From assembly GCA_903836265.1 (NCBI GenBank), contig CAILQK010000072.1, positions 1-39,170 of the forward strand: 39,170 nucleotides of DNA. The letters are read 5' to 3'. This document shows, in pieces, positions 1 through 39,170 of the stretch. Within the stretch, counting starts at the first letter, position 1, and every line of letters starts with the position of its first letter. The notes beneath the pieces were generated by a model. That model did not search any database and had not been told where the DNA came from. It saw nothing but the letters and a program-made list of their open reading frames with translations. The stretch is from an uncultured Bacteroidota bacterium (GTDB taxonomy: Bacteria > Bacteroidota > Bacteroidia > Chitinophagales > Saprospiraceae). A program made the position numbers and the translations under genes.

Positions 1-1768
1 GCTTTCAGTTTCCATTGACGAGTTCGTGGAGGACTTCCAGGATACCAGCATCCGCAACCTGTTTATTCAGAATAATGGCTCGTTTGAGACAGTTCCGGGC
101 TTTCAGTTCAATCTGAACAGTGAACTGACCACTGTCAGTTTCGAGGAATTCAACTGGCTGAATATTGAGACGGCCAAAGTGAAACTCACTTTTCAGCATA
201 ACGTCTTTGTGGATGCCAACAATATCACGGTTACCATTATTGATGCCACTTTCAACCAGACAATCGGAACGCTCTTTTTCGATAATGTACCCAAAAATAC
301 TGCCGTCACCAGGGAGCTCACTCTTTCGGGTCTGACCATTGGCAAATCTTTCAAGGTGTTTCTGAACTCCTTCGGTTCGCCCGGATCTGGAAGTGTGCCT
401 GTGCTGATAGATCTGACCAGGCAGATTGATGTCACGCTGGAGGTCACGGACGCGTACGCGAGCGCAGGCGAGACAAAAATCGGTACGAACAGTGTGGGCA
501 GAGATACACTGATACTTGATATTCAGCCGGATAATGGCGAAAGAATCTCGCTGGTAAAGGTCAAATCTGTAAGTGCCGAAGCCGATATTATTTCCACCAT
601 TACTACCCCAATGAAGGTAAAACTGTTCTTCCCGGGAATTTACCGCAACAGTTCCAATTTTACTGATGAATTCACCCTTTTGACTACCGCTCCGGGCAGT
701 CCGTTCAAAAAGAGTTTTGATTTTTCGACTACGGACTGGTATTTCGATCAGGACCCACTGCAACCCTGGAACAAAATGAAGGTTTATTACGAGACCTTTC
801 CCGAAGGCAATCCGGATGACTTTATTCAGTTCGCGGCTACCGACAAGATAGCTGTTTCCATGCGCGTGCACGCTTTTGAGGTAGAAGAAGTAAGGGGATA
901 TTTCGGCAGGCAGGAGGAGCCGCTTGATGCATCTACGCTTGATCTGGATCTGAATTTTTCTTTTGTCAACCCGCAAAGTACACCTGTACTATTTGATAAC
1001 CCGACGGCTGATCTCGAGGTAAACAACTCTTTCGGTATGCCTTTTCAGGTAAATTTTGATATGCAGGCCAGTGGACTGAACGAGGCACAGGCTTCCCTGA
1101 ATCCGCCTGTACTGAACTTTGACTATCCGCCTGTACAGGAAGCCGGGCAGTCAAAACAGACCCGGATTCTTCTCAACAAAACCAACTCGGATATTGTGAA
1201 CTTTCTGTCAGTTTATCCGGAGGAGCTCACCTACAGCGGCACTGCTGTTGTCAATCCCGATGATAATCAGCAGGAGGTCAACTTTATTCGTCAGGACAGT
1301 CGCCTGGCTGCCTCTGCCACATTTGATCTGCCCTTCGCCTTTCGTGTCCAGGATCTGGTATTCCGTGATACAGCCAACGGTATAGATCTCGATTTTGGCG
1401 ATTATCTGAAACTGGAGGATATTGATACCGCCGAACTGAAAATAGCCTATACCAACGGTCTGCCACTCCGGAGCTACGCCAATCTGATTGCGCTGGCCAA
1501 AAACGGCACCGAAAATACTGTTGCGGGCAATATCTCCATGCCCGCAGCAGCTGTTGACAATACGGGAACAGTTTCAGCCGGCGGTGAGGCCCGGGGCGAT
1601 ATTTTTGTCGCCTTGTCGTACGATCAGCTGCTGCGCCTCGATGAAGCCGACAAACTGATCCTGGAGGTACATTTCCAGTCGCCCGATAACGGCACCAAAC
1701 TGGCCCGGATGTATTCGAGCTACAGAATGGATATCAAAACAGGTGTGAAACTCATCCTCAAAATCTGA
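1..1768 (+). CDS. Exported hypothetical protein, 5'-truncated by window edge
   Basis: The reading frame is open from base 2, so the gene begins before the window; the GTG at 26 in the ORF track is not a real start. About 588 residues are visible. They are rich in beta-strand-like alternating hydrophobic stretches, Asn, Asp, Thr and Phe, with almost no Cys or Lys clusters, which is typical of a secreted or outer-membrane-associated beta-sandwich protein. I do not recognise a named domain, and no type IX C-terminal sorting domain is evident at the end (ends in KLILKI). Only 12 bases separate its stop from the next ORF, a predicted outer-membrane barrel, so the two are probably co-transcribed and may work together at the cell envelope. 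The function is unknown. Confidence 0.8.
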   Translation, partial: LSVSIDEFVEDFQDTSIRNLFIQNNGSFETVPGFQFNLNSELTTVSFEEFNWLNIETAKVKLTFQHNVFVDANNITVTIIDATFNQTIGTLFFDNVPKNTAVTRELTLSGLTIGKSFKVFLNSFGSPGSGSVPVLIDLTRQIDVTLEVTDAYASAGETKIGTNSVGRDTLILDIQPDNGERISLVKVKSVSAEADIISTITTPMKVKLFFPGIYRNSSNFTDEFTLLTTAPGSPFKKSFDFSTTDWYFDQDPLQPWNKMKVYYETFPEGNPDDFIQFAATDKIAVSMRVHAFEVEEVRGYFGRQEEPLDASTLDLDLNFSFVNPQSTPVLFDNPTADLEVNNSFGMPFQVNFDMQASGLNEAQASLNPPVLNFDYPPVQEAGQSKQTRILLNKTNSDIVNFLSVYPEELTYSGTAVVNPDDNQQEVNFIRQDSRLAASATFDLPFAFRVQDLVFRDTANGIDLDFGDYLKLEDIDTAELKIAYTNGLPLRSYANLIALAKNGTENTVAGNISMPAAAVDNTGTVSAGGEARGDIFVALSYDQLLRLDEADKLILEVHFQSPDNGTKLARMYSSYRMDIKTGVKLILKI

Positions 1769-1780
1769 TTCTCCGATAAT

Positions 1781-3169
1781 ATGATGTTCAACCTGACACG
1801 CTCCGGATTCCTGTGCGCAAGCGCGATGCTGTTCATAATGCCAGCATCACTTTCAGCGCAGCAGGATATGAGTATTTTTCTTCAGAATCACCTGATACAA
1901 TCAAATATTGCCGGAAATCCGGCCGGTTTTACCGGGAAAAAAATAGCTGTAGCCTTGCCCGATGTACATCTTGGTGTACAGAACGGGGCATTTCATCTGG
2001 GCGATATGTTCGCCAAAACCAATCAGGGGGAATTCTTCAATCTTGAAAAAGCCATTTCAAAAATGGAAGATACCGGCAACCGGCACCGGTCTTTCTTTGA
2101 CGTTGCAGGAATGGCGGTGGTGATGAGGGCAGGGGAGCGGACACAGTTTTCAGTGTCGCAGTCCTTCAGATCGGGCTTTCAGGTCAGATATCCCAAAGCG
2201 CTGGCAGGTGTGGCGTGGTACGGCAATGCTGCATATCTGGACCAGACCCTCGACCTTTCGTTTGTGACCAGCGTGCTCGCATATAACAACATCGCCCTGG
2301 GTATGGCAAGAAAGGTGAGTGGAAAACTGGACTTTGGTGTCAGACTGAATATCCTGAGTGGAATGGCCTGCATGAATACCGTTGATGGCCAGTTGAAGAT
2401 ACGCACCAGCGGTGAAAATTACCAGCTGAATGTGGAGTCTGATCTTCAGCTGCAAACCGTCGGTATGCCCGATCTCACCAAAGAGGGTATCCGGGATATC
2501 CGGACAGAGGAAATAAAAGCGAACACCTTCAGCTGGACCAACCCCGGCATGTCACTTGATCTGGGTGTTACCCTGAAACCTGTGGAGGCGCTGGAAATTG
2601 GGTTGTCTGTGTCCGGTTTGGGCGGTATTGCCTGGAGCGAGCGTTCGCTCGACCAGAGCAGTCGCGGTGAACGCACCTTTGAGGGTGTCACGATCAATCT
2701 GTTTGACCAGCAGGAGGGTAAATTCACCGGCGTCTCGCTGCAGGATTCGGTCTTCGGCGTACTTGGTCTCAAAACGACCACTGCTGCCTTCTCTTCTGCC
2801 CTCCCGGTACGCGCGCTGGCAACAGCCCGATATACGAATGGGAAGGATCTTTGCTATGGTGCTGCATTGCAATATCTCACCTGGAATGATATTTCCGGGG
2901 CAGGATTCAGTGCACAGGCGCAGCGTCAGGCCGGTCGTCATCTCAGTTTGGGTGCAATAGCCGGATTCAACACCTTTTCCGGTTTTCAGGCAGGTGCGAG
3001 CGCGGTTCTTCAGTTTGGTCCGGTACAGTTTTTCCTCATTTCAGATGACATTATCCCGTTTTTTATCCCGGATGCAGGTGGGGGGCTTCATTTCCGTGGC
3101 GGCATCAATATAGTCCCGGGCAAAAAAAGTGCCCGAAAGGCGCTGACTGAACCCGAAGGACAGGGCTGA
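1781..3169 (+). CDS. DUF5723-like outer-membrane beta-barrel protein
   Basis: This 462-residue protein starts with a clear signal peptide (about residues 1-25, ending SLSA before QQD). The mature N-terminus has an Asn-Pro-Ala motif in a SNIAGNPAGF context, as seen in Bacteroidota DUF5723 and PorV/PorP-like barrel proteins. The rest alternates amphipathic strands with Gly-rich turns and ends in barrel-like strands, so an outer-membrane barrel is the best reading. The ATG at 1781 lies 12 bases after the preceding stop, which supports an operon with the exported protein upstream. A weak bulged hairpin (GGAG..GCCAC-GTGGC-CTCC, about 3180-3213) follows, without a T-run. The family assignment is from memory and is moderate. 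The substrate or role is unknown. Confidence 0.68.
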   Translation: MMFNLTRSGFLCASAMLFIMPASLSAQQDMSIFLQNHLIQSNIAGNPAGFTGKKIAVALPDVHLGVQNGAFHLGDMFAKTNQGEFFNLEKAISKMEDTGNRHRSFFDVAGMAVVMRAGERTQFSVSQSFRSGFQVRYPKALAGVAWYGNAAYLDQTLDLSFVTSVLAYNNIALGMARKVSGKLDFGVRLNILSGMACMNTVDGQLKIRTSGENYQLNVESDLQLQTVGMPDLTKEGIRDIRTEEIKANTFSWTNPGMSLDLGVTLKPVEALEIGLSVSGLGGIAWSERSLDQSSRGERTFEGVTINLFDQQEGKFTGVSLQDSVFGVLGLKTTTAAFSSALPVRALATARYTNGKDLCYGAALQYLTWNDISGAGFSAQAQRQAGRHLSLGAIAGFNTFSGFQAGASAVLQFGPVQFFLISDDIIPFFIPDAGGGLHFRGGINIVPGKKSARKALTEPEGQG

Positions 3170-3255
3170 TACGCTCATCAGGAGACTGATTGCCACCTGA
3201 TAGTGGCCTCCTCCGGCTGTTAAGGGTTGCAATCACCATTTTGGCCGATACTTGC

Positions 3256-3285
3256 TTGCAGTCAGCCAATACTTGCTGATATTTG
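3256..3285 (+). promoter_or_regulatory. Bacteroidota-type promoter for the TonB receptor
   Basis: TTG (3256-3258), 19 bases, then GATATTTG (3278-3285), close to the consensus TTG-N19/20-TAnnTTTG and followed by GCGCCGCC. Transcription would start near 3291. This places the track's TTG start at 3252 upstream of the RNA and favours the ATG at 3315. Confidence 0.55.
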
Positions 3286-3314
3286 CGCCGCCCTGTACCC
3301 TCACTGATTCTGAC

Positions 3315-5759
3315 ATGACGCCGACACCCAGTTATTTTCAACGCCTGTTTGTTGCCGGGCTCAGATATGCTTTCCAGGTACTTTTCGTGCTCGTGTGCGC
3401 CTGTGCGCCCGCCCGGGCCCAGCAGGCCACTTTCAGGGGAATACTGGAGGATGTTACTGCAGCCACTCCGCTTGCGTATGCGAATGTGCGGGTGTATAAA
3501 GTGGCAGACAACCAGCTGGCCGGCGGCGGCCTTTCGGCCGAAGATGGTACATTTTCGGTTCAGTTGCCTTTCGGAACCTATTATGCTGAAGTAGAATACA
3601 TTGGTTTTGAAACAGTTAAAACTGATACCTTCAGTCTGTCGAGAGCAAGAGCTGTTCACAATACCGGTGTTCTGAAAATAAAGGCCACCACGGAATCACT
3701 GGGAGAAGTAGAAATCGTGGCAGAAAAAAGCAGTATGGTACTCTCTCTCGACAAGAAAATATTCAATGTCGGGAAAGATCTCGCCAACGCGGGTGGCTCT
3801 GCTACTGAAATACTCACCAATATTCCTTCAGTAAGTGTTGACCCCGACGGAACCGTGAAACTGAGGGGCAGCGATAACGTACGGATCCTGATTGACGGAA
3901 AACCATCCGGACTGGTGAGTTTCAAGGGAAGTGCCGGATTGCAGCAGTTACAGGCCAGTATGATAGACCGGGTGGAAATAATTACCAACCCTTCGGCCCG
4001 CTACGAAGCAGAAGGATCGGGTGGAATCATCAATATAGTGTTGAAAAAAGACCAGAAACAGGGCTTCAATGGATCCTTTGAACTTATCAGCGGCTATCCG
4101 TACAACATGGGTGCTTCCGCCAATCTGAACTACCGGCATAAAAAAATCAACTTTTTCGTCAATTATGGCTTCTCACACCGGAAATCACCGGGGGGAGGTG
4201 ATTTGTACCAGCGCCGAACTCCGGGCGATACCACATTCATCCTGTTGCAGACTACCGACAACCTGATGAAAAGCCTGAATAACAATATCAGGGGTGGTCT
4301 TGATTATTTCTTCACCGAAAACAGCGTGCTTACCGCCTCCTGTTTGTGGAGAAGAAGCGATGCCAACCGGCTTTCATCCATCAGATATGAAGATTATCTG
4401 TTCAATACTGACAATCCGGTCGGATATACCCTCCGCCAGCAGGATGAGACTGAAGACGAGCCGAATTCCGAATACTCGCTTGTTTACCGCCGGAAGTTTT
4501 CCGATGAAGGACATGAATTGACAGCCGAGGTCAAGTACCTGAACTATTGGGAGCACTCCGACCAGTCTTTCCCGCAGCAAACCTATTTTCCGGATGGTAC
4601 CGAGGATGCTTCCGGTGCACTCTTCGAAAAATCGCTGAACGACGAATATGAAAATCAGTACCTGTTTCAGCTCGACTATGTGCGTCCGCTGGGTAAAGAC
4701 GGAAAGTTTGAGACCGGGGTGAGAAGCAGTTTCCGCGATATGGTGAACGATTATCAGGTGTCAAGCCGTAATGCCAACGGAGTGTTTGAAGTGATACCCG
4801 GTCTTGACAACTACTTCATTTATAACGAAAATATTAATGGCGCATACCTGATTTACGGCAATAAAAGAAACAAATTGTCATGGCAGGGTGGCCTCAGGGC
4901 TGAGCACACCGACATAGAAACCATTCTGCGGGAAAGCGGAGAATCCAACCCGCGCCAATACTTCAACTTTTTCCCCAGCGCCCATCTCACGTACGAACTG
5001 CCGGGTGGCCATGCAATACAGTGGAGTTACAGTCGGCGGGTGAGGCGGCCTGTTTATTTTGACCTGTCTCCATTCTTTACCTACACTGACAAGCGCAACT
5101 ACTGGAGCGGAAACCCCAATCTGAACCCCGAATTCAGCGATGTGGTCGAGATTGGTCACGTAAAGTATTTTGACAGGGGCTCCATGGCATCATCGGTGTA
5201 TTACAGGCATACAGACGCCAAAATTGATCATATCCGGCTGCTCGACGTACAGGGACTTGCCAATACCCGGCCGGAAAACCTGAACTTCGAAAACGCACTC
5301 GGTTTTGAATTTACCACCGGCTATTCTCCGGTCAAATGGTGCAAACTTGACGCCAATTTCAATCTTTTTCATGCCAGAATAGACGGAAGCAACCTGGATG
5401 CCACGTTCACAGCTACAACCAACAGCTGGTTTGCCCGCCTCACCTCCCGGTTTATATTTCCCCGTGATTTCGATTTGCAGCTGAGGGGCAATTACGAAGC
5501 ACCTCAGAATACAGCACAGGGAAGCCGGAAAGCATTATATTATCTGGATCTGGCTGCGAGTCAGGACGTACTGCAAAAAAATGGTACCCTGACGCTGAAC
5601 ATCTCGGATGTATTCAATACCCGAAGATGGAGAGGCATTACCGAGGGAGCGGACTTTTACACAGAGAGCTCCTTTCAGTGGCGTCGCAGGCAGATTAACC
5701 TGACTTTCAGTTACCGGATCAAACAGGCGAAACCGGCACAGAAAAAAGGAGAGGAGTAA
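3315..5759 (+). CDS. TonB-dependent outer-membrane receptor (CarboxypepD-reg-like N-terminus, OMP_b-brl_3 barrel)
   Basis: From the ATG at 3315 the protein has 814 residues. Residues 1-36 form a signal peptide ending ARAQ. About residues 39-120 form a carboxypeptidase regulatory-like Ig domain (ATFRGILEDVTAATPLAYANV). A plug domain follows (about 150-255), with SATEILTNIPSVSVDPDGTV and ILIDGKPSGL. The remainder is a large beta-barrel of the family often named outer membrane beta-barrel family protein, with typical PVYFDLSPF and GNPNLNPE segments. Such receptors import ligands energised by TonB-ExbBD. No SusD partner lies next to it, so a SusCD glycan system is unlikely and the ligand is unknown. 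The track start (TTG 3252) adds 21 residues before the signal peptide and lies upstream of the predicted transcription start, so I rejected it. Confidence 0.9.
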   Translation: MTPTPSYFQRLFVAGLRYAFQVLFVLVCACAPARAQQATFRGILEDVTAATPLAYANVRVYKVADNQLAGGGLSAEDGTFSVQLPFGTYYAEVEYIGFETVKTDTFSLSRARAVHNTGVLKIKATTESLGEVEIVAEKSSMVLSLDKKIFNVGKDLANAGGSATEILTNIPSVSVDPDGTVKLRGSDNVRILIDGKPSGLVSFKGSAGLQQLQASMIDRVEIITNPSARYEAEGSGGIINIVLKKDQKQGFNGSFELISGYPYNMGASANLNYRHKKINFFVNYGFSHRKSPGGGDLYQRRTPGDTTFILLQTTDNLMKSLNNNIRGGLDYFFTENSVLTASCLWRRSDANRLSSIRYEDYLFNTDNPVGYTLRQQDETEDEPNSEYSLVYRRKFSDEGHELTAEVKYLNYWEHSDQSFPQQTYFPDGTEDASGALFEKSLNDEYENQYLFQLDYVRPLGKDGKFETGVRSSFRDMVNDYQVSSRNANGVFEVIPGLDNYFIYNENINGAYLIYGNKRNKLSWQGGLRAEHTDIETILRESGESNPRQYFNFFPSAHLTYELPGGHAIQWSYSRRVRRPVYFDLSPFFTYTDKRNYWSGNPNLNPEFSDVVEIGHVKYFDRGSMASSVYYRHTDAKIDHIRLLDVQGLANTRPENLNFENALGFEFTTGYSPVKWCKLDANFNLFHARIDGSNLDATFTATTNSWFARLTSRFIFPRDFDLQLRGNYEAPQNTAQGSRKALYYLDLAASQDVLQKNGTLTLNISDVFNTRRWRGITEGADFYTESSFQWRRRQINLTFSYRIKQAKPAQKKGEE

Positions 5760-5789
5760 TGATTCCGATGAAAAAAGTCCCGTTGTCCC

Positions 5790-5820
5790 TTGGTTTTAAA
5801 CGTTTTCAGCACTATCTTTG
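5790..5820 (+). promoter_or_regulatory. Promoter of rplU-rpmA
   Basis: TTG (5790-5792), 20 bases, TATCTTTG (5813-5820), then GCGGGCC. This is a very good match to the Bacteroidota housekeeping promoter. The transcript would start about 50 bases before the L21 ATG. Confidence 0.75.
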
Positions 5821-5874
5821 CGGGCCTTTTTGTGCAAAAAAGGAATAATTTAACCTAACTTTTTGATTTTCAAC

Positions 5875-6186
5875 ATGTTCGCAATCGTTTCCATTGCCGG
5901 TCAACAATTCAAAGTTGAGGAAGGTCAGCAGATCTTCGTCCACCGGCTGGCAGCCAATGAAGGAGATTCAGTTTCCTTTGATGCCGTACATCTGCTCGAC
6001 AACGACGGTAAAGTAACCGTCGGTACTCCTAATGTGAAAGGCGCTTCTGTCAAGGCCAGCGTTCTGGCTCATGTAAAGGGCGACAAGGTGATTGTTTTCC
6101 ACAAGAACCGTCGCAAGGGCTACCGCAAGAAAAACGGACACCGCCAGTCGTTTACCAAGATCAAGATCGAGTCTGTCAAGGCTTAG
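5875..6186 (+). CDS. rplU: Large-subunit ribosomal protein bL21
   Basis: This 103-residue protein starts [14 protein letters not shown], which is the family N-terminus, so the ATG at 5875 is used rather than the track's TTG at 5863. The C-terminal half is basic, with the conserved [15 protein letters not shown] region that binds 23S rRNA in the large subunit. It has standard length and no extension. It is followed after 52 bases by rpmA, the usual rplU-rpmA pair, and both should be expressed from the promoter at 5790-5820. Confidence 0.97.
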
Positions 6187-6238
6187 TCGCACCGTCCCTG
6201 AAAAAACGGTTTTTCTCAAATTCAAAAAAAGCTGAAAA

Positions 6239-6898
6239 ATGGCACACAAAAAAGGTGTAGGTAGTTCAGATAACGGCCGCGACAGTAAAAGCAAACGTCT
6301 CGGCGTAAAATTGTTCGGTGGTCAGGTGGCCACTGCAGGAAATATTCTGGTTCGTCAGCGTGGCACTCGTTTCCACCCGGGCGAGAATGTATATATGGGT
6401 CGCGACCACACGCTTCACGCCGCTATTGACGGCGTGGTTGTTTTCACGCGCAAGCGCGATGACCGCAGCTATGTAAGTGTACTGCCACAAGTTGCAGAAG
6501 TAATTGACGCTCCGGCTCCTGCAAAGAAGGCAGCTGCAAAAAGCGCTCCGGCTCCAAAGGCTGAGGCTCCGGCTCCCGCGGTTGTTGAAGCAGCAGAGCC
6601 CGCTGCAGAAAAGAAAACTGCATCCAAAAAGGCTCCCAAGCTCGATGATCTCAAAATCATCGAGGGCGTAGGTCCGAAAATCGAGACACTGCTGAAAGAT
6701 GGCGGTATTTCAACCTGGGCCGAACTGGCAGCTGCTTCCGTTGACCGTCTGAAGGAAATTCTCGATGCTGCCGGTCCGCGTTACCAGATCCACGACCCCA
6801 GCACATGGCCCGCACAGGCGAAGTTCGCCGCGGAAGGCAAGTGGGAAGAGCTGAAAGACTACCAGGAAATGCTCATGGGCGGTCGCGATAACGGCTGA
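6239..6898 (+). CDS. rpmA: Large-subunit ribosomal protein bL27 with C-terminal helix-hairpin-helix extension
   Basis: Residues 1 to about 85 are a complete bL27: [20 protein letters not shown], then [22 protein letters not shown]. bL27 sits at the peptidyl-transferase centre and is normally about 85-90 residues. Here the protein is 219 residues. An Ala/Pro/Lys-rich linker (about 88-133) leads to a helix-hairpin-helix module (about 136-178, with [13 protein letters not shown]) and a tail containing [13 protein letters not shown]. That module resembles the DUF4332-like HhH unit I know as a C-terminal extension on bL21 or NuoE in other bacteria. The frame is continuous and codon use looks uniform, so it reads as a true fusion. 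The role of the extension is unknown; nucleic-acid or ribosome contact is an inference. A strong terminator follows. Confidence 0.93.
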
Positions 6899-6921
6899 TT
6901 TGTCTTTCCCGGAGAATATTT

Positions 6922-6966
6922 AATCCCGTCAACTGGCATTTCTGTTCAGTTGACGGGATTTTTTGG
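6922..6966 (+). terminator. Rho-independent terminator of rplU-rpmA
   Basis: A perfect 14-bp stem, AATCCCGTCAACTG (6922-6935) with CAGTTGACGGGATT (6947-6960), with an 11-base loop and followed by a T-run. It lies 24 bases after the rpmA stop. Confidence 0.92.
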
Positions 6967-6982
6967 TTTTATGGAAATTTAA

Positions 6983-7006
6983 CAGATGTTTTGATCAAAA
7001 TATCTG
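6983..7006. promoter_or_regulatory. 24-bp near-perfect palindrome upstream of the ATPase
   Basis: CAGATGTTTTGA/TCAAAATATCTG is symmetric apart from one mismatched pair. The core TTTTGATCAAAA is perfect. It sits about 140 bases before the truncated ATPase, after the rpmA terminator. It could be an operator for a dimeric regulator. No regulator gene is adjacent, so the role is inferred. Confidence 0.4.
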
Positions 7007-7148
7007 CGTACCTAAGCGAACATAACCGGCCGTTCAGATCGTATTGGAGTGGCGGACAAAATTTGTCCCGACGAATATCAGGGGTATATGCCATTCGCCA
7101 CGATTTCATTTCTGCGAAGAAGTTCATAGTAAAGATAATTTCAAACGC

Positions 7149-8000
7149 ATGAGAATTGACAAAATTCGGGTCAAAAACTTTAAAGGATTCTCGGAGGAAG
7201 TCTTTGAACTCAATCCTCACTTCACGGTTTTTAATGGAGATAACGCCAAGGGAAAGACATCTGTTCTGGATGTACTGGCGGTGGCTGCAGGCAGTTTTTT
7301 AAGAGGAATTGATGCAGCGGCCAATGAATCGCGAGGTATAGATAAAAATGAAATTCGTGTAGTTACCAAAGATAATCAGCCACTGCCCCAGTTGCCGGTT
7401 GAAATTCATACCTTTGGAACAGTAAATGGAAAAAATATTACAGAGGGCTGGTTGCGAACAATTGAAAAATTATCAAAAAAGACTACCACCACGTTCAAGA
7501 AAACCAGAAGTATTGTGATGATTGCGGAAGAAATGCTGAAGCAAAGTCGCTCGGGAAGGGATGTGCTATTTCCCGTGATAGCGTATCATGGTACCGGTCG
7601 CTTGTGGGCCGAACACGAAGAAAAAAAAGCAACTTGTAAAAAGACAGGACAAGGTGTTTCTCAGGCATATAACAATTGCCTTTCTCCAATACCGGGAAAT
7701 CCCCGGTATCCCAATCTGAATAAAAATGATTCAAGATGGCGACACAGGAGAGTCGCCCGGGAATGGGCAGTAAAATATCTGCCCAAATATGAAGATGGTC
7801 GGTTGTCAGCATGTGAAATTGCTGAATTTGCCGCTCAAAAGGGCTTTTTTTCGGTTTGGTTTTCGGTCTATAATTCTCACGATGACGTTAAAAAGGCATT
7901 AATAGAATCATTCATCGGCACTGCAATCAATTGTTTCGATAATATGGGTGGATACAAGCCTGTTTACCGCAATCCAAATAATCCGGCCGACCCGATCTGA
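7149..8000 (+). CDS. AAA family ATPase (RecF/SMC-like N-terminal half), C-terminally truncated
   Basis: The ATG at 7149 gives MRIDKIRVKNFKGFSEE, the usual N-terminus of orphan AAA ATPases in the RecF/SMC/overcoming-lysogenisation-defect group; the track start at 7044 adds 35 unlikely residues. Walker A is GDNAKGKT (residues 30-37). The conserved core runs through VIAYHGTGRLWAEHEEK (about 144-159) and AYNNCLSP (about 173-180). After that the remaining 100 residues no longer resemble the family as I know it. The protein stops at 283 residues, without the Walker B, signature and H-loop region that normally follows, so ATP hydrolysis is doubtful. The gene is visibly more AT-rich than its neighbours and stands alone between rpmA and crcB. 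It could be a decayed defence-type ATPase or a chimera formed by deletion. Confidence 0.7.
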   Translation: MRIDKIRVKNFKGFSEEVFELNPHFTVFNGDNAKGKTSVLDVLAVAAGSFLRGIDAAANESRGIDKNEIRVVTKDNQPLPQLPVEIHTFGTVNGKNITEGWLRTIEKLSKKTTTTFKKTRSIVMIAEEMLKQSRSGRDVLFPVIAYHGTGRLWAEHEEKKATCKKTGQGVSQAYNNCLSPIPGNPRYPNLNKNDSRWRHRRVAREWAVKYLPKYEDGRLSACEIAEFAAQKGFFSVWFSVYNSHDDVKKALIESFIGTAINCFDNMGGYKPVYRNPNNPADPI

Positions 8001-8008
8001 CTGGCTGT

Positions 8009-8040
8009 TACATATTTGAATAAACTGCTTCAAATATGTA
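8009..8040. repeat. Perfect 12-bp inverted repeat after the ATPase fragment
   Basis: TACATATTTGAA (8009-8020) and TTCAAATATGTA (8029-8040) are exact reverse complements with an 8-base loop. They start 9 bases after the ATPase stop and end 15 bases before crcB. The stem is AT-rich and has no T-run, so it is a weak terminator candidate. It could also mark a junction left by a rearrangement. Confidence 0.6.
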
Positions 8041-8055
8041 CAACATCCTATTCTG

Positions 8056-8448
8056 ATGCCAGAACAACCTGCTATCACCTCCATGCCTCACCATCTCCTC
8101 ATCGTTTTCCTCGGCGGCGGCCTTGGCAGTATCTGCCGCTGGAGTATCTCGCTGGCCATGCAGCCCCTGCAATCGCGATTTCCCTGGGCTACGCTCGCTG
8201 CCAACGGACTGGCCTGTCTCCTGCTTGGTGCACTGGTTGGCCTGCAGATGTCCGGCAACCTGTCAGCAGAAAAAAGACTGCTGCTCGTAACCGGTTTTTG
8301 CGGCGGATTCAGTACGTTTTCAACCTTTACCGCCGAAACACTGCAGGCTTTTCAAAGCGGTTACTACCTCTCCGCAGCGGCAAATGTGCTCGGAAGTTTG
8401 ATAATCTGTTTTGTATGCCTACTTTTGGGCATCAAAATGACAGCCTGA
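8056..8448 (+). CDS. crcB: Fluoride ion channel CrcB/FluC
   Basis: This 130-residue, four-helix membrane protein matches the CrcB/Fluc family, which forms dual-topology dimers that export fluoride. Visible marks are GGGLGSICRW near the N-terminus, the channel Asn in LAANGLACLLLG, and the GFCGGFSTFSTFT segment that carries the phenylalanine box and the central sodium-site turn. The length is normal. An internal ATG at 8083 (MPHHLLIVFLGGG) is an equally plausible start and would match the usual short N-terminus better. No fluoride riboswitch was recognised in the short upstream region. Another gene follows after 21 bases, perhaps co-transcribed. Confidence 0.93.
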   Translation: MPEQPAITSMPHHLLIVFLGGGLGSICRWSISLAMQPLQSRFPWATLAANGLACLLLGALVGLQMSGNLSAEKRLLLVTGFCGGFSTFSTFTAETLQAFQSGYYLSAAANVLGSLIICFVCLLLGIKMTA

Positions 8449-8469
8449 CCAATAATTCTGAATAATTCT

Positions 8470-9396
8470 ATGAACCAGGACATTCAGGAGCGACTTCAGC
8501 TCCTCGAAGAAAAGTACGCCGCCATGGGCCAGGATATGAAATCATATCTCGATGGTCTGCTCTATGCCGATTATCTCACATACTGGGATTACATCCATCT
8601 GGACACCCTGCTCAGTCTTCAGAACCCGCGCACTCCCATACCTGATGAGCGTATTTTCATCACGTATCACCAGATTACCGAACTGTACTTCCGGCTCACG
8701 CTCGATGCGCTGGAACAGCTCGCCTGCCAAAGGGAAGTCTCTGCCGAACTGTTGAAACGCCAGCTTGTTCGTATTAACCGTTACTTCACACAGCTGATCA
8801 ATTCTTTCGATATCATGGTGGATGGTATGGATCGCGACGAATTCCTGCGTTTCCGGATGAGCCTCCTGCCCGCCAGCGGCTTTCAGAGTGTGCAGTACCG
8901 TATGATTGAAATGGCTGCCACTGACCTTGGGCAGTTGGTTCACGTGTCCAAACGTGAACTCACCGAAGGAGTAAATGATGTGGAGTTGCTGTATTCTGTA
9001 CTATACTGGAAATCAGGTGCCACCGAATTGGCAAGTGGCAAAAAAACACTCACTTTGCGCCAGTTTGAGGATAAATATGGCCAGGATTTGCTCCGTTTTG
9101 CCAAAAAGTACCATTCCTGCAATCTGCGCAGAATTTATTGCAGACTGCCTGAAGATGCCCGTCGGGATACCGAACTTGCGGGGCTGATGAAAGAATTTGA
9201 CCTGAATGCCAATGTGCGCTGGGCGCTCTCTCACTATCGCTCTGCCGTCAGGTATCTGGATGCAAAACCCAAAGAAATTGAGGCAACGGGTGGTACCAAC
9301 TGGCAAAAATACCTGCCCCCGCGGTTCCAGTGCGTGCAGTTCTATCCCGAACTCTGGTCGAAAGAAGAAACCGAAAACTGGGGGAAATTTCATTGA
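8470..9396 (+). CDS. Tryptophan 2,3-dioxygenase family protein
   Basis: A 308-residue haem dioxygenase of the TDO family, which opens the tryptophan indole ring to N-formylkynurenine. The family blocks are present: YIHLDTLLSLQNP, then DERIFITYHQITELYF with the active-site His (H67). FLRFRMSLLPASGFQSVQYR is the substrate-pocket block. WALSHYRSAV contains the proximal haem ligand (H255), and EATGGTNWQKYL is the substrate-carboxylate loop, a variant of the usual GTGGSSG. The end FYPELW is also typical. Both key His residues are kept, so activity is likely. No kynureninase, formamidase or 3-hydroxyanthranilate genes lie nearby, so the pathway must be completed elsewhere. It lies 21 bases after crcB. 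Confidence 0.9.
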   Translation: MNQDIQERLQLLEEKYAAMGQDMKSYLDGLLYADYLTYWDYIHLDTLLSLQNPRTPIPDERIFITYHQITELYFRLTLDALEQLACQREVSAELLKRQLVRINRYFTQLINSFDIMVDGMDRDEFLRFRMSLLPASGFQSVQYRMIEMAATDLGQLVHVSKRELTEGVNDVELLYSVLYWKSGATELASGKKTLTLRQFEDKYGQDLLRFAKKYHSCNLRRIYCRLPEDARRDTELAGLMKEFDLNANVRWALSHYRSAVRYLDAKPKEIEATGGTNWQKYLPPRFQCVQFYPELWSKEETENWGKFH

Positions 9397-9461
9397 TTTA
9401 ATACCAGGAACATTAAAACTCAGGGGAACAGCTTCTACCTTGGCAAAAATCTGATTTGCGG

Positions 9462-10202
9462 ATGGTTAATTCGGGTATTTACAGCGGATTGTGTTCGGCC
9501 AAATCGGCCGGCTCCAAACGTATTGCCATGCTGCTCGATCCCGACAAGTTTATTTCACCGCTTGCCGGCAGTGAACTGGATGTGGCTGTTGAGGCGGGTA
9601 TTGACTATTTTTTTATCGGAGGCAGCCTGATTGCCCATCCCGGCCTCGATGCTTTTCTGGAGTCTGTGCGCAAGCGCTGCGATATACCGCTGGTTCTTTT
9701 CCCGGGCAGTTTCTTTCAGCTGAGCTACAAGGCAGACGCACTGCTCTTTCTGTCTCTGATCAGCGGTAGAAACCCCGAACTGCTGATTGGCCAGCACGTT
9801 ATTGCCGCACCTTTTCTGAAACTGTCGCCGCTTGAAATTGTCAGTACCGGATATATGCTCGTTGATGGCGGTGTAAATACCTCTGTCCAGTATATGTCGA
9901 ATACAGTGCCTATTCCGCACAACAAGAATGATATCGCGGTGAGTACAGCCCTCGCCGGTGAAATGCTCGGACTGAAGGCGCTTTATCTGGAGGCAGGATC
10001 GGGAGCGCGTAATCCTGTATCGGAGAGCATGATTGCGGATGTGAGCCGTGCGGTTTCAGTGCCTCTGATTGTTGGCGGAGGTATCAGGAATGCAGAAAGC
10101 GTCGGAGCCGCATACAGGGCTGGTGCTGACCTGGTTGTGGTGGGCAACGCGCTGGAAAAAAATCCGGGTCTGATCCGCGAGCTGGCTGCTGCCCGCTACT
10201 GA
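9462..10202 (+). CDS. Geranylgeranylglyceryl/heptaprenylglyceryl phosphate synthase family protein
   Basis: This 246-residue TIM-barrel prenyltransferase joins a polyprenyl diphosphate to sn-glycerol-1-phosphate. The ATG at 9462 replaces the track's TTG at 9456. Diagnostic segments include AMLLDPDKF (about 22-30), FIGGSLI, VLFPGSFFQLS, YMLVDGGVNTSVQYMSNT, ALYLEAGSGARNPV, and the phosphate-binding LIVGGGIRNAES and LVVVGNALEKNP. It fits group II GGGPS, present in many Bacteroidota, whose physiological lipid product there is poorly defined. Its stop is 3 bases from the stop of bshA on the other strand, so the two transcripts must overlap or terminate inside one another. Confidence 0.93.
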   Translation: MVNSGIYSGLCSAKSAGSKRIAMLLDPDKFISPLAGSELDVAVEAGIDYFFIGGSLIAHPGLDAFLESVRKRCDIPLVLFPGSFFQLSYKADALLFLSLISGRNPELLIGQHVIAAPFLKLSPLEIVSTGYMLVDGGVNTSVQYMSNTVPIPHNKNDIAVSTALAGEMLGLKALYLEAGSGARNPVSESMIADVSRAVSVPLIVGGGIRNAESVGAAYRAGADLVVVGNALEKNPGLIRELAAARY

Positions 10203-10205
10203 ATG

Positions 10206-11348
10206 TTACTCAACCTTGTTGACACTTCTCTGTATTACCTCCTGATAACAGGCCTCATAATCAGGTAATATGTTATTGATGTCGAACCTGCGCGCCTGCG
10301 CGTATGCGTTCGCCCTGAACTCTCCGAGTGTGGAATCATCGGATAATATTTTGATGGCAAAATTTGCCATTTCCGACACATTGCCCGGGTCGCTCAGGTA
10401 ACCGGTAACTCCGTGAATGTTTACCTCGGGAAGTCCTCCTCCGTTAGATGATATTACAGGTACTTCACAGGCCATGGCTTCGAGTGCTGCCAGACCAAAA
10501 CTCTCGTGTTCTGATGGAATGACGAACAGATCGCAGATGGCGAGCAGCTCCTCTATGGCATCCTGCTTTCCGAGAAAACTGACATGATCGCTGAGGCACA
10601 GCTCCCTGCACAGCCTTTCACAGTGCTGTCGCTCGGGGCCATCGCCAATCATGAGCAGTTTGGAGGGTACCTCGGCGAGTATATTCCGGAAAATATGGAT
10701 GACATCTTCCACCCGCTTCACTTTTCTGAAATTGGAAGTATGAGCGACAATACGCTCGCCGTTGGGTGCGATTATTTTCTTGAAATGATCCTTGTTTGTC
10801 TTCCGGAACCGTTCAAAATCTATGAAATTGTAAATGACCCTGATATCGCGCTGAATACTGAACTGAGCCAGTGTATCGTCTTTGAGACTCTGGGAAACTG
10901 CCGTAACACCGTCGCTTTTGTTGATACTGAACTCCACGACAGGTGCAAAGGCATGGTTGTTGCCCACCAGTGTGATATCGGTACCGTGGAGGGTGGTTAC
11001 TACGGGCAGGTATCGGCCCTGCGTGAGCAGAATTTTCTTGGCCATATACGCTACCGCAGCATGTGGTATGGCGTAGTGCACATGGAGAATATCCAGATTG
11101 TGGTAGGTAACAACATCCACAATCTTGGAGGCAAGCGCAGTGTCGTAGGGAGGATACTCAAAAAGCGGATAATCATCGCTGTCCACTTCATGGTAAAACA
11201 CATTTGCCTCGAAATGCGCCAGCCTGACGGGTCGCCTGTACGTGATGAAATGTATCTCGTGCCCCCTGCGGGCAAGACCCAGACCCAGTTCGGTGGCTAC
11301 TACTCCGGAGCCGCCATAAGTGGGGTAACAAACGATACCTATTCTCAT
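10206..11348 (-). CDS. bshA: N-acetyl-alpha-D-glucosaminyl L-malate synthase (bacillithiol biosynthesis)
   Basis: A 380-residue GT4 glycosyltransferase. BshA transfers GlcNAc from UDP-GlcNAc to L-malate, the first step of bacillithiol synthesis. The N-terminal domain starts MRIGIVCYPTYGGSGVVATE, a hallmark of BshA, so the ATG at 11348 is used instead of the track start (11390). HVHYAIPHA, LHGTDITLVG and SINKSDGVTAVSQSL are also typical. The C-terminal nucleotide-sugar domain has the E-x7-E motif in EHESFGLAALEAMACEVPVI and SNGGGLPEV. bshB and bshC are not in the window. It lies 38 bases downstream of the 555-residue protein and is probably co-transcribed with it. Confidence 0.93.
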   Translation of the reverse strand: MRIGIVCYPTYGGSGVVATELGLGLARRGHEIHFITYRRPVRLAHFEANVFYHEVDSDDYPLFEYPPYDTALASKIVDVVTYHNLDILHVHYAIPHAAVAYMAKKILLTQGRYLPVVTTLHGTDITLVGNNHAFAPVVEFSINKSDGVTAVSQSLKDDTLAQFSIQRDIRVIYNFIDFERFRKTNKDHFKKIIAPNGERIVAHTSNFRKVKRVEDVIHIFRNILAEVPSKLLMIGDGPERQHCERLCRELCLSDHVSFLGKQDAIEELLAICDLFVIPSEHESFGLAALEAMACEVPVISSNGGGLPEVNIHGVTGYLSDPGNVSEMANFAIKILSDDSTLGEFRANAYAQARRFDINNILPDYEACYQEVIQRSVNKVE

Positions 11349-11386
11349 GCTTTTGACAATACACAAACAGAACAAAATTTCTGCTC

Positions 11387-13054
11387 TCAAGGTTCAGCAT
11401 GGCGCTCCCCGAGTGACTTCCATTTGTCCTCAAGCCACTCCCAGTCCACCACGGTTTCCTGATCGAGACGGGCCCGGATACGTTTCAGTGCAGCAGAAGC
11501 ATTATATTTTTTATCTATTTGAAGCTGTTCCCTGACTTTGTACAATTCTTTGGCTATCGAAAAAAACTGGAGTCTTTCTTCGCGTCTGTGTGTGGGCAGG
11601 GAGTCTTCCCGCCTGATGTGCGTGGTTGTGGCGTGCATCATGGCGGCCCCGTAATCGTCCTCCAGGTCACCCAGTTCGTAGTGGATTCTGACATCGAGGG
11701 TGGCGGCTATGGCATACAGATATATGTCTTCGCACATACCATAGTTGAGGTAGTGGGGCAATTTGCTGGCTGCGTCCCTGAAACTGCCGCGATAGGCATC
11801 TACTGCAGCTCGCGTGATATCCACCAGCAGGGAGGTTTGTACGGTATCCAGACCGCGCAACCTGCCTGAGTACTCATCTACAAATGCAGCACACCAGTCT
11901 GTGAGCCCGAGTTTTAGACCCGAGAAGAGCGTATTCTGATAAAAGGAGGTGGCAATGGTTTCACCCGGTTTTACCTGTTCCAGCTGGCGTCGCTGCCTGT
12001 TGTGCAACTTCTCCATAAAGCGCCTGTCGCGCGTTTCTCTGTAGCGGGCCGGCCAGAAACTGCGAAGAAGGATTCCGAGCGTATCAATCCTGTTTTTGGG
12101 GAGTACGCCCGTGTTCCGCTCCAGCAACAGTTCGAAAGCTTCCAGTCGCTGATCTGCAATGGTCGGGTCGTTTTCGGTAAAAAATTCCAGAAAAGTACAA
12201 TACAAGTCAACCCCCGGATCTACAGAGAGCCCTGTATGCCGGATAAGGCCAACAAGTTCTGTGGTGAACTGCACATTGGCTTCATACCGCGCAAATTCGG
12301 GAGAGCCGGCTTCAAAAAGAGCCAGCCTTCTTCCGTAATGGAGCAACTGACATATATGTTCCAGTTTGGCAGTCAGATAAAATGAATCGAGGCGCTCTGT
12401 AGCTGCGAGCAGGTTGTTGTCGCCCTCTTCCAGACTGCTTGTGGTTTCATACAATACTTTTTCGTGTTCAGTCATGAACCGGAAATACATGAAATCCATG
12501 AACTCATACTCGTCAAACGCGGAAAGTTGCCGTTGCCCGTCTAGGGCATCGCGCACCTGCTTGTTCAGATTCAGGAAGAAGTTTTCCGCCTTGCGTCCCT
12601 TTCGGTAACCGGTTTCCCGGGGCATGGACGGCTGTTTGTCTGCTCCCTGCGACTGCGTATTCTGGTGCAGGCGCTCGTTGTACAGCCGCATGAGTGCCAG
12701 CTTGTGTTGTATATCGTGCAAAGATACCTTTTCGGTGTTGTTTGACCTGGCGTCCCGGAGTTGTGTGTATCGGAAAGCAACAAATTTTCGCACAACGTTC
12801 ATCAGTTGCGTCATGGTGCGCTGCAGTGAGCCCACCGGATTGGCAGCATTCGGGAAAAAATGACGCGCTGCCACCTCACGGTCAATTTCAGGGGCGTTGA
12901 AATGGGGATAATGCGGCCGGAGATACTCAAAAAGAGAAGAGGTTTCCTCTGGTCTCACATCATTGAAGATGGGTGAGGAAACAAACGAACGTAACACCTC
13001 CATTTCTTCCCTGTTCAGGAGTTGCAGTGTGCGTATGAGCGGACTCTGGTACAC
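11387..13054 (-). CDS. Large alpha-helical protein of unknown function
   Basis: This 555-residue protein starts at a GTG. The start is kept because the segment it adds (LIRTLQLLNREEMEVL) runs straight into RSFVSSPIFN, a pattern I associate with the N-terminus of uncharacterised Saprospiria proteins; an ATG at 13003 is the alternative. The composition is strongly helical, rich in Leu, Arg, Glu and Tyr, with repeated aromatic-hydrophobic helices resembling TPR-like scaffolds. There is no signal peptide, membrane segment or catalytic motif, so it is probably cytoplasmic. Its position directly upstream of bshA on the same strand suggests a shared transcript. No function is assigned. Confidence 0.8.
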   Translation of the reverse strand: MYQSPLIRTLQLLNREEMEVLRSFVSSPIFNDVRPEETSSLFEYLRPHYPHFNAPEIDREVAARHFFPNAANPVGSLQRTMTQLMNVVRKFVAFRYTQLRDARSNNTEKVSLHDIQHKLALMRLYNERLHQNTQSQGADKQPSMPRETGYRKGRKAENFFLNLNKQVRDALDGQRQLSAFDEYEFMDFMYFRFMTEHEKVLYETTSSLEEGDNNLLAATERLDSFYLTAKLEHICQLLHYGRRLALFEAGSPEFARYEANVQFTTELVGLIRHTGLSVDPGVDLYCTFLEFFTENDPTIADQRLEAFELLLERNTGVLPKNRIDTLGILLRSFWPARYRETRDRRFMEKLHNRQRRQLEQVKPGETIATSFYQNTLFSGLKLGLTDWCAAFVDEYSGRLRGLDTVQTSLLVDITRAAVDAYRGSFRDAASKLPHYLNYGMCEDIYLYAIAATLDVRIHYELGDLEDDYGAAMMHATTTHIRREDSLPTHRREERLQFFSIAKELYKVREQLQIDKKYNASAALKRIRARLDQETVVDWEWLEDKWKSLGERHAEP

Positions 13055-13285
13055 TTCGCTTTGCGGGTTGTGGTTCGCGGGGTTGCGCTGCTGCGAATTT
13101 CGGCAGAATTCTCGTATTTCAGGAAATTACCTGTGTTTTTTGAAAAATTTCTCTCTCTGTACCAGCATCCGTTTTTCACTGCAGGCGCACAAGTGTATTA
13201 CTATATCCTGTCATATTCGCACTTCCCGGGCCGTTTGCCTGAAAACCCCGCCGGTTTCTTTGGAAGTAATGCCGTTTTCTGTGTT

Positions 13286-13316
13286 TTGAAGCATCGCTGC
13301 AGTGCCCCCATCTTTG
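13286..13316 (+). promoter_or_regulatory. Bacteroidota-type promoter P1 of the candidate RNA locus
   Basis: TTG (13286-13288), 20 bases, CATCTTTG (13309-13316). The surrounding GTGTTTTG and CCCCCA blocks recur in P2. A stem, CGGATTC (13339-13345) with GAATCCG (13368-13374), follows shortly after the expected start. Confidence 0.55.
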
Positions 13317-13587
13317 TGTCATCAAAAGGGGATTGCGGCGGATTCAACCGATTTCTTTGTGAGGAACGAATCCGGAGAACCAAAGTAATACCCTTACCTG
13401 AAAAGGATTGCCACATTACCTGTCCGGTGCTTTCCGTTCGAAGAAAGGAGTGCAGAAGCTGACTAAAACGGGAAAACATGAGAACGAAGAAGGGAAAATC
13501 GTTTCATCATCAAACGCAGCAGACCGGAGGCACCGGCAGGCAGGCATTGAAAGAACGAAGGCTGGAAGTGATCGAAGATTTTGTGTT

Positions 13588-13618
13588 TTGGATCCGGAGT
13601 GTGTTACCCCCACCTTTG
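13588..13618 (+). promoter_or_regulatory. Bacteroidota-type promoter P2 of the candidate RNA locus
   Basis: TTG (13588-13590), 20 bases, CACCTTTG (13611-13618). The spacing is the same as P1, as are the flanking GTGTTTTG and CCCCCA blocks. Transcription would start near 13624 and run about 230 bases to the terminator. Confidence 0.55.
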
Positions 13619-13855
13619 CAACGCAAAGCAAAACGAGAAACTGAAAATTGACTCATTTACCCAAAAACCGCCAAACCACATGAAGACGAATCCCGGGAAA
13701 CCAGTTTTGAAACAGACAGGCGACACAATGCGCTTTCAAACCTGAGGACCATTTCGAAAACCGGTACCGCGGCATATAGTCACATCCTGTATGTCCCGTA
13801 TTTCCACTTGAAACGCATTGCCCGCCCGGGAAAGCCCGGGCGGGTTCTTTGTTTT
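13619..13855 (+). ncRNA. Candidate structured small RNA (about 230 nt)
   Basis: The stretch between P2 and the terminator has no ORF longer than 21 codons (13680-13745). A long-range stem pairs CAATGCGCTTTCAA (13726-13739) with TTGAAACGCATTG (13808-13820): 13 pairs and one bulged C. It closes a roughly 68-base domain and directly abuts the terminator hairpin, which would allow coaxial stacking. A smaller hairpin lies inside (CATATA with TGTATG, one G-U pair, about 13774-13794). I could not match it to tmRNA, RNase P RNA, SRP RNA or 6S RNA hallmarks. The call rests on promoter, structure and terminator alone. Confidence 0.45.
13820..13855 (+). terminator. Strong rho-independent terminator, plus strand
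   Basis: CCCGCCCGGG (13821-13830), loop AAAG, CCCGGGCGGG (13835-13844), then TTCTTTGTTTT. The T-rich side is only on the plus strand, so it ends plus-strand RNA. The adjacent annotated genes on both sides are on the minus strand, so it belongs to neither. Confidence 0.88.
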
Positions 13856-13891
13856 GGATATATCCGGTCAGTACGTCCCCGGGAGCTGCTT

Positions 13892-14428
13892 TCAGGCTCG
13901 CAAGACAGGTACTGAAGCGGGCAGTTTCCCCGGTTTCTCCTCGCTCCACTCTTGTGTTTTTTTGATCAGCCTGTTCAGGTCATCCAGCCTGAAACGGCCC
14001 CTGACCGATATCATGCCGGTTACCTCTTCTGCTCTGAAGAATACGACGAGACTCCGGAGTGTACCTTTTTCCTCTCTGGCCAGAATCTGAAAACGGTCTT
14101 TTCCGCTGCGTACCGTGATGATTTCCTCCAGCTGACGGCGCGTGGCCTTTCTGTTGAATTTCTGGAAATCGCTGTCGGTTACAGGACTTCTGTCCTCAAA
14201 AACAAGAATTCTCGTGGCGTGCATCCGTCTCAGCAGCATGCGCTCTTCCCGCTCGCCGGCAAAAAGCGAACTGATGCCTGTGACCGCTCCCGGTATCCGC
14301 AGTGCGATTGCGCCGTCGTAACTTTTGTACTTCCAGAATAGTCCGGCATCCTGTGCGTCTGCACGTACTGTGTACGAAATGGCCACAAACAGGAGCAGAA
14401 TTGCCTTGAATTTGATCATTCTGTTCAT
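13892..14428 (-). CDS. DUF4252 domain-containing protein (second copy)
   Basis: A 178-residue exported protein with an N-terminal hydrophobic signal segment (about 5-26, ending ADAQ). It resembles its neighbour in length and layout: a signal, an early conserved hydrophobic region, a VLVFEDRS-like strand, an RRQLEEIITVRSGKDRFQI segment matching the neighbour's YDELLTVRDGEEHVRI, and a final GRFRLDDLNRLI-like helix where the neighbour has GKIDLAKISGLA. This is the DUF4252 pattern found beside ECF sigma factors in Bacteroidota. The ATG overlaps the preceding stop by 4 bases (14425-14428), so translation is probably coupled. The molecular function of DUF4252 is unknown. It is the last gene of a four-gene minus-strand cluster. 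Confidence 0.8.
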   Translation of the reverse strand: MNRMIKFKAILLLFVAISYTVRADAQDAGLFWKYKSYDGAIALRIPGAVTGISSLFAGEREERMLLRRMHATRILVFEDRSPVTDSDFQKFNRKATRRQLEEIITVRSGKDRFQILAREEKGTLRSLVVFFRAEEVTGMISVRGRFRLDDLNRLIKKTQEWSEEKPGKLPASVPVLRA

Positions 14429-14961
14429 TCCTGCTTCTTTTTGATTTTGTCCAGGTGTTCAATACCTTCTACATCGAGCGTTTCAGCCAGTCCCGAAATC
14501 TTCGCCAGGTCAATTTTACCCGACAGGCTCAGCATGATGAACTCATCGGGTGCCCCTACAAGCAGCAGCAATTCTTCAATGACAGTGTCACTTTTGTTTT
14601 CCCTGGTCCATATTCTTACGTGTTCTTCGCCATCGCGCACGGTTAACAGCTCGTCGTATTCCCTGACAGGAACGCGGCCCAGGGCATCGTTGTACAGCTC
14701 AAGTCCGTTGTTCACGCTGTCGGCAACAAGCACCTTGAGTCCTCCAAGATCCTTTACAATATCACGCATTTTGTTCCATTCTTCATCGTCGCTCGACACT
14801 TTCGAGATCATGCTGAACAGTTTGGGTGCCACATACACCACAGTAAAGCGCTCATCTTCGGCATACTTGTTGAAAAATCGGGATATGGCGTCATTTTGTG
14901 CATGCAGGTTGAATGCAGTTGCAAACAGGAGCGTGCACATCATCAATAATCTGATTTTCAT
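14425..14961 (-). CDS. DUF4252 domain-containing protein (first copy)
   Basis: A 178-residue exported protein with a clean signal peptide (MKIRLLMMCTLLFATAFNLHAQ). The mature part begins DAISRFFNKYAEDERFTVVYV, the characteristic start of DUF4252. It then has SMISKVS, GLKVLVADS, YDELLTVRDGEEHVRIWTRE and a C-terminal GKIDLAKISGLAETLDVEGIEHL helix. The protein is probably periplasmic. It lies 68 bases after the putative anti-sigma gene and overlaps the second DUF4252 gene by 4 bases. The conserved association with an ECF sigma factor suggests that it is a regulon member or a sensor component, but no biochemical role is known. Confidence 0.87.
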   Translation of the reverse strand: MKIRLLMMCTLLFATAFNLHAQNDAISRFFNKYAEDERFTVVYVAPKLFSMISKVSSDDEEWNKMRDIVKDLGGLKVLVADSVNNGLELYNDALGRVPVREYDELLTVRDGEEHVRIWTRENKSDTVIEELLLLVGAPDEFIMLSLSGKIDLAKISGLAETLDVEGIEHLDKIKKKQE

Positions 14962-15029
14962 TTTCTGATAGTTTTGTCAATGTTGAAATGAGTGGTGAAC
15001 CGTACAGATTATCCTGTAACAGTTCCTGA

Positions 15030-15611
15030 TCAGCGGCCCTTTTTTTTGTGGAAAATATCTATGGCTTCCAGATGACCGGCGCCTTTCGATACCTCCCTGC
15101 GTGTCTTTCTGATACTGGAAGACACCAGTGCAAGAGCAGCCTTGACATGCATAACAGCTTCCTGCGTTTCCGGATCCACAGTAGCAGCTACGGGTCGTGT
15201 TCTCTCTGGTTTTCTGTTTTTTGCCGGCAATTTTTTTTTGGCCTGTATTACGGGTATTGCTGTTTGTTCAGTAAAGCCGGTTGGCGTTTCCAGGGGAATC
15301 CCTCTCGCGGAGTCAGCCACAGCCAGTGTGTCTTCCTCCGGAGACCATTGTATCCACCAGCCAGCTGTGAGCAGCACAGCCAGAGAAGCTGCATAAAGCC
15401 AGTACCTCACAGTCCGGCTGACGTGAGATCGAACGGGGCTTTTCACCTGCTGCTCTTTTCTGACTGCTGTGAAATAGGCTGTATATTCCCTGTGTGACGA
15501 ATATATTTTACCAGCGTTGAAGTAATTTTTCAGCGCCTGTTCTTCTGAAAGGGTAGTTTCACCCTCCCAGTAGCGTTCCAGCAGTTCACTGATGCGTTTT
15601 TCCTCTGTCAT
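15030..15611 (-). CDS. Single-pass membrane protein, putative anti-sigma factor
   Basis: This 193-residue protein has an acidic N-terminal cytoplasmic segment (ISELLERYWEGETTLSEEQALKNYF), then one membrane helix (about 70-88). A low-complexity Lys/Pro/Thr-rich stretch follows, and the last part is basic. The N-terminal ERYWEGETTLEEE-like pattern is common in Bacteroidota proteins encoded directly after ECF sigma genes. Its start overlaps the sigma stop by 4 bases (15608-15611), and the topology fits an anti-sigma factor that tethers sigma at the inner membrane. There is no zinc-binding HxxxCxxC signature, so the role is inferred from context. Confidence 0.72.
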   Translation of the reverse strand: MTEEKRISELLERYWEGETTLSEEQALKNYFNAGKIYSSHREYTAYFTAVRKEQQVKSPVRSHVSRTVRYWLYAASLAVLLTAGWWIQWSPEEDTLAVADSARGIPLETPTGFTEQTAIPVIQAKKKLPAKNRKPERTRPVAATVDPETQEAVMHVKAALALVSSSIRKTRREVSKGAGHLEAIDIFHKKKGR

Positions 15612-16132
15612 GGGTAACTGATTTTAAGTTCCTGAATCAGACGGGCCCGGATGGTTTTTCGTGCCCTGTGCAGATTTGTTTTCACCTGGTCTGCCGGCAT
15701 GGATAAAACAGTTGAAATTTCTTCATAGGTCATTTCCTCAATATCGCGCAGGTGCATCACCAAACGGTGTTTTTCGGGGAGTTCCTGTATCATTCTGCGG
15801 ATATGCTCGCTCAAATCATTGTTTTCTGTCTGTGTTGCTGCTGAAGGAATTGTTGCTGCTCCTGTCATTTGCCCGCGTTCCTGTATCGGCAAAATTTGCC
15901 TCGTTTTGCGGCGTCTGTTTCTGTCGAGCGACCGGTTTCTGGTCAGGGTCATACTCCATGCCTCCCAGTTTCTTACTGGTTCAGACTCATTTTCCGGGGC
16001 TTTCCAGATATTTTCCATTACTTCCTGTACCACATCTTCGGCTTCATGTGCGCTGCCTGTGATGCGAAGTGCAAATCTGTACAATTTGTCGCGCAGCGGG
16101 ATGATATATTGCCGGAAGATTTCCTGATCCAT
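15608..16132 (-). CDS. ECF-type RNA polymerase sigma factor
   Basis: From the ATG at 16132 the protein has 174 residues, the normal ECF size; the track start (16222) adds 30 residues with poor composition and lies upstream of the predicted promoter. Region 2 (about 5-80) contains LYRFALRITGSAHEAEDVVQEVMENIW and the -10-binding ARNRSLDxxRR-like TLTRNRSLDRNRRRKT. Region 4 (about 115-165) has LPEKHRLVMHLRDIEEMTYEEI with VLSMPADQVKTNLHRARKTIR as the -35-binding helix-turn-helix. It is likely to control its own operon through the promoter at 16159-16184 and to be restrained by the membrane protein encoded next. Confidence 0.93.
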   Translation of the reverse strand: MDQEIFRQYIIPLRDKLYRFALRITGSAHEAEDVVQEVMENIWKAPENESEPVRNWEAWSMTLTRNRSLDRNRRRKTRQILPIQERGQMTGAATIPSAATQTENNDLSEHIRRMIQELPEKHRLVMHLRDIEEMTYEEISTVLSMPADQVKTNLHRARKTIRARLIQELKISYP

Positions 16133-16158
16133 TCGTGTTGTCTGAATTCTGATAAAAA

Positions 16159-16184
16159 GACGTTCCGGCGCCAAACTTGTTACA
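16159..16184 (-). promoter_or_regulatory. Candidate ECF-type autoregulatory promoter of the sigma operon
   Basis: On the minus strand, TGTAAC (16179-16184), exactly 16 bases, CGTC (16159-16162). The AAC/CGTC pair with 16-base spacing is the generic ECF pattern. The expected start, near 16151, gives a leader of about 19 bases before the ATG at 16132. Confidence 0.5.
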
Positions 16185-16222
16185 GTGAATCCTGTTTTTT
16201 TTCTGATAAACGCCGGAATCAT

Positions 16223-16230
16223 TAACTTTG
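16223..16230 (+). promoter_or_regulatory. -7 element of the aceE promoter
   Basis: TAACTTTG followed by CGGCTCTTTATCG, the same form as before rplU and typA. No clear TTG is found at the -33 spacing. It lies 42 bases before the aceE ATG and rules out the track start at 16228. Confidence 0.55.
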
Positions 16231-16272
16231 CGGCTCTTTATCGTTTTCACAAACACACACGTCAGATATATC

Positions 16273-18945
16273 ATGGGCGATACACACGCACCCGACGACT
16301 GGAAACTTGAACAGGATGAGTGGATTGAGGCACTGGAGGAAGTGCTGGAAGGTGAGGGTAAAGGCCGCACGGCCGAGCTGTTCCAGCGCCTCAGAACATT
16401 GCTGGCACGTCACGGCGTTGCAAATGGCGGCGCTGCCCTGAATACGCCCTACATGAATACGATAGGCCCTGACGACCAGCCTGCCTATCCCGGTGACCTG
16501 GAACTCGAGCGCCGGATCGAAAACATCAACCGCTGGAATGCGCAGGCTATGGTACTTCAGGGCGCCGACAAGGATCTGGCGCTGGGCGGTCATATCGCTA
16601 CCTATGCAGCATGTGCAACCATGCTCGAGGTGCTCTTTCACCATTTCCTGCGCAAACGCTCTGCCGAATACGGTGGCGACCTGCTTATGTTCCAGGGTCA
16701 TGCATCCCCGGGTGTGTACGCACGCGCGGCGTTCGAGGGCCGTCTGCCGGTTCAGGCTATTGCCGATTTCCGTCAGGAATTGCTCGGTGGCGTAAGTTCA
16801 TACCCCCACCCGCGAAGAATGCCCCGGTTCTGGCAGGCACCCACGGTGAGCATGGGCCTCGGCCCCATGACAGCAATCTATCAGGCCCGCTTCATGAAGT
16901 ACCTCGAAAACCGCGGACTGAAAGCCCCCAATGGCGGCAAGGTATGGCACTTCATCGGCGATGGGGAAATTGATGAACCCGAGATATACGGAACTATCGG
17001 TATGGCCAGCCGCGAAAATCTCGACAACGTGGTATTCGTGGTGAACTGTAATCTGCAGCGTCTCGACGGACCTGTTCGTGGTAATGGAAAAATCATTCAG
17101 GAGGTTGAACGTCATTTCCTCGGTGCTTCCTGGGAGGTGATCAAGGTCGTCTGGGGCAGCGAGTGGGATGAAATATTTGAAAAAGATACAGAGGGACTGC
17201 TTCTCGCACGACTGGAACAGATGGTGGATGGCGATTTTCAGGAAATGTCATCCGTCAATAATGGCGCTCACATCCGCAAGAAACTGGCGGGCGATGATGA
17301 ACGCATTGCGGCACTGCTGGCCGGATATTCCGACGAGCAGCTCCGTGCCATGCGCCGTGGAGGCCACGACCCGCTCAAGGTTTACACTGCCTACGAGCGC
17401 GCTGTACGCGCGGGTAAACCTGTAGCCATCATCATTCAGACTGTCAAGGGATACGGTATGGGCCAGGCAGCAGAGGGTAAAAATACTGCGCACCAGACCA
17501 AAGACCTGCAGGACAAGAATCGTCTGGAAACCCGCGACCGTTACGGTATTCCGATCAGTGATGAAGAGGCTCTCGCAGCAAAATTCTGGTTCCCGTCACC
17601 CGACAGCCCGGAAGCACAATACCTGCACGCCCGCAGAAAGGCACTGGGTGGATACCTGCCTGAACGCAGCGACGAGTATCCCCGATTCCAGCTCCCCGGA
17701 CTGGAACTGTTCGAAAAACAGACTCGCCCCGACGAAACAGCCAAGCCGGTATCCACAACGGGTGCCATGGTGGATATGATGACGCAGATGATCCGTAATC
17801 CTGAAATGGGAAAGTATGTGGTACCTATCGTGCCCGATGAGGCCCAGACCTTCGGCATGCACCCGCTTTTCAACTCGGCCCAGATATGGAACCAGCGCGA
17901 CCAGCTCTATACTCCGCTGGAAATCGGCTTTTCCACTATCAAGTACAAGGAGTCAAAAACAGGGCAGGTGCTCCAGGAAGGTATCAATGAGGATGGTGCA
18001 ACGGCATCTTTCACCGCTGCAGGCACAGCCTACGCCCTGCACGGCATCCCAACCATACCTTTTTACATATACTATTCCATGTTCGGCTTCCAGCGCGTGG
18101 GTGACCTCGTGTGGGCAGCAGCCGATATGCTCTGCAAGGGGTTCCTGCTTGGTGGTACAGCCGGCCGGACTACACTGAACGGAGAAGGACTGCAGCACCA
18201 GGACGGACACTCGCACCTGATTGCCCAGACGGTGCCCAGTGTGAAGTGTTATGATCCCGCATTTGCCTGCGAACTGGCTGTTATCGTGCATGAGGGCATA
18301 CGCCGCATGTATGTTGAAAATGAATCCTGGATATACTACATTACCCTTTACAACGAAAACCTGCAGATGCCGCCCATGCCCGCAGGCGTGGAAGAAGGTA
18401 TCAAACGCGGTATCTATCGCTACAAGGCATCATCAGCGAAACCGGCAAAGCCGGGTGTAAAGGCCCACTTGCTCGGTTCGGGAGTGATCATGCGTCAGGT
18501 GCTCGCTGCAGCCGAACTGCTCGAGTCGGAAGGAATCAGTACCGATGTATGGTCGGTAACATCCTGGACAGAATTGTACCGCGATGGTGTGGCTACCGAC
18601 AGATGGAACCTGCTACACCCGTCCGAAAAGCCCCAAACTCCGTATATTCAGCAGGTACTACCCAATGATGGTGTGTTTGTAGCTGCCAGCGACTGGGTGA
18701 AGCTCACACAGGGACAACTTGCCCCATGGATTCCGGGCGACTACACCGCGCTTGGAACCGACGGATTCGGTTTGTCTGAAAGCCGTGAAAGTCTGCGCGA
18801 CTACTTCGAGATATCCCCGAAATACATCGCCTTCGCTGCTGTACGCGCGTTGCACCGCCAGGGCAGGGCCAGCGACAAGGGTATCAGGGATTTCATGAAA
18901 AAATACGGTATTGACAGCGACAAGACAGATCCGATGTCGGTGTAA
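16273..18945 (+). CDS. aceE: Pyruvate dehydrogenase E1 component, homodimeric type
   Basis: An 890-residue AceE-type E1, which decarboxylates pyruvate with thiamine diphosphate and acetylates the E2 lipoyl domain. The ATG at 16273 (MGDTHAPDDWKLEQDEW) is used; the track start is within the promoter. The ThDP/Mg motif runs from GDG (229-231) to NCN (258-260). NLQRLDGPVRGNGKIIQE, VIKVVWGSEWDE, TVKGYGMGQAAEGKNTAHQ and GRTTLNGEGLQHQDGHS are the usual AceE blocks. The length equals that of proteobacterial AceE. E2 and E3 genes are not in the window, so the complex is completed from elsewhere. It is convergent with the Crp/Fnr gene, with a terminator between them. Confidence 0.96.
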   Translation: MGDTHAPDDWKLEQDEWIEALEEVLEGEGKGRTAELFQRLRTLLARHGVANGGAALNTPYMNTIGPDDQPAYPGDLELERRIENINRWNAQAMVLQGADKDLALGGHIATYAACATMLEVLFHHFLRKRSAEYGGDLLMFQGHASPGVYARAAFEGRLPVQAIADFRQELLGGVSSYPHPRRMPRFWQAPTVSMGLGPMTAIYQARFMKYLENRGLKAPNGGKVWHFIGDGEIDEPEIYGTIGMASRENLDNVVFVVNCNLQRLDGPVRGNGKIIQEVERHFLGASWEVIKVVWGSEWDEIFEKDTEGLLLARLEQMVDGDFQEMSSVNNGAHIRKKLAGDDERIAALLAGYSDEQLRAMRRGGHDPLKVYTAYERAVRAGKPVAIIIQTVKGYGMGQAAEGKNTAHQTKDLQDKNRLETRDRYGIPISDEEALAAKFWFPSPDSPEAQYLHARRKALGGYLPERSDEYPRFQLPGLELFEKQTRPDETAKPVSTTGAMVDMMTQMIRNPEMGKYVVPIVPDEAQTFGMHPLFNSAQIWNQRDQLYTPLEIGFSTIKYKESKTGQVLQEGINEDGATASFTAAGTAYALHGIPTIPFYIYYSMFGFQRVGDLVWAAADMLCKGFLLGGTAGRTTLNGEGLQHQDGHSHLIAQTVPSVKCYDPAFACELAVIVHEGIRRMYVENESWIYYITLYNENLQMPPMPAGVEEGIKRGIYRYKASSAKPAKPGVKAHLLGSGVIMRQVLAAAELLESEGISTDVWSVTSWTELYRDGVATDRWNLLHPSEKPQTPYIQQVLPNDGVFVAASDWVKLTQGQLAPWIPGDYTALGTDGFGLSESRESLRDYFEISPKYIAFAAVRALHRQGRASDKGIRDFMKKYGIDSDKTDPMSV

Positions 18946-18956
18946 TCCGGGCTTGT

Positions 18957-18997
18957 AAAAAATCCGCCTGCCCCACAAGGGTCCGGCGGATTTTTTT
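18957..18997 (+). terminator. Terminator of aceE (possibly bidirectional)
   Basis: AAAAAATCCGCC (18957-18968) pairs with GGCGGATTTTTT (18985-18996) around a 16-base loop. T-runs exist on both strands, so it may also serve the convergent crp gene. Confidence 0.88.
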
Positions 18998-19021
18998 ATT
19001 GACGGGCGAATAAGTACGTTG

Positions 19022-19702
19022 TTACGCCAGTTTCTCCAGATCTCTGATCAGGATACTGTTCCTGTTGAAGTAAATCAGATTTGACTTTTTCAAATCGTTG
19101 AAAACCGAAGTGACAGTCTGGCGACTGGTACCGGTCAGGCTGGCAATTTCCTGTTGTGTCAGGTAGTGCTTCACCAGTGTTTCGTAACCTACGCGCCTGC
19201 CCTCCCTTCCGGCAGACTCCACCAGAAATTCGATAATGCGCTCCCTGGCATCTTTCAGCACCAGTTTGGCGAGGCGCTCTTCGGCGCGCTGAAGTCGCTG
19301 GGCCAGATGTTGCATGGCCGAAATCACCAGAGACGGATTTCCCTGCATCAGCGAATGAAAGTCATCGTTTCTGATAACCAGGTACTCCACATCATCGTGA
19401 AGTGCCTGCGCAAATTCGCTGCGGCTGGTTTCACCGGAAAGCACCAGATCTCCGAAAACGGCACCTGGAGCCAGAATCTCCTTGATTACCTCGCGGCCAT
19501 CGGCAGAAAAAGCGCCTGTTTTTACTTTGCCTTTGACGAGGAGAAACAGACAGTCGGCCGGCTCATCATGCATAAAAATGAAATTGTAGCGCGATGATTG
19601 TCTGTGCTGGGCGAGTTGTGCGACCCGTTCGAACTCTTCGGTACCGAGAGAAGACAGGAGCTGAACAGATTTCAGAAAGTAAATTTTTGCGTCTTTGTCC
19701 AT
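19022..19702 (-). CDS. Crp/Fnr family transcriptional regulator
   Basis: A 226-residue regulator from the ATG at 19702; the track uses a GTG two codons earlier. The N-terminal cyclic-nucleotide-binding-like barrel (about 10-120) has FIFMHDEPADCLFLLVKGKV and PGAVFGDLVLSGETSRSEFA. A dimerisation helix follows (about 125-155). The C-terminal winged helix has YLTQQEIASLTGTSRQTVTS, a typical Crp HTH, then LKKSNLIYFNRNSI. There are no N-terminal Cys residues for an FNR-type iron-sulfur cluster. The glycine-rich loop is present (PGAVFGD), but the cAMP-contacting RSA-type motif reads SRSEFA, so the effector is unclear. Its target is not evident; the long AT-rich region upstream could hold sites. Confidence 0.92.
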   Translation of the reverse strand: MDKDAKIYFLKSVQLLSSLGTEEFERVAQLAQHRQSSRYNFIFMHDEPADCLFLLVKGKVKTGAFSADGREVIKEILAPGAVFGDLVLSGETSRSEFAQALHDDVEYLVIRNDDFHSLMQGNPSLVISAMQHLAQRLQRAEERLAKLVLKDARERIIEFLVESAGREGRRVGYETLVKHYLTQQEIASLTGTSRQTVTSVFNDLKKSNLIYFNRNSILIRDLEKLA

Positions 19703-19758
19703 GATCACAGAATTTGAATTGGGCAGTTAGTGTCCGGGTGTATTTCAAACTGATGATA

Positions 19759-19766
19759 CAAAAGTA
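19759..19766 (-). promoter_or_regulatory. -7 element of the crp/fnr promoter
   Basis: TACTTTTG on the minus strand matches TAnnTTTG exactly. It lies about 57 bases upstream of the ATG at 19702. No perfect TTG sits at -33. Confidence 0.45.
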
Positions 19767-20103
19767 CTTGCACAACAACTCCCTGAAAAGTACAAATTAG
19801 CCTAGTTGTCGGAAATAATTATTGTTTGTATTTTTTACAAAAAATTGATTTTCAATTACTTAAATTATTTTTATTCTGATTTTTTGTAAAATAAATGTCT
19901 TGCAGAAAGCTTGTATTCCCCTCCGGTTTTTGTGAAAATAACATTGTTTTTTCATTGGCTCACCCTGGATAATCTCTGTAAAAATTAGAATAATATTTTG
20001 AAACCGAGGTGTTTAAATGGAGGAGTTCAAAACTTTTCGGATAATTCGTCATAGTTAACAAATTGTAATTTTAAATTATCCTGTTTTCATACTGAAAAAA
20101 GCA

Positions 20104-20111
20104 TACCTTTG
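20104..20111 (+). promoter_or_regulatory. -7 element of the typA promoter
   Basis: TACCTTTG followed by CGGCTCTTTTCA, nearly the same discriminator as aceE. It lies 41 bases before the typA ATG. Confidence 0.6.
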
Positions 20112-20151
20112 CGGCTCTTTTCAAAAAAGCGTTTCGCCACAAGGCATTTTC

Positions 20152-21963
20152 ATGAAAAACATCCGCAACATCGCCATTATTGCCCACGTTGACCACGGCA
20201 AAACCACACTCGTTGACAAGATGATCCACGCCGCCAAGGTGTTCAAGGAGCATGAACTGACCGGTGAACTTATTCTTGACAATAATGATCTTGAGCGGGA
20301 GAGAGGTATTACCATTCTCGCCAAGAACGTATCCATCAGATGGAAAGACTGCAAGGTCAATATCATTGATACACCTGGTCACGCCGACTTCGGCGGTGAG
20401 GTAGAGCGCGTGCTGAATATGGCCGACGGAGTTCTCCTGCTTGTTGATGCCTTTGAGGGCCCTATGCCGCAGACACGTTTTGTTTTGCAGAAGGCGCTCC
20501 AGATGGGTAAAAAGCCTCTGGTGGTTATTAACAAGGTGGACAAGGAGAATTGCAACCCCGACTGGGCTCACGAACAGGTGTTCGATCTGATGTTTGCGCT
20601 GGAGGCCAATGAGGATCAGCTCGATTTTCCTGTAGTATTCGGTTCTGCCAAGCAGGGCTGGATGAGTCACGACTGGAAGAATCAGACGTCAGATATCAAT
20701 GTTCTTCTTGACGATATCATCAAATACATTCCGGAGCCAAAGGTTTCTGACGGTACACCCCAGTTGCTGGTAACTTCTCTCGATTATTCTGCCTTCATCG
20801 GTCGTATCGCTATTGGTCGCCTCACCCGCGGCCGTCTTGTGTCGGGTCAGGCCTGTTCGCTCGTCAAGCGCGACGGGGCTGTTCAGAAGCACCGGATCAA
20901 ACAACTGTATGTTTTTGACGGACTGGCCAAGAAGGAGGCGCAGGAAGTACTGGCCGGAGATATCTGTGCAGTGGTGGGTGTGGACGGATTTGAAATCGGT
21001 GACACGATTGCCGATTACGAGAATCCGGATGCTCTGGAGCGCATTGCCATTGATGAGCCAACCATGGGTATGTTGTTTACTATCAATGATTCGCCGTTTT
21101 TCGGACAGGAAGGGAAATTTGTTACCAGCCGTCACGTGCGCGAGCGCCTGGAAAAAGAGCTGGAGAAGAACCTGGCCATGCGACTGGAAGATACAGACAG
21201 TGCCGATTCGCTGATGGTTTACGGCCGCGGCGTTCTTCACCTGTCTGTACTCATTGAAACCATGCGCCGCGAAGGTTACGAACTCCAGATTGGTCAGCCC
21301 CGTGTAATTACCAAAGTGATTGACGGCCAGAAAAATGAGCCTGTCGAGGAACTCACGATTGACGTGCCTGAAACTTCCAGCGGCAAATGTATAGAACTGG
21401 TTACGCGCCGGAAGGGTGTCATGAAGAGTATGGAACCCAAGGGCGACCGCTTCATTCTGCGTTTTGAAATTCCCTCCCGTGGCATTATCGGGCTGCGTTC
21501 CAATGTGTTGACAGCCACACAGGGCGAGGCCATCATGACACACCGTTTTCTCACTTACGAGCCGTGGAAAGGAGAAATCTCCGGTCGCCAGAATGGCTCA
21601 CTTATTGTAATGGAAACAGGTACGGCATTTGCCTACTCCCTCGACAACCTGCAGGACAGGGGTACGTTCTTCATTGATCCGGGTGAAGAGGTGTATGAGG
21701 GTCAGGTAATTGGTGAAAATACGCGCCCTAACGACCTGGTGGTGAACGTCACCAAATCAAAGAAACTGACCAACCACCGTGCATCGGGTTCCGACGACAA
21801 GGCTTCCCTGCCGCCGCCCCGCCGTTTCACGCTGGAAGAGGCCCTTGAATACATTCAGGAGGATGAATACGTGGAAGTCACACCCAAAAGTATTCGCCTT
21901 CGTAAAATTTATCTGAAGGATTTTGAGCGCAAAAAAGCATCAAAAGAGGTGGCTGAAGCCTGA
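20152..21963 (+). CDS. typA: Translational GTPase TypA/BipA
   Basis: A 603-residue ribosome-associated GTPase linked in other bacteria to 50S assembly and stress or cold growth. G motifs are all present: AHVDHGKTT (11-19), [19 protein letters not shown] and the GSAKQGW region. EF-G-like domains III and V follow ([29 protein letters not shown]). The TypA-specific C-terminal domain contains [21 protein letters not shown] and [21 protein letters not shown]. Length and motifs are normal. The ATG at 20152 gives the usual [16 protein letters not shown] start. It has its own promoter, and queA follows after 130 bases with another. Confidence 0.97.
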
Positions 21964-22034
21964 TTTCTGTGTGTCGGAGCTGATTCCATTTTTTTTGAAA
22001 CTTTTTCATTCGTTTTTCGTTTCCCAAAGAATTT

Positions 22035-22042
22035 TACATTTG
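22035..22042 (+). promoter_or_regulatory. -7 element of the queA promoter
   Basis: TACATTTG followed by CAGCCG, 51 bases before the queA ATG. This supports the shortened start and shows that queA need not depend on typA transcription. The -33 element is weak. Confidence 0.5.
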
Positions 22043-22093
22043 CAGCCGTTTATCCGGCGAGATAACGGCTCGTACCCAATTGCACAGAAGAAT

Positions 22094-23158
22094 ATGCGTA
22101 CAAAACTGTCTCAGTTCAACTTCAATCTTCCCAAGGAGCTGGTCGCCCAGTATCCTTCCGAGGAGCGCGATGAAAGCCGTCTAATGGTGGTTAATCGCAG
22201 TACGGGGAAGATAGAACATAAAGTATTCAAGGACATTCTCGGCTATTTCACCGATGGCGATGTAATGATCTTTAACAACACCAAAGTTTTCCCCGCCCGC
22301 CTGTTTGGCCAGAAGGAAAAAACAGGTGCCAAAATTGAGGTTTTCCTCCTCAGGGAGCTCAATCACGGCGCCCGCCTGTGGGACGTTCTCGTTGATCCGG
22401 CCCGCAAAATCAGGGTAGGAAACAAACTCTACTTTGAAGACGAAAACGGGAATGACGCCCTTGTCGCAGAAGTAGTTGACAATACCACTTCCCGCGGCAG
22501 AACCATCCGGTTTCTGTTCGACGGCACAGACGAGGAGTTTCACCACGAACTGATGCGTCTGGGCAATACGCCACTTCCAAAATACATCGAACGGGAGCCC
22601 GAGGAAATTGACCGCGAGCGCTACCAGACAATTTATGCAAAGGAGCCGGGTGCTGTCGCAGCTCCCACAGCGGGCCTGCACTTCAGCCGCGAACTCCTCA
22701 AGCGCCTCGAACTGAAGGGCGTAAATTTCGCCGAACTGACACTCCATATTGGCTTGGGCACCTTCCGCACCATTGATGTGGAAGACCTGTCAAAACACAA
22801 AATGGAGGCCGAGTACTTCCGCATTCCGCCGGATGCAGCTGATACAGTAAATGGTGGCCTCGACAAGGGGCGAAAGGTATGCGCGATCGGTACTACGGTG
22901 ATGCGTTCCATAGAAACGGCAGTCTCCGCAGACAACCGGCTCAAGGCGGTGGAAGGATGGACGAACAAGTTTATCTTCCCTCCCTACGATTTCAGCATTG
23001 CCAATGCTATGGTAACGAATTTCCATCTTCCAAAGTCAAGCCTTATTATCATGATTGCTGCTTTCGGAGGTATTGATCTTATCATGGACGCCTATAACGA
23101 AGCTGTGAAGGAAAAGTACCGTTTCTACAGTTACGGCGACGCCATGCTGATTCTCTGA
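22094..23158 (+). CDS. queA: S-adenosylmethionine:tRNA ribosyltransferase-isomerase
   Basis: This 354-residue enzyme transfers the ribosyl moiety of SAM to preQ1 in tRNA, making epoxyqueuosine. The ATG at 22094 ([21 protein letters not shown]) matches the family start; the track start is inside typA. Diagnostic segments are [58 protein letters not shown], and the C-terminal [20 protein letters not shown] followed by [13 protein letters not shown]. The length is normal. No other queuosine genes or preQ1 riboswitch are seen nearby. Confidence 0.97.
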
Positions 23159-23202
23159 TTTGCCGTTTCATTAAAGTAACAAACCATTCAAAGGGAATAA
23201 TT

Positions 23203-23424
23203 ATGTACTGGACACTCGAATTGGTTTCATACCTGGAGGAAGCCCCCTGGCCAGCAACAAAAGATGAACTCATTGATTACGCTATCCGCTCAGGTTCTCC
23301 AGGTGAGGTGATAGAAAACCTCGAAGAACTGGAAGACGATGGTGAATTATACGAGGGAATCGAAGATATCTGGCCCGACTATCCCAGGCACGACGACTTT
23401 TTCTTTAATGAGGACGAGTACTGA
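23203..23424 (+). CDS. DUF2795 domain-containing protein
   Basis: A 73-residue acidic protein, MYWTLELVSYLEEAPWPATK... ending FFFNEDEY. It matches the small conserved Bacteroidota DUF2795 family almost over its whole length, including the ELIDYAIRSG and IEDIWPDYP blocks. It is cytoplasmic, with no signal or membrane segment, and probably folds as a small helical domain. The gene lies 44 bases after queA, likely in the same transcript, and is closed by a hairpin terminator. The function is unknown. Confidence 0.92.
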   Translation: MYWTLELVSYLEEAPWPATKDELIDYAIRSGSPGEVIENLEELEDDGELYEGIEDIWPDYPRHDDFFFNEDEY

Positions 23425-23448
23425 TCAACTCGCCTGAACCCGTTAACA

Positions 23449-23513
23449 AGCGCAGAAAGCTATGCACCCTCATATTAATCCGGGGAGAATGCGTACTTTT
23501 CTGCGCTTTTTTT
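23449..23513 (+). terminator. Terminator after DUF2795 gene
   Basis: AGCGCAGAAA (23449-23458) pairs with TTTCTGCGCT (23498-23507), extended inward by TATGC with GCGTA, and followed by a 7-T run. The loop is long. It ends only 4 bases before the sulfatase ATG. Confidence 0.72.
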
Positions 23514-23516
23514 GTC

Positions 23517-24038
23517 ATGCGTCTGATTTACAGCCTCCTGCTTTTCCGGCTATTCCTGACTCCGGCACTGTCCCAGCCTAATGTGATTATTATTTTCACG
23601 GATGATCTCGGATATGCCGATGTCGGTTGCTTCGGAGGAGAAATACCTGCTCCGTCACTGGATCAGCTGGCAGCCTCCGGTGTGAAAATGACGCATTTTT
23701 ACTCGGCCCAGCCAGTGTGTTCTGCTGCCAGGGCTGCGCTGCTCACAGGTTGTTATCCCAACCGTATTGGTATTCACCAGGCGCTGATGCCCGGTTCGGG
23801 AAAGGGGCTGAACCCTCAGGAAGTCACTGTTGCAGATATGCTCGGAGACAGAGGTTATCGTACCGGTATTTTCGGGAAGTGGCATCTGGGTGATGCTCCC
23901 GAGTGCATGCCTGTCAGACAGTACCCTGGACCAGGGGAAATTAGTCATCATCTTTGTCAACTCTCAGCCAGGCCGCTCTTCTCGGTGCCGGCATTTCACT
24001 GTCAAGGCCTTTCAGGGCCTTCCACAGTACTTCGTTGA
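23517..24038 (+). pseudogene. Sulfatase N-terminal fragment (truncated)
   Basis: The first 130 or so residues are a clear sulfatase: a signal segment (about 1-19), then PNVIIIFTDDLGYADVGCFG with the metal-binding Asp pair. The modification site is CSAARAALLTG (Cys68, a CxAxR form rather than the more common CxPxR), then GCYPNRIGIH, and GIFGKWHLGD with the catalytic Lys and His. Similarity ends near base 23920. The rest of the ORF is read antisense through the next gene and is not sulfatase. A full enzyme has about 450-500 residues, so some 70% is missing, including the C-terminal metal ligands. The start lies 4 bases after a terminator and no good promoter is evident. It is probably a non-functional remnant. 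Confidence 0.85.
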
Positions 24039-26358
24039 ACTCGCGATCGGGCACTGCATCCACTTCAGCCAGATTCCAGGTTTCGGAAATACGGCTGAGG
24101 GGCTCCACCCAGGCATTGCGCTCGTCAATGGAAACTCCCGGCTCAATTGCTGTTATGGGGCTGAAATCGGGCTTGTCGGTAAAACAGCGCCACATGGGTG
24201 TTGCAGCTGCGTCATACTGGCTCATGGGTGGCAGTCCGAGTATCAGTTCCATGGTGCGGAGCATGGATGTGGTGGAATACATGGTATGATCAACGTACCG
24301 TCGTTTGATGTATGGACTGATTACAAAAGCAATGCTTCTGTGGGCATCCACATGGTCTGCGCCGTTTTGTGCGTCGTCTTCGAGTATAAATACTGCACTT
24401 TCTTTCCAGATTTTTGAGTGAGAAAGATGTTCCAGGAAACGGCCCACTGCCAGATCATTATCGGCTACCGAGGCAAAAGGCGAGTAGGCACCTTTGGCCA
24501 TACCCGAGGTATGGTCATTCCCGAACCGTATGGTATTGAAGCGCGGCACCTGATTGATCTGAAGCAGGCTGTCGAAGTCGCGCTGCCAGTCCTTCTCCCT
24601 TGAAATATCCTGATAATCCATGTCCCACGAGGAATAATTGGGACAAAAGTGCCCTTCTATTGTTTCATAGTTGGCCTTGTTGTCGTCGGCGAACTCACCG
24701 TAAGTACGGTATGAAACTCCGGCACGCTTGCAGTTGTCCCATATAAAACCACTTTTCGGGAAGGCTACCCGTCGTGTACCCTCGTAGTCGTAGTTGCCAC
24801 CGCGGCCGCCGTAGCTGGTGGGCCAGGTTTTTTCCACAAAATCATTGGCATAGGCTGCGGTACTCCAGTTGTGGCCGTCGGCACTTACTTCAGCATCCAC
24901 GTAGAAATTGTCAAGCAATACATATTCCCGAGCCAGCCAGTGCTGGTTGGGGGTCACCTTTTCCGGGAAAAGGCACAGGTCCGGATCGCCGTTTCCACCC
25001 AGTTCAGCAGGCAAATCTCCCAGAATCTGATCATAAGTCCTGTTTTCCTTGATAATATAAAACACATATTTGATGGGGGAGGGGTCGCCCACGCGCATTG
25101 GTACGGGGTTGCCTGCTTCTCCCTCCGTATGCAGTTCTTTTGCTTTGTTATACGGACAGTTTTCATAAACCAGTTTTGAGTAAAGCTCCAGTTCCCGGTC
25201 CTCCGGTTCCTGAATTACACTCAGCGTCCCCTGATACAGTGCTCCGATATACTGGGCAGCGCGGGAGTCTTCCCGTTTGTGGAACGGACTGGGCCCTTTC
25301 GGATTGGCAACAGACGACATGCCCTTTCCGTTGGCTACCAGAATCCTGTCGCCGATACACCTTACAGAAGTGGGATACCAGCCGACAGGTATGAACCCTT
25401 CCGATTCGCTGTTTCCGGGTTTTTCAATTTCGTAAACAGCCAGGCAGTTGTTGTCTGCGTTGGCAATGTACAGTGTCTCCCCGTCGTCAGAAAGAGCCAG
25501 ACTGTTGGGGGTGGAACCGTTGGGGGCATCCGGATAAAGTGCAGTGTTGAGCACTTCGAGTGTTTTGCGGCTGTCCAGGTCAATGCAATACACTGCATTG
25601 TCGAGCGAACATGCTATGTACAGGGTCTTTTCCTTTTTGTCCGCCACCATTTCGTTCGGGTGATCGCCCGTGGCTATCTCACTTTTCAGCGAGAACGAAT
25701 TGCTGTCGAATATCAGGATTTTTTTTGCGCCCCAAAGCGAAACGGCCACTTCATTCCTCGACGGCAGGAAGAGAACAGCATAGGGTTCGCTTGCCAGAGG
25801 GATACGTTTGATGATATCACCTTTCAGCGACAGCGCGTAAAAGGCACTGTCTTCTTTGGTAACAGTGTAGATCTGCCCTGCTGCATCATTTATGGCCACC
25901 CCTGCCGGACAAATTTTGTTTTTGGGCCAGGGCAGACCGAGTGCAAGAGCGGTATCGCGGTGCAGTTTTCCCGATTCATTCCTGAAAACAACAATCGTAT
26001 TGTCATTGCCGCCGGAAGCATAAATCCTGCTGCCATCGGAACTGAATGCAAGTCCGTACCATGCTTTTGCCACAGATATTTCATCAGACCGGGTGATACT
26101 GCCTCTGTCGCTTCTGAACAGCTGGATTTTTTGTTTGCCAACGCCGTTATTGGTCACAGCTATCCATTTTTGATCGGGCGATACAACCATCTGGAGCGGA
26201 AGATCACCAAGAGGCAGATGTGTACTGCCAACTGGTGTGAGGCTCCACTGATTGGGCAGCTGAATGCGCTGCGGTGTCAGTTTCTGTACAGATACATTAC
26301 GGTTGAGGTTGCAAGCTGCGAGACTGAGCAGTGCGACCAATGGCAGGTATTTCGTCAT
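23941..26358 (-). CDS. YncE-type beta-propeller / phosphoesterase two-domain lipoprotein
   Basis: An 805-residue lipoprotein with a lipobox (LAAC, Cys16). The first half (about 50-390) is a seven-bladed propeller with repeated strands such as VSPDQKWIAVTNNG, FSSDGSRIYASGGNDNTIVVF and ALSDDGETLYIANADNNCLAVYEI. The second half (about 430-770) is an alkaline-phosphatase-superfamily phosphoesterase, with YVFYIIKENRTYDQILGDL, DAEVSADGHNW, NTIRFGNDHTSGM and FILEDDAQNGADHVDAHRS. This matches proteins annotated as bifunctional YncE/alkaline phosphatase family, some of whose relatives are phospholipase C-like. The substrate is unknown. The end overlaps the nonsense tail of the truncated sulfatase. A weak TAACTTGC -7-like element precedes it. 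Confidence 0.87.
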   Translation of the reverse strand: MTKYLPLVALLSLAACNLNRNVSVQKLTPQRIQLPNQWSLTPVGSTHLPLGDLPLQMVVSPDQKWIAVTNNGVGKQKIQLFRSDRGSITRSDEISVAKAWYGLAFSSDGSRIYASGGNDNTIVVFRNESGKLHRDTALALGLPWPKNKICPAGVAINDAAGQIYTVTKEDSAFYALSLKGDIIKRIPLASEPYAVLFLPSRNEVAVSLWGAKKILIFDSNSFSLKSEIATGDHPNEMVADKKEKTLYIACSLDNAVYCIDLDSRKTLEVLNTALYPDAPNGSTPNSLALSDDGETLYIANADNNCLAVYEIEKPGNSESEGFIPVGWYPTSVRCIGDRILVANGKGMSSVANPKGPSPFHKREDSRAAQYIGALYQGTLSVIQEPEDRELELYSKLVYENCPYNKAKELHTEGEAGNPVPMRVGDPSPIKYVFYIIKENRTYDQILGDLPAELGGNGDPDLCLFPEKVTPNQHWLAREYVLLDNFYVDAEVSADGHNWSTAAYANDFVEKTWPTSYGGRGGNYDYEGTRRVAFPKSGFIWDNCKRAGVSYRTYGEFADDNKANYETIEGHFCPNYSSWDMDYQDISREKDWQRDFDSLLQINQVPRFNTIRFGNDHTSGMAKGAYSPFASVADNDLAVGRFLEHLSHSKIWKESAVFILEDDAQNGADHVDAHRSIAFVISPYIKRRYVDHTMYSTTSMLRTMELILGLPPMSQYDAAATPMWRCFTDKPDFSPITAIEPGVSIDERNAWVEPLSRISETWNLAEVDAVPDREFNEVLWKALKGLDSEMPAPRRAAWLRVDKDDD

Positions 26359-26457
26359 AATGTTGATTTTTACGGGTGCAAGTTAGTAACGAATGATCTT
26401 TTCACACATTAATTAACCGTTAACCGGGTAATAATATGCTGAAACGCGATTTCTCGC

Positions 26458-26465
26458 TACCTTCG
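26458..26465 (+). promoter_or_regulatory. -7-like element of the yfhO-type gene
   Basis: TACCTTCG followed by CCCCG, 24 bases before the ATG at 26490. It lies inside the track ORF's first codons, arguing for the later start. One base differs from TAnnTTTG and no -33 TTG is clear. Confidence 0.4.
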
Positions 26466-26489
26466 CCCCGAACAGCTCTTTCCGTGTCT

Positions 26490-28988
26490 ATGGATTTCAA
26501 AAAATTACTACCTCATGTTTATGCCGCGCTCATCCTGCTGGCGGTTGCGGCCATCTTTTTCTCTCCCAACTTCTTCGGAGACAAGGTCCTGCCTCAGCCT
26601 GATAACGACAAGGCCCGCGCCATACAGACTGAAATACAGGATTATATAAAGAAAGAAGGCAGGGCGCCTCTCTGGACGAACAGTCTGTTCGGAGGTATGC
26701 CAAGTTATCAGATATATACCACGCCACAGGGCAACCTGACTCGTCCGCTGGCAAAGGCGGCCTTTCTGTTTGCCGACTACACCGAAGTATGGGCATCTGT
26801 TTTTGCAGCCATGTTTTTCATGTATCTGCTGCTCTCTGTGTTGAACTGCAACTGGCTGGTGGGTGTGTTTGGCGCGCTGGCATTCGGGATAACCTCCTAT
26901 AATGTGGATATTCTCGAGGCTGGCCACTCAACCAAAATGGCAGCTCTGGCTGTTGCGCCCGCACTTATGGCAGCGATGGTACTTCTGTTCAGGGGGCGCT
27001 GGATTGCCGGGACCGGACTTCTTGCGCTGTTTACGGCTATCGAAATATATGTCAATCACCTCCAGATAACGTATTACACCTTCATACTGATGGGTATTTA
27101 CGGTCTGGCACTGCTGGTTGATGCTGTTTTGAAGAAAGACATTGTAAATTGGGGAAAGGCTGCTGCGCTGGCCGTTGCCGCCGTTGTTCTGGGGGTTGCC
27201 TGCAATATGTCCAAGGTATGGCCCACCTATGAATACAGTCAGGAGACTATCCGCGGAGGTTCCGAACTGACCACCAAATCCGGGAAAGGCAACGGTCTTG
27301 ACAAGGATTACCTCTTCGGCTGGAGCTACGGTATCTGCGAGAGCGCCACCCTGGTTGTTCCGCACGCTGCCGGCGGTGGAGCCGGTGAGTCATATCAGGA
27401 GACCGAGTTTTTCAGGACAATCATGAGCCGCCGTCCGGATAACATGACACCGGAGCAACTCGACCGGCAGGTGGCCGGCCTGCTTTACGCCGGAGAACAG
27501 CCATTCGTGGGAACAGCAATTTATTTTGGAGTGGTGGCCGTATTCCTCTTTTTCCTCGGGGCGTTTCTCGCCCAGGGCCCCGCAAGATGGTGGTTCCTGG
27601 CTGGTGGAGTTTTCATGATTTCGATTGCATGGGGCAAGCATTTCGTGCTGAACGAAACATTGTGGTACGATTATCTGCCGATGTTCAACAAATTCAGGGC
27701 TGTAACCATGGCTTTCGGACCGGCGCAGCTCTGTGTGGCTGCTCTCGCCGCGCTGGGTCTGCAGCGTTTTCTCAGCGCTGAAGTGGATAACAGGAAAAAA
27801 CAGGTTGCACTGTATGCATCTCTTGGCATCACAGTACTCCTGTGTGCGGCTGCGCTTGTGTGCGCGCCCGAGGAGGGCCCCAATGAGGTAGCACTTGGCG
27901 ATAATGAAACCCTCCGAAACCTGATTCGTCAGGACCGCAGTTCGCTGCTCATGAGTGACCTGTACAGGTCGCTGGCCTTTTTGCTTGCCGCCGCCGCCTT
28001 CGCGTGGCTCTATCTCAGAGGCAAACTGAACGCAACACTGGCAGTTGCTGCTATCATAGCCATCGGCCTCACCGACCACTGGAAAGTTTGTCGCCGTACG
28101 CTTTCGGATATCAAGTATGAGACCAAAAAGGCATCGCTGGCACCTCCTGCCGAATCGCAGTTCGACAAAATTATCAAGGCAGATCCCGAGATGTACTACC
28201 GGGTATTCGATTTCAGGGGAGGTAATATGGCTACCAATTTCCAGCCATCGTTCCATCACAAAAATATCGGGGGATATCATGCCGCCAAACTGCAGCGATT
28301 CCAGGAGGTGGTGGATACCTTCTTCAACGGCGAGAGTCTGCCCAAAAGCCTGCCCGTACTCGGCATGCTGAACGTGAAGTACATCATCACTCAAAGTGGC
28401 CCAAACCGCGTGGCCGAAGCCTGTGGCAACGCCTGGTTTGTGAAAAATTACGAGGTGGTTCCCGATGGCGACACGGAGCTTGCATCCCTGCGCAGCATCA
28501 ATCCGAAGGAAACGGCAGTTGTACAGGAAAAATACAGGGATTTGCTGGGTGGTCTGACTATTCAGACCGATACCACGGCCAGTATCCGTCTTGTCAAATA
28601 CCACCCGGAAAAACTGGAATACGAGTATTCGGCACAGAGTGATCAGCTGGCAGTATTCTCCGAGATGTACTACCCGCCTTCAAAGGGCTGGAATGTGTAT
28701 CTGAACGGACAAAAAGTGGAGGGCGGATTTACAAAGGCCAATTACCTTCTGCGCGCCATGCGTCTGCCTGCAGGCCAGAACCAGAAACTGGAAATGCGCT
28801 TCGAGCCTGTGTCATACTATGCGGGTGAAAAAATTTCATTTGCCGCTTCTGCCATTACCATATTGCTCTGTGCATTTGCGCTTTATCTCTGGTACAAGGG
28901 AGGGGCTGTATTCGCAGATCAGGCGGGAATCGGCAGTGCAGAACCAGAAAAATCAGGGGAGACGCCAGCACAGAAAAAGAAAAAATAA
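26490..28988 (+). CDS. YfhO family multi-pass membrane protein
   Basis: An 832-residue inner-membrane protein from the ATG at 26490 (MDFKKLLPHVYAAL). The first helix is followed by a long extracytoplasmic loop with DNDKARAIQTEIQDYIKKEG and WTNSLFGGMPSYQIY, typical of Bacteroidota YfhO-like proteins. About a dozen helices follow to about residue 530, then a large soluble C-terminal part with YRVFDFRG, ATNFQPSFHHKNIGGYHAAK and LGMLNVKYIIT. Near the end are EMYYPPSKGWNVYLNGQKV, one more helix and a Lys-rich tail. The family belongs to the GT-C-like membrane glycosyltransferase superfamily; in Firmicutes YfhO is linked to teichoic acid glycosylation. The substrate here is unknown. Confidence 0.88.
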   Translation: MDFKKLLPHVYAALILLAVAAIFFSPNFFGDKVLPQPDNDKARAIQTEIQDYIKKEGRAPLWTNSLFGGMPSYQIYTTPQGNLTRPLAKAAFLFADYTEVWASVFAAMFFMYLLLSVLNCNWLVGVFGALAFGITSYNVDILEAGHSTKMAALAVAPALMAAMVLLFRGRWIAGTGLLALFTAIEIYVNHLQITYYTFILMGIYGLALLVDAVLKKDIVNWGKAAALAVAAVVLGVACNMSKVWPTYEYSQETIRGGSELTTKSGKGNGLDKDYLFGWSYGICESATLVVPHAAGGGAGESYQETEFFRTIMSRRPDNMTPEQLDRQVAGLLYAGEQPFVGTAIYFGVVAVFLFFLGAFLAQGPARWWFLAGGVFMISIAWGKHFVLNETLWYDYLPMFNKFRAVTMAFGPAQLCVAALAALGLQRFLSAEVDNRKKQVALYASLGITVLLCAAALVCAPEEGPNEVALGDNETLRNLIRQDRSSLLMSDLYRSLAFLLAAAAFAWLYLRGKLNATLAVAAIIAIGLTDHWKVCRRTLSDIKYETKKASLAPPAESQFDKIIKADPEMYYRVFDFRGGNMATNFQPSFHHKNIGGYHAAKLQRFQEVVDTFFNGESLPKSLPVLGMLNVKYIITQSGPNRVAEACGNAWFVKNYEVVPDGDTELASLRSINPKETAVVQEKYRDLLGGLTIQTDTTASIRLVKYHPEKLEYEYSAQSDQLAVFSEMYYPPSKGWNVYLNGQKVEGGFTKANYLLRAMRLPAGQNQKLEMRFEPVSYYAGEKISFAASAITILLCAFALYLWYKGGAVFADQAGIGSAEPEKSGETPAQKKKK

Positions 28989-29008
28989 TTTTTTTGCGCA
29001 TGTTTAGT

Positions 29009-29049
29009 GCAAAATCGCAGTTTTTTTTCGACTCCGCGATTTTGCTTTA
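29009..29049 (+). terminator. Probable terminator after the yfhO-type gene
   Basis: GCAAAATCGC (29009-29018) and GCGATTTTGC (29036-29045) form a perfect 10-bp stem around a T-rich 17-base loop, followed by a short TTTAT. The T-run is weak. Confidence 0.55.
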
Positions 29050-29164
29050 TCCGCAATTGCCAATTTTAAGTTACTTTTCGCCGGAATTATCACCGTGACG
29101 GCCTGAACCGGCCTGTAACAGAATAATTCTTTTGCTTCACCATTTCACACATACAAGACAGCGT

Positions 29165-30244
29165 ATGCGTATCCGAAAACTACTCTCTGCGTTCTTCCTC
29201 CTGGCCGTTACTGCCGGCACGGCTGCAGCGCAGGATATACACTTCTCTCAGTACAATATGTCCCCCATGACACTCAACCCTGCCAATATTGGCGGATTCG
29301 AGGGTACCGCACGTATCAGCGGTATTTACAGGAGCCAGTGGACCAGCATCATGAGCAGAGACCAGTTCGAGACGCCCTGCGTATCGGTTGATGCTCCCAT
29401 TATCCGCGGCTTCAGAAAGCGCGACTGGGTAGGTGTCGGTCTTGTCGTGTTCAGCGACAAGGCCGGTATTCTGGGCCTTACACACACAGCAGCCAAACTG
29501 GGTGCATCCTACCACCTGGCGCTGAACAAGAAGGGAACCACCTATCTCACACTGGGCGCACAGTACGGTCAGGCCAGTCGCCGCCTCAATCCCGACAAGG
29601 CTCGTTTTGCCGAGGGCTTCCTGAACAAGGGTGGCAGCGATTATAACCAGAATCTTGATGTTGACTTCGCAAACCTGAACCGCGACCAGTCCAGCTGGAC
29701 AGATATTGACGGAGGCGTAGTACTGAAGTCCAGACTCAACAAGCAGATGGATTTCAGTATCGGATATGCCATGTACCATATTGACCGCGGCCAGTACGGC
29801 CTGATAACCGGCGGCGGCGGCGGAACTGGTGGCGGCGGCGCGCCCCAGCAAAGCAGCGACGAAATCGCGCGTCGCTCGGTGGCAACCGGCCAGTTCAACA
29901 TCAAAATGAACGATAAACTGACGGTCAGTCCAACGTTTATATACCAGACAATGGCCGGCGCCCACGATGAAATTATCGTCCAGGGACTCGGTTCCTACCT
30001 GTTCAACGAAGAGAAGGATGTTACGCTGCTCTTCGGACTGGGCTATCGGTTCCGCGATGCGGTTCATCCCATTTTCGGTGCGCAAATCAAATCGCTCAGA
30101 GTGGGTCTCGCGTACGATGTGAATATTTCGGGGCTCAGCGCTGATACCAATCTCCGCGGTGGATTTGAACTTGCAGCCAGCTACATCATCAGGATTTACA
30201 AACCTGCAGTAGTCAAAACAAAGGTACTCTGTCCGAGATTCTGA
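29165..30244 (+). CDS. Type IX secretion system PorP/SprF family membrane protein
   Basis: A 359-residue outer-membrane protein from the ATG at 29165. The signal peptide is MRIRKLLSAFFLLAVTAGTAAAQ, and the mature start DIHFSQYNMSPMTLNPANIGGF is the family signature. The rest is barrel-like. PorP/SprF proteins help secrete or anchor large type IX substrates at the surface. A Gly-rich loop (TGGGGGTGGGGAP, about residues 217-229) encoded by GGC runs is inserted in the barrel. A weak TACTTTTC element (29072-29079) is the possible promoter. A PorE-like OmpA gene follows after 93 bases, so both are probably parts of one envelope machine. Which substrate it serves is not shown. Confidence 0.92.
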   Translation: MRIRKLLSAFFLLAVTAGTAAAQDIHFSQYNMSPMTLNPANIGGFEGTARISGIYRSQWTSIMSRDQFETPCVSVDAPIIRGFRKRDWVGVGLVVFSDKAGILGLTHTAAKLGASYHLALNKKGTTYLTLGAQYGQASRRLNPDKARFAEGFLNKGGSDYNQNLDVDFANLNRDQSSWTDIDGGVVLKSRLNKQMDFSIGYAMYHIDRGQYGLITGGGGGTGGGGAPQQSSDEIARRSVATGQFNIKMNDKLTVSPTFIYQTMAGAHDEIIVQGLGSYLFNEEKDVTLLFGLGYRFRDAVHPIFGAQIKSLRVGLAYDVNISGLSADTNLRGGFELAASYIIRIYKPAVVKTKVLCPRF

Positions 30245-30337
30245 TGTGTCTGGTGGCTCACCACACACACCGTCTGCTGTCAGACCAACCAGCCTGTCAC
30301 CAAAACAAACAATAATTCCGGTTTTCCGCATCATACT

Positions 30338-32800
30338 ATGAAAAAAACGCTTTTACTGGCGGCAGCATTTGTTATGGCTGCAATGACTGTCTCTCAGGCC
30401 CAGCCCCTGAACCGCTCAACGCCCGAGGCCAACCTGAAAGCGGCCGAGGAAGCCCTGAACAATGGCAACCCCTATGCAGCACTCGAGTTTTTTGAGAAAG
30501 CCTACGAGGATAACAAGGACAAGTTTCTCTCGGCAAGAATTGCCATGATGAATATAGAACTGCGCGATTATGAAAAAGCGGAGAAATCACTCACACGTCT
30601 GATTCAGCGAGACCGCAAATTTGAATTTGTCGAGTACAGGTACTGGCTTGCATTGTGTATGAAATATAACGGCAAACACGCTGAAGCCATAGATATGTTC
30701 AAGCAATACATGGCAGACGGTGCCAGCGACAGCCTGAAGGTACTCGCCAGAAGGGAGATTGCCGGCTGCGAAATAGCACGCAAGGCAAAGCAACCGGAGA
30801 ACCTTATGGTCAACAACCTCGGCAAGTCGGCCAACAGTCCGCAAACCGAGAGTTCCCCTTCCTACAGCAACGGACAGCTCTACTATACCACACTTAAATC
30901 AAAAGAAGTAATAGTGGTGGATAACAAGGCCGGCGACTGGTTCTCCAAGGTGGTTTCAACTACCCAGACCGGCTCAACAGAAGGTGTACCTGAATATGCC
31001 GAGCCTACTGCCCTCGGACAGGATATCAACCGCGAAGGATGGCATCAGGGTAATGTCAGTATTTCTCCAGATGGCAACACAATGTATTTCACCCGGGTGC
31101 AACTGGCGGAGAAAGGACAGGGTCTCGCTGCGAGCCAGGTTTTTTATGCATCCAAAACCAAAGAAGGGTGGGGGGCAGCCAATGAAGTGACAGGTGTTAA
31201 CGGAAGCTATGTCGCCAAGCATCCCTGTGAAGGTGAGCTTTTCGGTGAAAAAGTACTTTTCTTCGCTGCCGATATGCCCGGTGGAGAGGGGGGCTTCGAT
31301 TTGTACTATTGCCCCAGGAAATCGGAGGGCGTTTTCGGCCTGCCCGTCAATCTCGGGAAGGTCGTCAACTCGCCCGGCGATGATGTTTCTCCGTTCTATC
31401 AGGAAGGACGGCTCTGGTTCAGCTCCAACGGACGCCCCACAATGGGAGGACTGGATGTGTTCGAGAGTCAGTGGAACGGCTCTGTATGGAGTGAACCCAA
31501 AATTCTTCCTTCCGGAATCAATACGACACTCGACGACCAGTTCTACAGCAGAACATCTGACGGAATGAGCGGTTATTTGGTCAGTAACCGCCCCGGCCCG
31601 AACAACCTCAAAAGCAAAACCTGCTGCGATGACATTTATGCGTGGGAGCTCGAACGTATCAAAGTGGAACTTGCCATACAGACGTTCCGACTCAAGCGCA
31701 AGGGCGAAAAAGAAAACCAGCCTCTCAAAGACTGTACAATCGGAATCATTGACGTGACCGAAAAGACATCAAAGAATGTGGAGGAAAAATCCAATCCGGC
31801 CACCAATTCATTCGCATTCAATCTCGAGCCCGACAAATCTTATGTAGTAATTGCATCAGCGCCTGGTTACCGGCCCGATACGCTGGCCTTCAATACGCTC
31901 GGAATCAAAAAAACGACGAAGGTTGATAAAAAGTTCACCCTCAGGCTGCTGAGGAAAGAGCCTGAATATGATACCATCCGTATCAACGAGCCGATTCGTC
32001 TGGACAATATCCTTTATGATTTTAACGACGACAAGATTCGTCCGGACGCCGAGCCCGATCTGCAGTATCTGGCTGATATGATGTCCAAAAATCCGGAGAT
32101 GAAGATTGAACTCTCCTCACACACAGATGCGCGCGGAAATGATGCCTATAACGAAGACCTCTCACAGCGCCGCGCCGAAAGTGCAAAACGCTGGCTGGTC
32201 GGAAAGGGTATTAAAGAAGACCGGATTGTGGCAAAAGGTTATGGAGAGAAAGCTCTGCTGAACAAGTGCGCCAACGGTGTTGAATGTACTGAGGAGGAGC
32301 ATCAGGAGAACCGCCGTACAGAGTTCAAAATCATTGCCGGCCCGACCAGTATTATCACTGAAAAGATTGAGAAAAGAGAGAAAAAGCTGGCTTCTCCTGC
32401 CCCAACCGGCGGCAAGCAGTCGCTGGATGCCCTTCATTTCCTGCAGGGACTCATCGAATCAGTCAATGGTAATCCTGCCGATATGGAGCTGAAGTTTAAA
32501 ACAGAGCGCTTTGATTTCAGGGAGACCAGGGAAGGAGAGTTCGTCAAGTTCGAGTATGTATTTGACAACATTGGCAGTAAATCCCTCGAAATTGACATGG
32601 TCAGCGCCTGTGAATGTATGGAGGTCAAGTGGACTGCGGATAAAATTCACCCCGGTAAACAGGGTCGTGTGGAAGTTGTATTCAATACATTGAGTTTCAG
32701 GGGCGATGTTTCCTGGGATATTGATGTTGTTTTTAAAAATACCGATACTGATGGGTTTCCGCTTGCCAAGCGTGTCCAGATGGTTGGTAAAATCAAATAG
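30338..32800 (+). CDS. PorE-like OmpA protein (TPR, PD40, OmpA) with C-terminal DUF1573 domain
   Basis: An 820-residue exported protein. The signal is residues 1-21. TPR-like helices follow (about 28-150: AEEALNNGNPYAALEFFEKAY). PD40/WD40-like blades come next (about 240-430: GNVSISPDGNTMYFTR, PGDDVSPFYQEGRLWFSSNG). Then there is a small beta domain (about 450-545) and an OmpA peptidoglycan-binding domain (about 555-670: LYDFNDDKIRPDA, SSHTDARGNDAYNEDLSQRR, ENRRTEFKI). The first part matches PorE-type proteins of type IX secretion, thought to link the complex to peptidoglycan. Residues of about 720-820 add a DUF1573-like Ig domain (FKFEYVFDNIGSKSLEI, VSACECMEVKW), an unusual extension. A haem-binding gene starts 2 bases after its stop. 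Confidence 0.9.
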   Translation: MKKTLLLAAAFVMAAMTVSQAQPLNRSTPEANLKAAEEALNNGNPYAALEFFEKAYEDNKDKFLSARIAMMNIELRDYEKAEKSLTRLIQRDRKFEFVEYRYWLALCMKYNGKHAEAIDMFKQYMADGASDSLKVLARREIAGCEIARKAKQPENLMVNNLGKSANSPQTESSPSYSNGQLYYTTLKSKEVIVVDNKAGDWFSKVVSTTQTGSTEGVPEYAEPTALGQDINREGWHQGNVSISPDGNTMYFTRVQLAEKGQGLAASQVFYASKTKEGWGAANEVTGVNGSYVAKHPCEGELFGEKVLFFAADMPGGEGGFDLYYCPRKSEGVFGLPVNLGKVVNSPGDDVSPFYQEGRLWFSSNGRPTMGGLDVFESQWNGSVWSEPKILPSGINTTLDDQFYSRTSDGMSGYLVSNRPGPNNLKSKTCCDDIYAWELERIKVELAIQTFRLKRKGEKENQPLKDCTIGIIDVTEKTSKNVEEKSNPATNSFAFNLEPDKSYVVIASAPGYRPDTLAFNTLGIKKTTKVDKKFTLRLLRKEPEYDTIRINEPIRLDNILYDFNDDKIRPDAEPDLQYLADMMSKNPEMKIELSSHTDARGNDAYNEDLSQRRAESAKRWLVGKGIKEDRIVAKGYGEKALLNKCANGVECTEEEHQENRRTEFKIIAGPTSIITEKIEKREKKLASPAPTGGKQSLDALHFLQGLIESVNGNPADMELKFKTERFDFRETREGEFVKFEYVFDNIGSKSLEIDMVSACECMEVKWTADKIHPGKQGRVEVVFNTLSFRGDVSWDIDVVFKNTDTDGFPLAKRVQMVGKIK

Positions 32801-32802
32801 CC

Positions 32803-33297
32803 ATGTATAAATACGGCAAAAAGATATTGTGGGGGTTACTGGGTGTGCTGGTCATCATTCAGTTCATTCATCCCGAAAGAAATGAATCAGGTTCTGCACC
32901 AGGTGATATCACGGGGAAATACACCGTCCCCGGGGAGGTAATGGCAGTTTTGAAGCCGGCCTGTTACGATTGCCACAGCAACCTGACCCGTTACCCGTGG
33001 TACGCCAACATACAGCCTGTTGCCTGGTGGCTGGCAGCGCATGTAAACGATGGCAAAAGACACCTGAACTTTCACGAGTTCACTACCCGGAGAGTGGCAG
33101 TACAGAATCACAAACTCGAGGAGATCATCGAAATGGTGAAGGAGGAGGAAATGCCGCTCGGATCGTACACGTGGACACATGCGGATGCGCGCCTGAGTGA
33201 CGCGCAGCGCGAACTGATCGTCAACTGGGCCAAGTCTGCCATGGACAGTCTGAAGGCACAGTATCCTGCTGACAGTCTTGTGCTGCGCCGGAAATAG
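32803..33297 (+). CDS. Haem-binding domain-containing protein (c-type, CxxCH)
   Basis: A 164-residue protein with an N-terminal membrane anchor (about 7-23, WGLLGVLVIIQF) followed by a haem-binding domain. The CYDCH motif (Cys54, Cys57, His58) is the covalent haem c site. RYPWYANIQPVAWWLAAHVNDGKRHLNF is the conserved block of the Haem_bd family common in Bacteroidota, and LSDAQRELIVNWA closes it. The haem faces the periplasm. Only 2 bases separate it from the OmpA gene, so translation is coupled. Why a haem protein follows a type IX-like gene is unclear. The redox partner is unknown. Confidence 0.92.
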   Translation: MYKYGKKILWGLLGVLVIIQFIHPERNESGSAPGDITGKYTVPGEVMAVLKPACYDCHSNLTRYPWYANIQPVAWWLAAHVNDGKRHLNFHEFTTRRVAVQNHKLEEIIEMVKEEEMPLGSYTWTHADARLSDAQRELIVNWAKSAMDSLKAQYPADSLVLRRK

Positions 33298-33322
33298 AGC
33301 AGTTGTACACACAGAATAAAAT

Positions 33323-33364
33323 AAAACGGAGCGCGCCTGGTTATACAGACGCGCTCCGTTTTTA
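33323..33364. terminator. Bidirectional terminator
   Basis: AAAACGGAGCGCG (33323-33335) pairs with CGCGCTCCGTTTT (33350-33362), perfect over 13 bp, with A- and T-runs outside. It lies between the convergent haem-binding gene and the FG-GAP gene and can stop both. Confidence 0.93.
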
Positions 33365-33382
33365 TCCAGACATCAATATACT

Positions 33383-36300
33383 TCAGTTTCCAGTCTGATA
33401 CACCTGAGCCTGACCGTTGTAATTTGAAACGACAATGATTTTTTTGTTGCCGGCACCTTTCAGCATCGCAATGTCTCTGACTTCCCTCGCAGCCCAAAAA
33501 CCGCTCAGGGTGTTGTCGAGCCACTGAAAGTTTCCTTTCCCGTCGCCAAGAAGAACAGAACCGTTTCCTGCATCGGAACGATTGGTTTCCACCTCAAAGC
33601 CGTATTTGTTTCCTGCCATGACAATATCCGGATTCCCGTCGGAGTTCACATCGGCAACAGCGATACCCTGATTGACAGAAACCTGCACCGGTGATGGCAG
33701 GCTGTGCCTGATGAATTTGCCGCCCTGATTTTCCCACCAGCACGTTTCAAGATCATTGCAGATGAACTGCGAAGCGCCATCCAGTTCCTTTTGAGCCCAG
33801 ATATCACTTATTGTTGCCCTTGCATAATCCTCTGAATAGAGGAACCGCTTTTTAAGGCCGGGTATTTGTTTGACCAGCACATCCTTTTGCACCAGCGGAT
33901 AAATTTTCCCCTTCTCCTGAAAAGCCATGATCGGGTCGAGCGTATTGTTGTTGTCGAAGTCCTTGGCATAGCACCTGAGAGGGGCTTCGGCAGAAGCCGT
34001 AAACCTGAGATTCAGTCCAAGATTGCCGGTAACAATATCCAGGTCGCCGTCTTTGTCCAGATCAGCCATTTCAAGTTTGTTCCACAGGCCATTTGAATTT
34101 GCCAGACCGGATTGGGCAGTAATGTTTTGCAGTTTGTTTCCCGACAATTTAAAGATGGACACCGGCATCCATTCGCCTGTGACAATCAGCTCGGATTTCT
34201 GGTCGCCGTCAATATCGGCCCATGCGAGGTCAGTTACCATTCCGCATCGTTCAAAGTCGCCTGCTACCCGGCTGGTGGCGTCGGTAAATTTTCCTCCGTT
34301 ATTTTCAAGTACGACACTTCTCGGTGTAAGCGGCCAGTTTTTCGGTGTAATTCTGCCGCCTATAAAAATATCCTGGTCGCCGTCACCATCGAAATCGTGT
34401 GCCGCAGCTCGCAGACACAGGTCTTTGAAGGATGGCAGTGCATCCGGGGATTTGCTGAAATTGCCCCTGCCGTCATTGATATAAAGTCTGCATTGCCAGA
34501 GATCCGGGGAAGACGCTTCGGCGCCTCCACTCAGAACGAACAAATCCTGGTCACCGTCCGAATCGGCGTCAAAGAACAGTCCTCCGTGATCTTCATACTT
34601 CTTGTCGGTATCAAATACCGCTGCGGAAGATGAGCGGAAGCTGCCGCCGGAGTTCTGAATGAATACAGCGCCGGTTCCATTGGGCCCGTTGCCGATGAAC
34701 ACATCATCGAGCCCGTCTCCATTGACATCTCCCCGGGCTGTGAGTGCTCCGAGGTCAGTGATAGTCCAGGGATTAAGCGGCCATGTTTCAAAGTCTGCGA
34801 ACAGCGGGTCCTGATGCCTGAAATTCAGGCCTGCATTTTGGGTTTTGTCGGCAAACAGTCCGCCTGATTTCACATCCGGCGCAACGAGCGCAGCCACATA
34901 ACCGGATGCATCGGAGTACTTCAGAGTCAGGCGCTGGTTTGCCTGAATACCGGAGAGAACCTGAAACTTGCCATCGGGCCAGCGCACTGTCAGTTTGTCA
35001 ATTTGTGCATACTGGCCCAGACCGAAGTGAATCAGGTGTTCAACCGATGAGAAAATTCCGTGATTCGGGTGCAGTTCCTGATATTGCTTTTGTCCCTGAT
35101 ACTCAATGAGGACTGAGGCGCCAACGGCAAAGGGATTTGCCGTTGCGCCCTGAAGTTTGGCCTGTATAAAATTTCCCGCATTCTTTTCCCTGGTCATGTT
35201 CCTGTAGATAAAAGCGGGTTGTTCGAGGTTGTTTACCACCAGATCGAGATCGCCATCGGCATCGAAGTCGGCCCACGCGCCCCCGCACGACCAGGAAGCA
35301 GGCATAGTCATCCAGCTGCCCGAGCGGTCTGAAAACTGCCAGTTTCCCTTGTTCTGATATACGATATTCCTTATTTTGTGAGAGGGCATTTGCCCCAGAT
35401 ATTCCATCAGGTCTTCGTAGTCCTTCTTTTTGCTCTGGGCGCGTTTTTTGTCCACTTCTGCCAGAACGAATTCCTGGTAATCGCGGTTGGTTACCTCCCT
35501 TCGGTATCCGTTGGCGATGTGCAGGTCTTTCATTCCGTCATTGTCGAGGTCGGCCATCAGGCAGCTCCACGACCAGTCTGATTTATAGACACCTGCAGCG
35601 CAGGCGATATCGCTGAAAGAACCGTTGCCATTATTTCTCTGGAGAACATTTCTGGCTACCGGTTCGAAGTAGCCGTATTTGGTCATAGTCAGATAACGGC
35701 TGAGCGTATTGGCTGTTTTCAGGCTTTTCTGGCGGTAGTTTTCCATGGGCCACATATCAACTGCCATGAGATCCACGCGGGTGTCGTTGTCGAAATCGGA
35801 CAGTTCGGTACCCATTGTACTCATGGAGCAATGCCTGAAGTAGCTGCCGAGCTTGTCGGAGAAACTTCCTTTCTGGTTATTGATGTACAGGTTATCGGGT
35901 TGAACAAAGTCATTCCCCACATAAATATCGAGCCATCCGTCGCCGTTTATGTCTGTGACAGACACACTCAGGCCGAAGCCGAAGTTGGCAATACCTGCCT
36001 GACCTGACACGTCGGTGAACCTGCCGTTGTCGTTTCTGAAGAAGCGGTCGGAATCGTACCTGTTTTTCGGCGTCAGGTCGGGTACGGGAGTTTTGCCATC
36101 CGGTCCGATTTTGGCATTGATCCGGTTTGCGGCACCCAGATCGGCCGGGTGATTGAGGAGGTAGCAGTCGAGATCTCCGTCGTTGTCGTAGTCGAAGAAA
36201 TTGACACCGGTTTGCGGACTTTTGTCAACCAGTCCGAGTTCGGCTGCCTTGTCGGTGAAGGTGAGGTTTCCGTTATTGATGAAGACCTGCATCACGCGGT

Positions 36301-36844
36301 CCGGGTTGTCATCGGGGCCCGACCGGTTGACAATCAGGTCGAGAAAGCCGTCGGCATTTATGTCAACGGCGCTCACGGCTGTATCGAAACCCTTTTCCGA
36401 GGCAACTCCGGCGCTGTCGGTGATGTCCCTGAACCGGAAATTGCCCTGATTCAGGTAAAGCCTGTTTTTCCCGTTGGTACATATAAAGTAGATATCGGGC
36501 AGGTTGTCGTTATTGATATCTGCCACTGCCACACCGCCTCCGTTGTAGAAATTGATATTTCTGATGACGTTGTGCTGTTCATCTTCGACGATGATATTTG
36601 CGAAATCAATACCGGTGGCATCTGGCGACAGGAGCTCCAGCAAGGGAGATTCTGCGTGCAGTGTTTCCTCTTCTGTGATTTCGCCGGTCATACCGGGTAC
36701 AGTTTCAGTACCGGGCCTGAAAAAGAAGTAGGCTGTGACCAGGAGAGCTGCCAGGATTCCGGCAACCGGAAGATATTTCCGTGCTCCGGATGGAGACGTG
36801 CCGTTGCCCGTACTGCTGATTTTGGATCTTTTATTCTTGCTCAT
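33383..36844 (-). CDS. CRTAC1-like FG-GAP repeat protein with ASPIC/UnbV domain, membrane-anchored
   Basis: A 1153-residue protein. Its basic, Ser-rich N-terminus precedes one membrane helix (about 24-42), so the bulk is extracytoplasmic. At least ten FG-GAP/VCBS repeats with calcium-binding DxDxDG-type loops are seen (DINNDNLPDIYF, DYDNDGDLDCYLL, DINGDGWLDIYVGN, DFDADGDLDLVVNN, DFDGDGDQDIFIGG and others), forming one or two propellers. Between them sits an ASPIC/UnbV segment (about 580-650), with QELHPNHGIFSSVEHLIHFGLG and LTVRWPDGKFQVL. Proteins of this kind are abundant in Bacteroidota; adhesion or polysaccharide binding is usually assumed, without proof. No type IX sorting domain is evident at its C-terminus. 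Confidence 0.92.
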   Translation of the reverse strand: MSKNKRSKISSTGNGTSPSGARKYLPVAGILAALLVTAYFFFRPGTETVPGMTGEITEEETLHAESPLLELLSPDATGIDFANIIVEDEQHNVIRNINFYNGGGVAVADINNDNLPDIYFICTNGKNRLYLNQGNFRFRDITDSAGVASEKGFDTAVSAVDINADGFLDLIVNRSGPDDNPDRVMQVFINNGNLTFTDKAAELGLVDKSPQTGVNFFDYDNDGDLDCYLLNHPADLGAANRINAKIGPDGKTPVPDLTPKNRYDSDRFFRNDNGRFTDVSGQAGIANFGFGLSVSVTDINGDGWLDIYVGNDFVQPDNLYINNQKGSFSDKLGSYFRHCSMSTMGTELSDFDNDTRVDLMAVDMWPMENYRQKSLKTANTLSRYLTMTKYGYFEPVARNVLQRNNGNGSFSDIACAAGVYKSDWSWSCLMADLDNDGMKDLHIANGYRREVTNRDYQEFVLAEVDKKRAQSKKKDYEDLMEYLGQMPSHKIRNIVYQNKGNWQFSDRSGSWMTMPASWSCGGAWADFDADGDLDLVVNNLEQPAFIYRNMTREKNAGNFIQAKLQGATANPFAVGASVLIEYQGQKQYQELHPNHGIFSSVEHLIHFGLGQYAQIDKLTVRWPDGKFQVLSGIQANQRLTLKYSDASGYVAALVAPDVKSGGLFADKTQNAGLNFRHQDPLFADFETWPLNPWTITDLGALTARGDVNGDGLDDVFIGNGPNGTGAVFIQNSGGSFRSSSAAVFDTDKKYEDHGGLFFDADSDGDQDLFVLSGGAEASSPDLWQCRLYINDGRGNFSKSPDALPSFKDLCLRAAAHDFDGDGDQDIFIGGRITPKNWPLTPRSVVLENNGGKFTDATSRVAGDFERCGMVTDLAWADIDGDQKSELIVTGEWMPVSIFKLSGNKLQNITAQSGLANSNGLWNKLEMADLDKDGDLDIVTGNLGLNLRFTASAEAPLRCYAKDFDNNNTLDPIMAFQEKGKIYPLVQKDVLVKQIPGLKKRFLYSEDYARATISDIWAQKELDGASQFICNDLETCWWENQGGKFIRHSLPSPVQVSVNQGIAVADVNSDGNPDIVMAGNKYGFEVETNRSDAGNGSVLLGDGKGNFQWLDNTLSGFWAAREVRDIAMLKGAGNKKIIVVSNYNGQAQVYQTGN

Positions 36845-36864
36845 TTGAAAACATCATTCAGGTG

Positions 36865-36872
36865 CAAACATA
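36865..36872 (-). promoter_or_regulatory. -7 element of the FG-GAP gene promoter
   Basis: TATGTTTG on the minus strand matches TAnnTTTG and is followed by CACC. It lies about 20 bases upstream of the ATG at 36844. No clear -33 TTG is seen. Confidence 0.5.
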
Positions 36873-37018
36873 AAGAATTTCGACCGTCACTTGAAAAAAT
36901 GAGGGAATTTCATGCTGTGCGTATTTGTAAATATTTTACTTTTGAATCTTTTTGCTGATTAAAAAAATATTAATTGAAAAAAAAAAGACAATTGTGAACT
37001 GATTAGCAAAACCGAAAA

Positions 37019-37026
37019 TATCTTTG
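37019..37026 (+). promoter_or_regulatory. -7 element upstream of the secreted-protein pair
   Basis: TATCTTTG followed by CGTTTT. The nearest TTG (36992-36994) is 24 bases away, longer than ideal. A second element, GATCTTTG at 37071-37078, may be an alternative. Confidence 0.45.
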
Positions 37027-37152
37027 CGTTTTATCCCGCTAAACCGCTACGATTGCTTAAAATTTGGTATGATCTTTGTAGTAAAGGATCATGTCCGGCA
37101 AAATAATCTCATGATTGATTTTTTTATTACATCTCTGGCGGAAATTCAAGCT

Positions 37153-37194
37153 GCGTTGCATCCCCGGCTACAGGGGAGGCAACGCTGTTTTTTT
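37153..37194 (+). terminator. Terminator inside the leader of the secreted-protein genes
   Basis: GCGTTGC (37153-37159), AT, CCCC, loop, GGGG, AG, GCAACGC (37179-37185), then TG and a 7-T run. It lies about 40 bases before the next ATG on the same strand. It therefore either ends a short RNA or acts as an attenuator. Confidence 0.82.
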
Positions 37195-37234
37195 GCATAA
37201 ACCACATTTAGTTTCTCACTAAAATTTCAACACA

Positions 37235-37693
37235 ATGAGTCAATTGCTTTTTAACAAAATGAGGATGGTTGCCAGCGCTTTCGCTATGGTCGCCCTTTTC
37301 CTCGTTTTAGGCACAGTTGACGCACAGGCCCAGCAGGTTACCCGCGCAGCTAATGGTAATCCTTATGAGTCTGTTGCGCAAAAGATGGGAGTGGCAGCCT
37401 GCCAGCCAGGCACAGCTACGAACATTCAGGGGGGCCTTGCCACGCTTACTGCGGAGGCCGAGGCGATGAAAGCACAGCTCAAACTGGGCAATACGTCCAG
37501 TCTGATGCGTGTCAAGTACGAGTACTACACTCTGACAATCAGTGATGTCGAGCAGTATTCAGTAGCAGTAGAGTTTGCAGCACTGACAAATTTGACACGC
37601 GCCAGCCAGATCGTGGGAGACGAGTCTCTGACGAGTCAGCAGCTTGCGGGTATGTACAATGGCGTTCGCACTGCGTTCGGCATGTGCCAGTAA
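37235..37693 (+). CDS. Small secreted protein of unknown function
   Basis: This 152-residue protein has a signal peptide (about 1-33, hydrophobic core AFAMVALFLVLGTV, cleavage near AQAQQ). The mature part has two Cys (Cys56 near the start and Cys151 next to the C-terminus) that could form a disulfide. The middle is helical, with TLTAEAEAMKAQLKLG and VEQYSVAVEFAALTNLTRAS. I do not recognise the family. An alternative start is the ATG at 37259. It lies 54 bases upstream of the large P-domain/HYR protein with no terminator between them, so the two are probably co-expressed behind the leader. Confidence 0.78.
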   Translation: MSQLLFNKMRMVASAFAMVALFLVLGTVDAQAQQVTRAANGNPYESVAQKMGVAACQPGTATNIQGGLATLTAEAEAMKAQLKLGNTSSLMRVKYEYYTLTISDVEQYSVAVEFAALTNLTRASQIVGDESLTSQQLAGMYNGVRTAFGMCQ

Positions 37694-37747
37694 TTCCGTG
37701 AAGCACTTTTCATTAAAAAACAATTCTAAATTCTAAAACTTAATCTC

Positions 37748-39170
37748 ATGATAAGGAAGAATTTTACCTTACTGGGGAATCTGGTGGTTTTTGCGCTGCT
37801 GAGCCTTGCAGGAGTTGCTTCTGCACAGACTTTCAACGGCTCGAACCTCAACCAGAACGGCAACTCTGCCATTCCTCTGACGGGAACCGGTGGCTGCTTT
37901 GGTGCCGCCAATTTCAACTGTAATGTTACGGGCACAGTCACAAAGCCTGAGAAAGTCACAATCAACCTGACCCACACCTGGGCTGGTGACCTGGAAATCT
38001 ACCTCCAGGCTCCAAACGGTGAGCGTATCGCCCTGTCAACAGGCAATGGTGGCTCCGGTGACAACTTCACCAACACCGTGTTCCAGGATGGTGCACCTTC
38101 TATCACAACAGGTACAGCTCCTTTCACCGGCACTTTCGCTCCTGAAGGTGCGGTAGGTGGCTTCTGTGCAACCATTCCTGCAGGTACTATCGGTACACTG
38201 GCCGGGTTCACAACCGGTCAGACCGGTAACTGGCAGCTGCGTATCGAAGACAACGCTGGTGGTGATTCAGGCAACGTAACCAGCTGGTCTATCCAGTTTG
38301 CCGCTCCGCCGCCTCCTGTTGATCCATGTGTATTCACTTGCCCGCCAAGTGTTACCGTGAACCTCGACGGTGGCGAATGCTCTGCATTTGTTGACTACAA
38401 TGCTCCAACCTTCACAGGCAACTGCTCTGTTCCTGTTGTTACTCCGGGTTCCATTACCCAGAATAACAACATGAATATCGTTGATGACGCCCTTGCATTC
38501 GGTACTACTCCCGAGAGCCACTGGCGCGCCTATGCTGCCCAGACTCAGGACTTCACTGTGAACTCCCTGACAATGGCTGCATGGAACTCCGGTACTGTAC
38601 AGGTATTCATCTACTCCTACACCGGTAACATCGGTACAGGTACGCTGAATACAGCACAAATGACACTGCTGGGATCGTCCCCTGCAACTGCGGTTGTTGG
38701 TAATGCGGGTGCAGATATTACTTTCCCGGTTAACTTCACTACACCGGTCGTAATTCCTGCCAACACCAAGTTTGTCGTTGAGCAGCGTAAAGTGGCTGGT
38801 GGCACTTTCGTAATGGCCAGTAACTACGCTGGTTCTTCACAGCCAAGCTATATCAGTGCGCCTGTTGCGCCGACTCCAACAAGCTATGCCAGCTATGGTT
38901 TCGGTTTCATTCACCTGATCCAGCGCCTGAACGGTACGTTCATCCAGAACGGCAACCCGATTATCGTACAGACTTCCGGTCTGCCATCAGGTTCCGAGTT
39001 CCCGATTGGTACTACCAAGAACTGCTTCAGCCTGCGCAGCCCTGTAACCGGTGTCGAAATCGGCAACTGCTGCTTTGATGTAGTTGTTAAAGAATACCCG
39101 AACCCGATCCAGCAGCTGAACTGCAATGATCTGGTAAATATTTCCCTGGATGAAGACTGCTCTTCCTGCA
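37748..39170 (+). CDS. Large secreted protein with P/Homo B domain and HYR domain (3'-truncated by window edge)
   Basis: The frame is open from the ATG at 37748 to the end of the window (474 codons, no stop), so the ORF track omits it. Residues 1-26 are a signal peptide (ends ASA, then QT). About 40-185 form a proprotein-convertase P-domain-like jelly roll (TINLTHTWAGDLEIYLQAPN, GGSGDNFTNTVFQDGA, GNVTSWSIQF). A Pro-rich hinge (PPPPVDP) leads to an HYR-type Ig domain beginning CPPSVTVNLDGGECSAFVDY. After NCS (about 227) an inserted module of about 175 residues appears (SHWRAYAAQTQDFTV, IPANTKFVVEQRKV, SSQPSYISA). The HYR strand then resumes with TSGLPSGSEFPIGTTKNCFS and GNCCFDVVVKEY. It is probably a surface adhesin-like type IX substrate; the sorting domain would lie outside the window. 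Confidence 0.9.
   Translation, partial: MIRKNFTLLGNLVVFALLSLAGVASAQTFNGSNLNQNGNSAIPLTGTGGCFGAANFNCNVTGTVTKPEKVTINLTHTWAGDLEIYLQAPNGERIALSTGNGGSGDNFTNTVFQDGAPSITTGTAPFTGTFAPEGAVGGFCATIPAGTIGTLAGFTTGQTGNWQLRIEDNAGGDSGNVTSWSIQFAAPPPPVDPCVFTCPPSVTVNLDGGECSAFVDYNAPTFTGNCSVPVVTPGSITQNNNMNIVDDALAFGTTPESHWRAYAAQTQDFTVNSLTMAAWNSGTVQVFIYSYTGNIGTGTLNTAQMTLLGSSPATAVVGNAGADITFPVNFTTPVVIPANTKFVVEQRKVAGGTFVMASNYAGSSQPSYISAPVAPTPTSYASYGFGFIHLIQRLNGTFIQNGNPIIVQTSGLPSGSEFPIGTTKNCFSLRSPVTGVEIGNCCFDVVVKEYPNPIQQLNCNDLVNISLDEDCSSC

Follow-up and report, generated by a model that had tools for sequence, protein, structure and literature searches.

A probable non-coding RNA locus with short repeated motifs beside a helical-repeat protein gene in one genus of Saprospiraceae

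What is encoded by a conserved stretch of DNA that has its own transcription signals and no sizeable gene? The question is raised by positions 13619-13855 of a contig from an uncultured member of the Saprospiraceae, of which 39,170 nt were analysed (hereafter, the window). A sequence-only reading had proposed that this interval encodes a structured small RNA on the plus strand. Promoter, terminator and conservation, together with the lack of an Rfam match, confirm a unit resembling a non-coding RNA, and a functional non-coding RNA locus is very probably real. The RNA had been taken to be an isolated one. Instead, the interval is the last third of a plus-strand locus that extends over about 13320-13855, and it most likely represents the 3' module, or short form, of a lineage-specific non-coding RNA locus.

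The interval carries the signals of a Bacteroidota transcription unit. Promoters in this phylum follow a -33/-7 consensus, TTTG/TAnnTTTG (PMC7366714; PMC6847099). The plus-strand promoter, previously described as good, fits this consensus with TTTG at 13587-13590 and CACCTTTG as the -7 box, ending at 13618, but this box lacks the TA. At the other end, the perfect GC-rich intrinsic terminator that had been described is present on the plus strand at 13820-13855, where a stem-loop (about 13820-13845) is followed by TTCTTTGTTTT, in keeping with the GC stem and T-run of such terminators. Both flanking genes lie on the minus strand, as claimed. The plus strand of the interval holds just one frame, of 21 codons (MKTNPGKPVLKQTGDTMRFQT, 13680-13745), which agrees with the claim that it contains no sizeable reading frame. 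This frame is judged not to be a real gene, as neither the frame nor its sequence is kept in the distant relative G026 and it has no family match. A coding gene was rejected more generally, since this frame, a 57-aa frame and the ORF of G026 all lack family matches.

The longer locus is defined by its promoters. The pattern GGAAGT-N12-YGTGTTTG-N23-YCTTTGT, which has a fixed spacing, occurs in two plus-strand copies within the locus. Copy 1 (13260-13317; GGAAGT-N12-TGTGTTTTG-N-CATCTTTGT) is expected to start transcription at about 13320-13324. Copy 2 (13562-13619), which drives the shorter unit, is expected to do so at about 13622-13626 and is also found in G026 and the sister species G017. A 27-nt promoter element has just two occurrences genome-wide, at 13260 and 13562, both in the locus. 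In relatives, the full pattern keeps its exact spacing while the spacer sequence is unconserved. With no more than one mismatch allowed, it occurs in 31 of the 42 genomes of the genus, which represent one genome per species and include many fragmented MAGs. Among about 290 family members outside the genus, matches are rare, weak and comparable to the reversed-pattern control. G029 and G062 each carry two tandem units with a separate promoter for each, which speaks for promoter 2 of the window being real. For the G001/G035 and G029/G063 groups, homology is judged mainly from promoter and leader. We infer stable transcripts of ~230 nt (promoter 2) and ~530 nt (promoter 1), the latter including the interval as its 3' part. 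A similar promoter and a conserved leader (AGAAGGGGAAACCGAC...) also precede genes for large, apparently secreted proteins (G020:C6, G016:C483 and G033:C17; L112-L114). This leader has no Rfam match and may be another undescribed leader element.

The sequence-only reading had looked to conservation in relatives as a check, and conservation proved strong. In G017, a Saprospiraceae MAG, the 3' module (13620-13855, plus strand) is 97.6% identical over 13646-13855. In the same comparison, identity is 56% at third codon positions of the adjacent gene, which encodes a 555-aa protein, and 50-64% in flanking intergenic DNA. The difference between the RNA and these third codon positions argues for strong selection on the RNA. 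The more distant G026 keeps two blocks, at about 13676-13712 and 13765-13815.

How much of this conserved RNA is folded? The previously noted long-range stem on the plus strand (13726-13739 with 13808-13820; 13 Watson-Crick pairs and one bulged C) is present and forms part of the minimum-energy fold of the interval. It also exceeds all dinucleotide shuffles, as none of 300 reaches 13 pairs and the best has 12. However, the stem is unchanged in G017 and has no counterpart in G026, and covariation therefore gives it no support. The fold z-score of the interval is -2.27 with the terminator and +0.53 without it. Thus, the interval owes the label 'structured' to its terminator and its conservation, while the rest of the interval folds no better than shuffled sequence. 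Near the 3' end, a plus-strand hairpin CAUAUAG...CUGUAUG (13773-13793) is followed by a CCA-N2-TGAA motif and then by the terminator. Most relatives whose unit is full-length have an equivalent of the CUGUAUG hairpin ahead of the terminator, and CCTGTAT is the most enriched 7-mer in seven representative units.

The best-supported structure lies upstream, outside the interval proposed by the sequence-only reading. This 5' domain (13419-13540, plus strand) consists of a bulged helix in which 13419-13429 pair with 13531-13540 around the block GAACGAAGAAGGGAAAATCGTTTC (13482-13505), which is identical in all three close relatives. Across four sequence groups, in an alignment anchored by hand between groups, 5 of the 10 pairs of this single-bulge helix show compensatory changes and 1 of 80 cells is broken. 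The helix scores well above shuffles in most relatives, although the window copy is no better than its shuffles (z -0.6).

The RNA also contains a short repeated motif. Three plus-strand copies of CCR-N0-5-TGARR lie at 13676, 13701 and 13804 (13676-13815). Family-wide, CCA-N0-4-TGARA occurs in 56 copies against 7.7 expected from shuffles (reversed control, 3 against 2.9), the motif CCR-N0-4-TGARA having been chosen after inspection of the sequences and the window holding just three copies. G062 carries the motif in a tandem repeat with a unit of about 70 nt (L116, G062:C215). In G019, a tandem unit CCTTGGCGGGG...CCGGTGAAAAC is found, with motif spacings of 43, 52 and 47 nt (L119, G019:C91). 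Because these tandem repeats lie within the RNA unit, the copy number of the motif differs between species, and because their spacings are not multiples of three, the repeats are unlikely to be coding.

The constant neighbour of the RNA is the divergent gene for the 555-aa protein (11387-13054, minus strand). The sequence-only reading had instead linked the RNA to a DUF4252/ECF cluster, on the other side, but DUF4252 adjoins the RNA in just three genomes. In the window, tandem DUF4252 genes occupy 13892-14961, and an alignment suggests that one gene of this pair is missing or fused in G017. The 555-aa protein is predicted to be a TPR-like solenoid; its AlphaFold model is all-helical (pLDDT 79). 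It has no Pfam, PHROG, PADLOC or significant PDB match, and no RNA-binding signature was found in it. Orthologues are present in most genomes of the genus. The RNA unit is head-to-head with the orthologue in 26 genomes, and in two more (G007 and G013) it lies behind an inserted gene, which is fibronectin-like by reading of its translation alone. Outer neighbours on both sides differ between genomes, while the linkage to the 555-aa gene holds, and a second 555-aa paralogue in G021 likewise has a divergent unit. Paralogues of the protein are numerous in the genus, forming a large family with up to 17 matches per genome that corresponds to no Pfam family. Genes for fibronectin-like, apparently secreted proteins with similar promoters adjoin 555-aa paralogues in G004, G007 and G013 (L122, L087 and L121), which suggests a small regulon.

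Is this a known RNA? The locus had not been matched to tmRNA, RNase P, SRP or 6S RNA from sequence alone. A covariance-model search with all families of Rfam 15, these four included, agrees with this, as nothing at the locus reached the gathering threshold and the best match below it (E 0.26) was driven by the terminator. The 25 related loci searched are likewise without an Rfam match. The 6S RNA model (RF00013) has no match at the locus or in its own genome (G000), but this is weak evidence, as the model matches just 5 of 14 control genomes. No match was found in viral contigs, phages or plasmids, and a mobile, phage or plasmid origin was rejected. A literature search returned nothing on this RNA locus. 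An RNA locus beside the 555-aa gene, throughout one genus of Saprospiraceae, is previously undescribed.

Several known systems are nevertheless instructive for comparison. The CsrB and CsrC sponge RNAs display tandem short protein-binding motifs, in the form of GGA hairpin loops, and have a strong terminator. The locus shares with them tandem copies of a short motif resembling a protein-binding site and a strong terminator. In contrast, its motif is CCR-N-TGARA, its linkers are G-poor and it adjoins a helical-repeat gene. A CsrB-type sponge RNA was rejected because the repeat is not a GGA-loop CsrA site. Type III toxin-antitoxin RNAs are near-exact tandem repeats immediately ahead of a ToxN/CptN/TenpN-like gene that points the same way. 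Such an RNA was also rejected, as the neighbouring gene is divergent rather than in the same orientation and has no Pfam or PADLOC match. OLE RNA is about 600 nt long, forms a protein complex and is found mostly in Bacillota (PMC12054373). It resembles the locus in size class, in being single copy and in having a biochemical role that is not established. Unlike OLE, which is already described, the locus is confined in our sample to one Saprospiraceae genus, matches none of the Rfam models and has much less structure. Intergenic small RNAs of Bacteroides thetaiotaomicron, GibS among them (PMC7366714), are similar to the locus in promoter type, in the size of its short form and in being largely unstructured. 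The locus differs from them in its linked partner gene, its tandem motifs and its longer second form, and there is no known sequence relation. Bacteroides has no obvious homologues of the usual RNA chaperones, Hfq and ProQ, and the mode of action of Bacteroidota small RNAs is open (PMC7366714).

Overall, the interval is best explained as the 3' module of a multi-site RNA locus that would bind or titrate a protein, a reading to which we give about an even chance. Under this explanation, a lineage-specific non-coding RNA would be transcribed divergently from the helical-repeat protein gene, using a dedicated promoter type. Hairpins at both ends would keep the tandem CCR-N-TGARA sites exposed in linkers that are G-poor and unstructured. 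As a binding platform with multiple sites, the RNA could then titrate an RNA-binding protein or act as its scaffold, although we hold this mechanism only tentatively. A protein-binding platform fits the combination of tandem motifs and a constant partner gene, from which binding is inferred. The divergently encoded solenoid protein would be the leading candidate partner, but a direct role for it is doubtful.

A serious rival is a trans-acting antisense RNA, in which the 230-nt unit would use a conserved single-stranded stretch close to the 3' hairpin to pair with target mRNAs and need no dedicated protein. This alternative is less probable than a protein-binding platform but still a real contender. 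The unit's own promoter, its terminator and its size are typical of intergenic small RNAs, and most of the unit folds like shuffled sequence while being nearly invariant. Furthermore, the small RNAs of Bacteroides act without a recognisable Hfq or ProQ (PMC7366714). However, a constant partner gene and tandem motifs are unexpected for a simple seed-pairing RNA. The conserved, close head-to-head arrangement could also mean that the region is purely a cis element controlling the divergent gene, with any transcript a by-product. This is highly improbable, given that conservation extends to the terminator, 800 nt from the gene start, and that the RNA unit and the 555-aa orthologue are on different contigs in G019 and G004. 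Still less credible is an operon of short peptides in which translation of numerous very short ORFs would begin weakly at CCR-N-NTGAAA sites. These sites do resemble A-rich ATG or TTG starts, and Bacteroidota initiate translation without Shine-Dalgarno sequences (PMC6847099), but close relatives keep neither peptides nor frames, and the G062 and G019 spacings described above are not multiples of three.

The RNA might alternatively be a remnant messenger, formerly the mRNA of a 130-aa beta-rich protein, of which the window retains leader and trailer after loss of the ORF. Such an ORF, absent in the window, is carried under the same promoter type by some RNA loci of the genus (G026, G033, G065, G063, G022, G008, G006, G021, G064, G031, G007, G013 and G062), with promoter 2 serving it directly in G026. 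Within the sample searched, the ORF has just one match outside the genus, which is weak and partial. Fold comparison found no significant counterpart for the 130-aa protein (pLDDT 80) or for the 555-aa protein. In G021:C1 (L084), ORF and 3' domain are separated at ~930-1260 by a long satellite of GATATT type, within which there is a run of N. A remnant messenger is nonetheless unlikely. The RNA without the ORF is still more conserved than coding third positions, and in G062 the ORF and a distinct RNA that lacks it have promoters of their own. The gene tree implies four or more changes for the ORF, whereas every deep clade has the RNA, which indicates that the RNA outlasts the ORF. The ORF appears to have been lost about four times with the RNA retained each time, these counts being approximate, as G013 was scored as lacking an RNA unit that is present behind the inserted gene.

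To return to the protein-binding platform, its furthest extension would be that Saprospiraceae possess a multi-site non-coding RNA of a new class, joined in a ribonucleoprotein to a helical-repeat protein that is encoded divergently and represents an RNA-binding family not known before. The phylum would be one in which the members studied have no obvious Hfq or ProQ. This is a long shot. Even so, the conserved association of one protein gene, throughout a genus, with a single-copy RNA locus that has a promoter type of its own provides a concrete RNA-protein pair to test.
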